From positions 1,140,501 through 1,204,500 of the forward strand of contig NZ_CP023548.1 of NCBI RefSeq assembly GCF_002407205.1: a stretch of 64,000 nucleotides of DNA. Reading direction: 5' to 3'. Source of the stretch: Rhodobacter sp. CZR27 (lineage in GTDB: Bacteria > Pseudomonadota > Alphaproteobacteria > Rhodobacterales > Rhodobacteraceae). Position numbers and translations under genes: made by a program. Position 1 is the stretch's first letter. The number at the start of each line of letters is the position of its first letter. Below are positions 1-64,000 of this stretch, piece after piece. The notes under the pieces were generated by a model. That model worked only from the letters and a program-made list of their open reading frames with translations, was not told the DNA's origin and did no database searches.

Positions 1-215
1 GTGAGCCAGACCGGCAGGCCGGCGACCTCCGCCGCCCATGTGCGCAGCTCGGTCGCATTTACCGCCCGCTTCGGCCTCCGGCCGGAGAGCAGCGCGATGG
101 TCCAGACCCGGTCCTCCTCCGGCGCCTCGCGGAAATAGGCGGCAAGCGCCGCGACCTTCTCGCCGGTCTTGGTGGTGCGATCGAGTGCCTCGAACAAGGC
201 GGCGAAGCGCTTCAT
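1..215 (-). CDS. ATP-dependent DNA ligase, N-terminal fragment (ligase-associated operon)
   Basis: Only the first 71 codons lie in the window; the gene runs off the left edge. Reading leftward from the ATG at 215, the product begins MKRFAALFEALDRTTKTGEK and continues with a helical segment containing a GRRPKRAV stretch. This matches the N-terminal domain of bacterial ATP-dependent DNA ligases that travel with an exonuclease and often an Lhr-type helicase and a PdeM-like phosphoesterase. The ATG overlaps the stop of the upstream exonuclease by 4 bp (ATGA at 212-215), so the two are translationally coupled. The catalytic KxDG lysine lies outside the window. The family call rests on the N-terminus plus the partner gene. 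Confidence 0.8.
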   Translation of the reverse strand, partial: MKRFAALFEALDRTTKTGEKVAALAAYFREAPEEDRVWTIALLSGRRPKRAVNATELRTWAAEVAGLPVWL

Positions 216-1231
216 TCCACCACGGCCTCGGCAGCGTCCGAGGCTTCGCCCTCGTATTCGGTCGCGACGATGCCCGCGTCGTAGCCCTGTTCCTCCAGCC
301 AGCGGCGGAAGATGGCGGTGTAGCCGTGGGTGACGAAGACGCGCTCGGCCCCGGTGGCGCGGATCGCGGCGTTCAGACCCGGCCAGTCGGCGTGGTCGGA
401 CATCACGAAGCCGCGGGCGAGGCCGCGGCGGCGGCGCACCCCTCGCAGCGCCATCCAGCCCGAGGCGAAGGCCTCGGCCGCCGGGCCGAAGCGGTTGGCC
501 CAGGTGGTCCCCAGCGCCGACGGAGGCGCGATCACCAGCGCGCCGGGGTGGCTCTTGCCGTCGATGCCGGAGCCTGCGTGCAGCGTCGGCGGCAGCGGCA
601 GCCCCTGCTCGCGCAGGACGGCCGTCGTGGCCTCCACCGCGCCGTGGGTCAGGATTGGCCCGATCGAGGGATCGACCGAGGCCATGATCCGCTGCGCCTT
701 GCCAAGCGTGTAAGCGCCGATGATCGAGGCCCGGCCCGCAGCGGCGTTCTCGCTCCACCACGTGTTGAGGTCGCCCGCGATCTCGGCCTGCGGCTTCCAT
801 CGGAACACCGGCAGGCCGAAGGTACATTCCGAGATGAAGGCATGGCAGGCGACCGGCTCGAAGGGCTCCGACAGCCCGTCGGCGTCCGTCTTGTAATCGC
901 CCGAGACCACCCAGACCTCGCCCGCGCGCTCGATGCGGATCTGGGCCGAGCCCGGCACATGGCCTGCAGGGTGGAACGAGACCGTGACACCGCCGATCTG
1001 GCGGCGCTCGCCGTAGCGGATGGTGGAAAGGTCTATCTCTCCCAGCCGGTAGCGGATCACCGGCGCCGAACCCTCGGTCGCGAGGTAGGAGCCGTGGCCG
1101 AAGCGAGCGTGATCGGAATGGCCATGGGTGATCAGCGCCCGCTCCACCGGGCGCCACGGATCGATGTGGAAACCGCCCTCGGGGCAGCAGATCCCGCGGT
1201 CGGTGAAGGTCAGAAGGGGCTCGCGCGACAT
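212..1231 (-). CDS. Ligase-associated DNA exonuclease (metallo-beta-lactamase/beta-CASP fold)
   Basis: 339-aa predicted metal-dependent nuclease of the SNM1/CPSF-like metallo-beta-lactamase superfamily, thought to process DNA ends before the partner ligase seals them. The metal-binding motif THGHSDH is at residues 35-41 (HxHxDH). Further expected ligands appear as the His in FHPAGHVPGSA (about residue 90), the Asp in SGDYKTD (about 112) and a late VMSDHADW segment (about 275), followed by VFVTHG near the C-terminus. The length fits the ligase-associated exonuclease family. It is followed with a 4-bp overlap by the ATP-dependent ligase, the standard arrangement of this repair module. The divergent ATP-grasp gene begins 167 bp away, so the promoter must lie in 1232-1398. 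Confidence 0.9.
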   Translation of the reverse strand: MSREPLLTFTDRGICCPEGGFHIDPWRPVERALITHGHSDHARFGHGSYLATEGSAPVIRYRLGEIDLSTIRYGERRQIGGVTVSFHPAGHVPGSAQIRIERAGEVWVVSGDYKTDADGLSEPFEPVACHAFISECTFGLPVFRWKPQAEIAGDLNTWWSENAAAGRASIIGAYTLGKAQRIMASVDPSIGPILTHGAVEATTAVLREQGLPLPPTLHAGSGIDGKSHPGALVIAPPSALGTTWANRFGPAAEAFASGWMALRGVRRRRGLARGFVMSDHADWPGLNAAIRATGAERVFVTHGYTAIFRRWLEEQGYDAGIVATEYEGEASDAAEAVVE

Positions 1232-1398
1232 GCTGCGGAGAATAGCGCAGCGCGGAACGCCTGCCAGCCGGACACGACGCCTATTCTTTGGGCAGAGCCG
1301 TCCGATCCCGCGGCAATCAGGGACTGCGCCCTTTCCGCACGCGAATCCGGCTGATTAAAGTCGAGGCAGGACGGCGCAAGAACGGTCGGGGGCGAGGC

Positions 1399-2811
1399 GT
1401 GATCACCTATTTCAACGAGATGTACGAGAAAGGAAGGGTCCGCCCGCCATACCGGCAGCTCGAGGACTGGACTCGCGCCATGCCGGCCGAGCTGCGCGAG
1501 ATGAAGCAGGCCGAGGCCGAGGCGCTGTTCCGCCGCATCGGCATCACCTTCGCGGTCTATGGCGAGGGTGGCGACCCGGACCGGCTGATCCCCTTCGACA
1601 TGTTTCCCCGCGTCTTCACGGCGCGCGAATGGGCGCGGCTGGAGAAGGGCATCAAGCAGCGGGCGCGGGCGCTGAACGCCTTCCTCGTCGATGTCTACGG
1701 GCGCGGCGAGATCGTGCGGGCGGGTCGCGTCCCGGGGCGCCTCGTCTATCGCAACGCAGCCTACGAGAAGGCGGTGGTGGGCTTCGTGCCGCCGAAGGGG
1801 GTCTATTCCCATGTGGTCGGCATCGACCTCGTGCGAACGGGGCCCGAGGAATTCTTCGTGCTCGAGGACAACTGCCGCACGCCCTCGGGAGTGTCCTACA
1901 TGCTGGAAAACCGCGAGATCATGATGCGGATGTTCCCCGAGCTGTTCCGCGAGAACCGCATCGAGCCGGTGGACAGCTACCCCGAGAAGCTGCGTCGCAC
2001 GCTCGCCTCGGTCGCGCCGACCAAATGCGCGGGCGATCCGACCGTGGTGCTGCTGACGCCGGGCCATTTCAACTCGGCCTATTACGAGCACAGCTTCCTT
2101 GCGGACCTGATGGGGGTGGAACTGGTCGAGGGGGCGGATCTCTTTGTCGAGGGCGAATTCGTCTACATGCGCACGACCGAAGGTCCGAAGCGGGTGGACG
2201 TGATCTATCGCCGGATCGACGATGCCTTCATTGACCCGCTGTGCTTCCGCCCCGACTCGATGCTGGGCGTGCCGGGGCTGATGGACGTCTACCGCTCGGG
2301 TGGCGTGTCGATCTGCTCGGCGCCGGGGGCGGGGGTGGCCGACGACAAGGCGGTCTATACCTACGTGCCCGAGATGATCCGCTTCTACCTCGGCGAGGAG
2401 CCGCTTCTGAACAACGTGCCCACCTGGCAATGCGGGCGCGAGGACGACCTGAAGCATGTCCTGTCGAACCTGCCGGAGCTGGTGGTGAAGGAAGTCCACG
2501 GCTCGGGCGGCTACGGCATGCTGGTGGGGCCGAAGTGCACGACCGAGGAGATCGAGGCCTTCCGCGCCCGGATCGAGGCCGATCCCGGCAACTACATCGC
2601 GCAGCCGACGCTGGCGCTCTCGACCTCGCCCACCTTCGTCAACGAGGGAATCGCTCCGCGCCACGTGGACCTGCGGCCCTATTGCCTCGTGGGCGAGCGG
2701 ATCGAACTGGTGCCGGGGGGCCTTACGCGCGTGGCGCTGACCGAGGGCTCGCTGGTGGTGAACTCGTCGCAGGGCGGGGGCGTCAAGGACACGTGGGTTT
2801 TGGCGGAGTGA
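1399..2811 (+). CDS. Circularly permuted ATP-grasp protein of the alpha-E/Anbu cluster
   Basis: 470-aa protein of the circularly permuted ATP-grasp type 2 family (old DUF404/DUF407), predicted to form amide bonds between amino acids or peptides using ATP. I chose GTG 1399 (ITYFNEMYEKGRVRPPY follows), preceded by a GGGGGCGAGG purine run; the open frame extends upstream to 1288, but that part is Arg-rich and unlike the family. Visible family segments are LEDNCRTPSGVSYMLENRE (about residues 155-175), VVKEVHGSGGYGMLVGP (about 360-376) and the C-terminal DLRPYCLVG...NSSQGGGVKDTWVL. It is the first gene of the cluster and ends 7 bp before the alpha-E gene. The substrate is unknown. Confidence 0.9.
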   Translation: MITYFNEMYEKGRVRPPYRQLEDWTRAMPAELREMKQAEAEALFRRIGITFAVYGEGGDPDRLIPFDMFPRVFTAREWARLEKGIKQRARALNAFLVDVYGRGEIVRAGRVPGRLVYRNAAYEKAVVGFVPPKGVYSHVVGIDLVRTGPEEFFVLEDNCRTPSGVSYMLENREIMMRMFPELFRENRIEPVDSYPEKLRRTLASVAPTKCAGDPTVVLLTPGHFNSAYYEHSFLADLMGVELVEGADLFVEGEFVYMRTTEGPKRVDVIYRRIDDAFIDPLCFRPDSMLGVPGLMDVYRSGGVSICSAPGAGVADDKAVYTYVPEMIRFYLGEEPLLNNVPTWQCGREDDLKHVLSNLPELVVKEVHGSGGYGMLVGPKCTTEEIEAFRARIEADPGNYIAQPTLALSTSPTFVNEGIAPRHVDLRPYCLVGERIELVPGGLTRVALTEGSLVVNSSQGGGVKDTWVLAE

Positions 2812-2818
2812 TCGTGAC

Positions 2819-3769
2819 ATGCTGAGCCGGACCGCCGACAACCTGTACTGGATCGCGCGCTACATGGAGCGCGCCGAGACGATGGCGCGCCTGCTGGAGG
2901 TGGGGGCGCGCATGTCGCTGCTGCCCTCCGCCCATGGCTACAGGAACGAATGGGACAGCCTGCTGCAGGCCTCGGGCACGGCCGGGGGCTATGCGCAGAA
3001 ATACGGGCAGGCGCATCAGCGCGACATCGAGAGCTATCTGTTCTTCGACCCGGACAATCCGTCCTCGGTCGCCTCCTGCATCGGCAAGGCGCGCGAGAAC
3101 GCGCGGATCGTGCGCACGGCGCTGACCGCGCAGGTCTGGGACGCGATCAACTCGGCCTATCAGGAACTGCGCGCGCTGGAGAAGACCCCGCGCGACCGGC
3201 TTGACCTCGCGCGGCTGATCGACTGGGCGATGAAGCAGGCCGCCATCATCCGCGGCTCGATCGACACCACGCAGCTTCGCAACGACGGCTGGGACTTCCT
3301 GAACCTCGGCTACTACCTGGAACGGTCGGACAATACCGCGCGGCTGATGGACGTGAAGTATTACGTCCTGCTGCCGCGGGTGGAGTTCGTGGGCTCGGGC
3401 ATGGACAACTACCAGTGGGCGACGCTTCTGCGCGCGACCTCGGCGCACCGGGCCTTCCACTGGGCCTATGGTGGCGAGGTGACGGCGCGCAAGATCGCCG
3501 ACTTCCTGATCCTGAACGCCCAGTGCCCGCGCTCGCTCATCACATGCATGGACGGGGTCAACAACCATCTCAACCGGCTCGAACGGGCCTATGGCCGCTG
3601 CTCGCGCCCGCAGGAGGTGGCGGCGAAGCTGGCGGCCGAGCTTCAGGCCCTGAGCGTCGAGCAGATCATCGAGGAGGGCCTGCACGAGTTCCTGACCCGG
3701 TTCATCCTCGAGGCCGCGAACCTGTCGGGGGTGATCTTCGAGACCTACCTCAGCGGAGACGTGCGATGA
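2819..3769 (+). CDS. Alpha-E domain protein (DUF403)
   Basis: 316-aa all-helical protein of the alpha-E family. The diagnostic N-terminus MLSRTADNLYWIARYMERAE is present, as are the later LGYYLERSDNTARLMDVKYY (about residues 163-182) and FLILNAQCPRSLITCM segments, which fit the family pattern of conserved Arg/Glu-rich helices. No enzymatic activity is established for this family. It is found fused or adjacent to circularly permuted ATP-grasp enzymes and is assumed to assist them. Start ATG 2819 is 7 bp past the ATP-grasp stop; the stop overlaps the transglutaminase start by 4 bp (ATGA), indicating coupled translation. Confidence 0.93.
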   Translation: MLSRTADNLYWIARYMERAETMARLLEVGARMSLLPSAHGYRNEWDSLLQASGTAGGYAQKYGQAHQRDIESYLFFDPDNPSSVASCIGKARENARIVRTALTAQVWDAINSAYQELRALEKTPRDRLDLARLIDWAMKQAAIIRGSIDTTQLRNDGWDFLNLGYYLERSDNTARLMDVKYYVLLPRVEFVGSGMDNYQWATLLRATSAHRAFHWAYGGEVTARKIADFLILNAQCPRSLITCMDGVNNHLNRLERAYGRCSRPQEVAAKLAAELQALSVEQIIEEGLHEFLTRFILEAANLSGVIFETYLSGDVR

Positions 3770-4572
3770 TCCTGACGGTCGATCATGTGACCTGCTACCG
3801 CTACAACCGCCCGGCGCGTGCGCTGGTGCAGAGCCACCGGCTGATGCCGTCGAACTGCGCCGGACAGCGCGTGGTGAACTGGACGGTCACGGTCACCGAC
3901 GGCATCGCGGGCGGCGCGTTCCGCGACGGCGCGGGCGACTGGATCCAGGGCTGGACGGTGCCGGGCCCGGTGAGCGAGGTCGCCGTTTCCGTCCGCGGCA
4001 CGGTCGAGACCTCGGATCAGGCCGGCGTGCTGCGCGGTCATCGCGAGGTCACCCCGCCCGAGTGCTACCTGCAGTGCACGCCGGCGACCAAGGCCGATTC
4101 GGCGCTGGCGGCTCTGGGTGCCTCGGCTGCGGGGATCGCCGAGCCGCTGGACCTGGCGCACCGGCTGTCCGATCTCGTCGCCGACGCCATCGCCTATGTT
4201 CCCGGTGCGACGGAAGCCCATACCACGGCCGCCGAGGCGCTGGCGCTGGGCAAGGGCGTCTGCCAGGATCAGGCGCATGCCCTGATCGCCGTCGCGCGGG
4301 GGGTGGGCCTGCCTGCCCGCTACGTCTCGGGCTACCTCTTCACGGTCAAGGAAGGCGAGCACGAGGCGGCCCACGCCTGGGCCGAGATCTGGGTGCGCGG
4401 CCTCGGCTGGGTCGGGTTCGATCCGGCCAACCGCTGCTGTCCGGATGACCGCTACATCCGCCTCGGCTCGGGTCTCGATGCGCAGGACGCGGCGCCGATC
4501 CGCGGCATCGCCCGCGGCCCCGGCGTCGAGCGTCTGGAAGTGCGGGTTGCAGTGCAGGCCGTGCAGCAATAG
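3766..4572 (+). CDS. Transglutaminase-like cysteine protease of the alpha-E/Anbu cluster
   Basis: 268-aa protein with an N-terminal transglutaminase-associated beta domain (MILTVDHVTCYRYNRPARAL, residues 1-20) and a C-terminal papain-like/transglutaminase core. The catalytic Cys is in GKGVCQDQAHALIAVARG (about residues 163-180), the His in EAAHAWAEIWV and the Asp in GFDPANR, the usual C-H-D triad order. The family is proposed to act as a peptidase or amidase on products of the neighbouring ATP-grasp enzyme. The open frame extends upstream into the alpha-E gene, but ATG 3766 overlaps the alpha-E stop (ATGA) and gives the family's standard N-terminus. The Anbu gene follows after 30 bp. Confidence 0.9.
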   Translation: MILTVDHVTCYRYNRPARALVQSHRLMPSNCAGQRVVNWTVTVTDGIAGGAFRDGAGDWIQGWTVPGPVSEVAVSVRGTVETSDQAGVLRGHREVTPPECYLQCTPATKADSALAALGASAAGIAEPLDLAHRLSDLVADAIAYVPGATEAHTTAAEALALGKGVCQDQAHALIAVARGVGLPARYVSGYLFTVKEGEHEAAHAWAEIWVRGLGWVGFDPANRCCPDDRYIRLGSGLDAQDAAPIRGIARGPGVERLEVRVAVQAVQQ

Positions 4573-4602
4573 GCTCGCGCGGAACTTATACGGAACAAGA
4601 AG

Positions 4603-5328
4603 ATGACCTACTGCGTCGGCCTGCTGCTCAACGAGGGGATGGTGCTCCTGTCCGACACCCGCACCAATGCGGGGTTCGACAACATCGCCGTCTACAAGAA
4701 GATGTTCACCTTCGAGGAGCCGGGCGAGCGGGTGATCATGATCCTGACCGCCGGCTCGCTGTCGGTGACACAGACCACGATCGCGCGGCTGAAGGAGGTC
4801 ATGAACTCGCCCGAAGCGGACGAGGAAACCTCGATCATGAAGGCGCCGACCATGCTCAAGGTCGCCGAGATCATCGGCAACATGCTGGGCGAGGTGCGCG
4901 CCGACATCGACGAGAAGCTCTCGGCCCAGCGGCAGGGCGCCTCGGCCAGCCTGATCGTCGCCGGCCAGCGGCGCGGCGGCGAGATGCGGATGTTCCTGAT
5001 CTATCCCGAGGGCAACTTCATCGAGGCGACCGAGGACACGCCCTTCCTGCAGATCGGCGAGCACAAGTATGGCAAGCCGATTCTCGACCGGGTGGTGAAG
5101 CCCGCGACCTCGCTGGCGGACGCGCAGAAGGCGGTGCTCCTGTCGATGGATTCGACGCTGCGCTCGAACCTGTCGGTGGGCATGCCGCTGGATCTGGCGG
5201 TGATCGAGCGCGATGCCTGCCGCGTCGCCTCTCGCAGGCGGATCGAGGCGGGGGACGCGAATTTCCGCGCCATGTCGGATGCCTGGTCGCGCGCCCTGCG
5301 CGAGGGCTTCGGCCGGATCCAGATCTGA
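4603..5328 (+). CDS. Anbu-type proteasome-like Ntn hydrolase
   Basis: 241-aa member of the Anbu (ancestral beta subunit) proteasome/HslV superfamily. The protein begins MTYCVGLLLNEG; removing Met exposes Thr1 as the expected N-terminal nucleophile. The SDTRTNAG segment supplies the Asp at mature position 17, and VYKKMF supplies the active-site Lys near position 32. The C-terminal half carries the usual Anbu IYPEGNFIEATEDTPFLQIG segment. Anbu assembles into open lock-washer-like or ring oligomers in other bacteria, but no physiological substrate is established. It ends the four-gene cluster with ATP-grasp, alpha-E and transglutaminase, the standard Anbu neighbourhood. The next gene is convergent, across a 149-bp gap in which I see no clear terminator. 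Confidence 0.92.
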   Translation: MTYCVGLLLNEGMVLLSDTRTNAGFDNIAVYKKMFTFEEPGERVIMILTAGSLSVTQTTIARLKEVMNSPEADEETSIMKAPTMLKVAEIIGNMLGEVRADIDEKLSAQRQGASASLIVAGQRRGGEMRMFLIYPEGNFIEATEDTPFLQIGEHKYGKPILDRVVKPATSLADAQKAVLLSMDSTLRSNLSVGMPLDLAVIERDACRVASRRRIEAGDANFRAMSDAWSRALREGFGRIQI

Positions 5329-5477
5329 CGCGCGGGCCAAGCCGCACCGCCGGCGCTGGGCGTCCCTGCCGTGTCGGGGCGGGGCATGCCGACCGATGCC
5401 GTCGCCGAACTGCCGGCCACCGTCATGCGGCGGCGCTCCGGATCGCTGCGCGGACGGGGTGCCCGTCGCGGAACGCC

Positions 5478-6449
5478 TCAGACGGAGGCGAGCCGCCCGG
5501 GCGGGCGGGGACCGGCCTGCCGATTTGCGTCGAACAGATCGGCGGCGGCATCGAAGAAGCCGCGGCGCACCTCGGGCCGGTCCATCATCACCTCGTGCTC
5601 GGCGCCGGGCACGATCTGCAGCGTGCCGCGCGGCCAAGCCAGCATCCGCCGCTCCATCGCGATCAGGTCCACCACCTTCTCGGCCGAACCCGCCACGCAG
5701 AGCGCGGGAACATCGGGCGAGGGAAGGGCGGCGAGGCGCCTCGTCTCGGCGAAGGCGGCTTCCAGCCAGCGCAGGCTGGGCCCGGCCAGCCCGAGTTCCG
5801 GAACTTCCGCCAGCTGGTTCTGCATCCAGTCGAACATCTCGCGATCCCGCGTCAGGACGTTCGTCTCGAACGCGGTGGCCAGCACATAGCTGCGGGTGCC
5901 GGTGCCCGGCACGTAGCGATGGTCCTGTCGCAGGAACCGTGCCATCGCGCCGAGGGTGCCAGCCACGTGGCGCAGGGCGGAATGCACCCGGATGCCCCAC
6001 ATCGGCGCCGAGAAGCAGGCCGAGCGCACCGGCAGCCCCTCGTGCAGCGAGCGCAGCCCGATGCAGCCGCCCATGGAATGGGCAAGCAGATGGAACGGCT
6101 CGGGCAGGCCCTGCGCGCGCAGCAGGGCGACGAAGGCATCGACGTCGTGCTGGTAATCGGCGAAGTCGAGCACATGGCCGACCAGCGGGTCATCGAGCGA
6201 CCGATCCGACAGCCCCTGGCCGCGCCAGTCCAGCGTGGCGGCAGCATATCCGCGCCGGTGCAGTTCGGCAGCGGCAGGTCCATATTTCTCGGCGTATTCG
6301 GTGCGGCCGGAGAACAGCAGGACCGTTCCCGCCGTGCCGCCCGGCCAGAGCACGGCGCGCAGCCGCACGCCGTCTCGTGTCCTGAACCACTGCGCCCGGA
6401 CGCCCGACGGGCCGCGCGCGATGGCCGCGTGAAACGGTGCCTCGGTCAA
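5478..6449 (-). CDS. Alpha/beta hydrolase, lysophospholipase/monoacylglycerol lipase-like
   Basis: 323-aa hydrolase with the classic fold order. These are an oxyanion-region strand TVLLFSGRTEYAEKYG, the LDWRGQGLSD turn, the nucleophile elbow LLAHSMGGCIG (Ser about residue 135), a late acid in GSAEKVVD and the His in GAEHEVMM. These features resemble PldB/monoacylglycerol-lipase-type serine hydrolases acting on acyl esters. The start is a TTG at 6449 overlapping the stop of the upstream SCP2 gene (TTGA, 4 bp); there is no ATG early in the frame. Pairing with a lipid-binding SCP2 protein supports a lipid substrate, but the actual ester is unknown. Confidence 0.85.
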   Translation of the reverse strand: MTEAPFHAAIARGPSGVRAQWFRTRDGVRLRAVLWPGGTAGTVLLFSGRTEYAEKYGPAAAELHRRGYAAATLDWRGQGLSDRSLDDPLVGHVLDFADYQHDVDAFVALLRAQGLPEPFHLLAHSMGGCIGLRSLHEGLPVRSACFSAPMWGIRVHSALRHVAGTLGAMARFLRQDHRYVPGTGTRSYVLATAFETNVLTRDREMFDWMQNQLAEVPELGLAGPSLRWLEAAFAETRRLAALPSPDVPALCVAGSAEKVVDLIAMERRMLAWPRGTLQIVPGAEHEVMMDRPEVRRGFFDAAADLFDANRQAGPRPPGRLASV

Positions 6450-6730
6450 CTCAGAGCAGCGCCCACCTTCATCGCCATCGGAATCGAGCCTTCGACCGCG
6501 AGACGCCCGGACATGAAGGCCATCGTCGGGTTCAGGTCCCCCTCGAGGATCGCCCGGAACACCTCGGCCGAGGCGGTCATGACGACGTCGGCCTCGCCGT
6601 CGCCCGCGCGCACGCCCTCTGTGTCCATCATGATCGTGCCTTCGTCGGTGATGATGAACTTGGCGCTGCCGTCAAAGCTCGAGACCTTGCGGCTCAGAGC
6701 CTCCACCGCGGCGTCGATCACATTGCTCAT
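6446..6730 (-). CDS. SCP2 sterol-binding domain protein
   Basis: 94-aa protein consisting of a single SCP2-type lipid-binding domain. It begins MSNVIDAAVEALSRKVSSFD and contains the family pattern FIITDEGTIMMDTEG, DVVMTASAEVFRAILEGDLNP and FMSGRLAVEGSIPMAMK, the last being the helix that closes the hydrophobic pocket. Bacterial stand-alone members are thought to bind or present acyl lipids. The frame is open well upstream, but ATG 6730 gives the proper domain start. It is transcribed away from the TPR gene at 6806 and coupled by a 4-bp overlap to the alpha/beta hydrolase downstream. Confidence 0.9.
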   Translation of the reverse strand: MSNVIDAAVEALSRKVSSFDGSAKFIITDEGTIMMDTEGVRAGDGEADVVMTASAEVFRAILEGDLNPTMAFMSGRLAVEGSIPMAMKVGAALS

Positions 6731-6805
6731 TCCAGGCTGTCTCCGTTCCCGTTTTCTTGACCGGGGCACACTGGCGTTCCGCCATGGCCACGCTACACTC
6801 GGACT

Positions 6806-7366
6806 ATGAAAGCGAGGCGACCGTTTCACAACGCTATCGTGGGGGCAATTCTTCCGATTGTCCTCGGTTCCGGTGCGGCATTGGCGCAGAGCGCGAGCCT
6901 TGACGACCTTTTCGCGCGGCTGAAGGACGCCGATGCCGCGGGTGCCAAGCGAATCGAACGCCAGATCTGGACGGAATGGTCGAAATCCGGCTCGCCCTCG
7001 GCCGACCTGCTGCTGGAGCGGGGTCGCAAGGCCATGGAGGCCGGCGACATCACGCTTGCCATCGATCATCTGACCGCGCTGGTCGACCATGCCCCGGACT
7101 TCGCCGAGGGCTGGAACGCCCGCGCGACCGCCTTCTTCCGCGCGGGGGAGTTCGGCCCCTCGATGGCCGACATCGCGCGCGTCCTGACGCTCAATCCCCG
7201 GCACTTCGGGGCACTCACCGGCCTCGGCACCATGCTCGAGGAGATGGAGCGCCGGGATCAGGCGCTGGCGGCCTACCGGGCCGCGCTTGCTATACATCCG
7301 CATCTCGACGCGGTAGAGCAGGCGGTGGAACGGCTGGAAGCCAAGGCGGCCGGACAGGAACTCTGA
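6806..7366 (+). CDS. Exported tetratricopeptide (TPR) protein
   Basis: 186-aa protein with a typical signal peptide (MKARRPF followed by a hydrophobic core AIVGAILPIVLGSGAALA, cleavage likely after ALA-Q near residue 28). The mature part has about three TPR units between residues 65 and 165: ALVDHAPDFAEGWNARATAF, IARVLTLNPRHFGALTGLG and AYRAALAIHPHLDAVEQAVE, showing the W/L-G-A-P spacing of TPR helices. It probably acts as a periplasmic scaffold; no partner is evident. It lies 10 bp upstream of the helicase gene and is likely cotranscribed with it. Confidence 0.88.
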   Translation: MKARRPFHNAIVGAILPIVLGSGAALAQSASLDDLFARLKDADAAGAKRIERQIWTEWSKSGSPSADLLLERGRKAMEAGDITLAIDHLTALVDHAPDFAEGWNARATAFFRAGEFGPSMADIARVLTLNPRHFGALTGLGTMLEEMERRDQALAAYRAALAIHPHLDAVEQAVERLEAKAAGQEL

Positions 7367-7376
7367 AGGCAGGCTC

Positions 7377-10217
7377 ATGCGCGCGACCGCAAGGGTGACG
7401 GCGGTCCTGGGGCCGACCAACACCGGCAAGACCCATTACGCCATAGAACGGATGCTTGGCCACCGGACGGGGGTGATCGGCCTGCCGCTGCGGCTGCTGG
7501 CGCGCGAGATCTACGACCGGATCGTCGCGCAGCGCGGGCCGTCCGTCGTGGCGCTGGTCACGGGCGAGGAGCGGATCGTCCCCGACCGCACGCAATACTG
7601 GGTCTGCACCGTCGAGGCGATGCCGCAGGAGATCGGCGCCGATTTCGTAGCGGTGGACGAGATCCAGCTGTGCGGCGACCCCGAGCGCGGCCATGTCTTC
7701 ACCGACCGGCTGCTGAGGGCGCGCGGGCTGGTCGAAACGATGTTCCTCGGGTCCGACGTGATGCGGGGCGCGATTGCCGCGCTGGTGCCGCATGTGACCT
7801 TCCTCCGGCGCGAACGATTCTCCACCCTGACCTGGGCGGGGTCGAAGAAGATCAGCCGGATGCCGCCGCGCAGCGCCATCGTCGGCTTCTCGGTCGACAA
7901 CGTCTATGCCATCGCGGAACTCATCCGCCGCCAGAAGGGCGGTTGCGCGGTGGTGATGGGCGCGCTCAGCCCCCGCACGCGGAATGCCCAGGTCGCGCTC
8001 TACCAGAACGGCGACGTGGATTACCTCGTGGCGACCGATGCCATCGGCATGGGCTTGAACCTCGACATCAAGCATGTCGCGTTTTCCTCGACGGTGAAAT
8101 TCGACGGGCGGCGAATGCGGCATCTTTTCCCGCACGAGCTGGGACAGATCGCCGGCAGGGCGGGGCGGCATACCGAACCCGGCACATTCGGCGTCACGGG
8201 CGAGGCCGAGCCGCTGGACGAGGGCGTGGTGGATGCCATCGAGAACCACCGCTTCGCGCCGATCCAGCGCCTGCAATGGCGCAACGACCGACTGGAGTTC
8301 GGCACGGTCGAACGGCTGATCGCGTCGCTCGAAGAGCCGACCAGCCACGAATGGTTGATGCGGGCACGCGAGGCCGACGACCTGCACGCGCTCAAGACGC
8401 TGTCAGGCCAGCCCGAGGTTCGCGACCGCCTGCGCTCGCCTCATCAGGTCAGGCTGCTGTGGGACGTGTGCCGGATCCCGGACTTCCGCAGCATCTCGGC
8501 GGCCGAGCATACCTCGCTTCTGACGCGGATCTTCGGCTTTCTCTGCGAGGGGAAGGTGCCGAACGACTGGCTGGCGCGGGCCATCGAAAGGATCGACCGG
8601 CCGTCCGGCGACATCGACACCCTCTCCAAGCGGCTCGCCTACATACGCACCTGGACCTATGTGGCGCAGAGACGCGGCTGGGTGGAGGACGAAAGTCATT
8701 GGCGCGAGGAGACTCGCGCGGTAGAAGACCGCCTGTCGGACGCGCTGCATGGCGTGCTGACGCAGAGATTTGTCGATCGGCGCACTTCTGTGCTCATGCG
8801 CCGGTTGAAACAGAAGGAGAGCCTTGTGGCCGAGGTCAATGACAAGGGTGAAGTGACGGTGGAAGGCGAGTTCGTCGGCCGTCTCGAAGGGTTCCGCTTC
8901 CGTCAGGATGCGTCGAACTCGCCCGATGAGGCGCGCACGCTGCGGCAGGCGGCCGTCCAGGCGCTGCGGCCCGAATTCCACCTCCGGGCGGACCGGTTCT
9001 ACAACTCGCCCGATACCGAGATGGACTTCACCGAGCAGGGCGGCCTCATGTGGGGCGAGCAGGCGGTGGGCAAGCTGGTGGCCGGACCCGAGCCGCTGCG
9101 TCCGCAGGTCGAGCCCTTCGTGGACGAGGATGCCGGCCCCGAGGTCGCCGAGAAGGTGCGCCGCAGGCTGCAGCACTTCATCGACCGCAAGGTCGCCGCG
9201 CAGTTCGAGCCCCTGCTGGCGATGGGGCGTGACGAGACGCTGACCGGGCTTGCCCGCGGCTTCGCCTTCCGGCTGGTCGAGAACCTTGGCCTGATCCCGC
9301 GCGAGCTGGTGGCCGAGGACGTGAAGGCGCTCGACCAGGAGGCGCGCTCCGCCTTGCGCAAGCATGGCGTGCGGTTCGGGCAGTTCACGATCTTCCTGCC
9401 GCTGCTGCTGAAGCCCGCGCCGACGCGGCTGCGGCTGGTGCTCTGGTCGCTTGCCAACGGGCTGCAGGAATTCCCCGAAAGCCCGCCGCCCGGCCTCGTC
9501 ACCATCCCGCACATCGCGGAAGTGCCGAAGATGCACTACACGCTTGCGGGTTACCACCCGGCAGGCCAGCGCGCGATCCGCATCGACATGCTGGAGCGTC
9601 TGGCGGACCTGCTGCGCGCCAAGGACAGCCGGACGGGGTTCGAGGCGACGCCGGACATGCTGTCGATCACCGGCATGACGCTCGAGCAGTTCGCCGGGCT
9701 GATGCAGGGGCTGGGCTACCGCGCGGAGCCCGGCGAGCGTCCCAAGGTCAAGGCGGCCCCGGCGGCCGAGGCTCCGGCCGAAGCCGCGGTGGAGGCTGCG
9801 GCCGAGAACGCTGCCGAGGAGGCGCCTGCCGAGGACTCCGCTGCGGCCGAGCCCGTGGCGGTGGAGATGGAAAGCTTCTACACCTTCACCTGGGCGCCGC
9901 GCCGCGCCGATCGCGGTCCGCGCCGGCACGAGCGTCCGCAGGGCGACGGCCGCGGCCGGAGCGACCGGGCGCCGCGCACCGAGGCGGCGCCGGCCGAAGG
10001 TGCCGAGGCACGTCCGCCGCGGGGCGACCGCCCCGACCGGGGCGAGCGTCCGCACGGCGGCAAGCCGAAGGGCAAGGGCGGCAAGCCCGACCGCAGCAAG
10101 GACCGCGGCGGCGAGCGCAACCAGCCCAAGTCCTTCGAGTCGCGCCCGCCGCGCTCCGAGAAGATCGACCCGGACAATCCGTTCGCCGTCCTCGCGGCGC
10201 TGCGCGACCGGACCTGA
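7377..10217 (+). CDS. SUV3-like DExH RNA/DNA helicase with basic disordered tail
   Basis: 946-aa superfamily 2 helicase related to mitochondrial SUV3 and its alphaproteobacterial homologues. Walker A is GPTNTGKT (residues 12-19), the DExH-type motif II is DEIQ (94-97), and a conserved GQIAGRAGR segment (motif VI, about 257-265) is clear. A helical C-terminal half follows. From about residue 785 the protein becomes an Ala/Glu-rich linker, then an Arg/Gly/Lys-rich tail with repeated RGDRPDRGERP-type stretches, ending in a DPDNPFAVLAALRDRT segment. SUV3-type enzymes unwind structured RNA for degradation; the basic tail suggests extra RNA contact. Start ATG 7377 is 10 bp after the TPR gene. Confidence 0.9.
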   Translation: MRATARVTAVLGPTNTGKTHYAIERMLGHRTGVIGLPLRLLAREIYDRIVAQRGPSVVALVTGEERIVPDRTQYWVCTVEAMPQEIGADFVAVDEIQLCGDPERGHVFTDRLLRARGLVETMFLGSDVMRGAIAALVPHVTFLRRERFSTLTWAGSKKISRMPPRSAIVGFSVDNVYAIAELIRRQKGGCAVVMGALSPRTRNAQVALYQNGDVDYLVATDAIGMGLNLDIKHVAFSSTVKFDGRRMRHLFPHELGQIAGRAGRHTEPGTFGVTGEAEPLDEGVVDAIENHRFAPIQRLQWRNDRLEFGTVERLIASLEEPTSHEWLMRAREADDLHALKTLSGQPEVRDRLRSPHQVRLLWDVCRIPDFRSISAAEHTSLLTRIFGFLCEGKVPNDWLARAIERIDRPSGDIDTLSKRLAYIRTWTYVAQRRGWVEDESHWREETRAVEDRLSDALHGVLTQRFVDRRTSVLMRRLKQKESLVAEVNDKGEVTVEGEFVGRLEGFRFRQDASNSPDEARTLRQAAVQALRPEFHLRADRFYNSPDTEMDFTEQGGLMWGEQAVGKLVAGPEPLRPQVEPFVDEDAGPEVAEKVRRRLQHFIDRKVAAQFEPLLAMGRDETLTGLARGFAFRLVENLGLIPRELVAEDVKALDQEARSALRKHGVRFGQFTIFLPLLLKPAPTRLRLVLWSLANGLQEFPESPPPGLVTIPHIAEVPKMHYTLAGYHPAGQRAIRIDMLERLADLLRAKDSRTGFEATPDMLSITGMTLEQFAGLMQGLGYRAEPGERPKVKAAPAAEAPAEAAVEAAAENAAEEAPAEDSAAAEPVAVEMESFYTFTWAPRRADRGPRRHERPQGDGRGRSDRAPRTEAAPAEGAEARPPRGDRPDRGERPHGGKPKGKGGKPDRSKDRGGERNQPKSFESRPPRSEKIDPDNPFAVLAALRDRT

Positions 10218-10246
10218 GGCGGTTGCCAGAGGCTGCCCGCCCGACG

Positions 10247-10525
10247 ATGCGGCTCGACAAGTGGCTGGTGCAGGCGCGCTTCCTCAAGACGCGCGCCCTT
10301 GCCACGGCGCTGATCGAGGCGGGCCGCGTCCGGCTGAACGGCCAGCGGGTTGCCAAGCCCGCCCAGACCGTGGGAGAGGGCGACACGCTGACCTTTCCGC
10401 AGGGCGGCCGGATCCGGGTGATCCGCGTCGCGGCACTCGGCACCCGCCGCGGCCCGGCACAGGAGGCGGCGGGGCTCTACATCGATCTCGACGCCCCCCC
10501 TGCGGCCGCTTCGCCGCTTGAATGA
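10247..10525 (+). CDS. S4-domain RNA-binding protein, HslR/Hsp15-like
   Basis: 92-aa protein that is almost entirely an S4 RNA-binding domain: MRLDKWLVQARFLKTRALAT, then LIEAGRVRLNGQRVAKPAQT and VGEGDTLTF. In E. coli, Hsp15 (HslR) uses this fold to bind 50S subunits carrying stalled nascent chains; the same role is plausible here but unproven. I chose ATG 10247, which gives the family's standard N-terminus; a TTG at 10223 would add eight residues. The gene starts 29 bp after the helicase and the order helicase-S4-fdxA-carD fits one transcript up to fdxA. Confidence 0.85.
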   Translation: MRLDKWLVQARFLKTRALATALIEAGRVRLNGQRVAKPAQTVGEGDTLTFPQGGRIRVIRVAALGTRRGPAQEAAGLYIDLDAPPAAASPLE

Positions 10526-10579
10526 TCCGCCCTGCTGCATTAACAGACCCCGCAAAGACAAGAGAGCAAGGTTCCTTCC

Positions 10580-10918
10580 ATGACCTACGTGGTGACCGAC
10601 AACTGCATCGCCTGCAAATACACCGACTGCGTGGAAGTCTGCCCGGTGGACTGCTTCTACGAAGGCGAGAACATGCTGGTCATCCACCCGGACGAGTGCA
10701 TCGACTGCGGCGTGTGCGAACCCGAGTGCCCGGCCGATGCGATCCGCCCGGATACCGAGCCGGACATGGAATCCTGGGTGGAGCTGAACCGCAAGTATGC
10801 CGAGATCTGGCCGGTCATCGTGACCAAGAAGGACGCGCTGCCCGACGCCGCCGCGCTCGATGGCCAGCCCGGCAAGCTTGCCACCCACTTCTCGGAAGCG
10901 CCGGGCGAGGGCGGCTGA
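10580..10918 (+). CDS. fdxA: Ferredoxin FdxA (7Fe type)
   Basis: 112-aa small electron carrier. Two cysteine motifs are visible. The first is [18 protein letters not shown] (residues 9-26), with the spacing of the [3Fe-4S] half plus the CP motif. The second is [12 protein letters not shown] (about 40-51), a canonical CxxCxxCxxxCP [4Fe-4S] site. The ~55-residue C-terminal extension ([19 protein letters not shown]) is typical of Azotobacter-type 7Fe ferredoxins in alphaproteobacteria. The gene stands 54 bp after the S4 gene. Its redox partner is not indicated by the neighbours. Confidence 0.95.
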
Positions 10919-11006
10919 CCCTGCGGCGCTTTGCCTCGGCTGCGGCGCCCTCCGCATCTTCAAGAAATTGATAACGGTTTCGTGGAACCGACAGGGCGCG
11001 CCGCAG

Positions 11007-11035
11007 TTGGAATCGGCCGCGTTTTGTGGTACAAG
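11007..11035 (+). promoter_or_regulatory. Candidate sigma-70 promoter of carD
   Basis: TTGGAA (11007-11012), 17-bp spacer, TACAAG (11030-11035). The first transcribed base would be near 11042, giving a leader of about 155 nt before carD. This is seen in sequence only and there is no experimental support. The match is moderate, and its position within the only sizeable gap before carD favours it. Confidence 0.4.
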
Positions 11036-11065
11036 ATTTCCATAAACAAGCACGGACGCACGCAA

Positions 11066-11093
11066 CCACCTCAGTGCTGCTCGCCTGAGGTGG
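11066..11093 (+). terminator. Hairpin between fdxA and carD (terminator or leader structure)
   Basis: Perfect 9-bp stem CCACCTCAG/CTGAGGTGG (11066-11074 with 11085-11093), 10-nt loop, followed by GATTTCT. It could end the fdxA transcript or lie in the carD leader, since it is downstream of the candidate carD promoter. The U-tract is weak. Confidence 0.45.
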
Positions 11094-11197
11094 GATTTCT
11101 AACGACATGCACGCTCACTTCGCCCGGATTGGAATGGTCCGGGCGTTGAAGTGTCTGTCTGCAGGAGCGCGATCGGCCGCATCGAGGAAGCGACTGG

Positions 11198-11707
11198 ATG
11201 ACCAAAACGAAGAAGCCCGAGTTTCGTCCCAACGAGTTCGTCGTCTACCCGGCGCACGGCGTCGGCCGTATCATCTCGATCGAGGAGCAGGAGATCGCCG
11301 GGATCCGCCTCGAACTCTTCGTGATCTCGTTCGAGAAGGACAAGATGACGCTGCGCGTGCCGACCCACAAGGCGACCGAGGTGGGCATGCGCTCGCTGTC
11401 CACGCCGGACGTGGTGACGAAGGCGCTGGACACGCTCAAGGGCAAGGCCCGGGTGAAGCGCGCCATGTGGTCGCGCCGCGCTCAGGAATACGAGCAGAAG
11501 ATCAACTCGGGCGATCTGATGTCGATTGCCGAGGTGGTGCGCGACCTGCACCGCACCGACGACCAGCGCGAGCAGTCCTATTCCGAGCGTCAGCTGTATG
11601 AAGCCGCGCTCGAGCGCCTGACCCGCGAAGTGGCGGCCGTCTCGGGCGTGGACGAGGCGGGGGCGCAGAAGGCGGTGGACGCGGTCCTCGTGTCGCGCGC
11701 GGCCTGA
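11198..11707 (+). CDS. carD: CarD-family RNA polymerase-binding transcription factor
   Basis: 169-aa regulator that binds the RNA polymerase beta subunit and stabilises open complexes. The N-terminal Tudor-like RNA polymerase-interacting domain is recognisable as [20 protein letters not shown] (about residues 9-28), followed by [21 protein letters not shown]. The C-terminal helical DNA-binding half includes [20 protein letters not shown] and [18 protein letters not shown]. In Rhodobacter-type alphaproteobacteria, CarD activates promoters that lack the conserved -7 T, including rRNA promoters, and is a general factor. Start ATG 11198 follows a GAGGAAG purine run. A strong hairpin follows the stop. 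Confidence 0.95.
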
Positions 11708-11726
11708 TCCTTTTTGGAACGGCAGG

Positions 11727-11754
11727 AAACCGCGGCCCCGGCCGCGGTTTCTTC
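11727..11754. terminator. Bidirectional terminator between carD and cobS
   Basis: Perfect 11-bp inverted repeat AAACCGCGGCC/GGCCGCGGTTT (11727-11737 with 11740-11750) around CC, then CTTC. Because the arms begin with AAA and end with TTT, each strand has a short U-run after the stem. It sits between the convergent genes carD (ends 11707) and cobS (ends 11764) and can serve both. Confidence 0.8.
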
Positions 11755-11763
11755 ATGTCCGGG

Positions 11764-12510
11764 TCAGGCTGCCGCTGCGACCAGCGCGGCCGCTTCCGAC
11801 AGCTGCTGCGAGGCGCCGAGGATGTCGCCGGTCTGCCCGCCGATCTTCGCCTGTGCCACCAGCCCCAGGATGCCCGCCGCCGCGGCGCCGGCTGCAGCCA
11901 TGACAAGAGCCTCCGGCCCTCCGAAGGCCAGCGCGACGCCCAGCCCTACGCCCGCGGCGACAAGGGCCTGCCGCCGGTCGGGCCGGCCGAGCGACTGCGA
12001 GAGCCCGGCCCCCCGCGCGTTGGGCAGCCACGCCATCAGCACCACCATTGGCACCCGCGACAGCACCGCCGCGGCGACGACCGCCCCCCAGCTGCCCGCT
12101 TCCAGCACGGCCGCGAGGGCCGACCAGCGCACCAGCCCGACCAGCACCAGCGCCGCCACGCCGTAGCTGCCCGAACGGCTGTCCTTCATGATCTCCAGCC
12201 GCCGCTCGCGCGTCCAGCCGCCCCAGAGGCCGTCGGCCGTGTCGGCCAGGCCATCCTCGTGCATGGCCCCCGTGGCAAGCGCCTGCATCCCGAGGGCGAG
12301 GGCCGCGGCCACCGTGGCCGGCAGGCCCACCCCCAGCGCGAGGACGGCCACCGCGGCGGCCAGCCCCCCCACCGCCACGCCCGACAGCGGCCAGGCCCAG
12401 GCGGCCCGTGCGCCGCGATCGGGCAGGGACCGGGCAGGCAGCGGCAGCCGCGTCAGCAGCGCAAGGGCCAGTTGCACGTCCGCCAGCCAATGCGACAGCC
12501 TGTCTTTCAC
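11764..12510 (-). CDS. cobS: Adenosylcobinamide-GDP ribazoletransferase (cobalamin synthase)
   Basis: 248-aa integral membrane enzyme joining adenosylcobinamide-GDP to alpha-ribazole (phosphate), the last step of cobalamin assembly. Family landmarks are LLTRLPLP near the N-terminus (about residues 18-25), the acidic [16 protein letters not shown] metal-binding motif (about 83-98) and [10 protein letters not shown] (about 109-118). The remaining sequence is Ala/Leu/Val-rich with roughly six membrane helices. It is divergent from cobT across 81 bp, so both are probably driven from that gap. The gap is too short for a cobalamin riboswitch and I see none. Confidence 0.93.
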
Positions 12511-12591
12511 TCGTCCGCTCCTTGCCGCTGGTCTCTTCCGCGCGTTCCCGATAGCGAAGCGGGATTACCCAGGCAACCAGAAGGACCCACG

Positions 12592-13608
12592 ATGCTGGCC
12601 CCGTTCACGACCCTCGCCGGATTCCGCGCCGTCTTCGATGCCCTGCCGCAGCGCGATGCCGCCGCCGAAGCAGCCGCCATCGAGCGGAACGGCCAGCTCA
12701 CCAAACCGAAGGGATCGCTGGGCCGGCTGGAGGATCTGGCGATCTGGTATGCCGGCTGGGTGGGCAGCGGCCGCCCGGCGCTGGAACGGCCGCAGGTCGT
12801 GATCTTCGCCGGCAACCACGGCATCGCCGCGCGCGGCGTCTCGGCCTTCCCGCCGGATGTCACCGTGCAGATGGTGGCGAATTTCCGCGCCGGCGGGGCG
12901 GCGATCAACCAGCTTTGCCGGGCGGCGGGCGCCGAGATGTCGGTGGTCGCGCTGGATCTCGACCGGCCCACGCAGGACTTCACGCAGGCCCCCGCGATGA
13001 CCGAGGAGGAACTGGTGGCGGCCCTTGCCGCGGGATGGGAGGCCGTGGACGACGCGGCCGACCTGCTCGTGGTGGGCGAGATGGGGATCGGCAACACGAC
13101 CGCGGCGGCGGCGGTGGCGGCCGGCCTTTTCGGCGGCTCGGCGGGCGAATGGACCGGCCGGGGCTCCGGCGTCGAGGGCGCCGCGCTCGAGGGCAAGACG
13201 CTCGTGGTGGCGCAGGGGCTGGAGCTGCACGCCGATCACCTCGGTGATCCGCTCGAGGTGCTGCGCCGGCTTGGCGGCCGAGAACTGGCCGCGATGGCGG
13301 GCGCCATCGCCCGCGCGCGCGTCGGCCGCATTCCTGTGATCCTCGACGGCTTTATCTGCACCGCCTCGGCCGCGGTTCTGCACGCGATCTCGCCCTCGGC
13401 GCTCGATCATGCCGTGGCCGGCCATTCGAGCGCCGAGGGCGCGCATTCGGCGCTGCTGGCGAGGCTGGGCAAGGAACCGCTGCTGACGCTCGGCCTGCGG
13501 CTGGGCGAGGCGAGCGGTGCGGTGCTGGCCATCGGCGTGCTGCGCGGCGCCGTCGCCTGCCTGTCGGGCATGGCGACCTTCGCCGAGGCCGGCGTCTCGG
13601 CCGGCTGA
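12592..13608 (+). CDS. cobT: Nicotinate-nucleotide--dimethylbenzimidazole phosphoribosyltransferase
   Basis: 338-aa enzyme that activates 5,6-dimethylbenzimidazole to alpha-ribazole phosphate, which CobS then uses after dephosphorylation. Family segments are [13 protein letters not shown] (about residues 39-51), [16 protein letters not shown] (about 69-84), [15 protein letters not shown] (about 163-177) and [13 protein letters not shown]. The catalytic Glu is expected in [13 protein letters not shown] near residue 305. The frame is open far upstream; ATG 12592 gives the family length and N-terminus and is divergent from cobS. It converges on the antiporter gene with only 11 bp between the stops. 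Confidence 0.95.
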
Positions 13609-13619
13609 CGCGCGCGCGG

Positions 13620-15488
13620 CTACTCCGCGGCCTCGGGGTCCGGTCGGCTCTCCGCGGCCTCCTCCATCAGCGCCATCTCGAGGTCGGTATCGAGCTGGCG
13701 CGCCCGGGCAACATAGGCCTCGTTCAGATGGGCCGGTTGCCCGGGCACCCACAGTTCCGCAAGGTCCCGCATCGCCGCGCGATCCACGCGATAATAGGTG
13801 CGCGAGCGCTGCGCGGCCTCGTATTCGCTGAAGCCCATGTTCTCCAGCACATAGCGGCCGGCCCGCACCGAGCTGTCGAAGGTCTCGCGCACGATGTCGT
13901 CCGCCCCTGCCTGGAACAGTTCGTAGACATGCACCCGGTCACGCGCGCGGGCGACGATGTGCAGGTCGGGGCGGACGTGGCGCGCATAGCGGACGATCCT
14001 GATGGCGTTCTCGCGGTCGTCCACGGCGACGACCAGCACCGCGGCCTCGGACAGGCCCGCGGCCTGCAGCAGTTCGGGCCGCGTCGGGTCGCCGAAGAAG
14101 CCCTTGACGCCGAAGCGCCGCATGATCTGCACCGCCGTCATGTCGTGGTCGAGGATCACGGTCTGGATGCCGCTCATCCGCACCAGCCGGTTCACCACCT
14201 GCCCGAAGCGGCCGATGCCCGCGATGATCACCGGCCCCTTGTCGTCGATCGCGTCGGGGCGATGGGCCGCCGCGGGCTCCGACCCGAGCCTTGTCAGCCA
14301 GCTGGCGATCAGGAACAGCACCGGCGTCACCAGCATCGACAGGCTGATGATGATCAGCGCCTCCTGTGCGACGGTCCGGGGCAGGATCGAATCCTGCGCG
14401 GCATAGGCCACGAGGACGAAGCCGAACTCCCCTGCCTGCGCGAGGCCGAAGGTCAGCAGCCAGCGGTCGCGCCCCTCAAGCCCGAAGCTTTCCGCAAGCG
14501 CGGCCAGAACCAGCGCCTTGATCGCCACCAGCCCCAGCGTCAGCCCGATCAGGCGCCAGGGATCCTCGGCCAGCAGGCGGAAGTCGATGCCCATGCCGAC
14601 GGCCATGAAGAACAGCCCGAGCAGGATGCCCTTGTAGGGCCGGATGTCCGCCTCGAGCTGATGGCGGAACTCGGAGTTGGCCAGCACCACCCCGGCGAGG
14701 AAGGTGCCGAGCGCGGGCGAAAGGCCCACCATCATCGTCAGGAACGAGGTGCCGACAACGGTGAAGAGCGCGATGAAGCTGCCCATTTCGGGCAGTCGCG
14801 AGGCGTGGACATAGCGGAACACCGGCCGGGTCAGGAAATGCCCGCCCAGCACGATGCCCGCCACGACGGCGAGCGTCACCAGCGCGCCCGCCCAGCCGGG
14901 CAGCGACTGCAGGAAGCCCATGATCGGCTCGGCCGCGCCGCCGGGCGGAGGGTGGAACTCCTCGCCCCCCGCCGGGGACTGGCGCAGCAGCGGCACGAGG
15001 GCGAGCATCGGCACCACGGCGATGTCCTGCGCCAGAAGCACCGCGAAGGCATTGCGGCCGCCGGGCGTGCGCAGCATGCGCTGCTCGGTCAGGGTCTGGA
15101 GCACGATCGCCGTCGAGGACAGCGCCGCCACCATCCCGAGGACCGCGGCCTCCGGCCATGACAGGCCCAGCACACCGAGCGCCAGCATCGCGACCAGCGT
15201 CGTGAGCACGATCTGCAACCCGCCAAGCCCCAGCAGCGAGCGGCGCATGGCCCAGAGCGACGCGGGCTCCAGCTCCAGCCCGACAAGGAAGAGCATCAGA
15301 ACGACGCCGTATTCGGCGTAGTGGCGCAGGTCCTCGGTCTCGGCGCCGGCGAGGCCCAGAACCGGACCCATGACGATGCCGGCCGCCAGATAGCCCAGCA
15401 CCGAACCCAGCCCGGCCCTGACCGCGATCGGCACGATCAGCAGCGCGGCGCCGAGGTAGATGCTGGCCTGCAGAAGAAGGCTTTCCAT
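13620..15488 (-). CDS. CPA2 cation:proton antiporter with C-terminal TrkA-N domain (KefB/KefC-like)
   Basis: 622-aa inner-membrane protein. Residues 1 to about 395 form a 12-13 helix Na+/H+-exchanger domain (LVPIAVRAGLGSVLGYLAAG-like start, VVLMLFLVGLELEP, LLAQDIAVVPML, SPALGTFLAGVVLANSEFRH). A Rossmann-type TrkA-N/RCK domain follows (VIIAGIGRFGQVVNRLVR, about 412-429, with a conserved GDPTRPELL segment) that would bind nucleotide. The architecture is that of glutathione-gated K+ efflux systems KefB/KefC, although no partner (KefF/KefG) gene is adjacent. The C-terminus ends in an acidic ~60-residue tail. Substrate ion and gating ligand are inferred from family only. Confidence 0.88.
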   Translation of the reverse strand: MESLLLQASIYLGAALLIVPIAVRAGLGSVLGYLAAGIVMGPVLGLAGAETEDLRHYAEYGVVLMLFLVGLELEPASLWAMRRSLLGLGGLQIVLTTLVAMLALGVLGLSWPEAAVLGMVAALSSTAIVLQTLTEQRMLRTPGGRNAFAVLLAQDIAVVPMLALVPLLRQSPAGGEEFHPPPGGAAEPIMGFLQSLPGWAGALVTLAVVAGIVLGGHFLTRPVFRYVHASRLPEMGSFIALFTVVGTSFLTMMVGLSPALGTFLAGVVLANSEFRHQLEADIRPYKGILLGLFFMAVGMGIDFRLLAEDPWRLIGLTLGLVAIKALVLAALAESFGLEGRDRWLLTFGLAQAGEFGFVLVAYAAQDSILPRTVAQEALIIISLSMLVTPVLFLIASWLTRLGSEPAAAHRPDAIDDKGPVIIAGIGRFGQVVNRLVRMSGIQTVILDHDMTAVQIMRRFGVKGFFGDPTRPELLQAAGLSEAAVLVVAVDDRENAIRIVRYARHVRPDLHIVARARDRVHVYELFQAGADDIVRETFDSSVRAGRYVLENMGFSEYEAAQRSRTYYRVDRAAMRDLAELWVPGQPAHLNEAYVARARQLDTDLEMALMEEAAESRPDPEAAE

Positions 15489-15612
15489 GGCTCGGGGCTC
15501 GCCTGCGCTGGGGGTGACACGCTAGCGTCCGGAGGCGGCGCCTGTCCATCCCGCAGGCGGGTTCACGCTGTCGCGCCAGCGGTTCACCACCGGGAGGTGG
15601 ACGGCGCGGCGG

Positions 15613-18600
15613 TCAGCCCTTCGGCATCGACAGCGACAGGATCCTGCTGCCCTTGCGATAGCGCAGTTCGTTGGAGGAGATGGCGGCCACCACGCCGCCG
15701 TCGATCCGGTCGCCGACCCGAACCTTCACATAGCGTCCGTTCGACTGGCGCACCAGCGCGTAGCGGCTGGAGGGGGTTCCGTAGACCCCGATGAGGTTCG
15801 TCTTCGACAGGTTGATCGCATTGGCATAGGTCGCCTTCTGCGCGACGTTGGCCTTCGTCGGGATGCGCGGCGCGGCGGTAACCTCGGGCTCGTCCTCCTC
15901 GTCGGGTTCGACCCGCGCCGCGGCGGCGGCGGGCGCCTTCGGAACCGGTGCGATGGCGGCGACCACGGCCGGCGTCTTGGGTGTCTGCACCACGGCGGCC
16001 ACCGCGGCCTCGATCGCCTGCGAGAAATCGTTGGGGCGCGCCTCGGGCTTGCGCGAAACCGAGATCGCCAGCGGGCTGATCGCCCCGTTCGAGGTCGCGA
16101 CGGCGGCAGGCGCCCCGTCCGGTCGCGGGGCGGGACCGGTGGCCATCATCAGGGTCGCAGCCTGCGCGTCCGCGACGGCGGCCTCGGCTTCCGGGTCGCT
16201 CGGCCGTGCCCGCGGGCGCAGGCTGCTCACCCGGAGCGGCGTGCCGTCTTCCTGCACCGCGGCGTCCTGCTGGGCCGCCTCCGGTTGTTCTGGCAGCGCG
16301 GGCCGGGCCCTCGGGCGTTGGCCGGCCAGTGCGGGGTCTGCGACGGGGGCAGGCGGTTGGGCGGCCTCGGCTGGCGGGGGCGAGGGCGGCACCGCCGCCG
16401 TGGCTGCAGCACTGCCGGGGAAGATCGAGCCCGGCGCGGGGGCCGGCCGATCCGGCGGCGCCGGGGCAGCCGCGGGTGCGGCCGCGGCCGCCGGCGCTTC
16501 AGCGCCCGGGCGGCGCGGCGGCAGGATCGGCGGCTTGCCGGCGATCAGCAGGAATTCCCCGGGCGCGAGCACGCCCTCGGGGCTGGGCCGGATCATCCCA
16601 TCCTCGCCGAACTCGTATTTGACGCCGAACGGCGGGGGCGGCAGCGGCAGCCCCGGCGCGGCATCGGGCGCGACCGGTGGTGGCGGAAGCGCCACCGCGT
16701 CGAGCGAGGGCGGCGCCTGATCCATCGCGGTCAGGAAGATCTCGTCCTGCGGGGTCTCGGCCGGGGCGTCCCGGCCGGTCTGGCCCGAGGCCACCGCTGG
16801 CGGCGCGGCTGCCGGGGCGGGCGCGGCCGCGGCTTCGGCCTCCGGTGCCGCATCGGCCGGGACGGCCTCGGCCGCCGGTTCGCTGCTGTCCGGCGGCTCG
16901 TCCGTCGCGGCAGGCTCCGGCTCGGCGTCGGCCGGGTCCTGCAGGTCGGCGAGCATCTCGTCCTCGATCGCCGGTTCGTCCTGCACTTCGGCCGAACCAT
17001 CCGCCACGGCCAGCGCGGCCTCGGGCTCCGGATCGCCCGAGGCGAGGTAGAACGAGGACCAGGCGGCAATTCCGGCCAGCGCGAGCAGCAGGATCAGCGT
17101 AAGGATCAGGCCGAGGAAGCGCGGCTTTCCACGCGCCGGCCGCGTGCCGCCGAGGCCGCCGAAGGGGGCAGCCGGGGCGGGACGGCCCGAAGGCTGCTCG
17201 GCCGCGACCGGCGTGGCGCGGGGCGGGGCCGCCGTCTTGCGCGCGCGCAGTCCGGCAATGCCCGGGGCGGTGACGACCGGCGCCGGGCGTGGCTCGGCGG
17301 CCACCGGCGCGGGCGGGCGCGGCAGGGCGGAACGGCCGCCCGGCAGGCGGGTGGCTGCGGGCTCGGCCGGCCGGCCGGCGGGGCGTCCCGGCTTGGGATC
17401 GGCGGTCAGTCGGGCCGCGGGCCGAGCCTGCGTCGCCTCGGCCGCAAGGCGGCGGCTGGCGAAGGCGCCCGGTGGCATGTCGGGAACCTCGTCATCCTCG
17501 AGCTCGACATAGGGAGCCTCGGGGATGTCGGAACGCGCGACCGCGGCCTCGGGCGGAGCGGGCGGGGTGAACGGCGGCAGGTCCCGGGCATGGGGCACGG
17601 GACGTTCCGGCGCGCGCACGAGGGGCGGCGGAACGAAGGACTCCTCCGGCTCGGGCAGCGGCGGCGCGGCCGGCGCCTCGTCGGGTGGCGGCAGGTCCAC
17701 GACGGGATCGGCCGGGGCGACCGGCTCAGGCTCCGGCAGCGCGAGTGCGGATTCCTCCGGCGTCAGGCCCGAGAGGCCCGCCTCCTGCTCGCGCATCACC
17801 GCAATGACGTCAGGCTCGGCCTCGTCCGGCCAGTCGGTCGGGCCGGCCCAGTCCGTCAAAGGCTCTGGCTGCGCGGGGGGCGCTTCCTCGGGCTCGTCGG
17901 GCAGAGGGTGCGGTTCCGCGCCGGCCGGTTCCTCAGGCTCCTCTTCCGCCGGCAGGTCCGGCAAGGCCCCATCCGCGTCGAGCGAGGCGTCATGCAGCGC
18001 CTCGGCTTCCGCGTCGGGCATCGGGTCGTGCGGAGCCTCGGGCATCGGGTCGTGCAGTGCCTCGGCGTCGGCGTCGGGCGCCGGGTCGTGCGGGGCTTCG
18101 GCCTCGGCAGGCGCGATATCGTCCTCGGCTTCCGCAACGGCCGCAGCGGGGACGGCCGCGGCCTCCGGCATCAGGATCCGGATCGGCTCGTCGTCGCGTT
18201 CCACCTTGGAGCCCTTCGGCAGCCGCCGCTGGGCCGCGGAAATGATGCCGAACCACGGCTCGCGCGGGAACTGCCCCGCCTCGGGGATCGCGACGAAACA
18301 CACCGGGTTGAAGCCGTATTGATCGGCGAAGCCCTCGGCCTCCTCAAGCGTCTCGCGCGCGACCACGGCAAGGCTCACGCTGTCGCCGGCGGTCTCGAAG
18401 TCATAGACCAGATCCTTGACCGCATAGGGCGTCAGGCCGTCCAGAGCCTCGCGGATCTGGTTGCGCCGGCTGGTGCGGTCCGGCCCCGGAGCCTGCACCA
18501 CGGTGAAAAGGATCTGGCTGTTCGGGATCACGACCTTGGTCGCGACCTCGCCCCCCGACAGGTCGCCTGCCTCGGCACGCAGCCGGGACATGGCCTCGGG

Positions 18601-18711
18601 CAGGTCCGGCGCGTCGAAGCGCACCGACCCCACTTCTTGCCATCCGTCCGGCACGCGCCGGAGCAGACTCGCGGCCTCAGTCGACAGGTTGAGGGCAAAT
18701 CTCGGTTTCAT
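15613..18711 (-). CDS. Large single-pass membrane protein with GspL/PilM-like N-terminus and GspC/PilP-like C-terminus
   Basis: 1032-aa protein. Residues 1-165 look like a cytoplasmic GspL/PilM-type domain: VVIPNSQILFTVVQAPG, RRNQIREALDGLTPYAV and a VYDFETAGDSVSLAVVARE strand series. Residues ~165-520 are acidic, Pro/Ala-rich and low-complexity, with HDPMP-type repeats. One strong membrane helix (FLGLILTLILLLALAGIAAW) lies near residues 530-550. A long Pro/Ala-rich periplasmic linker leads to a compact C-terminal domain (about 955-1032: TNLIGVYGTPSSRYALVRQ, YVKVRVGDRIDGGVVAAISS) resembling GspC/PilP inner-membrane components of secretion or pilus machines. No other secretion genes are adjacent. 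Homologues are sometimes called translation initiation factor 2-like because of composition, which I consider wrong. Confidence 0.65.
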   Translation of the reverse strand: MKPRFALNLSTEAASLLRRVPDGWQEVGSVRFDAPDLPEAMSRLRAEAGDLSGGEVATKVVIPNSQILFTVVQAPGPDRTSRRNQIREALDGLTPYAVKDLVYDFETAGDSVSLAVVARETLEEAEGFADQYGFNPVCFVAIPEAGQFPREPWFGIISAAQRRLPKGSKVERDDEPIRILMPEAAAVPAAAVAEAEDDIAPAEAEAPHDPAPDADAEALHDPMPEAPHDPMPDAEAEALHDASLDADGALPDLPAEEEPEEPAGAEPHPLPDEPEEAPPAQPEPLTDWAGPTDWPDEAEPDVIAVMREQEAGLSGLTPEESALALPEPEPVAPADPVVDLPPPDEAPAAPPLPEPEESFVPPPLVRAPERPVPHARDLPPFTPPAPPEAAVARSDIPEAPYVELEDDEVPDMPPGAFASRRLAAEATQARPAARLTADPKPGRPAGRPAEPAATRLPGGRSALPRPPAPVAAEPRPAPVVTAPGIAGLRARKTAAPPRATPVAAEQPSGRPAPAAPFGGLGGTRPARGKPRFLGLILTLILLLALAGIAAWSSFYLASGDPEPEAALAVADGSAEVQDEPAIEDEMLADLQDPADAEPEPAATDEPPDSSEPAAEAVPADAAPEAEAAAAPAPAAAPPAVASGQTGRDAPAETPQDEIFLTAMDQAPPSLDAVALPPPPVAPDAAPGLPLPPPPFGVKYEFGEDGMIRPSPEGVLAPGEFLLIAGKPPILPPRRPGAEAPAAAAAPAAAPAPPDRPAPAPGSIFPGSAAATAAVPPSPPPAEAAQPPAPVADPALAGQRPRARPALPEQPEAAQQDAAVQEDGTPLRVSSLRPRARPSDPEAEAAVADAQAATLMMATGPAPRPDGAPAAVATSNGAISPLAISVSRKPEARPNDFSQAIEAAVAAVVQTPKTPAVVAAIAPVPKAPAAAAARVEPDEEDEPEVTAAPRIPTKANVAQKATYANAINLSKTNLIGVYGTPSSRYALVRQSNGRYVKVRVGDRIDGGVVAAISSNELRYRKGSRILSLSMPKG

Positions 18712-18859
18712 TTCGCGGATCTAGCACATTTCGCGTTACGCCGGGGAGTCCGGGCCGCAGCGCCCCCGGTGTTACAGCAGGATTTTGCCGAATGAAAGAA
18801 AAACACCCAAGGATCGGCTTGTCCCGAGCGTCGGAGAGGGGAACGTTCGCTGCGAACTC

Positions 18860-18865
18860 AGGAGG
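18860..18865 (+). promoter_or_regulatory. Ribosome binding site deciding the SIMPL-protein start
   Basis: AGGAGG at 18860-18865, 10 bases before ATG 18876. An in-frame ATG at 18867 directly abuts the site and is too close to be used, so translation most likely begins at 18876, which also gives a clean signal peptide. Confidence 0.75.
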
Positions 18866-18875
18866 GATGTCCATA

Positions 18876-19562
18876 ATGCGGATTGTCAAGATTGCGATGC
18901 TGTGCACGGGCCTCGTGCTACCTGCGGCGGCGATGGCCGAGGCGCCCCGCATCACCGTCACCGGCGAGGGCACGGTCGCGGCGCGGCCCGACATGGCCAC
19001 CATCTCGCTCGGCGTCACCAGCGACGCGGCGACCGCCGCCGAGGCGATGGCGCGCAACACCGAGAACCTCCGCCGCGTGCTGGACCGGCTGCGCGGGGCC
19101 GGGATCGAGGACCGCGACCTGCAGACCTCGGGCCTGTCGCTCAACCCGAACTGGACCCAGTCCGAGGACGGCGCGGCCCCGCGGATCACCGGCTACATAG
19201 CCTCGAACATGCTGACGGTGCGGGTGCGCGCGCTCGACCGGTTGGGGGCGGTGCTGGACCAGGCGGTGCAGGACGGCGCCAACACCCTGAACGGGGTGAG
19301 CTTCGGGCTGGCCGATCCCGAGCCCGCGCTGGACGAGGCGCGCAAGCGGGCCGTGGCCCGGGCGCAGGCGCGGGCCCGCCTGCTGACAGAGGCCGCCGGG
19401 GTGACGCTTGGTCCGCTGGTCGAGATCAGCGAGGGCGGCGGCGCCTTCCCGCCGCCGATGCCGATGTATCGCGAGGCGGCGATGGCCGCCCCCGTGCCGA
19501 TGGCCGAGGGCGAGATCGAGACCAGCGCGCAGGTCACGCTGGTCTACGAGTTGAAGCAATGA
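18876..19562 (+). CDS. Periplasmic SIMPL-domain (DUF541) protein
   Basis: 228-aa exported protein. It has a signal peptide MRIVKIAMLCTGLVLPAAAMA (cleavage after AMA near residue 21), then a SIMPL domain beginning ITVTGEGTVAARPDMATISL, with LRGAGIEDRDLQTSGLSLNP and VRVRALDRLGAVLDQAVQDG in the family order. SIMPL proteins are periplasmic beta-strand/helix proteins that form oligomers; E. coli YggE is linked to oxidative-stress tolerance, but no biochemical role is settled. Start ATG 18876 is set by the AGGAGG site at 18860. The gene is divergent from the GspL/GspC-like gene and convergent with metY across a hairpin. Confidence 0.88.
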   Translation: MRIVKIAMLCTGLVLPAAAMAEAPRITVTGEGTVAARPDMATISLGVTSDAATAAEAMARNTENLRRVLDRLRGAGIEDRDLQTSGLSLNPNWTQSEDGAAPRITGYIASNMLTVRVRALDRLGAVLDQAVQDGANTLNGVSFGLADPEPALDEARKRAVARAQARARLLTEAAGVTLGPLVEISEGGGAFPPPMPMYREAAMAAPVPMAEGEIETSAQVTLVYELKQ

Positions 19563-19567
19563 GTTGA

Positions 19568-19586
19568 GCGGCGCTCTTCGCGCCGC
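19568..19586. terminator. Hairpin between convergent SIMPL gene and metY
   Basis: Perfect 7-bp stem GCGGCGC/GCGCCGC (19568-19574 with 19580-19586), loop TCTTC, filling the 27-bp gap between the two convergent stops. There is no U-tract on either side, so termination efficiency is uncertain. Confidence 0.5.
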
Positions 19587-19589
19587 GTC

Positions 19590-20888
19590 TCAGGATCGGG
19601 CGGTCGCCTTGGCGAGCGCCTGATCCAGATCGGCGATCAGGTCGTCGGCGTCCTCGATCCCGATCGACAGCCGCACCACGTTCGGCGCGGCCCCCGCGGC
19701 CACCTGCTGCTCGGGCGTCAGCTGGCGGTGGGTGGTCGAGGCCGAGTGGATCACCAGCGAGCGCGTGTCGCCCAGGTTCGCCACGTGGCTGAACAGCTGG
19801 AGCGAATCCACCAGCCGGACGCAGGCGTCATATCCGCCCTTCACCGCGAAGGTGAAAAGCGCGCCTGCACCCTTCGGGCAGATCCGTGCCACCCGGCCGT
19901 GCCAGGGCGAGGACGGCAGCCCGGCATAGGTGACGTGATCCACCCGCGGATCGGCCTCAAGCCAGGAGGCAATCTTCTTCGCATTCTCGACATGGCGCGC
20001 CATGCGCAGGCTGAGGGTCTCGATCCCCATCAGCGTGTAATGCGCGCCCTGCGGGTTCATGGTCATGCCGAGATCGCGCAGGCCCACGGCGATGGAATGG
20101 AAGGTATAGGCCATCGGCCCCAGCGCCTTGTGGAAGACGAGGCCATGATAGGCAGGCTCGGGTTGGGACAGGCTGGGGAACTTGTCCGAGGCCGACCAGT
20201 CGAACTTGCCGGAATCGACGATGACGCCGCCGGTGACGGTGCCGTTGCCGGTCAGGTACTTGGTGGCCGAATGGACGACCAGCGTCGCACCATGCTCGAT
20301 CGGGCGGCAGAGCCAGGGCGTCGCCGTGGTATTGTCCACGATGAGCGGCAGGCCCACGCGGTTAGCGACCTCGGCCACGGCATCCAGATCGGTGATCACG
20401 CCGCCCGGGTTGGCGATGGTCTCGCAGAAGATCGCCCGCGTGTCCTCGTCCACCGCGGCCTCGAGCGCCTCCAGATCGTCGAAATCGACGAACTTCGCCG
20501 ACCAGCCGAAGCGGCGGATGGTCTGGCTGAACTGGGTGATGGTCCCGCCATAGAGCCGCGTCGAGGCGACGATGTTGCGCCCCGGCGCCATCAGCGGGAA
20601 CAGCGCCATGATCTGCGCCGCATGGCCCGACGAGCAGCAGACCGCGCCCGCGCCGCCCTCCAGCGCCGCGACACGCTCGGCCAGCGCCTGAACGGTGGGG
20701 TTGGTCAGGCGCGAGTAGATGTAGCCGACCTCCTCGAGGTTGAAGAGGCGGGCGGCGTGGTCGGCGTCGCGGAAGACATAGGCCGTGGTCTGGTAGATCG
20801 GCACCTGCCGCGCCCCCGTCGCCGGGTCGGGCTTCGCCCCGGCATGGATCTGCAGCGTGTCGAAGCCGAGCTTGCGTGGTTCGGTCAT
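19590..20888 (-). CDS. metY: O-acetylhomoserine aminocarboxypropyltransferase (sulfhydrylase)
   Basis: 432-aa cytoplasmic PLP enzyme of the Cys/Met metabolism family, making homocysteine from O-acetylhomoserine and sulfide. The N-terminus LGFDTLQIHAGAKPDPATGA is typical. Other landmarks are YSRLTNPT, the GGAGAVCCSSGHAAQI loop, DNTTATPWLCRPIEHGAT and the PLP-lysine motif HSATKYLTGNG. The C-terminal HSASTTHRQLTPEQQVAAG is the segment conserved in MetY/MetZ-type enzymes. The open frame extends upstream to 20945, but ATG 20888 is preceded by AGGGGGA and gives the family start. The 69-bp leader has possible structure. A small lipoprotein gene lies upstream on the same strand. Confidence 0.93.
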   Translation of the reverse strand: MTEPRKLGFDTLQIHAGAKPDPATGARQVPIYQTTAYVFRDADHAARLFNLEEVGYIYSRLTNPTVQALAERVAALEGGAGAVCCSSGHAAQIMALFPLMAPGRNIVASTRLYGGTITQFSQTIRRFGWSAKFVDFDDLEALEAAVDEDTRAIFCETIANPGGVITDLDAVAEVANRVGLPLIVDNTTATPWLCRPIEHGATLVVHSATKYLTGNGTVTGGVIVDSGKFDWSASDKFPSLSQPEPAYHGLVFHKALGPMAYTFHSIAVGLRDLGMTMNPQGAHYTLMGIETLSLRMARHVENAKKIASWLEADPRVDHVTYAGLPSSPWHGRVARICPKGAGALFTFAVKGGYDACVRLVDSLQLFSHVANLGDTRSLVIHSASTTHRQLTPEQQVAAGAAPNVVRLSIGIEDADDLIADLDQALAKATARS

Positions 20889-20957
20889 CAGGTCCCCCTG
20901 TTGTCGGATGGCCGCGAAGCTAGGGGAAAGGCGGTTGCGGCACAACGGGCTGAAGCG

Positions 20958-21209
20958 TCAGCCGCCCAGCGGCGTCTCGATATTGTCCAGTCGCCGGATG
21001 GTCGCCTGATGGTGGCGGAGCGACCAGTAGCAGTCCTGCTCGGTATCGGCGCGGCAGCGCACCAGAAAGTCGCCGGCGCGGACCTGCCAGCCCTGGTCGG
21101 TCTGAAGGATCGGATAGGACCGGCCGGCTTCGGTCAGGCTGCCGATTTCGGTGCCGCGCGGGGCGGGGGTGCAGGCGGCGAGCAGCAGGAGAAGGGCGAG
21201 GCGGGGCAT
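20958..21209 (-). CDS. Small hypothetical lipoprotein
   Basis: 83-aa protein with a short lipoprotein signal MPRLALLLLLAAC; the lipobox LLAAC puts the lipidated Cys at residue 13. The mature 71 residues (SYPILQTDQGWQVRAGDFLV, then CRADTEQDCYW) contain two further cysteines that could form a disulfide. I do not recognise the family. The gene sits between a putative glycosyltransferase and metY on the same strand; coding potential is supported by the clean lipobox and the tight fit between neighbours. No function can be assigned. Confidence 0.7.
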   Translation of the reverse strand: MPRLALLLLLAACTPAPRGTEIGSLTEAGRSYPILQTDQGWQVRAGDFLVRCRADTEQDCYWSLRHHQATIRRLDNIETPLGG

Positions 21210-21251
21210 GGCGGTCCTCCGGTGGGGGCAAGGGTCATCTGTGGTTCGCGC

Positions 21252-22247
21252 TCATCGTGTCCAGAGCCCTTCGCGCCGCAGGATGTGGCGGATCGCCTGC
21301 TCGCGCCTCGGCAGGTCGTCGCGGTCGAACAGCGCGCGGGCCTTCCGGCCCTTTCCCTGGTAGATGAAGTGGCGGAAGGGCTCGTGCGCCTTCAGCACCT
21401 TCTTCACCCGGTTCGGGGCCGCGACGCGATGGAGCGTCTCGACCACCCGGTCTCTTTCGCGGGCGTAAAGCAGGGGCATCAGGCGCCAGTGGCAGGTGAG
21501 GTCGCCGTCGAGGCCGGCAAGCTCCGGCCCCGGGCGGCCGCCGCCCAGTCCGTGGATGACGAGGGGCAGGGCGATCTGGTCGAGCCAGGGGTAGAGCGGC
21601 TGGCAGACAAGCGCCTCCGGCGGATCGTCGCGGATCGCCCGGGCGATCTCGAGGAACCGCCGGCCGAAGCGGTGGGGGCTTTCATGGAAGAACCAGCCCG
21701 CGTTGAAGTAAAGGTAGCGGCGCCAGTAGTCGTCAGGCTGGGACAGGTCGAGGCTCGAGGGGAAGTCGAGGCCGAACCGGTCATAGAGGGCCTTCCACAG
21801 CCCCGTCCGGTCCGGGCCGTAAATCTCGGGCTGCGGCCAGGTGCCCTCGCAGCGCAGGGATGCGGATGGCCGCGAGAAATCGAAGGGCACAGCCGAAAGC
21901 GGCCCCGTGACCAGCGTGTCGCTGTCGAGGAACAGGAAGGGCTCGTCCGGCAGCGCGAGAAGCGCCTCGATCTTGTTGCCGTTCGGATAGCTCTCGCCGA
22001 AGGTGGTGTTCGTGAAGGGCAGGAATTGCGCTCCAAGGCTTTCGAGCAGATCCCGCACCGCCGGGTCATCGATCCCGGGATCGCCCGACCAGAGCGGCCC
22101 GAACTGCGGCTCGGCGATGAAGAGCGTGCCAGCGAAGCCTGGGTCGCAGGCGCGCAGCGAGGCCGCGAGCAGGACGGTCTCGTACTGCAGCCGCCCTTTC
22201 TGCGCGATGGCGAGGATATTGAAGCGCGAAGGACCGGCGGAGGCCAT
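21252..22247 (-). CDS. Putative GT-A type glycosyltransferase
   Basis: 331-aa cytoplasmic protein starting MASAGPSRFNILAIAQKGRL. The FLFLDSDTLVTGPL segment (about residues 104-117) holds a DxD motif of the kind that coordinates the sugar-nucleotide metal ion. It is followed by YLYFNAGWFFHESPHRFGRR and YPWLDQIALPLVIHGLGGG, the N-A-G and late L-D-Q patterns seen in GT8-like enzymes. Donor and acceptor are unknown. The frame continues upstream to 22373, but ATG 22247 starts directly before the first beta strand. It lies 42 bp upstream of the lipoprotein gene, and 167 bp from the end of the che operon. Confidence 0.65.
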   Translation of the reverse strand: MASAGPSRFNILAIAQKGRLQYETVLLAASLRACDPGFAGTLFIAEPQFGPLWSGDPGIDDPAVRDLLESLGAQFLPFTNTTFGESYPNGNKIEALLALPDEPFLFLDSDTLVTGPLSAVPFDFSRPSASLRCEGTWPQPEIYGPDRTGLWKALYDRFGLDFPSSLDLSQPDDYWRRYLYFNAGWFFHESPHRFGRRFLEIARAIRDDPPEALVCQPLYPWLDQIALPLVIHGLGGGRPGPELAGLDGDLTCHWRLMPLLYARERDRVVETLHRVAAPNRVKKVLKAHEPFRHFIYQGKGRKARALFDRDDLPRREQAIRHILRREGLWTR

Positions 22248-22376
22248 GGATGATCCGGACTGAAGTGTCGCGACCTTAGGTCGAAGCGCGTCCGTCATCC
22301 AGAGGCATGTCGGTGACACCTGTAGCGGCATCGCGGCTGCTGGCGCGGGCATGGGGACGGGCGAAGCGGTCATGAA

Positions 22377-22397
22377 GGTCAGGCGCCTCCCCTGACC
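22377..22397 (-). terminator. Hairpin after the chemotaxis operon
   Basis: On the minus strand, GGTCAGG/CCTGACC (7-bp stem, 7-nt loop; 22391-22397 with 22377-22383) lies 17 bases past the last che-operon stop and is followed by TTCATGA. It is a plausible but weak terminator. Confidence 0.4.
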
Positions 22398-22414
22398 GCG
22401 GCCGGCCCGACGGA

Positions 22415-22762
22415 TCAGAAGAAGTCCGCGCTGCCAGCATCCACTTCTACGGGCATCAGTCCCCTCAGCGCGCCGGCGAGGCTCTTCTGGTTGACGCCGG
22501 CCACGGCTTCGCCCGGATCGATGCGGCAGTCTCCGTCAACGGCCAGCGCGAGCCCGTCGACATAGGCTGCAACCCCGGCCAGCGACTGAACAAGATTGTC
22601 CAGCTTCTGCAACGTGCCGCCCTCCCCGGGGCCGGGTGCGGACCGGCTGATGGAGCGGCCCACGGCATCCTCGATCTCGTCGCCCATTGCCGACATCCGG
22701 TGCAACTGGGCGGCAAGTCCCTCCAGCACCGAGCGGAGCGGAACGGTCGCCGGCACCGTCAC
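22415..22762 (-). CDS. Small che-operon protein with QxxDxxxQ motif, CheT-like candidate phosphatase
   Basis: 115-aa, probably helical protein encoded last in the che operon. GTG 22762 overlaps the cheY stop (GTGA), so it is coupled to cheY. Residues 52-59 read QKLDNLVQ, giving D55 and Q59 in the DxxxQ arrangement used by CheZ and by Sinorhizobium CheT to dephosphorylate CheY. The Gly/Pro-rich loop at 42-50 separates two amphipathic helices, and the protein ends in ADFF, an acidic-aromatic tail. Sinorhizobium cheT is likewise a short gene at the end of its che operon. Phosphatase activity is inferred from motif and position; overall similarity to CheZ is not evident. Confidence 0.55.
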   Translation of the reverse strand: MTVPATVPLRSVLEGLAAQLHRMSAMGDEIEDAVGRSISRSAPGPGEGGTLQKLDNLVQSLAGVAAYVDGLALAVDGDCRIDPGEAVAGVNQKSLAGALRGLMPVEVDAGSADFF

Positions 22763-23145
22763 AGCGCACCCACCACGGCCTGGATGGCGCGGCGCATCCC
22801 GTCGGTGGTGAACGGCTTCTTGAGGAAGTTGTTCATCCCGAGCGCCTGCCCCTTCTCGATGATGTCGCGGCTGGCGGTGCCGCTGACGAGGATGAATCCC
22901 ATGCGCTGGGTCGTCTTGTTCTCGCGGATGCCCTTGAGCAGCCCCAGCCCGTCGAGGCCGGGCATGTTATAGTCCGAAATCACCAGATGGACCGGGTTCG
23001 CCGCCAGCTGGCGCAGCGCGCTCGCGCCGTCCTTGCAGAAGTCGATCTTCTTGATACCCAGTTCCTCCAGCGCCTGGATGATCAGCCCGCGGCTGGTGGA
23101 CATGTCGTCCACCACCATGATCCGTATGCTGTCCCTCAGTGCCAT
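22759..23145 (-). CDS. cheY: Chemotaxis response regulator CheY (downstream copy)
   Basis: 128-aa single receiver domain. The acidic pair is in IMVVDDMSTSRG (D13, D14), the phospho-acceptor is D58 in ISDYNMPGLDG, the switch Ser/Thr lies in LVSGTAS, and K110 is in FLKKPF. The [14 protein letters not shown] start and the MSTSR loop are typical of alphaproteobacterial CheY that binds the flagellar switch. The frame is open far upstream through cheR, but ATG 23145 overlaps the cheR stop by one base (TGATG). The small QxxDxxxQ gene follows with a 4-bp overlap. Confidence 0.93.
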   Translation of the reverse strand: MALRDSIRIMVVDDMSTSRGLIIQALEELGIKKIDFCKDGASALRQLAANPVHLVISDYNMPGLDGLGLLKGIRENKTTQRMGFILVSGTASRDIIEKGQALGMNNFLKKPFTTDGMRRAIQAVVGAL

Positions 23146-24041
23146 CAAGTTTCTCCTTTCCCCTGTCCGCCGGGGTCCCGCGAACCGCGCAGGCGGAATG
23201 ATGTCATGCCAACGGTTTCGAATTGGTGTCTGACCGAGGGCGAGAGCCGCTCGGAGTGGCCGATGAAGAGATATCCGCCCGGTGAGAGCGTGCCGGCGAA
23301 GCCGCGCCAGATCCTGTCCTGGGTGGCCGCGTCGAAATAGATCGCCACGTTGCGGCAGAAGATGACGTCGAATGGCCCGTTGACCGGCCAGGGCTTCACC
23401 AGATTCATCGGCTTGAATGTGACGAGCGAGCGGAGCGACGGGCCGACCTCGCGGCTGCCCTGTGCATCCGGCGCGCCGAAGAAGGTCTCGCGCGCCTCTT
23501 CCGGCAGCCCGGACAGCACCGCCTCGGTGAACCGGCCCTCGCGCGCCATGGCGAGGATCTGGACGTCGATGTCGGTGGCAAGGATCTTGAGGTCGTACGA
23601 CGCCGCCTGCGGACAGAGCCGCAGGATGGTGATCGCCATGCTGTAGGGCTCCTCGCCGGACGAACAGCCGGCCGACCACAGGCGCACGCGCGCGCCGCGC
23701 CGGGCGGCAGCGAGGATCGGGGGCAGCACCGAGTCCGCCAGCAGGTCGAAGTGATGCTCCTCGCGGAAGAAGCGCGTCGTGTTCGTCGTCATGCTCGAGA
23801 CGAACATCGAGCGCTCCTCGCCGGCGTCCGGCTGCGAGAGCAGGTCGATGTAGGCCCCGAAGCTGTCGATCGACAGCTGGCGCAGCCGCTTCACGAGCCT
23901 TGCATAGACAAGGGGTTCCTTGGCGTCGGGCATCGCGAGGCCTGCCTCGGCATGCGCCAGCTGCGCAAGCCGGTGGAAGTCGTCGGGCGACAGGTGCAGA
24001 TCGCGCTCTGCGGTGAGGGAACGGGGTGCGCCCTGGCTCAT
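23145..24041 (-). CDS. cheR: Chemotaxis protein methyltransferase CheR
   Basis: 298-aa S-adenosylmethionine-dependent methyltransferase that methylates glutamates of chemoreceptors. An N-terminal helical CheR domain ([20 protein letters not shown]) precedes the catalytic domain. The latter contains [15 protein letters not shown], the SAM-binding [18 protein letters not shown] (about residues 119-136), [14 protein letters not shown] (about 222-235) and the closing [12 protein letters not shown]. Start ATG 24041 overlaps the cheW stop (ATGA). No cheB demethylase is present in this cluster, so demethylation must come from elsewhere or not occur. Confidence 0.95.
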
Positions 24042-24496
24042 GACGCCCTCCCACCCGTTGGCAGGACGGCCTCCATGTCGATGAGGCGCAGCATTCGCTG
24101 CTCGATCGCGATCACGCCGCGCACGAAGGTCTGGGTGGCCTCCGATCCTACCCGCGGCGTCGCCTGGACGGCAGAGGGCGGCACGGTCAGGATGTCAGAG
24201 ACGGCATCGACCAGAAGGCCCAGGACCTGCGTGTCGACCACCGTGATGATGATGACGTGTCTCGCCTCTGGCTGGAGCGGGCCGAGTGCCAGCCGTTCCG
24301 CGAGGTTGATGATCGGCACGACCGCGCCGCGGAGGTTGATCACGCCCATCACATAGGACGGCGCATGGGGCAGCACCGTCGTGGGCGACCAGCTGCGGAT
24401 CTCGCGCACCGCACGGATGTCGAGGCAGAACTCCTGCGATCCGATGCGGAAGGCGACGACCTCGCGCAGGTCGGATGCGGCTCGTGGTGCGGCCAT
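24038..24496 (-). CDS. cheW: Chemotaxis adaptor CheW
   Basis: 152-aa SH3-like adaptor linking CheA to receptors. It reads [40 protein letters not shown] and [19 protein letters not shown], the conserved CheW strands including the NLRG turn that contacts CheA P5. It begins 3 bp after cheA and overlaps cheR by 4 bp. Confidence 0.95.
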
Positions 24497-24499
24497 TCG

Positions 24500-26572
24500 T
24501 CATGCCTCCGGCAAGGCGAAGGGATCGGCGGACCCGAGGTCCACCACCTCTTCGGGGTCGATGATGAGGGCGATGCGCCCATCGCCGAGGATGGTGGCGG
24601 CGGCGATGCCCGGCATCTTGCCATAGCCGTTCTCCAGGCCCTTGATCACCACTTGCCGCTGGTCGTGGATCGTGTCCACCACCAGCGCGCACAGTTTCTG
24701 CCGGCCGGTCTCGACCAGGAGCAGCACGCTGTCGTGGTAGGATCGCACGGCCTCGCGGTAGCCGAAGATGGCGCCGCAATCGATGATGGGAACGAAGCTT
24801 CCGCGGATCGCCACCACCTGATCGCCCGATCCGAGGGAATGAACATCCGCGGGCCGCGGTCGCAACGTCTCGACGATGGCCGCCACCGGAACCACCATGG
24901 TCTGTCCGGCGACATCGACGACCATCCCGTCGAGTACGGCGAGGGTGAGCGGCAGGCTGATCGTGAAGGTGGTCCCCCGGCCGGGGTGCGAGGAGATGGT
25001 CACGCGTCCGCCGAGCGCCTGGATCGCACTCTTCACCACGTCCATGCCGACCCCGCGACCCGACAGGTCGGACACGACCGCCGATGTCGAGAAGCCGGGC
25101 AGGAATAGGAGCGCATCGATCTCCTCCTCGACCAGTTGCGCATCCTCCGGCACCAGACCCTTGGACCGCGCGATCTCGAGAACCCGCGGCCGGTTGATGC
25201 CGCCGCCATCGTCCCGGACTTCGATGATCACCCGACCCGAGCGATGGGCTGCCGAGAGCGTGATGACCCCGGCATCGGGCTTGCCGGTCGCCCGCCGCCT
25301 TTCGGCCGGCTCGATGCCGTGATCCACCGCGTTGCGGATCATGTGGGTCAGAGGATCGGCGAGCCGTTCGATGACGGTCTTGTCGACCTCGGTGCCGTCG
25401 CCCTCGGTGACGAGACGCACCTGCTTCCCGGCGATGTCCCCCGCCTCCCGCGCGATGCGGGACATGCGCTGGAAGAGCGGCTTGATCGCCTGCGCACGGA
25501 TGGCCATCACGCTTTCCTGGATCTCGCGCGCGAGGCTCTTGAAATCGTCAAGGCGGCTTCGAACCGGTGATCTCGGCGCAACGCCTTCGTCCTGCACGCA
25601 CTGGGACAGCATCGCCTGGTTGATGACGAGTTCGCCGACGATGTTGATCAGCCGATCGACCCGTTCGAGTTCCACCCGAACGGTCGCGCGGGGTGCCGAT
25701 GCCCGGTTCTCGTCGATCGAGCCTGGCCGCTGTTCGACCGGCCGAACGGGTTCGGCGGCCACCGCCGCCTCGGCTGGCCCTGGTTCCGGTTCGGGCAAGG
25801 GGAGGGGCGCAACCACGGGGCGGACATCCAGCCGGCAAAGATCCTCGACGAACTCGAAGACCTCGTCGATCTGATGCTCGGGTTCGTCGGTGATCAGCGT
25901 CAGGCGCCAGTCCAGCCAGCTGTCCTGCCAGTCGAGCACGTCGAAATCGGGCAGGCGCGAACGATCAAGCTGCACCTCGAGTTGCCCGAGATCCGCCAGA
26001 ACGCGGAAAAGAACGCTTGGATCATTCCCGCAGGCATAGAGCGCCCGGGACGGGCTGAACTCGATCGCGAACACTCCGCCCGTCGCCGCGGCGGGTACCC
26101 CGTCCGCCGGGACGGGATCGAAGTCCAGAGCCATCGGCACGAAGCCGAAGTCCTCGGCGTCCGCATCATTGGTCTCCTCCACTTCCCCCGCGGCGGCGGC
26201 GAGCTGACCTGCGAGGATCGTCGCATTCTCGGAACCGGATGCGTCGCCCATGCGTGCGGCCTGCAGCAGATCCGAGAGCTGGTCCGCCGAGCGATGCAGC
26301 AAGGCCATTAGCGGCGGATCCGTCTGGATCCGGCCACTGCGCAACGCGTCGAGCGTGGTCTCGAACTGGTGCGCGAAGCGGACCAGCGCGTCCAGCTTGA
26401 AGGCGCCGGCCCCCCCCTTGATCGAGTGCACGGCGCGGAAGACCGCGTTCACGGTCTCCGGATCGGGGCCGGCGTCGAGGCTCTCGTCGATCCGGTCCAG
26501 CCCGTCGTTCAGCGCCTCGACCAGGTCTTCGCACTCGACGAAGAAGGCGCCCCTGATGTCGCTCTGATCCAT
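24500..26572 (-). CDS. cheA: Chemotaxis histidine kinase CheA
   Basis: 690-aa kinase with the full CheA domain order. P1/Hpt has the phospho-His at H49 in VHSIKGGAGAF. Residues ~165-255 form a poorly conserved P2-like region. P3 dimerisation helices (RVELERVDRLINIVGELV) start near 295. P4 has NAVDHGIEP (N box) and GRGVGMDVV (G box), and the C-terminal P5 CheW-like domain starts near 555 (LPLTLAVLDGMVVDVAGQTM). All catalytic motifs appear intact. It starts 8 bp after a cheY gene and is followed immediately by cheW and cheR, so the complete excitation core is in one transcript. Confidence 0.95.
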   Translation of the reverse strand: MDQSDIRGAFFVECEDLVEALNDGLDRIDESLDAGPDPETVNAVFRAVHSIKGGAGAFKLDALVRFAHQFETTLDALRSGRIQTDPPLMALLHRSADQLSDLLQAARMGDASGSENATILAGQLAAAAGEVEETNDADAEDFGFVPMALDFDPVPADGVPAAATGGVFAIEFSPSRALYACGNDPSVLFRVLADLGQLEVQLDRSRLPDFDVLDWQDSWLDWRLTLITDEPEHQIDEVFEFVEDLCRLDVRPVVAPLPLPEPEPGPAEAAVAAEPVRPVEQRPGSIDENRASAPRATVRVELERVDRLINIVGELVINQAMLSQCVQDEGVAPRSPVRSRLDDFKSLAREIQESVMAIRAQAIKPLFQRMSRIAREAGDIAGKQVRLVTEGDGTEVDKTVIERLADPLTHMIRNAVDHGIEPAERRRATGKPDAGVITLSAAHRSGRVIIEVRDDGGGINRPRVLEIARSKGLVPEDAQLVEEEIDALLFLPGFSTSAVVSDLSGRGVGMDVVKSAIQALGGRVTISSHPGRGTTFTISLPLTLAVLDGMVVDVAGQTMVVPVAAIVETLRPRPADVHSLGSGDQVVAIRGSFVPIIDCGAIFGYREAVRSYHDSVLLLVETGRQKLCALVVDTIHDQRQVVIKGLENGYGKMPGIAAATILGDGRIALIIDPEEVVDLGSADPFALPEA

Positions 26573-26580
26573 CGGCGGCC

Positions 26581-26949
26581 TCAGGCGGCGGTGACACGGC
26601 GAAGGGCCGAGACGAGCTTCGCCTCGTCGAACGGCTTGACGATCCAGGCTGTTGCGCCCGCCTCCCTAGCGCGGGCCTTGAGTTCGGCGGCGCTCTCGGT
26701 CGTCAGGACGATGATGGGAAGGGCCGAATGCTCCGGCATGTCCCGCACCGCCTTGATGAAGCCGAAGCCGTCTAGGCGCGGCATGTTGATGTCGGTAATG
26801 ACCGCATCCGGCACGCGATCCGCGAGCTTCTCGAGCCCATCGAGGCCGTCGATCGCCAGATGCACGTCGAAGCCTGCCTGGACGAGGGCCTCCCGGAGAA
26901 GTTCCCGGATGGTGCGGGAGTCGTCTATTGCCAGAACGGTCAGCGGCAT
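26581..26949 (-). CDS. cheY: Chemotaxis response regulator CheY (upstream of cheA)
   Basis: 122-aa receiver domain beginning MPLTVLAIDDSRTIREL, with acidic pair D9/D10, phospho-acceptor D53 in ITDINMPRLDG, switch Thr in VLTTESA and Lys in WIVKPFDE. The open frame extends to 27060, but ATG 26949 gives the receiver start; it overlaps the end of the STAS gene by 10 bp. In Sinorhizobium the CheY in this position (CheY1, next to CheS) acts as a phosphate sink, and the same role is plausible here. Confidence 0.93.
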   Translation of the reverse strand: MPLTVLAIDDSRTIRELLREALVQAGFDVHLAIDGLDGLEKLADRVPDAVITDINMPRLDGFGFIKAVRDMPEHSALPIIVLTTESAAELKARAREAGATAWIVKPFDEAKLVSALRRVTAA

Positions 26950-27224
26950 GGCTCTTGATCCTCGTGAAGCTCGGCCGGGTCTGCACCCAGTCGGATGATG
27001 TCGTCGGCGAAGGCGGGCGAGCGTGGCTCGCAGGCGAAACGGTGGCCGGCAGAGCGCCATCTGGCCGCGGCGGCCAGCAGTATCTGCAGCGCCAGTCCCC
27101 CCACGAAGGTGACCTTTCCGGCGTCGAGGCGGATGTCGCCGGCGGGGGCGCCCTTGAGTGCGGCATACAGATTGCGCGCCGCCTGATGATCGAGACGCGC
27201 AGGTAGCTCGACGAGGTGGCTCAT
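26940..27224 (-). CDS. STAS-domain protein, CheS-like
   Basis: 94-aa protein of the STAS fold: ELPARLDHQAARNLYAALKG, then VTFVGGLALQILLAAAARW in the position of the signature loop and helix. The Ser usually phosphorylated in anti-anti-sigma STAS proteins (DSSGL-type) is absent, replaced by VGG. It sits immediately upstream of cheY-cheA and overlaps cheY by 10 bp, the same place and size as Sinorhizobium CheS. CheS binds CheA and speeds CheY1 dephosphorylation. The CheS assignment is by position, size and fold, not by close sequence match. Confidence 0.65.
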   Translation of the reverse strand: MSHLVELPARLDHQAARNLYAALKGAPAGDIRLDAGKVTFVGGLALQILLAAAARWRSAGHRFACEPRSPAFADDIIRLGADPAELHEDQEPCR

Positions 27225-27260
27225 CTTGTCCCTCTCAGACTGGTTGGAGGCATGGCGGTC

Positions 27261-27812
27261 TCAGAAGAAGGTGACATCGCCGGCACCTCCCTGGATGCGG
27301 ATCTGCGGGCTCTCCACGGGCAGGTTCTCGTGGGCGGCCAGAAACATCTGCTGGGCTCGTCCCGTCGTGGGCCAGAAGCGGATGCGCCGGGCCCGCGTGC
27401 CACCGAGGCTTTGTCCCGTGCAGAGGATCGCCTCCTTCGCGAGGTACTGCAGTGCGAACTCGGCATTTGCCTGTCCGATGGAGCCGAGCCGGTCGCTCAT
27501 CATCGCGCCGCCGAAGATCTTTGCCTCAAGGCGGTTGCGGCTCGCGCCAAGCTTGAGAACGGCGTTGATCAGCAACTCCATCGCGTGAAGCCCGTAGCGG
27601 AGTTGGTGGCTGTTCTCGAAGCCCGCATAGGGAAGCAGGAAGTGGTTCATTCCGCCGACGGCGGCAACCGGATCGCATAGGCAGGTGCAGACGCATGATC
27701 CGAGGATCGTCGTCAGCATCTGGTCCGACGAGGCGGATGCCTCGCAAGCGCCCTGAAGCACGTGAAGCGTCCGCACCGATGCGCCGACCTCACGGATGGT
27801 TACGGAGCTCAT
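27261..27812 (-). CDS. cheD: Chemoreceptor glutamine deamidase CheD
   Basis: 183-aa deamidase acting on receptor glutamines and, in some species, modulated by CheY-P phosphatases. The catalytic pair lies in TTILGSCVCTCLCDPVAAVG (Cys about 40) and GGMNHFLLP (His about 57); KIFGGAMM and the acidic-aromatic tail GDVTFF are also typical. I chose ATG 27812; a GTG three codons upstream (27821) is the alternative. It lies between an MCP gene and the CheS-like gene. With cheB missing from the locus, CheD is the only receptor-amidating enzyme here besides CheR. Confidence 0.93.
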   Translation of the reverse strand: MSSVTIREVGASVRTLHVLQGACEASASSDQMLTTILGSCVCTCLCDPVAAVGGMNHFLLPYAGFENSHQLRYGLHAMELLINAVLKLGASRNRLEAKIFGGAMMSDRLGSIGQANAEFALQYLAKEAILCTGQSLGGTRARRIRFWPTTGRAQQMFLAAHENLPVESPQIRIQGGAGDVTFF

Positions 27813-27866
27813 GACAGGCACCAGATCGGCGGCCCCGAGCGAATGTCACAGCGGTTCGTGGACATG

Positions 27867-30287
27867 TCAGAAGTCCTCCCAGCCGGTTTCGGCTGCTGGC
27901 GATGCCGCGGTGCGGGCGCTTCCGGGGGCGGAGGAGGCGTGCTGTCGCGCCCGGAAGCTGACGACGCGGTCCCGCTCTGGTGCCGCCGGCTCAATCCGGA
28001 AGTGCTGGACCGTCTCGAAGAGCGATGTCGCGTCCTGCGTAAGCGCCTCGCTGGCCGCCGTGGCCTCCTCGAGACGTGCCGCATTCTGCTGCGTGGACTG
28101 GTCGAGGTTGTTGACGGCACAGTTGATCTCCGCCAGCCCCGCGGACTGTTGACGGGAGGAAACGGCGATGGCGGAGACGAGGGTGGAGATCTCGGACACC
28201 GAACTCACGATCTGCTTGAGCGCCTCGCCCGTCTTTCCGACCAGGTCGACGCCACGCCGCACCTGGTTTCCGCTCTTCAGGATGAGGTCGGTGATTTCCC
28301 GCGCCGCTTCGGACGAGCGCTGGGCAAGGGCACGGACTTCGGATGCAACGACCGCAAAACCTCGTCCTGCGTCTCCGGCGCGGGCCGCTTCCACACCTGC
28401 ATTGAGGGCGAGAAGGTTGGTCTGGAAGGCGATGTCGTCGATGACCTTCACGATGGACGTGATCTTCTCGGAAGAGGCGGCGATCATGTCCATGGCGGCA
28501 ACGGTTTCGACGACCACGTGGCCACTCTGCTCGGCGTTTGCCTTTGCATCGGCCACCACGCGATCTGCCTCGGCCGCGCCTTCGGCCGCTGCGCGAACCG
28601 AAACCGTCAGCCCATCAAGCGCCGCGGCGGTCTCTTCAAGTGTTGCGGCAGTGCTTTCCGTCCTCTCGGCGAGCGATTGTGCCGTTGAGCTGATGTCATG
28701 AGCTTCGTTTCGGATGCTCTCCGCTGCCGAGGAGATCTCGTGCACGATGCCGGCCAGATTCTCGAATGTTCGGTTCAACTCGATCCGCAAGTTCTCGAAG
28801 GAGCCTGTCAGTGGTTTCGCGATGCGGTGGGAGAGGTTGCCGTTGCCCACCTGCTGCAGCGCGGTCCGGATCGTATTGATGGCCTCGTCCTGCTCGGCGT
28901 TCCCATGGACGTCATGCAGCGGCTCGCGCTTGACCTGCGGCGCCGGGTCGCTCGCGAACAGGATGAACCCGCCGAGGGGTCTGGGGATGAGGTGCAGCCA
29001 GATCCGGCCCTGTTCGGCCTCGCCCTCGGGTCCGCACCAACGATAGGCTGCGCCCTTGTTTCTTGCCTCGTTCAGGAACGCGGACACCTGGGCCGTGTCG
29101 CCGATCAGCGCGGTGAGCGGGAAGGAGCCGCGACCGATGTCGAAGACGGACCCTTGGGCAGCCTGTTCCAGAGCGCCGCTTTCGTCCAGTTCTGCGCAGC
29201 CTTTCGTCGAAACCATGGCTTCCAGAAGGTCATGATCCTGCTGTGCCAGCGTTCGGTCGGTCAGGATGAGGAAAGTGCCCTCGGAGGCCGGATCGAGCTG
29301 GAGGGCATGTGCCTCGATGTGTCGGCTGCCGAGCGTGAGTGCCAGAGGTCCGCCACGGTGATCGTCGCACAGCTTGCGCAATGCAGGCTGGATCATCGCC
29401 ACATCTCGGCCCTCCGGTTCATCAGCACCAGCCTCGGACAGAAGGGTTCTGGCAGCGGAGTTCGCAGCAGCGATACGCCCATCGGGCCGCAGGAGGATGA
29501 AGGCCAGACTCGATCGGCCGAACAGCTGCGTGAGGCTCGCTGCATCCCGGCACCTCGTCCGCATTTCAAGGAGCCTTGTATGCACGGCCTCAAGATCACG
29601 GGCGATCAACCCGAACTCGCCTCTTCGGCTCGCAAGGGGAAGTCCCTCGAACGGACCGTCCGATCGAAGTCTGCGGATTGCCACTGCTGTCTCGATAATC
29701 GGTCGCGCGAGCCGGCGAACAAGGAAGATGGCGATAGCCATGGTGAAGAGGGCTGCGCCTGCAAGCCCGGCCATGGCTTTCGGGGACAAGATCCATGGCA
29801 TCGGCACCGACGAGAAGTCCAGCGCTATGACCCCGGCCGGTCCGTGGTCGTCATCCCGGCTGATCGGGATCGCCACGGCGGTGCGGTCAGCTCCGCGCGT
29901 TACGGTCTGCAGGGCCAAGGCTTGGCGGGCAAGGTCCAGGAGAGGTCCTGCCAGCCGGTCAGGCGCGCCGAGCGAAGCGACGGGGCGACCTGTAGCATCG
30001 AGGGCGAGGGCCGAAACGGCACCCTCGGAAGATGTCTCGGCTATAGAGGAGAAGAAATCCTCGAGCCGGCGACTGTCGCGGAAGGCGAGGGCGGCTCGGC
30101 CTTGGCGGGCCACGACATTTGACATCGCATCCGCATGCTGTTCGGCCAGCACTGCGGCTGTCTCACGTGCGGCAAGCAGGGTCGCCACGCCGCCGGCCAG
30201 TGTCATCAGCAGCAGGCAGGGGATGACGATGAGCAACAACCTGCTCGCATGACGCTGAACGAGCGGCGGCTTTTCGATCGGGATCAT
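27867..30287 (-). CDS. Transmembrane methyl-accepting chemotaxis protein with PAS domain and xWxxF tail
   Basis: 806-aa chemoreceptor. TM1 is near residues 15-35 ([17 protein letters not shown]), a ~125-residue periplasmic region follows, and TM2 ([20 protein letters not shown]) leads into a HAMP segment. A PAS-like region ([20 protein letters not shown], about 260-280) and a long methyl-accepting coiled coil come next, with the hairpin tip [23 protein letters not shown]. The last five residues are GWEDF, matching the xWxxF pentapeptide that tethers CheR/CheB on high-abundance enteric receptors. The start ATG 30287 precedes TM1; the frame continues upstream without membrane features. The ligand is unknown. 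Confidence 0.93.
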
Positions 30288-30330
30288 CTTGGCGTTCCAT
30301 GTCAGTGCCGAGCCGGAAGAAGCGACCGGG

Positions 30331-30354
30331 GGCTTGTCGTGCGGCACGCAAGCC
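30331..30354. other. Intercistronic hairpin between two receptor-type genes
   Basis: GGCTTG-t-CGTG / CACG-CAAGCC (30331-30354): 10 paired bases with one bulge and a 3-nt loop, in the 122-bp gap between the 606-aa gene and the next MCP gene. No U-tract follows on the minus strand, so mRNA stabilisation or partial attenuation is more likely than full termination. Confidence 0.45.
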
Positions 30355-30409
30355 GCGCCTGTCGACTCTAGGGTGGTGGGGTTTAGCAAACGTGAAAGCT
30401 GCCCTGCTT

Positions 30410-32230
30410 TCAGAACAGGAAGTCGCAGATGTCTTCGGCTGTCTGCGCTGTGGTGTCTCCGCCCTCTTCTGTTGCGGCTTCCGGGCAGATGTCCCGCATG
30501 ATCGCGTCATGGACGAGGCGCTCCGCGGCCATGGTGTATTGTGATCGGATGGCAGCCATGACCTGTGCGGCACCAGGGCCGGCTTCGCCGCTTCCAAGTC
30601 GGCCCGACCAGCGGTCGAGAGCGGGCGCGATGGACAGAAGGTCCACGAATGCAGCGGAGTGACCGTCGAGCGCGGCAATTCCCGCGGCAACGTCGCGTTC
30701 CGCCATCCGGCGCTCACGTTCCACCGTCGTGCCGACGGTCAGCACGCTGGTCTCGATGCGGGATAGCACCTGGAAGACGCGCTCTCCCGCGAGTGTCAGC
30801 TCGTCAAGGTCCGTCCGGAAGGCGCCCGAAAGCTCGCGCGCGGTGGCGCCGGCCTCCTCTCCCATGGTCGAGAGAGCCGCTGTGATCTGGCCCAACCGCT
30901 CGGCCGACGTGGCCGCAAGTTCACGCAGCTGCATGGAAATCTCGCGAAGGGCGAGTGCTTCGTCGCCCAGCTGCACACAGGCGATGACGGCATTCAGGCC
31001 GATCATTCCCATGCGCTCCTCGACGCCAGACATGCGGTCGAGGACCTGAAGCAGGTTGGCGAGGCCCTCCGACAGGCCCTCGGCGACGACGACAAGGCGA
31101 GCCTGGGCCCGGCGGCATTCTGAAAGGATATCCTGTAGCCTCTGAAGGTGATGCTTCAGGTTGTGCCGGGGCGCCGACGCGATTCTGGCGCTGATCCGGC
31201 CGATCTCGGCAGTCTCCTGACCGGAATCCCGAAGTGCCGAGCGGGCGGTGAAGATGGCTGCGGCATGTCGTTCATGTGCGTCCCGGAGTTGGCCTGCGGC
31301 AAGGGCCAGCGCCAGGTGAGCGATCATCGCGTCGTCCGCATCGGGCGTGTTGGCCACACAGAGAAAGGCCGCCACGTGTTCCAGTCGCTGGCGGGTCGTG
31401 TCGCCGATCTGCAGTGAGAGGACCGCCGTGGTGATCGCCTGGCGGAAGTCCTGCCCGTGCCTGACGAGGGCGCTGCCCTCGGCCGTGGCGCGGGTCAGTT
31501 CGACCTCGAAGGCGGCCATGTCGAGGCGCAGGCCGGACAGGGCCGGACCCAGATGGCGGCTCAGAAGATGCGACAGCGCTTCGGCTTCCACGGCTGCCAC
31601 CTGCAGGCCGCGACCCATGCCCTCGACCGCATCGGTGATCTGCCCGATGATGTTGCTCGCCTCCATCACCTGCGAGGTGGCGGCGCTGGTGAAGACATCG
31701 AGTCCGGCATTCTGTTCGGTGAGAGAGGCAACGGTCACCCGCGCATTGAGTGCCACGATCGACATGGTGCGGATGACCTGGCGCATGGCGCCGAGATCTG
31801 CCTGCAGCGTGTCGGAGCTTGCGGCCAAGGCCATGATCCGGTCGAAGAGGGGGTGGCCCTTTGCCGCGAAGGCCGTGGCCTTGCCCTCCAGTTCGGCCGC
31901 CTCCGCTGCGGCTGCGGCGAACTCGCCGGCCTCCGCCAGCGCGGAGAGTTCCGAAAGCGGGGCCGACAGGCGGTCGAACCGGTCGATCGCCTGCTCGAGG
32001 CTCGAGCCGGCGCGGAGGAATGCCCGTTCGGTCGCGCACGCAAGCGCAGAGATGCGGCTCGCGACGCGGCGCAGGGCGCTTGCGGAGACACGGCCGGCCC
32101 CGGGTGCCCTGCTGCTTGCCTCATCGCGGGACGGGACCACAGGGGTGCTGGCCCGGGCAGGAGCGAAGGAGGCTTCGCTCGATGCCGCCTCCTGCGTTGC
32201 CGGACCGCCGATCGGATTCGGAAGTGCCAT
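30410..32230 (-). CDS. Soluble MCP-like protein with CheZ-like QxxDxxxQ motif and CheY-binding-type tail
   Basis: 606-aa, almost entirely helical cytoplasmic protein inside the che operon. Two degenerate methyl-accepting hairpin tips are visible: [18 protein letters not shown] (about residues 156-173) and a later [20 protein letters not shown], each recalling the [17 protein letters not shown] signature. Between them, residues 273-281 read LQIGDTTRQ, placing Q274, D277 and Q281 in the QxxDxxxQ spacing of CheZ-type phosphatases. The extreme C-terminus AEDICDFLF resembles the CheY-binding C-terminal peptide of CheZ. There is no membrane segment or HAMP. ATG 32230 starts a low-complexity ~45-residue lead. 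I infer a receptor-associated phosphatase or scaffold; this is untested. Confidence 0.6.
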
Positions 32231-32300
32231 TTCAGTTCCTGTGCTTGAATGCCGAAAGGTCTGGCGCTGGTGTCGCGGTAGGGGAGTCCGCCGGCAGGGT

Positions 32301-32361
32301 GGGCGGCTGGCGGGATCGTCGCTTCGGACCGCAGAACCGAAGCGACGATCCGAGGCCGCCC
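32301..32361. other. Long intercistronic hairpin in the che operon
   Basis: A perfect 15-bp stem (32313-32327 with 32337-32351, 9-nt loop) is extended by a 7-bp outer stem GGGCGGC/GCCGCCC (32301-32307 with 32355-32361) across a small internal loop. It lies in the 148-bp gap between MCP (ends 32379) and the 606-aa gene (starts 32230). It has no U-tract. It may punctuate or stabilise the che mRNA. Confidence 0.7.
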
Positions 32362-32378
32362 TTCTGCCACGGGTCGGA

Positions 32379-34070
32379 TCAGGCGGCGTGCTCGGGCAGG
32401 GCGCGGCGCTGGAAGGCGGCATCGAGATCGTCGCTTCCCGAGCCCATGTCGAAGGCGAAGCCGCCTTTCGGCAGACGTCCCGCGGCAGGGGCGGATTTCG
32501 GCCGAAGCCGGGGTTGGGTCTTCGCCGGAGCCGCGGCCGCCGCGGGTGCCGGATCGGCAAGCGGCCGGTGTGCGGCGGTTTCGGCGACCTGGAAGAAGCT
32601 GATGGCCTTCTGCAACTGTTCGGCCTGCTCTGCGAGGTGCCCGGCCGTCGCGGAAAGCTGTTCCGATGCGGTGCTGTTGACCTGCGTGACCTTGTCGAGC
32701 TGCTGGATTGCCGAGTTCACCTGACTTGCGCCCGCCGACTGTTCCTGCGACGAGGTCGAGATCTCCAGAACCAGTCGCGCGGTTTCCTCGATATCCGGCA
32801 CGAGCCGGCTCAGCCGGTCCCCGGCCGCGCGGGCGGCATCGACGGTGGTGCCGGACAGGACCGAGATCTCGCTGGCGGCGGCCTGGCTGCGCTCGGCCAG
32901 TTTGCGGACTTCGGAGGCCACGACCGCGAAGCCGCGACCATGCTCGCCCGCGCGGGCCGCTTCCACTGCGGCGTTGAGGGCCAGAAGATCGGTCTGCCGG
33001 GCAATTTCCTGAACTACCCCGATCTTTTCCGAGATGGTCCGCACCGCCTCGACCGCTTCGAGCACGGTGGCGCCGCTTTCGCGGGCGTCGCGCGCCGCGC
33101 TGCGGGCCTTGGCCTCCGTATCGACGGCATTCTGCGCCGCCTGCTTGATGCTCGAGGTCATCTCTTCCATAGAGGACGAGGCCTGGAGGGTCGAGCTGGC
33201 CTGTTCGGAGGCGCCCTGGCTCAACTGTTCGGCCGTGGTCGACATCTCCTCGGCGCCCTCGGCCACGCTGCGGGAAGAGGTCGCCACGTCCGCGACCACG
33301 GTGCGCAGCTTGTCGACCATGCGGTTCAGCGCGCCCAGCAGATCGGTGATCTCGTCATTGCCGCGCAATTCCTCGGTGTGGGACAGATCGCCTGCGGCGA
33401 CGCGTTCCGAAAGGATCAGGGCGCGCTTCAGCCCTCGGGACAGGGTGATCAGGATCCAGCTTGCGGCGGCCAGGACCAGGACGAGGTTGGCCGCGAACGT
33501 GGCGATCACGGTCGTCCGACCGCGCGCCTGTTCCTGCCGGGCGGCCTCGGACGCGGCGGCGAGATCGTCGCCCCGGGACTTGATGAGGAAGGTCAGACGC
33601 TTCTCCATCTCGAGCCAGTCGTTGCGGCCGTCCGTCACGACGATCTTGAAAGCCTCGTAGCCCAGTCCCATCCGGGCCATGTCGAGCGCCTTGTGCGCGA
33701 CCTTGTCGAGTCCCTTCTTCGCCGTCGCGAACTCCTCCAGCGGGGCCCGGCCCGCTGCGGACGAGATCGCGTAGAGGTCATTGTAGGCTCTCTCTGTCTC
33801 CGCCTCGGAATGTTTCAGGCGTTCCTCGATCAGGGAGCGCTCTTCCTCGGTGCGGGAAAGAAGGAAGTTCCGGACCTCGCGCTGCACCTTGAGCTGATGC
33901 TCGGTCATTTCGTGCACGAGATTGAGCTGGGTGGTCTTGTTCTGCACGATGTCGTCGAGCGAGTCGCGGATGCGGCCGAGGTCAAACAGTGCGAAGAGCT
34001 GGCCGGCACTGGATATCAGCAGGACGGCGAGGAAGGCGGCGGCCAGTTTCAGCTTGATGGACAGTCTCAT
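32379..34070 (-). CDS. Methyl-accepting chemotaxis protein with four-helix-bundle sensor domain
   Basis: 563-aa chemoreceptor. TM1 is residues ~9-28 ([19 protein letters not shown]). A ~155-residue periplasmic four-helix-bundle (4HB_MCP) region follows with [22 protein letters not shown]2 is [19 protein letters not shown] (about 188-206), then HAMP and a signalling domain with hairpin tip [20 protein letters not shown]. The C-terminal ~60 residues are Ala/Pro-rich and lack a CheR/CheB pentapeptide, unlike the second receptor of the operon. It lies between cheY (34162) and the 606-aa gene. The ligand is unknown. Confidence 0.93.
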
Positions 34071-34101
34071 CGGATCAAGGTCCTTGTCTGATCACATCAG
34101 G

Positions 34102-34129
34102 CCGGCTGAGCCTGCCCTGGCGCAGCCGG
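34102..34129. other. Intercistronic hairpin between cheY and MCP genes
   Basis: 7-bp stem CCGGCTG/CAGCCGG (34102-34108 with 34123-34129), 14-nt loop, in the 91-bp gap. It is similar in placement to the hairpins at 32301 and 30331. It is weak on its own. Confidence 0.35.
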
Positions 34130-34161
34130 TCCGTTTTCCTGTGGTGCGCGATGAACGGGGC

Positions 34162-34530
34162 TCAGGCGCCTGCCACCTTCCTGACGACGGCAAGCAGTTG
34201 CGCCTGGTCGAACGGCTTGATCATCCAGCCGATGGCGCCGGCCTCCTTCGCCTGGGCCTTCAGCGTGTCCTGGGACTCGGTGGAGAGGAAGACGATGGGC
34301 ACGCCCTTGCCCTCGGGCCGGGTGCGGAACGCGCGGATGAAGCCGATGCCGTCTAGGCGCGGCATGTTCTGGTCGGTCAGGATTGCGTCGAAGCGCTGGG
34401 CGGTTGCCTTGTCCAGTGCGTCCTGTCCGTCGACGGCCTCGACGACGGTATATCCCGCGCCCGCGAGCGTGAGGCGCACCATCTGCCGGACAGAGGGGGA
34501 ATCGTCCACTGCGAGGATTGTCTTGCTCAT
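34162..34530 (-). CDS. cheY: Chemotaxis response regulator CheY (operon-leading copy)
   Basis: 122-aa receiver domain. It begins MSKTILAVDDSPSVRQMVRL with acidic pair D9/D10, phospho-acceptor D53 in LTDQNMPRLDG, switch residues in FLSTESQ and the Lys in WMIKPFDQ. It closely parallels the cheY at 26581 in length, phospho-site position and in being preceded by a STAS gene (ATGA overlap at 34527-34530). This suggests duplication of a STAS-cheY pair within the operon. Whether it acts on the motor or as a phosphate sink cannot be told. Confidence 0.93.
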   Translation of the reverse strand: MSKTILAVDDSPSVRQMVRLTLAGAGYTVVEAVDGQDALDKATAQRFDAILTDQNMPRLDGIGFIRAFRTRPEGKGVPIVFLSTESQDTLKAQAKEAGAIGWMIKPFDQAQLLAVVRKVAGA

Positions 34531-34862
34531 ATCCCGGCCCCCGCGGGCTCGAGGCCGGTCCAGAGGCCCGCGGCGATGGTCACCGGCGACGCCTGCGCCG
34601 CGAGCCCGTGGGCGGCCATCGTTTCCGCCAGCGCCCCGCCGGGTGGAACGGTCACGTCGAACCGGAGGCCCTCGCGGGCGGCCTGCCGGTGTGCGGCCAG
34701 GAGAAGCTGCAGGATGGGCAGGCCGATCTCGCTCGCGGGAGCCGTCTCGACCCTGACCGGCTGCGATGTGGCAAGGGCGCTTGCAAGATCCCTGGCGAGG
34801 GAGGGCGCCTCGGGAAGACCGGCCCGTTCCGGAAGTGTGACGAGGACGGGTTCAGCGGGCAT
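34527..34862 (-). CDS. STAS-domain protein, first gene of the che operon (CheS-like paralogue)
   Basis: 111-aa protein with a STAS-type core: VRVETAPASEIGLPILQLLL corresponds to the signature strand-loop-helix. As in the STAS protein at 26940, the phosphorylatable DSSG-type Ser is not present. The C-terminal ~25 residues are an extra low-complexity tail. It begins the minus-strand transcript from the che/glg intergenic region and overlaps the downstream cheY by 4 bp. I infer that it partners that CheY or CheA in the way CheS does in Sinorhizobium. Confidence 0.6.
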   Translation of the reverse strand: MPAEPVLVTLPERAGLPEAPSLARDLASALATSQPVRVETAPASEIGLPILQLLLAAHRQAAREGLRFDVTVPPGGALAETMAAHGLAAQASPVTIAAGLWTGLEPAGAGI

Positions 34863-34911
34863 GGATGGGCCTCGAATGGTTGATCCGTTTTGGCCGTATG
34901 TGACGCCGCAA

Positions 34912-34936
34912 TCGCTAAGGACTCGCTAATAGCGAT
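34912..34936. promoter_or_regulatory. Candidate operator: three TCGCTA half-sites between che and glg operons
   Basis: TCGCTAA occurs at 34912 and again at 34923, exactly 11 bp (one helical turn) apart, followed by TAGCGAT at 34930. The first and third sites form an inverted repeat ATCGCTA...TAGCGAT. It lies in the 185-bp divergent gap between the che operon (start 34862) and glgE (start 35048). No factor is known; this is inferred from pattern only. Confidence 0.35.
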
Positions 34937-35047
34937 CCGTGAATGTCTAAAATGCCCACGAGCCGCCCCCCGCTGCCTGCGCGAGAGGGAACCAATCCTG
35001 CTCGCGCCGGTTGAGTTTCCCAAAGCGAGCAAGATGGGGAATGCGGC

Positions 35048-37183
35048 GTGGCGGAACGGGATGGCGAGAGCGGCCGCAAGGCCGCACGGGCGATGCGCGG
35101 TCCGAAGGTCCATGAAGCCGAGGTGGCCCGGAAGGGTCTGACACCAGAGACGACGATCAAGCCTCCAAGGCGTGCCTCGGCCACGCGCGGCGCGCCTGCA
35201 CCGCTGCGCGCGGCGCCAGACGAGCGGCTTATGATGCTTGCCGGCAGCCGGCTCGCGATCGAGGGCGTGAACATCGAGATCGACGGCGGGCGCTTTGCGG
35301 CCAAGGCGGTGGCGGGCCGCCCGGTCACCATCGAGGCCGACATCTTCTGCGACGGACATGACAGCGTGGATGCGGTGGTCCTGCACCGGCGGAGGGGCAC
35401 CGAGGGCTGGACCGAGGTCCGCATGGAGTTTCTCGTCAACGATCGCTGGCGCGCGCGGGTGACCTTTGCCGAGAACGACGCGCACGAGGTGACCTTCCTC
35501 GCCTGGCGCGACCTGTTCGCGACGTGGCGGAAGGAGGTGGCGAAGAAGCACGCCGCAGGCCAGAAGATCGCGCTGGAGCTGGAGGAGGGGCGGCGCCTGA
35601 TCGAGGCCGTCGAGGATGCCGAACCCGAGGATCGCGCGCTGTTCGACCGCCTTCTGGCCGAGGATGCCGATCTGGCCGACGAGGGCGAGCGGCTTGCGTG
35701 CCTGACCGCGCCCGAGGTGTCCGAGGCCATGCGGCGCTCGGCTCCGCGCACCAACCTGACCTGCTACAAGGTGCTGCCGCTGTTCGCCGATCGCGAGGCC
35801 GCCGCCTTCTCGGCGTGGTACGAGATGATGCCGCGCTCGCAATCGGGTGATCCTTCTCGTCATGGCACTTTCGACGATGTGATCCGCAAGCTGCCCTATG
35901 TCCGCGACCTGGGCTTCGACGTGCTTTATTTCACCCCGATCCATCCGATCGGGCGGGTGAACCGGAAGGGGCGCAACAACTCGCTGACGCCCGAGCCGGA
36001 CGATCCGGGCTCGCCCTATGCCATCGGCTCGGACGAGGGCGGGCATGATGCGATCCACCCCGAACTGGGCGATTTCGACGATTTCGCACGGCTGGTCGAG
36101 GCCGCCCGGACGCATGAGCTGGAAATCGCGCTGGACTTCGCCATCCAATGCGCGCCGGACCATCCCTGGATCAGGGAGCATCCGGAATGGTTCGACTGGC
36201 GCCCGGACGGGACGATCAAGTTCGCGGAGAATCCGCCGAAGAAATACGAGGACATCGTCAACGTCCATTTCTACCGCGGGGCGATCCCGGACCTGTGGCT
36301 CGCGCTGCGCGACATCGTGCTGTTCTGGGTGGGCAAGGGCGTGAAGATCTTCCGGGTGGACAATCCGCACACCAAGCCCTTCCCGTTCTGGGAATGGATG
36401 ATCGAGGAGGTGCGGGCGAAACACCCCGATGTGATCTTCCTGGCCGAGGCCTTCACGCGGCCGAAGGTGATGAAGCGGCTGGCCAAGGTTGGCTATTCGC
36501 AGAGCTATTCCTACTTCACCTGGCGCAATGCGAAGCAGGAGCTGACGGATTACCTGACGGAGCTGACGACCGAGGATTGCCGCCACTACATGCGGCCGAA
36601 CTTCTTCGCCAATACCCCGGACATCAACCCGGTCTATCTGCAGCACTCGGGCCGCCCCGGTTTCCGCGTGCGTCTCGCGCTCGCCGCGACGCTGGGGGGC
36701 AACTACGGCATCTACAACGGCTACGAGATCTGCGAGGCGACGCCGGTGCCGGGCAAGGAGGAATATTTCAACTCCGAGAAGTATCAGCTGCGCGTCTGGG
36801 ACTTCGACCGGCCCGGGCACATCCAGGACGATATCCGGCTGATGAACCACATCCGCCGCACCCATCCCGCGATGCGCGACTTCACGCGGCTGCGGTTCTA
36901 CGAGGCGCAGAACGACGCGGTGCTCGCCTATGGCAAGAGCACCGAGGACAAGCGCGACTTCCTGCTGTTCCACGTCAACCTCGACCCGCATCACACCCAG
37001 GGCTTCCGCTTCGAGGTGCCGCTGTGGGAGTTCGGCCTGCCTGACGAGGCGTCGGTGGAAGTCGAGGACCTGCTGAACGGCAACCGGTTTACCTGGCACG
37101 GCAAGTGGCAGTGGCTGGAGCTTGAGCCGCAGACCCGGCCCTATGCGATCTGGCGCCTCATCGCCCCGGGGATGCCGCGATGA
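35048..37183 (+). CDS. glgE: Alpha-1,4-glucan:maltose-1-phosphate maltosyltransferase GlgE
   Basis: 711-aa GH13_3 enzyme that extends alpha-1,4-glucan with maltosyl units from maltose-1-phosphate. The catalytic nucleophile is D438 in FRVDNPHTKP and the acid/base is E467 in FLAEAFTRP. The 29-residue spacing matches characterised GlgE. Other landmarks are YFTPIHPIGRVNRKGRNN, HDAIHPELG and AATLGGNYGIYNGYE. The start is GTG 35048, with GGGGAA 8 bases upstream. Residues 1 to ~63 are a basic, low-complexity extension before the usual first strand (RLAIEGVNIEIDGGRF); an internal ATG-ATG near 35231 is a possible alternative start. The stop overlaps treS (ATGA). Confidence 0.95.
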   Translation: MAERDGESGRKAARAMRGPKVHEAEVARKGLTPETTIKPPRRASATRGAPAPLRAAPDERLMMLAGSRLAIEGVNIEIDGGRFAAKAVAGRPVTIEADIFCDGHDSVDAVVLHRRRGTEGWTEVRMEFLVNDRWRARVTFAENDAHEVTFLAWRDLFATWRKEVAKKHAAGQKIALELEEGRRLIEAVEDAEPEDRALFDRLLAEDADLADEGERLACLTAPEVSEAMRRSAPRTNLTCYKVLPLFADREAAAFSAWYEMMPRSQSGDPSRHGTFDDVIRKLPYVRDLGFDVLYFTPIHPIGRVNRKGRNNSLTPEPDDPGSPYAIGSDEGGHDAIHPELGDFDDFARLVEAARTHELEIALDFAIQCAPDHPWIREHPEWFDWRPDGTIKFAENPPKKYEDIVNVHFYRGAIPDLWLALRDIVLFWVGKGVKIFRVDNPHTKPFPFWEWMIEEVRAKHPDVIFLAEAFTRPKVMKRLAKVGYSQSYSYFTWRNAKQELTDYLTELTTEDCRHYMRPNFFANTPDINPVYLQHSGRPGFRVRLALAATLGGNYGIYNGYEICEATPVPGKEEYFNSEKYQLRVWDFDRPGHIQDDIRLMNHIRRTHPAMRDFTRLRFYEAQNDAVLAYGKSTEDKRDFLLFHVNLDPHHTQGFRFEVPLWEFGLPDEASVEVEDLLNGNRFTWHGKWQWLELEPQTRPYAIWRLIAPGMPR

Positions 37184-40100
37184 ACCAGCCGGTGCCGCCC
37201 GCCACGGTCGCGGTCCGCAGGACCGACGGCATCGATCGCAGTCAAAGCGACTGGTACAAGGATGCGATCATTTACCAGTTGCATATCAAGGCCTTCCAGG
37301 ACGCCAACGGCGACGGGATCGGCGATTTCGCCGGGCTGATGCAGCGGCTGGACTATGTGCAGGCGCTGGGCGTGACGGCGATCTGGCTCTTGCCGTTCTA
37401 CCCCTCGCCGCTGAGGGACGACGGCTATGACATCTCGGACTACCGCTCGATCAACCCGTCCTATGGCGCGATGCGCGACTTCAAGCTGTTCGTGCAGGAG
37501 GCGCACAGGCGTGGTCTGCGGGTCATCACGGAACTGGTGATCAACCACACCTCGGACCAGCATCCCTGGTTCCAGCGGGCGCGGCGGGCGCGTCCGGGCT
37601 CGGTCGCGCGCGACTGGTATGTCTGGAGCGACACCGACCAGAAATTCCCCGAGACGCGGATCATCTTTCTCGACACGGAAAAGTCGAACTGGACATGGGA
37701 CCCGGTGGCGGGCGCCTATTACTGGCACCGCTTCTATTCGCACCAGCCCGACCTGAACTTCGACAACCCGAGGGTGCTCGAGGAAGTGCTGAAGGTCATG
37801 CGGATGTGGCTGGAGATGGGGGTGGATGGCCTCCGGCTCGATGCCATTCCCTATCTGGTCGAGCGCGAGGGCACCAACAACGAGAACCTGCCCGAGACGC
37901 ATGACGTGCTGAAGCGGATCCGCGCCGACCTCGACGCGCATTTCCCCGACCGGATGCTTCTGGCCGAGGCGAACCAGTGGCCCGAGGACACGCGCCCCTA
38001 TTTCGGCGAGGGCGACGAGTGCCACATGGGCTTTCACTTCCCGCTGATGCCGCGGATGTACATGGCGCTCGCGCAGGCCGACCGGCACCCGATCACCGAC
38101 ATCATCCGCCAGACGCCCGAGATCCCCGAACCGTGCCAGTGGGGGATCTTCCTGCGCAACCATGACGAGCTGACACTGGAAATGGTGACGGCCGAGGAGC
38201 GCGACTACATGTGGCGCTTCTATGCCGAGGATGCCCGCGCGCGGATCAACCTCGGCATCCGGCGCCGGCTTGCGCCGCTGATGAAGAACGACCGGCGCAA
38301 GATCGAGCTTCTGAACCAGATGCTGATGACCATGCCCGGCACGCCGATCATCTATTACGGCGACGAGATCGGCATGGGCGACAACTACTATCTCGGCGAC
38401 CGCGACGGGGTGCGCACGCCAATGCAGTGGTCGGCCGACCGGAACGGCGGCTTCTCGCGCTGCAATCCGCAGCAGCTTTACCTGCCGGTAATCCTGGACC
38501 CGGTCTACGGCCATCAGGCGATCAACGTCGAGGCGCAGGCGGCCGATCCGTCATCGCTCCTGAACTGGATGCGGCGGCTGATCACCGTGAGAAAGCAGCA
38601 TTCCGCCTTCGGACGCGGCACGATGGCCTTGCTCTACCCGCGCAACCGCAAGGTGCTGGCCTATGTGCGCAGCCACGAGGGGACCGACATCCTCTGCGTG
38701 GCCAATCTTGCCGATACCGCGCAGGCGGTCGAGCTGGACCTGTCGCGGTTCCGCGGCGCCGTGCCCGTGGAACTGACCGGGCGTTCGGCCTTCCCGCCGG
38801 TGGGCGAGCTGCCCTACATGCTGACGCTGCCGCCCTATGGCTTCTACTGGTTCGTCCTGAGCGACCAGCAGGCGCTGCCGAGTTGGCACCAGCCGATGCC
38901 CGAGACGCTGCCCGAGTTCATCACGCTGACCACGCGGGACGGGCGGGCCGAGACCGCGGTGACGGGGCGCGAGAAGGGCCAGCTCGAGACCGACGTCCTG
39001 CCGAGCTGGCTGCCGTTGCAGCGGTGGTTCGCGGCTAAGGAGGAGCGGATCGGCAAGGTCTCGCTCGCCGCGCTGGGCTCGCTTTCGGACGGCCACGCGC
39101 TCGTGCGGCTCGAGGCGCAGGTCGGCGGCGAAAGCCAGCAGTATTTCCTGCCGCTCTCCACCATCTGGGGCGAGGAGCAGCTTCGGGCGGGGGCGCCCAA
39201 GCTGAGCTATACGCTTGCCAAGGTGCGGCGGGGGGCGCAGGTCGGCGCGCTGATCGATGGCGCGCTGGACGACCGGATGGCGGTCGCGCTGCTCGACGCA
39301 CTGCGGCAGGGCCGGCGGGTGGCGGGTCCCGCGGGCGAGGTGGTGTTCGACTCGGGCGAGGCGCTGGGCCAGATCGCGGAGCCGGGTGAGCCGCGCTATC
39401 TGGGCGCCGAGCAGTCGAACATCTCGATCGCCTTCTCGGACCGGCTGATCCTAAAGCTCTACCGCCGCCTGCAACCGGGCGAGCAGCCGGATGTCGAGGT
39501 GGCCCGGTTCCTGACCGAGGAGGCCGGGTTCACGCATACCCCGCGGTTCCTCGGCGTCGCGTGCCTGCGTCCGCAGGACGGGCCGCCGACGGTGCTGGCC
39601 TCGGCCTTTGCCTATGTCGCCAACATGGGCGATGCCTGGCGGGCGGTGCTGGATGCGCTGGTGCGCGACCTGTCCGAGCACGGCGCCTGGAGCACGACGG
39701 AGACGCCGGCCGCGGCCTCGGATGTGTTCTCGTTCCCGCTGACCATCGCGGGGCTTCTGGGCCAGCGGACGGCCGAACTGCACCGCGCCTTCGCAACGCC
39801 GACCGAGGATCCGGCCTTCCAACTCGAGCCGCTGACGCCCGAGATCCAGGGCGGCTGGGCCCGCGGGGCGGCGGATGAGGCGCGCGCGATGCTGCGGGTG
39901 CTGGAACGCCAGCTTGGCACGCTTGCCGACGAGACCCGGCCGCTGGCCGAGGCCGTCCTGTCCCGGCGCGAGGTTCTGCTGGAACGCCTGCGGCGGATCG
40001 AGGACGGGACACCTTCGGGCGCGCTCTCGCGCATCCACGGCGACTATCACCTGGGCCAGGTCCTGCTGGCGCAGGACGATGTGGCGATCATCGATTTCGA

Positions 40101-40488
40101 GGGCGAGCCGCGCCGCAGCCTGGACGAGCGGCGCCGGAAATCCTCGCCGCTGCGCGATGTGGCGGGGATGCTGCGATCGTTCGACTATGCGGCGGCGGGC
40201 GCGCTGCTGCGGCATTCGGAAAGCTTCGGGCCGGCGGCGGAGCTTGCCTTGCAGCGGGCCGAGGACTGGCGGCGCATGGCGCGGGCCGAGTTCCTTGCCG
40301 CTTACGAGGCGGGAACCGTCGACCTGCCCAGCCTGCCCGCCGACCCGAAGCACAGGGCGGCGCTGCTCGACCTCTTCCTCGTGCAGAAGGCGGTCTACGA
40401 GACCTCCTATGAGCTGGGCAGCCGGCCGGCCTGGGTGGGCATCCCGCTGCGCGGCCTGATCGAGATCCTGGACAGCGAGGCGGCATGA
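37180..40488 (+). CDS. treS: Trehalose synthase-maltokinase fusion (TreS-Pep2)
   Basis: 1102-aa bifunctional enzyme. Residues ~20-570 are a GH13_16 trehalose synthase interconverting trehalose and maltose. Catalytic residues are D221 in [11 protein letters not shown]263 in LLAEANQWP and D329 in [11 protein letters not shown]. Residues ~600-1102 are a maltokinase making maltose-1-phosphate: the [14 protein letters not shown] start, [11 protein letters not shown] catalytic loop near 955 and IIDFEGEP metal-binding loop. The fusion channels trehalose-derived maltose directly to the GlgE substrate. Both halves have intact motifs. It overlaps glgE upstream and glgB downstream by 4 bp each. Confidence 0.96.
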
Positions 40489-42667
40489 ACGTGACCCGAA
40501 AGCCCGTGGACCTCGTCCCCGAAAGCGACGTGGCGGCGATCATGCGCGGGACGCATGGCGACCCGTTCTCCGTCCTCGGGATGCATGGCGGCGGCGGCGA
40601 TCCGCTGACGGTGCGGATCTTCGCGCCGCAGGCGGCGGAGGCCACGGTCCTCGACGCGTCGGGCGCAGCAGTGGCCGAACTGGCCCGGATCGGTGCCGAG
40701 GGGTTCTTCGCCGGCATCGTGCCGGGGCAGGAGAGGTTTCCCTACCGGCTCCGGCTCTGCTCCGGCCCGCATGTCTGGGAGGCGGACGACCCCTATCGCT
40801 TCCCGCCGCTGCTGGGCGAGCTTGACGAACATCTGCTGGGCGAGGGGCGCCATCACAAGCTTTACACCCGCCTCGGCGCGCATCCGGCCACGGTCGAGGG
40901 CGTCGAGGGCGTGGCTTTCGCGGTCTGGGCCCCCAACGCGCGCCGTGTTTCGGTCGTGGGCGCCTTCAACGCCTGGGACGGGCGCCGCCATACGATGCGC
41001 CGCCGGATCGGGGTGGGGGTGTGGGATCTGTTCATTCCGGGGCTGAAGACGGGCGAGCTTTACAAATACGAGATCCTCGGCCCCTCGGGCGAGAGGTTGC
41101 CGCTGAAGACCGACCCCCTGTCCTTCTCGCAGGAACTGCCGCCGGCCACCGCCTCGATCATCCACGGCCTGCCCGCGATCGACTGGCACGATGCCGGCTG
41201 GCTGCAGGAGCGCGACCGCCGACAGCGGCGAGACGCGCCGATCTCGATCTACGAGGTTCATGCCGGGTCGTGGCGTCAGGGTCTGGACTATGACGCGCTG
41301 GCCGATCAGCTGTCCGGCTACGTCCGCGAGATGGGCTTCACCCATGTCGAGTTCCTGCCGATCAGCGAGCATCCCTTCACCGGATCATGGGGTTACCAGC
41401 CGATCGGGCTCTTCGCGCCGACCGCGCGGTTCGGCACGCCCGAGGCGTTCGGGCGGCTGGTGGACCGGCTGCACCGCGACGGGATCGGGGTGATCCTCGA
41501 CTGGGTGCCGGCGCATTTCCCCTCGGACGCGCATGGTCTGGCAAATTTCGACGGCACGCATCTCTACGACCACGCCGACCCTCGGCAGGGCTTCCATCGC
41601 GACTGGAACACCCAGATCTACAATTTCGGCCGGCAGGAGGTGTCGAATTTCCTGCAGAGCTCCGCGATCTTCTGGCTCGACCGCTTCCACATCGATGCGC
41701 TCAGGGTCGATGCGGTGGCCTCGATGCTCTACCTCGACTATTCGCGCCGCGAGGGGGAGTGGGTGCCGAACCGCCTCGGCGGGCGCGAGAACCTCGAGGC
41801 GATCCAGTTCCTGCGCGACGTGAACGAGCGGGTCCGGCAGGACCATCCCGGCTGCGTGACCATTGCCGAGGAGTCCACGGCTTTCCCGCAGGTGAGCCGT
41901 CCCGTCGAGGAGGGCGGCCTCGGTTTCGCGTTCAAGTGGAACATGGGCTGGATGCACGACACGCTGGGCTACTTCCGGCGCGATCCGATCTACCGGAAGT
42001 TCCACCAGAACGACCTGACCTTCGGCCTCGTCTATGCCTTCTCGGAGGACTTCGTGCTGCCCTTGAGTCATGACGAGGTGGTGCACGGCAAGGGCTCGCT
42101 GATCGGCCAGATGGCAGGCGACCGCTGGCAGAAGTTCGCGAACCTGCGGGCCTATTTCGGCTTCATGTGGGCCCATCCCGGCAAGAAGCTCCTGTTCATG
42201 GGCTGCGAGTTCGCGCAGGAGCGCGAGTGGAACCACGACGCCTCGCTCGATTGGCACCTTCTCGACGATCCGCTGCATGCCGGCGTCCGGAAGCTGGTCG
42301 CGGACCTGAACCGCGAGTACCGCCGTCATCCCGCGCTGCACCGGCTGGACTGCGATCCCGAGGGGTTCGAGTGGGTCGATGCGGGCGACGCCGAGAACAG
42401 CGTGCTGAGTTTCCTGCGCAAGGCGCCGGGCGAGCCGCCGGTACTTGCTGTCTGCAACCTGACGCCCGTGGTCCGGCACGACTACCGCATCGGCGTGCCG
42501 CAGGGCGGCGACTGGCGCGAGATCCTGAACAGCGATGCCGGGATCTATGGCGGCTCGGACGTCGGAAATCCGGGAACGCTGCGCGCCGAGGAAACCTCGT
42601 GGCATGGCCGGCCGTTCTCGCTGCGACTGACCCTTCCACCCCTGGCGACGATCATGGTGATGCCTGC

Positions 42668-42671
<4 letters not shown>
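40485..42671 (+). CDS. glgB: 1,4-alpha-glucan branching enzyme GlgB
   Basis: 728-aa GH13_9 branching enzyme introducing alpha-1,6 links into the glucan made by GlgE. There are two N-terminal beta domains (N1 ~residues 15-105, CBM48 ~125-220 with [20 protein letters not shown]). The catalytic barrel has nucleophile D409 in [12 protein letters not shown]462 in TIAEEST and D530 in [12 protein letters not shown]. The spacings (53 and 68 residues) equal those of E. coli GlgB. Full length, including both N-domains, is typical of proteobacterial GlgB. It is joined by ATGA overlaps to treS and glgX. Confidence 0.97.
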
Positions 42672-44730
<2,059 letters not shown>

Positions 44731-44734
<4 letters not shown>

Positions 44735-46509
44735 GCGACTGGGCGTGGGGACCGCGGCTCGAGGCAGGGGAAGCGTGCTTCCGGCTCTGGGCGCCGGGGC
44801 AGCGCAGCCTGCGCCTGCGCCTCGACGGCCGGGATCATCCGATGCAGGCCGGGGAGGACGGCTGGTTCGAGCTGACGCTGCCGGCGCAACCGGGGATGGA
44901 CTACGGCTTCGTGCTGGAGAGCGGACTGGTGGTGCCCGATCCGGCCGCCCGCCGTCAGGCGGGCGATGTCCATGGCCTGTCGCGTCTGATCGATCCGGGT
45001 TTCGACTGGACTGCCGACTGGGCGGGGCGCCCATGGGCCGAGACGGTCCTGATGGAGATCCATGTCGGCACCTTCACCCCGGAGGGCACCTTCCGCGCCG
45101 CCATGGAACGGCTGCCGCATCTGGCCGAGACCGGGATCACGATGATCGAGCTCATGCCAGTGGCGCAGTTCGCGGGCCGCCGCGGCTGGGGCTATGACGG
45201 GGTGCTGCTCTATGCACCGCACCCGGACTATGGCAGCCCCGAGGATCTGAAGGCGCTGATCGACGCGGCGCACCGCCTCGGGATCTCGGTGGTTCTGGAC
45301 GTGGTCTACAACCACTTCGGCCCGGAGGGTAACTATCTGGGAGCCTATGCGCCGCCGTTCTTCGACCCCGACCGGCACACGCCCTGGGGCGACGCCATCG
45401 CCTACCACTTGCCGGCGGTGCGGCGATTTTTCATCGACAATGCGCTCTACTGGCTGACGGAATTCCGCTTCGACGGCCTGCGCATCGACGCCGCCGACCA
45501 CATCCGCGATCCCGAGTCCGATCCCGAGGTGCTGGTCGATCTGGCGCGCACCCTTCGGGCCGCCATCCCTGACCGGCCAATCCACCTCACGACCGAGGAC
45601 AATCGCAACATCACCCGCCTGCACGAGCGGGGGCCAGGCGGCGAGGTCGTGCTTCACACCGCCGAATGGAACGACGACCTGCACAACGTGGCCCATGTGC
45701 TGCTGACCGGCGAGACGGAGGGCTACTACCGCGATTTCGTCCAGGATCACTGGAGGAAATACGCCCGCGCGCTGGCGGAGGGCTTTGCCTATCAGGGCGA
45801 GCATTCCGAGCATGAGGGCGAGCCGCGGGGTTGCCCGTCGGGTCACCTGCCGCCGCTCTGCTTCGTGGATTTCCTGCAGAACCACGACCAGATCGGCAAC
45901 CGTGCCTTCGGCGAGCGGCTGACCACGCTGGCGATCGAGGGCAAGCTGCGCGCCATGATGGCGATCCTGCTTCTATCGCCGCATGTGCCGCTGCTGTTCA
46001 TGGGCGAGGAATGGGGCGAGACGCGACCCTTCACCTTCTTCACCGATTTTACCGGCGAACTGGCGGATGCGGTGCGCAACGGGCGGCGCCACGAGTTCGC
46101 GCATTTTTCCGCCTTCCAGGGCCTCGACCTCGACCGGACTGTGCCCGATCCGAATGCCCTCGGCACCTTCCAGGCCTCGAGGATCGACTGGGAGCATCGC
46201 GACTCGGCGCGTGGCCAGTCGTGGCTTTCGTTCGTGCGGGACCTGATCGCCACGCGGCAGCGCGAGATCGTGCCGCATCTGGAACGGGCGCCGGGGAACG
46301 GCGGGCGGATCGTGCATGTCTCGGACGATCTGGTGGCCATCGACTGGCAACTCGCCGGTGCGGTGCTGCGGCTTCGCGCCAACCTCGACGACCGCGAGCA
46401 GCGCTTGCCCGAGGCGGAGGGCCGTGTGATCCATGCCTCACCCGGTGCCGGACCCGGCGGCGTTCTGCCGCCCTGCTCGGTGCTGGTGACGCTTCAGGAG
46501 CCAGCATGA
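44731..46509 (+). CDS. treZ: Malto-oligosyltrehalose trehalohydrolase TreZ
   Basis: 592-aa GH13_10 enzyme releasing trehalose from maltooligosyl-trehalose made by TreY. It starts MSDWAWGPRLEAGEACFRLW with an N-terminal beta-sandwich. The barrel has D253 in LRIDAADHIRD, E289 in TTEDNRN and D386 in QNHDQIGNRAFG, plus the GYDGVLLYAPHPDYG and VVYNHFGPEGNYL segments typical of TreZ. ATG 44731 overlaps the glgX stop; the longer open frame inside glgX is a shadow. Its partner TreY is two genes downstream, separated by malQ. Confidence 0.96.
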
Positions 46510-48323
46510 CGGAAACGATCGAAGAACGGGCCGCCCGGGTCGCCATCCAGCCCAGCTATCACGCCCTCGGGGGCGAGTTCATCCGGCCGCCGGTCGAGAC
46601 GCTGCGCCGGCTGCTCGAGGCCTTCGGCATTCCGCCCGAGGGGCCGATGCCCGAGGGGCAGATGCCGGTGCTGCGCGGACCCGAGGGCGAGGCCTGCTTC
46701 ATGCCCGAGGGCGAGATGCGGCTCTGGGGGATCGCCGCGCAGCTTTACCAGATCCGTTCGGGCCGCAACTGGGGGATCGGCGACTTCGCCGACCTGTGCG
46801 AGCTGGCGCGGATCGCCGGGGCGGTGGGGGCTGATTTCATCGGGCTGAACCCGCTGCACGCGCTGTTCCTTGCGAACCCGGCACATACCAGCCCGTTCTC
46901 GCCGTCGAACCGGCGCTTCCTGAACCCGCTCTACATCGCGGTGGACCGGGTGCCGGGCTATCGGCCCGAGATGGCGCCGGAGAGCCTTGCCGCGCTGCGG
47001 GCGCCGGAGCTGGTCGATTACCCCGCGGTGGCCGAGGCAAAGCTTGCCGCGCTGCGGGTGCTCTGGCAGGCGAGGCCGCACGATCCGGCGGACTTCGCGC
47101 GGTTCCGCGAAGATGGGGGAGACCTTCTGCACCGCCACGCCCTGTTCGAGGCGATCTCGGCCCGCATGGCGGCGGAAGGGCATGGCGCGGGCTGGCGCGG
47201 CTGGCCCGAGGCGTTCCACGACTCGGGCGGTCCCGCGGCTCGTGCCTTTGCCGAGCAGCATGCGGAGGAGGTTGACTTCCACGTCTGGCTGCAATGGCTG
47301 GCCGACCGCCAGCTGGGCGAGGCGCGCGACGCCTGCCGCGCGGCGGGCATGCGGATCGGGCTCTACCTCGATTTCGCGGTGGGCGAGGTTGCGGACGGAT
47401 CGAGCACATGGTCGGACCCGAGCCTTGCAGTGCCGGGGGTGCGGATCGGCGCCTCGCCCGACTGGTTCAACGCGCAGGGGCAGGACTGGGGGCTGGCGCC
47501 GCTCTCGCCGGTGAAGCTTGCCGAATGCCGCGCGGAGCCTTTCGCCGCACTGATGGAGGATGCGACGCGCCGGGCCGGTGCCCTGCGCATCGACCATGCC
47601 ATGGGGGTCTGGCAGCTGTTCCTGATCCCGGACGGGATGACGGCGCCGCAGGGCACCTATGCCCGTTACCCGGTCGAGGACATGCTGCGCGCGCTGGCGC
47701 GGGCCTCGCGCAGGAACCGGACGATCATCATCGGCGAGGATCTGGGCAACGTGCCGGACGGCTTCCGCGGCGTGATGCAGCAGATGAACATCCTGTCCTA
47801 CCGCATCCTGCTGTTCGAGCGGCACGACCATGGCTACATCGCCCCGCAGCACTATCCGCGCGAGGCGCTGGTCTGCCTGTCCACCCATGACCTGCCGACC
47901 TTCCGGGGCTGGTGGCGCGGCGACGACGTCGAGATCCGGGCGCGCTTCCACCTGATCTCGGACGAGGCGGCGCGGCATCAGGCCGACTTCCGCCGGATCG
48001 AGCGGCGGCAGTTGCTGGAGGATCTCGGCCATGCCGGGCTGCTGCCCTGGGACGAGATCGACCGGATCGGACCCGAGAACCCGCCGGAGGCGTTGATCGT
48101 GGCCGTGCATCGCCACCTTGCGCGCGCGCCCTCGCGGCTCTTCGCGGTCCGCATCGAGGATATGGCAGGAGAGGTGGCGCCGGTGAACGTGCCTTCCACC
48201 GTCTCGGAATATCCGAACTGGCGGCGCAAGCTTGGCGTCCCGCTGGAGCAACTCGCCGACACGCCGCTGTTCCGCGACATCGCTGGCGCGCTCGCCGCAG
48301 AGCGGCCAAGGGAGCCCACATGA
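46506..48323 (+). CDS. malQ: 4-alpha-glucanotransferase (amylomaltase) MalQ
   Basis: 605-aa GH77 enzyme that disproportionates maltodextrins, turning short chains left by GlgX or TreY into longer ones. The start is MTETIEERAARVAIQPSYHA at ATG 46506 (overlaps the treZ stop). Catalytic residues are D363 in LRIDHAMGVWQLF, E411 in IIIGEDLGNVPDGF and D462 in LSTHDLPTFRGWW. YQIRSGRNWGIGDFADL and NPLHALF mark the substrate cleft. The N-terminal ~60 residues form the small helical extension common in proteobacterial MalQ. Confidence 0.95.
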   Translation: MTETIEERAARVAIQPSYHALGGEFIRPPVETLRRLLEAFGIPPEGPMPEGQMPVLRGPEGEACFMPEGEMRLWGIAAQLYQIRSGRNWGIGDFADLCELARIAGAVGADFIGLNPLHALFLANPAHTSPFSPSNRRFLNPLYIAVDRVPGYRPEMAPESLAALRAPELVDYPAVAEAKLAALRVLWQARPHDPADFARFREDGGDLLHRHALFEAISARMAAEGHGAGWRGWPEAFHDSGGPAARAFAEQHAEEVDFHVWLQWLADRQLGEARDACRAAGMRIGLYLDFAVGEVADGSSTWSDPSLAVPGVRIGASPDWFNAQGQDWGLAPLSPVKLAECRAEPFAALMEDATRRAGALRIDHAMGVWQLFLIPDGMTAPQGTYARYPVEDMLRALARASRRNRTIIIGEDLGNVPDGFRGVMQQMNILSYRILLFERHDHGYIAPQHYPREALVCLSTHDLPTFRGWWRGDDVEIRARFHLISDEAARHQADFRRIERRQLLEDLGHAGLLPWDEIDRIGPENPPEALIVAVHRHLARAPSRLFAVRIEDMAGEVAPVNVPSTVSEYPNWRRKLGVPLEQLADTPLFRDIAGALAAERPREPT

Positions 48324-50983
48324 CCGTTCGCGCCACCTACCGCATCCAGTTCACCCAGGCCTTCCGCTTCGTGGATGCCCAGCGCCTCGCGCCCTATCTT
48401 GCCAGGCTCGGCATCAGCCATCTCTACGCCTCGCCGATCCTTGCCGCGCGCGAGGGCAGCACGCATGGTTACGATGGGGTGCACTACAGCCTGATCAGCC
48501 CCGACCTCGGATCGGAGGAGGAGTTCCGGGCCATGGCGGCGACGTTGCGTCATCACGGGATCGGGTTGATCGTCGATTTCGTGCCGAACCACATGGGGGT
48601 GGGCGGCGCGGACAACGTGTTCTGGCTTTCCGTGCTGGAATGGGGGCGGCAGAGCCCGGTGGCGGGCTGGTTCGACATCGACTGGGAGAGCGCGACGCCG
48701 GGGCTTGCAGGCAAGGTGCTGATGCCCTTCCTGGGGGACCATTATGGCGAGGTGCTGGCGCAGGGCGGGCTGGAGCTGCGCTATGATGCCGAGCGCGGCA
48801 CCTTCGCGGTCTGGGCGCATGACACCCACAAGCTGCCGGTCTGTCCCCGGACCTACGCGATGATCCTGCGCGCCGCGCCGGGGTTCGAGGATCTGGCTGC
48901 CGACTTCGAGGCAGCCGGGCAGGCGGGCCCCGCCGATCCGGTCTGGAGCGAGTTGCGGCAGCGGCTGCGCGAGGCGGATCCGACGCCGGCCCTGGCGGCC
49001 TTCAGGGGCGTGGAGGGCGATCTGGACAGCTGGGCCGCGCTCGATGCGCTGGCCGAGGCGCAGAACTGGCGCGCTGCGAAGTTCTCGATCGACAGCGACG
49101 CGATCAACTACCGGCGCTTCTTCACCATGAGCGACCTTGCCGGCATCCGTGTCGAAAAGCCCGAGGTCTTCGCGGGCGTGCACCGGCTGATCCTGCGGCT
49201 GATGGAGGAGGGCGTGGTCGACGGCATCCGGATCGACCATATCGACGGGCTGGTCGATCCCAAGGGCTATTGCCTGCGGCTGCGCGGTTCGCTCGACCGC
49301 CGCTTCCCGCTCTATGTCGAGAAGATCCTCGCTCCGGACGAGTCCCTGCCCGAGGACTGGCAGACGGACGGGACCACGGGATACGAATTCGCCAACCTCG
49401 CCGTCGGGCTGCTCGTCGACCCCGTGGGCGAGGAGGCCCTGACACGCATCCACGCCGAATTCACCGGGCAGACCATGCCGCCGGCGGAAGTGGTGCATCA
49501 GGCCAAGCTCGAGATCATGGCGCAGCCCATGGCCGCGGAACTGGAGAGCCTGACAGAACGCCTTCTGGCGCTGGTGGCCGAGGATCCGCGCCGCCGCGAC
49601 TTCGGCCGCGCTGCGGTGCGCGGCGGCCTGTCGCAGGTGGTGGCATCGCTCGACGTCTACCGGACCTATGTGGATGTGTCGGGAATATCGTCTTCCGACC
49701 GGAAGCGGGTGGAGGCCGCGGTGGAGCGTGCGCGGCTGCATGCCCCGGAGATCGACCCGGGGATCTTCGACCTGATCGCGGCGGCCATGACGCTCGATCT
49801 GGCGGAAGAGCTGCCGGACAGGCGCGACGAGATCCTGGCCTTCACCATGCGCCTGCAGCAGTTCACCGGGCCAGTGACGGCAAAGGGGCTCGAGGACCGC
49901 GCGCTCTACCGCTACGCGCGGCTGATCGCGCTGAACGAGGTCGGCAGCGAGCCGGGCCGCTTCGGAGTGACGCTGGACGAGTTCCACGCGGCCAATCGGG
50001 CGCGGCTTGCGCGCGAGCCGGCGGCGATGCTCTCGACCTCGACGCATGACACCAAGCGCGGCGAGGATGCGCGGATGCGGATCGCGGCGATCAGCGGACA
50101 CGCCGACCGCTGGGCGGCCGCCGTGGACGAATGGCACGGCCTGCTGGCCGACGAGGCCCAGCCGGTGGACCGGAACGATGCCTATTTCCTGTTCCAGTTG
50201 CTCTTCGGAGTCTGGCCGGCCGACTGGCAGGAGGCGCCCTCGGCGGAGGATCTGGCCGACCTGCGGGCGCGGGTCGAGGCGGCAGCCCTGAAGTCGGTGC
50301 GCGAGGCTTCCGTCCATACCCGCTGGGTGTTCGGAAACGAGGACTACGAGGCCGCGGTCTGCGCCTTCGTCGGCCGGGCGCTGGGCGATCCGGGCAGCGC
50401 CTTCCTGCGCTCGTTCCTGGAGTTCAACCGGCTGGTGGCGCCCGACGCCCTGCACAACACGCTGGTGCAGACGGTGCTGAAGCTGACGGTTCCGGGCGTG
50501 CCGGACACCTATCAGGGCGCGGAGTTGTGGGAGCAGAGCCTCGTCGATCCCGACAACCGGCGGGCGGTGGATTTCGCGCTACGCGAGCGGTTGCTGGATC
50601 AGGTGCTGGAGGGTCTGCCTGCCGCGGCCGCTCCCGGGGATGGTGCCCGGAAGCTCGCGCTGACGGCGGCGCTGCTGCGGCTGCGACGGGACCACCCCGA
50701 CCTGTTCTGCGCCGGCAGCTACGAGGCGCTGGAGGCGGGGCCGGGTCTCTGCGCCTTTCTGCGCCGCGCCGGGGGTATGCGCATGCTCGTGGCTTGCGTG
50801 CTGCACCCGGCGCAGGGGAGGGACCGGCGCCTCGCGCTGCCCGAGGCTGGCGACTGGATCGATGTGGTGACGGGAGAGGCCGTGGCGGAGGCGGTGGAGT
50901 TCCGAGGCCAGCCGGTTGCGGTGCTGGTCGCGCGCGAAGAGAACCAGCCGCTTGAGGCAGGGCCGCAAGCCCGCGCGTCCTGA
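48320..50983 (+). CDS. treY: Malto-oligosyltrehalose synthase TreY
   Basis: 887-aa GH13_26 enzyme isomerising the reducing end of maltodextrins to an alpha,alpha-1,1 trehalose linkage. It starts TVRATYRIQFTQAFRFVDAQ, with ISHLYASPILAAREGSTHGYD typical of TreY. Catalytic residues are D306 in GIRIDHIDGLVDP, E334 in LYVEKILAPDE and D577 in STHDTKRGEDAR. The VPGVPDTYQGAELW segment near the C-terminus is TreY-specific. It is the last gene of the operon; its TGA lies inside the loop of a 10-bp hairpin (50967-50993) that probably ends the transcript. Confidence 0.96.
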   Translation: MTVRATYRIQFTQAFRFVDAQRLAPYLARLGISHLYASPILAAREGSTHGYDGVHYSLISPDLGSEEEFRAMAATLRHHGIGLIVDFVPNHMGVGGADNVFWLSVLEWGRQSPVAGWFDIDWESATPGLAGKVLMPFLGDHYGEVLAQGGLELRYDAERGTFAVWAHDTHKLPVCPRTYAMILRAAPGFEDLAADFEAAGQAGPADPVWSELRQRLREADPTPALAAFRGVEGDLDSWAALDALAEAQNWRAAKFSIDSDAINYRRFFTMSDLAGIRVEKPEVFAGVHRLILRLMEEGVVDGIRIDHIDGLVDPKGYCLRLRGSLDRRFPLYVEKILAPDESLPEDWQTDGTTGYEFANLAVGLLVDPVGEEALTRIHAEFTGQTMPPAEVVHQAKLEIMAQPMAAELESLTERLLALVAEDPRRRDFGRAAVRGGLSQVVASLDVYRTYVDVSGISSSDRKRVEAAVERARLHAPEIDPGIFDLIAAAMTLDLAEELPDRRDEILAFTMRLQQFTGPVTAKGLEDRALYRYARLIALNEVGSEPGRFGVTLDEFHAANRARLAREPAAMLSTSTHDTKRGEDARMRIAAISGHADRWAAAVDEWHGLLADEAQPVDRNDAYFLFQLLFGVWPADWQEAPSAEDLADLRARVEAAALKSVREASVHTRWVFGNEDYEAAVCAFVGRALGDPGSAFLRSFLEFNRLVAPDALHNTLVQTVLKLTVPGVPDTYQGAELWEQSLVDPDNRRAVDFALRERLLDQVLEGLPAAAAPGDGARKLALTAALLRLRRDHPDLFCAGSYEALEAGPGLCAFLRRAGGMRMLVACVLHPAQGRDRRLALPEAGDWIDVVTGEAVAEAVEFRGQPVAVLVAREENQPLEAGPQARAS

Positions 50984-50993
50984 GCGCGGGCTT
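50967..50993. terminator. Hairpin spanning the treY stop codon
   Basis: Perfect 10-bp stem AAGCCCGCGC/GCGCGGGCTT (50967-50976 with 50984-50993) with a 7-nt loop that contains the treY TGA (50981-50983). Short A/T ends give AA...TT on both strands, but there is no long U-tract. It separates treY from the convergent SDR gene. Confidence 0.65.
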
Positions 50994-51127
50994 CCTGACG
51001 TCTGGAGAAGTGCGCCCCGGCTGTCCGGCGGGTGCTGAGCGCGCGGGAACCGTCCCGAAGGCACCTCCACGCGCGGACACGCAAGCGAAAGACCGGCCGC
51101 GCGGGGCGCTTCAGCGGAAGGCGTCGC

Positions 51128-51793
51128 TCAGAGCAGCGCGAGGATGCGTTCGGCCTCGGAGCGGGGATCGGCCAGCTTGTCGCGGTCCTCGCCGGGGAAG
51201 AAGCGGCCGCGGGTCGCGGTCGGCAGCGGCTTCGGCGTCTCGATGACCACGCGCGGGCCGATCTTCTTCGTCTCGGCCTGCCAGCTGCGGGCGAGGGCGA
51301 TCTGCGCGGCCTTGGTGGCGCCATAGGCGCTGAAGAAGGGCTCGCCGCCGCGGGGATCGTCGAAGAACAGCGCAGTCCCCTGACCCGCGCGCAAAAGCGG
51401 CTCCACCATCGGGATCAGGATGCCCGTGGCGCGCACGTTCGTCGCGATCGACTTGTCCCAGTCCTTCGGTTCGAGATGACCGGCGGGGCAGAGGGGGGCT
51501 GCATGGATCGCGGCATGGACCCAGAGATGCACGGCGCCCCAGCGGTCGAAGATCGACCGGCAGAGGTGGCGCATCGCATCGTCATTCGTCACGTCCATCG
51601 GCGCGAGCGTCGCGGGCTCGGCCCCCGGACGGCGGCCCTTGATGCGGTCGTCGAGATCCTCGAGCCCGCCGGTGGTGCGGGCGACGGCGACGACATGCCA
51701 GCCCGCCACCGCCAGTTCTTCGGCGATCGCTGTGCCGAGCCCGCGCGAGGCTCCGGTGACGAGGGCGATGCGGGGCGAGGGCAGGGTGCTCAT
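51128..51793 (-). CDS. Short-chain dehydrogenase/reductase, YciK-like, active site altered
   Basis: 221-aa Rossmann-fold protein. The cofactor loop is ALVTGASRGLGTAIAEEL (residues 10-27), followed by VARTTGGLEDL and MDVTND. The usual NNAG becomes HAAIHAA. The YxxxK pair is intact in SAYGATKAAQ, but the catalytic Ser that normally lies about 13 residues before Tyr is replaced (FFDDPRGGEPFFSAY). The late PLPTATRGRFFPGEDRDKL recalls the C-terminus of YciK-type SDRs. It may be a non-catalytic or altered-mechanism SDR. It is convergent with treY and lies 98 bp downstream of purF on the same strand. Confidence 0.8.
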   Translation of the reverse strand: MSTLPSPRIALVTGASRGLGTAIAEELAVAGWHVVAVARTTGGLEDLDDRIKGRRPGAEPATLAPMDVTNDDAMRHLCRSIFDRWGAVHLWVHAAIHAAPLCPAGHLEPKDWDKSIATNVRATGILIPMVEPLLRAGQGTALFFDDPRGGEPFFSAYGATKAAQIALARSWQAETKKIGPRVVIETPKPLPTATRGRFFPGEDRDKLADPRSEAERILALL

Positions 51794-51891
51794 CTGGGCG
51801 GCCTTCCGAAGTGAAAACGCGCCGCCGGCGATGCGGGCGGCGCGTTCAGCCTATGGCCGGAAACGCGGAAGGGTGCAAGGACCGCGGGCGG

Positions 51892-53352
51892 TTACTGCGC
51901 CGCCTTCATCTCGAAGCCCTGCTCGATCTTGTCGGAGGGCGCGACGGGGTAGTCGCCCGAGAAGCAGGCATCGCAGTAGCGCGGCGCCTTGGGATCGCGG
52001 CCGGCAGCCTCGCCCACGGCGCGGTAGAGGCCGTCGAGCGAGATGAAGCGCAGCGAGTCGACGCCGATCCAGTCGCGCATCTCGTCCTCGGACATGTTGG
52101 CGGCAAGGAGCTTGGCGCGCTCGGGCGTATCGACGCCGTAGAAGCAGGGCCAGGCGGTCGGCGGAGAGGCGATGCGGAAGTGGACCTCGGCCGCACCCGC
52201 GTCGAGGATCATGTCCTTGATCTTGCGGGAGGTCGTGCCGCGGACGACCGAGTCGTCCACGAGGATCACCCGCTTGCCCTTGATCAGCGCACGGTTGACG
52301 TTCAGCTTCAGCCGCACGCCCATGTTGCGGATCTGCTCGGTCGGCTCGATGAAGGTCCGGCCCATGTACTGGTTGCGGATGATGCCCATGGCATAGGGGA
52401 TGCCGGACTGCTGGCTGTAGCCGATGGCGGCCGGAGTCCCCGAGTCCGGCACCGGGCAGACCAGATCGGCATCGACCGGGGCTTCCTTGGCAAGTTCCAC
52501 GCCGATCTGGCGGCGGGTTTCATAGACCGAGCGGCCGCCGAGGATCGAATCGGGCCGCGAGAAATAGACGTGCTCGAAGATGCAGAAGCGCGAGGCGCGG
52601 CGCTCGAAGGGCTGGAAGCTCTCGATGCCTTTCTCGTCGATCACCACCATCTCGCCGGGCTCGACCTCGCGGACGAATTCGGCGCCGATGATGTCGAGGC
52701 CGCAGGTCTCGGACGACAGCGCCCAGCCGTCGCCGATCTTGCCGATCACCAGCGGGCGCACGCCCAGCGGGTCCCGCACGCCGATCAGCTTGGTGCGGGT
52801 CATGGCCACCACCGAGAACGCACCCTCGACCCGGCGCAGCGCGTCCTTCATCCGCTCGGGGATGTTCTTCTGGATCGAGCGCGCCATGAGATGGATGATG
52901 CATTCGCTGTCCGACGAGGACTGGAAGATCGAGCCGCGCTCGATCAGTTCGCGGCGCAGCGCCGAGGCGTTGGTCAGGTTGCCGTTGTGGGCGATGGCGG
53001 CGCCGCCCATGGCGAATTCGCCGAAGAAGGGCTGCACGTCGCGGATGGCGGTGGCGCCCTTGGAACCGGCGGTCGAATAGCGGACATGACCGATGGCGAT
53101 GGAGCCGGGCAGCGTGGCCATCACCGAGGCGTCGGTGAAGTTGTCGCGCACGTAGCCGAAGCGGCGGGCAGAGTTGAAGCCGTTCTGCGGGTCATAGGAG
53201 ACGATCCCTCCCGCCTCCTGACCGCGATGCTGGAGGGCGTGCATGCCGAGCGCCACGAAGTTGGCCGCGTCAGCCACGCCGATCACGCCGAAAACGCCGC
53301 ATTCTTCCTTCAACTTGTCATCGTCGAAGGGGTGGCTGGGGAAGGGGCGCAT
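51892..53352 (-). CDS. purF: Amidophosphoribosyltransferase PurF
   Basis: 486-aa first committed enzyme of purine synthesis, making phosphoribosylamine from PRPP and glutamine. Residues before C18 (EE-CGVFGVIG) form the short propeptide whose removal exposes the catalytic Cys of the Ntn glutaminase domain. HALQHRGQEAGGI and AHNGNLTNA follow. The phosphoribosyltransferase domain has DLVCPVPDSGTPAAIGYSQQ and the PRPP loop VILVDDSVVRGTTSRKI; CDACFSGDYPV is near the C-terminus. I chose ATG 53352 over the upstream frame because it gives the short propeptide. cvpA lies upstream, as in many proteobacteria. Confidence 0.96.
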   Translation of the reverse strand: MRPFPSHPFDDDKLKEECGVFGVIGVADAANFVALGMHALQHRGQEAGGIVSYDPQNGFNSARRFGYVRDNFTDASVMATLPGSIAIGHVRYSTAGSKGATAIRDVQPFFGEFAMGGAAIAHNGNLTNASALRRELIERGSIFQSSSDSECIIHLMARSIQKNIPERMKDALRRVEGAFSVVAMTRTKLIGVRDPLGVRPLVIGKIGDGWALSSETCGLDIIGAEFVREVEPGEMVVIDEKGIESFQPFERRASRFCIFEHVYFSRPDSILGGRSVYETRRQIGVELAKEAPVDADLVCPVPDSGTPAAIGYSQQSGIPYAMGIIRNQYMGRTFIEPTEQIRNMGVRLKLNVNRALIKGKRVILVDDSVVRGTTSRKIKDMILDAGAAEVHFRIASPPTAWPCFYGVDTPERAKLLAANMSEDEMRDWIGVDSLRFISLDGLYRAVGEAAGRDPKAPRYCDACFSGDYPVAPSDKIEQGFEMKAAQ

Positions 53353-53433
53353 GGGGGGCTCCGAATCCGGGAGAGTTTGGCCCCTCATGTAGTGGCTTGT
53401 CACGCCGCTGTCACCCTCACAACGGCGCAGAAA

Positions 53434-54048
53434 TCAGTTGGCGGGCGCCGGGGCGGGCGCGGCCGGAGCGGCGGGGGCGGGTGTTTCGCCCTGCGGCGCG
53501 GCGCAGCTTCCCACCAGCTGTTCGTAGCGCGCGACGATCCAGCCCGGCGCGTCCGTCGGGATGGACCGGTCGATGTTCTGCTGGAAGCTGGCGAAGATCT
53601 TGGCCGAGCGCGAATTGTCCACCATGGGGATGGTGTCCGAGGCGACCGCGCGGTCGTAGACGATCAGCGCCACCGCGACGAGAACCACGCCGCGAAGGAC
53701 GCCGAAGAGAAAGCCGAGGCTCTGGTCGAGGCCGCCGAGGGCGGAATTGCGGATCGCCGAGGAAAACAGCGGCGTGAAGAGCGACATGAGCACGAGGCCG
53801 AGCGCGAAGACCGCCGCGAAGGAGGCGATGATCGCCAGTTCACAGCTGTCACCGAGGAAGTCGCCGAGAACCGGCACCTCCTTGATCAGCGGCTGCGCCT
53901 GCGGCGCGAAGACGAAGGCGAGGACGGCCGCCCCGATCCAGCCCGCGATGGCCATGAACTCGCGCACGACGCCGCGCGAATAGGCGAGGATCGCCGACAG
54001 CACGATGACGGCCGCGACCACGGCGTCGATGATGGTGAAGCCTTCCAT
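53434..54048 (-). CDS. cvpA: CvpA family membrane protein
   Basis: 204-aa inner-membrane protein with four predicted helices: IIDAVVAAVIVLSAILAYSR, FMAIAGWIGAAVLAFVFAP, LAIIASFAAVFALGLVLMSL and LFGVLRGVVLVAVALIVYD. The N-terminal GFTIIDAVV and the LGGLDQSLGFLFGVLRGVV segment are family hallmarks. The C-terminus is a soluble, Pro/Ala-rich tail. CvpA is linked to colicin V production and envelope stress in enterics, with unclear biochemistry. ATG 54048 has AAGGAG upstream. It lies upstream of purF, the usual association. Confidence 0.93.
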   Translation of the reverse strand: MEGFTIIDAVVAAVIVLSAILAYSRGVVREFMAIAGWIGAAVLAFVFAPQAQPLIKEVPVLGDFLGDSCELAIIASFAAVFALGLVLMSLFTPLFSSAIRNSALGGLDQSLGFLFGVLRGVVLVAVALIVYDRAVASDTIPMVDNSRSAKIFASFQQNIDRSIPTDAPGWIVARYEQLVGSCAAPQGETPAPAAPAAPAPAPAN

Positions 54049-54067
54049 GTGCCCGCTCCTTCGGCCC

Positions 54068-55426
54068 TTAGCCTGCCCCGAACAACTCGCCCACGAATGC
54101 CGTGAGGTCGGGCATCTGACGCACCCGCATTCCCTCGTCCCGCCCGATTTTCGAGCGGGTCGGCGCGACTGCCTGCGAGAAACCAAGTTTCGAGGCCTCT
54201 TTCAAGCGGCTTTCCGTCTGCGCGACGGGACGGAGGGCGCCGGAAAGGCTGATCTCGCCGAAAAGCACCATGTCGGGCGGAATTGCCACATCCTCCCGTG
54301 CCGAGACGAGGGCCGCCGCGACGGCGAGGTCGGCGGCGGGCTCGTTGACGCGCATCCCGCCGGCGACATTCAGGAACACGTCGAGCCCGGCGAAGGGAAT
54401 GCCGCAGCGCGCCTCGAGCACGGCAAGGATGGTCGAGAGCCTGCCGCTGTCGAGGCCGACGACGGTGCGGCGCGGCGTGCCGAGCGGCGAGGGCGCAACG
54501 AGGGCCTGAATCTCGGTCAGGACGGGGCGCGTGCCTTCGATTCCCGCGAAGACGGCGGAGCCGGGGGCGGGCTGGTCGCGGTCGGAGAGGAAGAGCGCGG
54601 AGGGGTTGGCGACCTGCGCCAGCCCCCCGCCGGTCATCTCGAACACGCCGATCTCGTCGGCCGGGCCGAAGCGGTTCTTGACCGCGCGCAGGATGCGGAA
54701 CTGATGGCCGCGCTCGCCCTCGAAATAAAGGACGGTGTCGACCATGTGTTCGACCACGCGGGGGCCAGCGATCTGGCCCTCCTTCGTGACGTGGCCCACG
54801 AGGATGACGGCCACGCCGCGGCGCTTGGCGAAGGTCACCAGCTCATGTGCCGAGGCGCGGACCTGCGCGACCGAGCCGGGGGCGGATTCGACGTTGTCGA
54901 GCCACATGGTCTGGATCGAGTCGATCACGGCCAGCGCCGGACGCTCGGCATCGAGCGTGGTCAGGATATCGCGAAGGTTGGTCTCGGCGCCGAGCGCCAC
55001 CGGGGCCGTGCCGAGGCCGAGGCGTTGCGCGCGCATGCGGACCTGCGCCGAGGCTTCCTCGCCCGAGATGTAGAGGCATTTCACCCCGCGGCTCGCGAAG
55101 CTCGCGGTGGCCTGCAGAAGCAGGGTGGACTTGCCGATGCCGGGATCGCCGCCGACCAGGATGGCGGAGCCCGCGACGAGGCCGCCGCCGAGCACGCGGT
55201 CAAGCTCGTCGAGGCCCGAGGAGATGCGGGGCGGCGGGGCTTCCTCGGTCGCGAGGTCGCTGAGCGCGATGGCGCGGCCCTTCGCGCCGAGCGCGCGCGG
55301 CCCGGTGGACAGCGGCGCTTCCTCGGAGATCGAGTTCCAGGCGCCGCAGGCCTCGCATCGGCCGGCCCATTTGCGATGGACGGCGCCGCAGGCCGCACAG
55401 GTGAAGCTGGGTTGGGATTTCGCCAT
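54068..55426 (-). CDS. radA: DNA repair protein RadA (Sms)
   Basis: 452-aa RecA-like branch-migration factor used in recombination. The N-terminal zinc finger has C10, C13, C24 and C27. The ATPase domain has Walker A GGDPGIGKST (92-101), Walker B-type ALAVIDSIQTM and the RadA-specific KNRFGPADEIG motif. The C-terminal Lon-protease-like domain (LDVFLNVAGGMRVNEPAADL, LVSAREDVAIPPD) is complete. The start is ATG 55426. It lies 19 bp upstream of cvpA and 43 bp downstream of the PqiA-like gene, in a continuous minus-strand set. Confidence 0.96.
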   Translation of the reverse strand: MAKSQPSFTCAACGAVHRKWAGRCEACGAWNSISEEAPLSTGPRALGAKGRAIALSDLATEEAPPPRISSGLDELDRVLGGGLVAGSAILVGGDPGIGKSTLLLQATASFASRGVKCLYISGEEASAQVRMRAQRLGLGTAPVALGAETNLRDILTTLDAERPALAVIDSIQTMWLDNVESAPGSVAQVRASAHELVTFAKRRGVAVILVGHVTKEGQIAGPRVVEHMVDTVLYFEGERGHQFRILRAVKNRFGPADEIGVFEMTGGGLAQVANPSALFLSDRDQPAPGSAVFAGIEGTRPVLTEIQALVAPSPLGTPRRTVVGLDSGRLSTILAVLEARCGIPFAGLDVFLNVAGGMRVNEPAADLAVAAALVSAREDVAIPPDMVLFGEISLSGALRPVAQTESRLKEASKLGFSQAVAPTRSKIGRDEGMRVRQMPDLTAFVGELFGAG

Positions 55427-55469
55427 GCCGCCTTTTGCCCGCTCGGGGCGGGTGGCGCAAGCGGGCGAC

Positions 55470-55895
55470 TCAGTGCCGTGGCGACAGCATCGAGATGGCG
55501 AGCGAGCCGAGGATGCAGCCGGTGAAGAGCCAGAGGCCCCAGGCGGTTTCGACCGTGGCGAGGCCCACGCCCTTGATGACCACGATGTAGAGCGCGATCA
55601 GGAAGATGTCGGCCATCGCGAGGCGGCCGAGCAGGTGCAGGGCCGGCAGCACCCGGGCCGAGAGAAGCCCCGCGTGCAGAAGCGCGAGACCGATGGTCTT
55701 GAGGTAGGGCGCGAAGATCGCGAAGACCGTCACCAGGAGCGCCAGGTAGACGTCGGTGCCCCAGAGCGATTGCAGGCCGGAGATCACCGAGATCTCGGAC
55801 AGGCCGAAGAGGGGCAGCATGCCGGCCCGCATCAGCGGCGCGAACCAGGCTACGGGGAAGAGGACGAGCAGCGCGAGGTTGGCCGCGCGCAGCAT
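55470..55895 (-). CDS. PqiA-family integral membrane protein
   Basis: 141-aa protein with four hydrophobic segments and the single-domain PqiA pattern: VFAIFAPYLKTIGLALLHAG, HLLGRLAMADIFLIALYIVV and VETAWGLWLFTGCILGSLAI. PqiA proteins accompany MCE-type lipid transport systems in the inner membrane. ATG 55895 begins one base after the MlaF-type gene's TAG (55897-55899), so the two are adjacent in the same operon. That neighbourhood supports a lipid-transport role; the exact function is unknown. Confidence 0.75.
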   Translation of the reverse strand: MLRAANLALLVLFPVAWFAPLMRAGMLPLFGLSEISVISGLQSLWGTDVYLALLVTVFAIFAPYLKTIGLALLHAGLLSARVLPALHLLGRLAMADIFLIALYIVVIKGVGLATVETAWGLWLFTGCILGSLAISMLSPRH

Positions 55896-55896
55896 C

Positions 55897-56643
55897 CTAG
55901 CGCAGCGCCTCGATCGGTCCCTCGGCGCGGCCATGGATGAACTGCTGCACGTAGGGGTCCGGCGTCGTGTCGAGATCCGAGACGGGGCCGGTCCAGCGGA
56001 TCTTGCCGCGGTGGAGCATGGCCACGTGGTCCGCGATGGCGCGGACCGAGGTCATGTCGTGCGTGATCGTGATCGCCGTCGCGCCCATCTCGGTCACGAT
56101 CTCGCGGATCAGGTCGTTGATGACGCCGGCCATGATCGGGTCGAGGCCGGTGGTCGGCTCGTCGAAGAAGATGATCTCGGGCTCGGCGGCGATGGCGCGG
56201 GCGAGGCCCACGCGCTTCTGCATGCCGCCCGAAAGCTCGGCCGGGAAGAGGTCGGCGACCTGCGGCCCGAGGCCCACGCGGCGCAGTTTCTCGATGGCGA
56301 TCTCGCGCGCCTCCGCCTTCGGGCGCTTCTGCGCGCCGCGGAGCAGGCGGAAGGCCACATTCTCCCAGACGTGCAGCGAGTCGAAGAGCGCGCCGCCCTG
56401 GAACAGCATGCCGAACCGCGCGAGGAAGGCGTCGCGCTCGGCGTGGCTCACGTCGTCGCCGTCGAGCAGGATGCGGCCCCTGTCGATGTGCACGAGCCCG
56501 AGGATGCATTTCAGCAGCACCGACTTGCCCGTGCCCGAGCCGCCGATGATCACCATCGAGGTGTTGCTTTCGACCTTGAGGTCGATGCCCCGCAGGACGT
56601 GGTTCGGCCCGAAGGACTTGGTGACGCCGGAAAGCTCGATCAT
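55897..56643 (-). CDS. mlaF: ABC transporter ATPase of phospholipid transport, MlaF-like
   Basis: 248-aa ATPase. It has Walker A GGSGTGKSVLL (about residues 34-44), signature LSGGMQKRVGLARAI (about 141-155), Walker B IIFFDEPTTGLDPI (about 163-176) and a H-loop in TITHDMTSV. The LSGGM(Q/R)KR variant and the DEPTTGLDPI sequence are characteristic of Mla/Ttg2A-type ATPases, which power retrograde phospholipid transport from the outer membrane. The partner permease MlaE overlaps it by 4 bp. No MCE (MlaD) gene is in the window. Confidence 0.9.
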   Translation of the reverse strand: MIELSGVTKSFGPNHVLRGIDLKVESNTSMVIIGGSGTGKSVLLKCILGLVHIDRGRILLDGDDVSHAERDAFLARFGMLFQGGALFDSLHVWENVAFRLLRGAQKRPKAEAREIAIEKLRRVGLGPQVADLFPAELSGGMQKRVGLARAIAAEPEIIFFDEPTTGLDPIMAGVINDLIREIVTEMGATAITITHDMTSVRAIADHVAMLHRGKIRWTGPVSDLDTTPDPYVQQFIHGRAEGPIEALR

Positions 56644-57422
56644 GAGGTGAAGAACACCTCCGTCAGCAGGTAGTTGGCGGCGAGGATCAGCACCGACGCC
56701 GCGACCACCGCGGATTTGGTCGCACGGCCTACCCCTTGCGCGCCGCGGCCCGAGTTCATGCCGTGGTAGCAGCCCATGAGGGCCACGATGAAGCCGAAGG
56801 CCGCGCCCTTGACGAGGCCAGAGCCCACGTCCCAGACTTCGAGGAAGTCCACGGTATTCTTGAGGTAGGTGGCCGAGTTGAAGTCGAGGCGGTTCACGCC
56901 GACGAGCCAGCCGCCCGCGATACCGATGGAGTCGCCGACCGCCACCAGCACCGGAACGGCCAGCGTTGCCGCCAGCACGCGCGGGACGGCGAGATACTTC
57001 AGCGGATGGGTGGAGAGCGTCACCAGCGCGTCGATCTGCTCGGTCACCTTCATGGTGCCGATCTCGGCCGCAATGGAGGAGGCGACGCGGGCGGCCACCA
57101 TCAGGCCGCCGAGCACCGGGCCAAGTTCGCGCGTCATGCCGATGGCGACGATGGAGGGCACCACGGCCTCGGCGGAGAAGCGCGCACCGCCCGAATAGAT
57201 CTGGAGTGCCAGCGCGCCTCCCGTGAAGAGCGCCGTCAGGCCGACCACGGGCAGCGACAGCCAGCCGATCTGGACGAGCGCGTGCAGGAACTCGCGCGGG
57301 TAGAATGGCGGGCGGAACAGGTGGCCCACCACCGAGGCCGCGAACAGCGCGATCCGGCCGATGGCGGCCAGTGCGCCCAGCGTCGCCCGGCCGAGTGCTG
57401 CGATGGGCGTGGCGAGGCTCAC
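56640..57422 (-). CDS. mlaE: ABC transporter permease of phospholipid transport, MlaE-like
   Basis: 260-aa inner-membrane permease with about five helices. Family landmarks are [65 protein letters not shown] split by short turns, and [20 protein letters not shown] near the end. The frame is open far upstream inside alr; the start is GTG 57422, overlapping the alr stop (GTGA), and gives the family length. With the MlaF-like ATPase it would form the core transporter of an MCE system. Confidence 0.9.
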
Positions 57423-58468
57423 GCCGAAAGCCCGCCGTAGCGGCGCTGGTAGCGGGTGCCGAGGCTTGTCAGGATCTCGTAGCCGATGGTGCCGCCGATG
57501 TCGGCCAGGTCGTCCGGGGTCTGGTGAATGCCGAGGATGTCGAGCGTCTCGGGCACTTCGGGCAGGTGGCTCACGTCGACGGTGATGAGGTCCATCGAGA
57601 CGCGGCCCACGAGCGGGCAGGGCACGCGGCCGGCGTAGAGCGTGGCCTTGCCGGAAAGCGTGCGCGGCAGCCCGTCGGCATAGCCCGCCGCCACGGTGGC
57701 GATGGTCGAGGTGTGCTGCGCCGTCCATGTGTTGGAGTAGCCCACGGTTTCGCCGATCTCGACCTCGCGCACCTGCACCACGGGCAGCGAGAGCCGCACG
57801 ACCGGGCGGGCGTTCTCGTACGGCCGCCCGCCATAGAGGCCGATGCCGGGACGCGTCAGTTCGAAGTGGTAATCGGCTCCGAGCAGCAGGCCGCCGGTCG
57901 CCGAGAGCGATCGCGGCAGGCCCGTGCCGTCGGTCATGGCGCGGAAGGCCCGAAGCTGTGCCGCGTTCATCGGGTGCTCGGGCTCGTCTGCGCAGGCGAG
58001 GTGGCTCATCAGGAGTTCGGGGCCTGCTGCGATCGCGGTCGGGGCCACGGCCTCCCATTCGACCGGCTCGAGGCCGAGGCGGTTCATGCCGGTGTCGAGC
58101 TGGATGCCGAACGGATGGCCGCCGAGCGACTCGAAATGGCGCGTCAGCTGGTCGATGGAGTTCAGCATCGGCGTCAGGTCGAAGTCGGCGATCAGCCGCG
58201 TGTCGCCTTCCATGTGGCCGGAAAAGACGCAGATCTGCGGGCCGGAGCCGAGCGCGCGGCGGACCTCGGCGCCTTCCTCGGCGGCGGCGACGAAGAAGCG
58301 GCGGGCGCCGGCGCGGGCCAGCGCATGGGCGACCTTGGCGGCGCCAAGCCCGTAGGAGTCGGCCTTCACGACGGCGCCGGTCTGGCAGTCGGAGGCGGTC
58401 ATCTGGTCCAGCGCACGCCAGTTGGCGGCGATGGCGTCGAGGTCGATGGTGAGGATCGCGGTTGCCAT
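57419..58468 (-). CDS. alr: Alanine racemase
   Basis: 349-aa PLP enzyme interconverting L- and D-alanine for peptidoglycan. The PLP lysine is K35 in [11 protein letters not shown], and the second catalytic Tyr is in [10 protein letters not shown] (about residue 248). [21 protein letters not shown] and [12 protein letters not shown] are standard. It is slightly short but complete. It is the first gene of the minus-strand operon continuing into mlaE-mlaF, and is divergent from fabG across 220 bp. Confidence 0.95.
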
Positions 58469-58688
58469 GGCGGTGTTTTCACCGGCGCGTCTCCGAGGTC
58501 AAGGGGGGAAAGGCTGGCGGTGGCGATCCCCGCCGCCTGCGGGATCGGCGGATCCCGAAGCGATTGTGTAGGCTTCCGCGCGCTTTGCGGCCCGGGCGAT
58601 CCTGTCGCGGAGGCGGGCAGTGGTGGCGGGTGGCGCGGTGCCGCCGTGGCTGGTAAAGGGCGGCGAAAGGCAGGACGAGGAGACGGAC

Positions 58689-59426
58689 ATGTTCGATCTG
58701 ACGGGAAAGGCGGCGCTGATCACGGGCGCCTCGGGCGGGATCGGGGGCGGAATCGCCCGTGCGCTCCATTCGGCGGGGGCGACGGTGGCGCTTTCGGGCA
58801 CCCGGACGGCCCCGCTCGAGGAACTGGCAGCCGAACTGGGCAGCCGTGCCCATGTTCTGGCCTGCAACCTTTCGGACCCGGCAGCGGTCGAGGCCCTGCC
58901 GAAGCAGGCGGCCGAGGCGATGGGGGCCGTGGACATCCTTGTCAACAACGCGGGGATCACGCGCGACCAGCTGGCGATGCGCATGTCGGACGAGGACTGG
59001 GCGCAGGTGATCGACGTGAACCTGACCTCGACCTTCCGGCTTTGCCGCGGCGTGCTGCGCGGCATGATGAAGGCGCGCTGGGGCCGGATCATCAACATCA
59101 CCTCGGTCGTGGGGGCGACGGGCAATCCGGGGCAGGCGAACTATGCCGCCTCGAAGGCGGGTGTCGTCGCCATGTCCAAGAGCTTCGCCGCGGAAGTGGC
59201 GAGCCGGGGGATCACGGTCAATGCTGTGGCGCCGGGCTTCATCGCGACGGCGATGACCGACAAGCTGAATGACGAGCAGAAGGCGCGGATCATGGTCCAG
59301 GTTCCGATGGGCCGCATGGGCGAGCCGGGCGACATCGCGGCCGCCGTTCTCTACCTTGCCAGCCCCGAGGCGGGCTATGTCACGGGGGCCACGCTGCACG
59401 TGAACGGCGGTATGGCGATGCTGTGA
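58689..59426 (+). CDS. fabG: 3-oxoacyl-[acyl-carrier-protein] reductase FabG
   Basis: 245-aa SDR reducing 3-oxoacyl-ACP with NADPH in fatty acid elongation. The cofactor loop is ALITGASGGIGGG (residues 9-21), NNAG is in VDILVNNAGITRD, and the catalytic residues are S139 (ITSVVGATG), Y152 and K156 (YAASK). The C-terminus GYVTGATLHVNGGMAML is typical. I used ATG 58689 with AGGAG about 9 bases upstream; a longer open frame begins at 58620. fabD, often upstream of fabG, is absent here; alr lies there instead, divergent. Confidence 0.96.
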   Translation: MFDLTGKAALITGASGGIGGGIARALHSAGATVALSGTRTAPLEELAAELGSRAHVLACNLSDPAAVEALPKQAAEAMGAVDILVNNAGITRDQLAMRMSDEDWAQVIDVNLTSTFRLCRGVLRGMMKARWGRIINITSVVGATGNPGQANYAASKAGVVAMSKSFAAEVASRGITVNAVAPGFIATAMTDKLNDEQKARIMVQVPMGRMGEPGDIAAAVLYLASPEAGYVTGATLHVNGGMAML

Positions 59427-59468
59427 AAAAGCCTCCGGGCATGCGGCACTTTCGGCGCGGGAAAGCGT

Positions 59469-59497
59469 TTGCCTTGGCGGAAGAGCCTTGCTATAGG
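59469..59497 (+). promoter_or_regulatory. Candidate sigma-70 promoter of acpP
   Basis: TTGCCT (59469-59474), 17-bp spacer, TATAGG (59492-59497), in the 178-bp fabG-acpP gap. It predicts a ~100-nt leader and would let the abundant acyl carrier protein be made independently of fabG. Confidence 0.5.
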
Positions 59498-59604
59498 CCC
59501 GACAGAAGTTGCCGGGGCGCCCGCCACCGGCGCAACTGCACCAGTTGCCAGTAGGGCAAGGGACAACGAGCCGGGAACCCTCCCGCAACGAATGAGGAAG
59601 TGAC

Positions 59605-59838
59605 ATGAGCGACATCGCTGATCGCGTGAAGAAGATCGTCGTCGAGCATCTGGGCGTCGAGGAGGAGAAGGTGACCGAGAATGCCTCGTTCATCGACGAT
59701 CTCGGCGCGGACAGCCTCGACACGGTCGAGCTCGTGATGGCCTTCGAGGAAGAGTTCGGCATCGAGATCCCGGACGACGCGGCCGAGACCATCCAGACCT
59801 TCGGCGACGCGGTTAAGTTCATCTCGGAAGCCGCCTGA
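59605..59838 (+). CDS. acpP: Acyl carrier protein AcpP
   Basis: 77-aa acidic four-helix carrier. The phosphopantetheine attachment site is S37 in the DSL motif ([20 protein letters not shown]). The N-terminal [20 protein letters not shown] and C-terminal [12 protein letters not shown] helices are standard. GAGGAAG lies 7 bases before the ATG. It has its own candidate promoter and is followed by a strong terminator at 59878, so it can form a monocistronic transcript between fabG and fabF. Confidence 0.98.
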
Positions 59839-59877
59839 GCTTCCTGACGGGCGCTTCCGGGCGTCCTCTCGAGACAG

Positions 59878-59909
59878 ACCCCCGTCGAGCTTCGCTCGGC
59901 GGGGGTTTC
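59878..59909 (+). terminator. Rho-independent terminator of acpP
   Basis: 13-bp stem ACCCCCGTCGAGC/GCTCGGCGGGGGT (59878-59890 with 59894-59906; one G-U pair), 3-nt loop, followed by TTTCT. It begins 40 bp after the acpP stop. Confidence 0.85.
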
Positions 59910-59983
59910 TCCATTCGTGATGCTGTGATCGGCAAACCGGGAGTGGCCTCGCACCTGCACTCGGGGGCTATTGCAATGCGTCC

Positions 59984-60027
59984 GGGGGAGGTGCCGTCCG
60001 CGGCGGCATCGAGCCCCCGCGGACGGC
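59984..60027 (+). repeat. REP-like palindromic element, copy 1
   Basis: 44-bp unit with an 11-bp perfect stem GCCGTCCGCGG/CCGCGGACGGC (59993-60003 with 60017-60027). It matches the reverse complement of 60267-60310 at 37 of 44 positions by my count, and two of the differences are compensatory within the stem. Confidence 0.75.
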
Positions 60028-60266
60028 CCTGCCGGGGACAGGAATGACATGTTCTTCTTGCGGCTGGCGTGTCGTTGGGCCCCTGAAGGAAGGGCAGGCC
60101 TCGGCCGGCATGGGACGGCGCCGGACAGGGTCAGGGCGAGCCCTCCACCCAGAGCCGCAACGCAAGTCATTCGGTCGGCACGCGGGGTCGCTTGCCAAAG
60201 TCCAGCCGGAGCCGCAGGGCGAGCCCTTGCCTGCTTGAGGCTGCCCGTTCCCTCTTCCGTGGCAAC

Positions 60267-60310
60267 GCCGCCCGAGGGGGTTCGATGCCCCCTCGGGCGG
60301 CACCTTCCCC
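60267..60310 (-). repeat. REP-like palindromic element, copy 2 (inverted)
   Basis: 44-bp unit with a 14-bp perfect stem GCCGCCCGAGGGGG/CCCCCTCGGGCGGC (60267-60280 with 60288-60301), 7-nt loop. It is the inverted partner of the copy at 59984. Stem differences T-A to C-G and C-G to A-T keep pairing. Confidence 0.75.
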
Positions 60311-60420
60311 GGTTGGCGAAGGGTCGCAAAGCCGCGTCCCCGCTTGTTGCGAAGGGGCGTTCGCGCGTGTAAGAGGCCTTGCGACAAGGGCCCGGACCGG
60401 GCTGGCAAGGGAGTCATGGC

Positions 60421-61683
60421 ATGCGTCGAGTGGTTGTCACGGGTCTGGGCATGGTCACGCCGCTGGCGTGCGGCGTCGAGGAGACCTGGAAGCGGCTTCT
60501 CTCCGGCCAGTCGGGCGCGGGGGCCATCACCCGGTTCGACACGGCCAATGTCACCACAAGATACGCCTGCGAGATCCCGTTCGGCGACGGGTCCGACGCG
60601 ACCTTCAACCCCGACGACTGGATGGAGCCGAAGGATCGCCGCAAGGTCGACGATTTCATTCTCTACGGCATGACGGCCGCGGCGCAGGCCGTAGCGGATT
60701 CCGGCTGGGTGCCGGCGACCGAGGAGGAGCGCTGCCGCACGGGCGTGATGATCGGCTCGGGCATCGGAGGGCTCTCGGCCATCGCCGACACGGCCGTCCT
60801 GATCAAGGAGAAGGGGCCGAAGCGGGTCTCGCCCTTCTTCATCCCTTCCGCGCTCATCAACCTCGTCTCGGGGCAGGTCTCGATCCGCTTCGGTTACAAG
60901 GGGCCGAACCATGCGGTCGTGACCGCCTGCTCGACCGGTGCCCATGCCATCGGCGACGCGGCGCGGCTGATCCAGTGGGGCGACGCCGACGTGATGCTCG
61001 CGGGCGGGGCGGAAAGCCCGATCTCGGAGATCGGCATTGCCGGCTTCAATGCCTGCAAGGCCCTGTCCACCAAGCGTCATGACGACCCGACGGCGGCGTC
61101 GCGGCCGTGGGACGCGGATCGCGACGGCTTCGTGATGGGCGAGGGTGCCGGGGTCGTGGTGCTCGAGGAATACGAGCATGCCAAGGCGCGGGGCGCGAAG
61201 ATCTATGCCGAGGTGCTGGGCTATGGCCTTTCGGGCGATGCCTATCACATCACGGCGCCCGCCGAGGATGGGGACGGCGGCTTCCGCTCCATGTCGATGG
61301 CGCTGAAACGGGCGGGGCTGGAGGCTTCGGCCATCGATTACATCAATGCCCACGGCACGTCGACGATGGCCGACGTGATCGAACTGGGCGCGGTGGAGCG
61401 TCTGCTGGGCGACGCGGCGGAGAAGGCCACGATGTCCTCGACCAAGTCGAGCATCGGCCACCTGCTCGGCGCGGCCGGTGCCGTCGAGGCGATCTTCTGC
61501 ACGCTGGCGATCCGTGACCAGGTCGCGCCGCCGACGATCAACCTCGACACGCCGGCCGTGCCGGCCCGGATCGACCTTGCGGCCAATGCGGCTCGCAAGC
61601 GCCGGATCGACGTGGCGCTGTCCAACTCGTTCGGCTTCGGCGGGACGAACGCCTCGCTGCTGCTGGGGCGGGTGTCCGACTGA
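60421..61683 (+). CDS. fabF: 3-oxoacyl-[acyl-carrier-protein] synthase II FabF
   Basis: 420-aa condensing enzyme of fatty acid elongation. The catalytic triad is C170 in VVTACSTGAHAIG, H311 in NAHGTSTMAD and H347 in SSIGHLLGAAG, with K342 in the STKSSIGH loop. The C-terminal SNSFGFGGTNASLLL is standard. The start is ATG 60421, with AAGGGAG upstream; the frame is open to 60379. The stop overlaps the mltG start by one base (TGATG). Confidence 0.96.
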   Translation: MRRVVVTGLGMVTPLACGVEETWKRLLSGQSGAGAITRFDTANVTTRYACEIPFGDGSDATFNPDDWMEPKDRRKVDDFILYGMTAAAQAVADSGWVPATEEERCRTGVMIGSGIGGLSAIADTAVLIKEKGPKRVSPFFIPSALINLVSGQVSIRFGYKGPNHAVVTACSTGAHAIGDAARLIQWGDADVMLAGGAESPISEIGIAGFNACKALSTKRHDDPTAASRPWDADRDGFVMGEGAGVVVLEEYEHAKARGAKIYAEVLGYGLSGDAYHITAPAEDGDGGFRSMSMALKRAGLEASAIDYINAHGTSTMADVIELGAVERLLGDAAEKATMSSTKSSIGHLLGAAGAVEAIFCTLAIRDQVAPPTINLDTPAVPARIDLAANAARKRRIDVALSNSFGFGGTNASLLLGRVSD

Positions 61684-62861
61684 TGTGGCGCGCCATCGCC
61701 TCCAATGCGCTGACGCTGTTCATTGTCGTGCTGGTGGCGGTGGCCGGTCTGCTGGCCTGGGGCCGGCAGGAGTTCACCGGTCCCGGCCCGCTGGCCGAGG
61801 CGGTCTGCATCCGGATCGAGCGCGGGGATTCCCTCTCGGCTGTCAGCCAGCGCCTCGAGACGCAGGGCGCGGTGAGCGACGCGCGGATTTTCCGGATCGG
61901 CGCCGAGTATTCCGACAAGGCCGGCGGGCTGAAGTTCGGCAGCTACCTCGTGCCGGCCGGGGCGTCGATGGCGCAGGTCCTCGAGATTCTCACCGCGGGC
62001 GGGCAATCCACCTGCGGGCGGGAGGTCAACTTCCGCATCGGCGTGGTCGCGGCCGAGATCATCCTGCGCGAATTTGACGCCGCCGAGAGCCGTTATGTCG
62101 AGGTGGCGAAGTTCGTTCCGGGCGAGGGCGAGACCCCGCCGACCTATGCCGAAGCCGCCGAGGCCGAGGACCTGCGCTGGCGCGTGACCCTCGCCGAGGG
62201 GGTGACGAGCTGGCAGGTCGTGGACAGCCTGCGCAAGGCCGACTTCCTGAAGGGCGAGATCAATGAGGTCCCGCCCGAGGGCACGCTTGCACCGGACAGC
62301 TACGAGGTGGAGCGCGGCGACGACCGGGGCGCCCTGCTGGCCCAGATGCAGGAGCGTCAGAGCCTGATCATCGCCGATCTCTGGGAGGCGCGCGCTGCCG
62401 ATGTGCCCTATGCGACGCCGCAGGAGGCGCTGATCATGGCGAGCATCGTCGAGAAGGAGACCGGCGTGCCGGAGGAGCGGCCGCAGGTGGCAAGCGTCTT
62501 CGTCAACCGGCTGGCGAAGGGCATGCGGCTTCAGACCGACCCGACGGTGATCTATGGCGTGACGGAAGGCAGGGGGATCCTCGGCCGCGGCCTCAGGCAG
62601 AGCGAGTTGCGCCGGCGCACGGATTACAACACCTATGTGATCGCGGGCCTTCCTCCGACGCCGATCGCCAACCCGGGTCGGCTGTCGATCGAGGCGGCGC
62701 TGAATCCGGCCAAGACGGATTACCTTTATTTCGTGGCGGATGGCAGCGGCGGGCACGCCTTCGCCGCCACCCTGGAAGAGCACAACCGCAACGTCGCGGC
62801 CTGGCGCAAGATCGAGGCCGAGCGGGGCCGTCCGCCGCCGGTCGGCATCCAGGGTGACTGA
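61683..62861 (+). CDS. mltG: Endolytic murein transglycosylase MltG
   Basis: 392-aa YceG-family enzyme that cleaves nascent peptidoglycan strands. One N-terminal membrane helix (SNALTLFIVVLVAVAGLLAW, residues ~7-26) is followed by a LysM-like region (IERGDSLSAVSQRLE). The catalytic domain has E257 in SIVEKETGVPEERP, then LQTDPTVIYG and DYNTYVIAGLPPTPIANPG. It overlaps fabF by one base. In Rhodobacter-type genomes mltG precedes the GTA structural cluster, as seen here. Confidence 0.95.
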   Translation: MWRAIASNALTLFIVVLVAVAGLLAWGRQEFTGPGPLAEAVCIRIERGDSLSAVSQRLETQGAVSDARIFRIGAEYSDKAGGLKFGSYLVPAGASMAQVLEILTAGGQSTCGREVNFRIGVVAAEIILREFDAAESRYVEVAKFVPGEGETPPTYAEAAEAEDLRWRVTLAEGVTSWQVVDSLRKADFLKGEINEVPPEGTLAPDSYEVERGDDRGALLAQMQERQSLIIADLWEARAADVPYATPQEALIMASIVEKETGVPEERPQVASVFVNRLAKGMRLQTDPTVIYGVTEGRGILGRGLRQSELRRRTDYNTYVIAGLPPTPIANPGRLSIEAALNPAKTDYLYFVADGSGGHAFAATLEEHNRNVAAWRKIEAERGRPPPVGIQGD

Positions 62862-62921
62862 AGTCTTGACGAAGGGTTAAGCGTGAGTCCGCCAAGCGAC
62901 TGATGTTGCTGGGTTTTCCGC

Positions 62922-62950
62922 TTGACTTTGCGGACGGTCCGATGTAGGAC
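62922..62950 (+). promoter_or_regulatory. Candidate promoter of the gene transfer agent cluster
   Basis: TTGACT (62922-62927), 17-bp spacer, TAGGAC (62945-62950), the best -35/-10 pair in the 187-bp gap before GTA gene 1. The spacer contains an inverted repeat CGGAC-G-GTCCG (62931-62941) placed where a regulator could bind. In Rhodobacter capsulatus the GTA promoter is activated by GafA; whether this palindrome is a regulator site is not known. Confidence 0.5.
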
Positions 62951-62977
62951 TTGTGACAAGCTGGAAGAGGTGGGCAA

Positions 62978-63007
62978 GCGGCACGGGGCAACCCGGGGCC
63001 GCTTTTT
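62978..63007 (+). terminator. Terminator-like hairpin in the GTA leader
   Basis: Arms GCGGC-a-CGGG and CCCG-gg-GCCGC (62978-62987 with 62992-63002), GCAA tetraloop (62988-62991), followed by TTTTT (63003-63007). It lies downstream of the candidate GTA promoter and 41 bp before GTA gene 1, so it could stop read-through from mltG or attenuate GTA transcription. Confidence 0.6.
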
Positions 63008-63048
63008 CATTCTCCGGCCGGGCCGGGGAAAGGCGGAAGCAGCAGCGC

Positions 63049-63366
63049 ATGTCGATGGTCAACAAACCCCCGCCAGTGGATCTGCTGGCGGAGACGGAGG
63101 AGCTTTACCGCGAGGCGGCCGAGGACCTTGTCCGCGCGCGCAGGAAGCTGTCGGAGGGCCGGACGGAAGAGGTCAAGGCGGCCGTGCAGGCGGTCAAGGA
63201 CCTCAAGGCCGCGCTTCAACTCGTGATGGATGAGAGGGCGAGGATTGAAAAGCTACGCAGAACCGCGGGTGGAATCGTCCACGACTACGCGCTCGACTTC
63301 GATGCAGCCCGCGTTGAGATCGGGCGCCGCCTGGCTCGCCTCCGCAGCGCCGGAAGCGGTGGATGA
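63049..63366 (+). CDS. GTA gene 1: small terminase-like protein
   Basis: 105-aa, highly charged helical protein (LLAETEELYREAAEDLVRAR, then LSEGRTEEVKAAVQAVKDL and a later ALQLVMDERARIEKLRR). Its position directly before the GTA large terminase, and its size, match GTA gene 1, identified as the small terminase of the Rhodobacter capsulatus GTA. The frame is open to 62953; ATG 63049, with a GGCGGAAG purine run upstream, avoids initiating inside the leader hairpin. It overlaps the large terminase by up to 65 bp, which suggests coupled translation. Confidence 0.8.
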   Translation: MSMVNKPPPVDLLAETEELYREAAEDLVRARRKLSEGRTEEVKAAVQAVKDLKAALQLVMDERARIEKLRRTAGGIVHDYALDFDAARVEIGRRLARLRSAGSGG

Positions 63367-64000
63367 GTTCCTGGAGGGCTTGAGCGGACCGGCGCTGCTT
63401 GCCCTGCCGTGGCTGTTCGAATTCTGGGCGCTGCCGCACCAGTTGGCGCCCGAAGGGGCGTGGAAGACCTGGGTGGTGATGGGCGGCCGCGGCGCGGGCA
63501 AGACACGGGCCGGTGCCGAATGGGTGCGGTCGGAGGTTGAGGGTTCGCGCCCCGGCGATCCGGGGCGGTCGCGCCATGTGGCGCTGGTGGCCGAGACCAT
63601 CGACCAGGCGCGCGAGGTGATGGTCTTCGGCGAGAGCGGGATCCTGGCCTGTTCGCCGCCGGACCGCCGGCCGGAATGGGAGGCGGGGCGACGGCGCCTC
63701 GTCTGGCCGAACGGGGCGGTGGCACAGGTGTTCTCGGCGCATGATCCCGAGAGTCTTCGCGGGCCGCAGTTCGATGCCGCCTGGGCCGACGAGCTGGCGA
63801 AGTGGAGCCATGCCGAGGAGGCCTGGGACATGCTGCAGTTCTCGCTCCGGTCGGGCGAGCAGCCGCGGCAGGTGGTGACGACGACGCCGCGCAACGTGCC
63901 GGTGCTGCGGCACATCCTGGACAACCCCTCGACCGTGGTGACCCACGCGCCGACCGAGGCGAACCGGGCCTATCTTGCCAGGTCCTTCCTTGAGGAAGTG
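63302..64000 (+). CDS. GTA gene 2: large terminase (3' end outside the window)
   Basis: First 233 codons of a phage-type packaging ATPase; the gene continues past the right edge. Walker A is GGRGAGKTRAGAEW (about residues 61-74) and Walker B lies in FDAAWADELAKW (about 168-179), followed by the QVVTTTPRNVPVLRHIL coupling segment. The ALLALPWLFEFWALPHQ lead is typical of GTA terminases. I chose ATG 63302; TTG 63245 and TTG 63314 are in-frame alternatives. The start lies inside gene 1. In GTAs this enzyme packages a headful of random host DNA. There is no sign of decay in the visible part. Confidence 0.9.
   Translation, partial: MQPALRSGAAWLASAAPEAVDEFLEGLSGPALLALPWLFEFWALPHQLAPEGAWKTWVVMGGRGAGKTRAGAEWVRSEVEGSRPGDPGRSRHVALVAETIDQAREVMVFGESGILACSPPDRRPEWEAGRRRLVWPNGAVAQVFSAHDPESLRGPQFDAAWADELAKWSHAEEAWDMLQFSLRSGEQPRQVVTTTPRNVPVLRHILDNPSTVVTHAPTEANRAYLARSFLEEV

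Follow-up and report, generated by a model that had tools for sequence, protein, structure and literature searches.

The window, i.e. the whole 64,000 nt stretch of the Rhodobacter sp. CZR27 genome analysed here, contains a che operon on the minus strand. In the direction of transcription the gene order is cheY, MCP, tlpS, MCP, cheD, cheY, cheA, cheW, cheR, cheY and a 115-aa ORF:

34162..34530, minus strand: cheY at the cheY5 position (PF00072)
32379..34070, minus strand: MCP upstream of tlpS (PF00015, HAMP, 4HB_MCP_1)
30410..32230, minus strand: 606-aa TlpS-type protein (no Pfam match at E<=1; AlphaFold2 mean pLDDT 89.1)
27867..30389, minus strand: MCP downstream of tlpS (PF00015)
27261..27821, minus strand: cheD (PF03975)
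26581..27060, minus strand: cheY at the cheY1 position (PF00072)
24500..26572, minus strand: cheA
24038..24496, minus strand: cheW
23145..24041, minus strand: cheR (PF01739)
22759..23145, minus strand: cheY at the cheY2 position (PF00072)
22415..22762, minus strand: 115-aa CheT-like ORF directly after cheY2, with LDNLVQ (DxxxQ) and the tail ADFF

For R. sphaeroides, cheOp1 is given as mcpA, mcpB and tlpS together with cheD, cheX, cheW1, cheR1, cheY1, cheY2 and cheY5 (PMC7277832; this and all other papers are cited from excerpts), and Tlps are described as receptors without transmembrane regions (PMC2829493). Three receptor-like genes are present here, and only the 606-aa ORF lacks both PF00015 and a membrane helix; it therefore takes the tlpS position. 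We thus infer the name TlpS for this protein, in a cheOp1 of the Cereibacter/Rhodobacter type. Among named proteins, those of Cereibacter are its best relatives. The three CheYs listed in a preliminary description of the locus are all present. Its statement that no cheZ lies here is confirmed as well, and a CheZ match is absent from the entire genome.

The 115-aa ORF holds DxxxQ within LQKLDNLVQSL. Its sole NCBIfam match at E<=0.1 is CheT (NF047973, E=0.019, 15 bits compared to a cut-off of 200). Judged by its sequence it is possibly a second phosphatase, and it may be the gene given as cheX in the cheOp1 of PMC7277832. A match to PF13690 (CheX) is not found in the genome. Behind the che operon lies a 373-aa ORF (21252-22373, minus strand) containing LDSDTL and having no Pfam match at E<=0.01, which by its general likeness we take to be perhaps a glycosyltransferase.

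The 606 aa of TlpS are counted from the ATG at 32230, which is preceded by AGGAACTGAA and lies outside the MCP gene ending at 32379. The start MALPN is common to TlpS and its close relatives P0002-P0004. ORF, length, the pattern Q274-x-x-D277-x-x-x-Q281, two degenerate receptor-tip segments and the C-terminus AEDICDFLF are all as the preliminary description had reported. The relevant segments are as follows, with counts referring to an alignment of 79 family members:

32006..32029, minus strand: residues 68-75, E..F...G segment (E68, F71 and G75 nearly invariant)
31712..31765, minus strand: residues 156-173, first degenerate receptor tip (LNAR, N162; N in 64/79)
31376..31411, minus strand: residues 274-285, candidate phosphatase active-site helix, the top-conserved 12-residue window (D277 codon 31400-31402, Q281 codon 31388-31390)
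30956..31006, minus strand: residues 409-425, second degenerate receptor tip (N413 and G422 invariant, 79/79)
30509..30538, minus strand: residues 565-574, YTMxxERxxH box (R571 invariant; Y565, T566, E570 and H574 nearly so)
30413..30439, minus strand: residues 598-606, AEDICDFLF, CheZ-like putative CheY-binding tail (tail type in 73/79)

The highest 19-residue Kyte-Doolittle mean is 1.45; therefore no membrane helix is indicated, as had been claimed, and hydropathy rules out a reading as membrane receptor. AlphaFold2 predicts a helix at residues 275-293, a helix break exactly at Q274 and a turn at 169-174. By helix register, segment 68-75 would lie at the same bundle end as residues 274-285. 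The MCP signalling domain (PF00015) is not matched by the window protein at E<=1; 48 of the 79 family members match it at E<=0.1 (best 5.8e-9). Likewise no match is obtained for CheZ (PF04344 / NF041271; Pfam at E<=1, NCBIfam at E<=1), for CheT (NF047973, NCBIfam) or for CheC/CheX (PF04509, PF13690, Pfam). A sequence search against solved structures yielded two matches (E 0.15 and 1.6), which we take as chance. The best Foldseek match is an MCP model (E 6.4e-4) with poor superposition. Since unrelated helical bundles lead the VIA-align rows, this fold search settles little; CheZ is absent among the rows listed by either program.

The main alignment comprises the window protein, 10 of 16 database relatives and 68 of 91 locus rows. 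Partial, over-long and near-duplicate rows were dropped by eye before the count but none for its motif, and QxxDxxxQR is carried by every row displayed. Most members are rather distant, with 72 of the 78 others sharing 18-36% identity with the window protein. In a first alignment of 14 rows Q274, G276, D277, T279, R280, Q281, R282, L283 and E284 were invariant; with 79 rows Q274, G276, D277, R280, Q281, R282, N413, G422 and R571 are. The preliminary description had named free variation of the three motif residues or of the tail among orthologues as what would speak against it. Q274, D277 and Q281 do not vary in any of the 79 rows, and 73 of them keep the tail in kind, ending in F or L and having at least two acidic residues among the last nine. 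Residues 274-285 form the most conserved 12-residue window, above the receptor tips. The conserved residues fall into two sets, the tips (N162, N413, G422) on the one hand and E68-G75, 274-285 and 565-574 on the other.

In a protein of such composition QxxDxxxQ is expected 0.05 times by chance. The pattern was chosen after being seen, hence its conservation is the real test, and the invariance rules out a chance motif. A genome scan for the family gave 170 confirmed stretches. Among the best 80 loci, to which the set was then reduced, all 80 family ORFs carry [LM]QxxDxxxQR. Two patterns were used for the scan, one of which (GD[TAS]TRQRLE) could select for the motif while the other is based on the tips. 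All 16 ORFs matching the tip-based pattern, which is independent of the motif pattern, keep the motif, so that in this subset selection bias is discarded as its source. In farther relatives (P0018, P0122-P0124, L160) G276, R280 or R282 change while Q, D and Q are kept, and in an alignment of 11 with distant relatives Q, D, Q, E and H are invariant in 11/11.

The genome of strain CZR27 encodes a paralogue (G000:C1:2753191-2754813) that is preceded by cheR and then a cheB. It matches TlpS with E=2.8e-32 and 27% identity over residues 55-585 and shares its boxes. Two family members are found in each of five genomes of the genus. In one of these (G004) the gene corresponding to the paralogue is matched exactly by the published R. 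sphaeroides tlpC primers, taken from PMC3358273, one at its start codon and the other immediately behind its stop codon, and it has the length of 580 aa given for TlpC in PMC3964821. Primer match and length fix the paralogue as TlpC, and therefore TlpS and TlpC are one family. TlpC is described as non-essential (PMC3358273), which speaks against an indispensable role.

The best 80 of the 170 loci stem from Rhodobacterales, Devosia, Bradyrhizobium, Rhodomicrobium, Novosphingobium and others. Four of them are cheOp1-type Cereibacter loci. A cheR match lies upstream on the same strand in 73 of the other 76; of the remaining three, L048 and L091 start less than 1.4 kb from the gene, and in L098 the 6.8 kb upstream contain no che match. 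The gene between cheR and the family gene is a cheB with receiver domain in all three loci checked. The usual place of the family in Alphaproteobacteria is a che operon, behind cheR-cheB. A tree of 79 members groups the seven TlpS-type rows into a single clade (support 98), whose sister is the cheOp2-type gene of Rhodobacter sp. SW2, with the Cereibacter TlpCs elsewhere; this tree was built by a quick method and has long branches, and four of the seven TlpS rows are labelled by similarity alone, without context. One locus (L089) shows two kinds of che sets close together: in the first the TlpC-like gene comes after MCPs, cheW, cheR and a receiver gene, and the second, from ~4 kb further, reads cheY-cheA-cheW-cheR-cheY-cheD. 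A plasmid collection gave one partial TlpS match, a hypothetical protein of Methylosinus.

The motif was compared to CheZ. As a class, CheZ shows AxxFQ directly before DxxxQ (PMC7750401). Alphaproteobacterial CheZs mostly read FQD[LI]TGQR, and many end like SQDDIDALF. The TlpS family consensus is [ASG]-[LM]-Q-x-G-D-x-[T]-R-Q-R with few exceptions. AxxFQ before D is absent in the window protein, which has S-L-Q-I-G instead; within the family A is found at D-5 in 36/79 and G at D-1 in 79/79, and FQ before D occurs only in distant relatives such as P0019. The CheZ likeness proposed beforehand consequently stands for the DxxxQ part, which is located on the predicted helix 275-293 and invariant in 79/79, as expected for a CheZ-type site, and falls for the Q at D-3, since CheZ conserves FQ at D-2/D-1. 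When the motif segment from 13 alphaproteobacterial CheZs is slid along the family profile, the register that places their D on D277 ranks first among 552-565 registers for each of the four window sizes tried. All-against-all window pairs are less clean than this one-sided slide: the exact register ranks 84, 159, 47 and 6 among 123,640, 120,528, 115,920 and 125,995 pairs, and the same diagonal shifted by 4 or 2 is on top for 15- and 12-column windows but not for those of 19 and 25 columns.

Some distant relatives are closer to CheZ. Compared to FQDITGQR in CheZ, P0019 reads FQDITRQR and P0122-P0124 read QFHDITRQQ, the segment of P0122 being SMQFHDITRQQIEHV. P0122 exceeds the Pfam MCPsignal cut-off (38.2 vs 34.6 bits) and at the same time matches CheZ below cut-off (Pfam E=0.004, NCBIfam E=0.0068); an MCP from outside the family scan, L176, matches Pfam CheZ at E=0.0017, also below cut-off. 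By ungapped count, the D of these two proteins falls on position 130-131 of the CheZ Pfam profile (P0122: 130), that of true CheZ on ~129. Such matches are noisy, as the control genome of B. subtilis yields a below-cut-off CheZ match too, and for P0122 and L176 coiled-coil families unrelated in name (Rx_N, Apolipoprotein) score about like CheZ. Against a profile built from the 13 CheZs, with 500 shuffles per protein that do not keep coiled-coil periodicity, P0122 and P0019 beat 500 shuffles, L171 498, L176 and TlpS 495, TlpC (L007) 493, L055 407 and L161 15. For TlpS and TlpC the matches to this profile are weak and the best stretch is not the motif. Hhalign of the entire family with CheZ is not significant (probability 0.9%) and leaves the motifs unaligned, and CheZ is absent among the 25 families listed for the 79 members in Pfam or NCBIfam. 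Direct CheZ homology by profile is hence rejected, with TlpS, TlpC, L055 and L161 lacking a match at the motif, and the claim rests on motif register, bridging relatives and neighbourhood.

Similar features are found beyond this family. A phylum-wide search revealed MCPs of ~390-430 aa with canonical tips, QFQDRxxQ, a [YF][TA][MT] box and the tail [DE][IVL]TFF; family sizes are not read from its tallies or from those of another search, since in many rows other MCPs align only in part, across their tips. When the C-terminal 112 aa of L161, one of the MCPs with QFQDRxxQ, served as module query, 38 of 398 genomes gave matches at E<=0.001, and 30 loci were fetched, one of them the query's own place. 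D and Q are kept in 28 of these; L180 and L188, in which both are absent, look spurious and were rejected as members. By coordinates cheY is directly downstream in 19/30, with a cheY frame that overlaps further in L172 and L174, and a CheA match is present in 20/30. The module loci come from few families and therefore these counts are not independent. G552, G609 and G634 have two module matches each. The plasmid collection contains no match for the module.

Ten of the module loci (L165-L168, L170, L172-L176) encode McpA-like MCPs with the tail [DE][IVL]TFF beside cheY, and all five tested exceed the PF00015 cut-off. The Pfam CheZ profile finds three module-bearing ORFs (383, 406 and 408 aa) below cut-off; L176 is confirmed as an MCP. 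One MCP locus reads module-MCP, cheY, cheA, MCP, cheW, cheR, cheD and a receiver protein at the place of cheB, which fits the F7 gene order with a McpA-like receptor in front (PMC7184735). According to the same source, McpA C-termini are strikingly conserved with unclear role, none has the CheR-binding pentapeptide, that of P. aeruginosa McpA has valine at the second position of this motif, and in stages 1-2 cheZ is included only in F6 clusters. In S. oneidensis, deletion of mcpA leaves swimming unchanged and overproduction leads to more swimming in a CheA3-dependent manner (PMC9855816); neither result decides the phosphatase question.

Five stand-alone proteins of 189-201 aa (L169, L171, L185, L186, L191) carry FQFYD[KR]L[ST]QRL.H, a Y[TS][ML].EER-like box and the tail DDIELF. 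They have no convincing Pfam or NCBIfam name and are candidates for free phosphatases of the module type. Family f188 (L177, L178, L182-L184, L187, L189, L190, L192, L194) consists of long proteins, some with acidic repeats, that carry [LF]QNIDRV[SAN]QR at the C-terminus and whose genes are followed directly by cheY and then by cheA. The four f188 genomes checked gave no CheZ match; a regular CheZ is also encoded in all ten McpA-type genomes and in both stand-alone genomes searched. In addition, family f197 (L179 and L181, open frames with 578 and 595 aa) shows QFDDITSQR.EHVI and has tails that end in FELF. By appearance, these two are TlpC-type proteins from outside Alphaproteobacteria.

Which phosphatases do the hosts have? 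CheZ is found in 8 of 34 family-bearing genomes searched, and the other 26, some of them drafts, give no CheZ match. CheZ, CheC and CheX are without match in five Cereibacter genomes, one of which is 83% complete in the case of CheC/CheX. According to PMC2829493, R. sphaeroides lacks a CheZ homologue, and CheA3 is given as phosphatase for CheY6-P only (PMC6829392, PMC10924463). CheT of S. meliloti and A. fabrum is a DXXXQ phosphatase without evident CheZ homology, acting on one of two CheY-Ps (PMC12654446). The missing CheZ/CheC/CheX would leave a gap for the family to fill, shared with CheA3 and the CheT-like ORF. In the literature searched, which covers few subscription papers, we found no phosphatase role for TlpC, TlpS or McpA; this holds for the excerpts of PMC2829493, PMC7277832, PMC12654446, PMC6829392, PMC3964821, PMC10924463, PMC3358273, PMC9430884, PMC7184735, PMC9855816, PMC7534058, PMC10579534 and PMC7750401.

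Based on its anatomy, its invariant site, its place in a che operon and the CheZ-like motifs of distant relatives, TlpS is best explained as a soluble receptor-like scaffold that probably (roughly 0.6, from sequence comparison) bears a CheZ-type CheY-P phosphatase site. The preliminary description had suggested a soluble array protein that also dephosphorylates CheY, or a relic receptor turned phosphatase scaffold; its observation holds, its interpretation is supported in part, and it overlooked both the TlpS/TlpC type of the protein and the CheT-like ORF in the operon. The single chain would form two receptor-type helical hairpins, with both degenerate tips at the array end of the bundle and the CheZ-type catalytic helix at the opposite end. 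In E. coli CheZ, D143 and Q147 are the catalytic residues acting on CheY-P. D277 and Q281 would act like them, Q281 placing the water that attacks the phosphoryl-aspartate of CheY-P and D277 helping to hold the active site. The acidic, Phe-ending tail may recruit CheY-P, presumably of a CheY of the same system, and the tips may dock in the receptor array.

Helix and tail may also bind CheY-P (or parts of CheA) without catalysis, making TlpS and TlpC a CheY-docking scaffold or sink in the array. The conservation of the receptor tips would agree with that, as does TlpC being a known component of the cytoplasmic cluster, with CheA3, CheW4 and TlpC itself as two-hybrid partners and with a looser cluster after its loss (PMC6829392). 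However, exactly the catalytic D and Q of CheZ are kept even where G276, R280 or R282 change, which is more than docking seems to need, and we consider this reading rather unlikely. A shade less likely still, the DxxxQ segment is a coiled-coil kink with convergent CheZ likeness, in a protein that is only a degenerate receptor organising the cluster. The predicted helix break at Q274 lies exactly where such a kink would be, and neither hhalign nor the missing CheZ profile match at the TlpS motif argues for a relationship; but a kink does not readily account for a segment that beats the receptor tips in window conservation and recurs in the 189-201-aa stand-alone proteins as well as in canonical MCPs, each time with a similar Y-box and an acidic tail ending in Phe. 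It is quite improbable that TlpS is a phosphatase mainly for the receiver domain of CheB instead of CheY. This is suggested by the cheOp2-type loci, where cheR precedes the gene, as does such a cheB in each of the three loci checked. Against it, the che ORFs scanned around the cheOp1 copy in the window include no cheB, and the related module outside Alphaproteobacteria adjoins cheY.

The phosphatase reading of TlpS singles out two residues, D277 and Q281, and its prediction is a definite one. By this reading, bacteria in which no CheZ is found may have their CheY signal ended by receptor-like proteins; if it is right, signal termination shifts into such proteins, and the conserved tail noted in 2020 gains an explanation. 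More tentatively, and at somewhat less than even odds, CheY systems that lack their own CheZ would generally rely on phosphatases tethered to receptors, with one CheZ-like module throughout. This module of Q-x-x-D-x-x-x-Q helix, Y-box and acidic Phe-ending tail would then be shared by TlpC/TlpS in Alphaproteobacteria, F7 McpA-like receptors, the f188 proteins before cheY and the ~190-aa stand-alone proteins. If so, the 'odd chemoreceptors' of the literature would be signal terminators in or beside arrays.

Compared to known systems, TlpS is like CheZ in its D-x-T-x-Q-R core, its acidic-hydrophobic C-terminal tail and in being helical. It differs by its size (606 aa vs 165-331 aa in the 13 CheZs aligned), by IG instead of FQ before D, by its receptor tips and by the lack of a CheZ profile match. 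CheT shares DXXXQ with TlpS but is small (the NCBIfam model has 130 positions) and without receptor parts. TlpC of R. sphaeroides cheOp2 belongs to the same family, and the genome of strain CZR27 carries both; TlpC follows cheR-cheB in cheOp2, whereas TlpS of the window is flanked by two MCP genes in cheOp1. McpA/CttP-like receptors, attributed by gene order to gammaproteobacterial F7 systems, share the DxxxQ helix, the [YF][TA][MT] box and the tail [DE][IVL]TFF, and their genes adjoin cheY and cheA. Unlike TlpS they have a canonical MCP tip, one hairpin per chain and N-terminal hydrophobic segments, the latter judged by eye in two of them.
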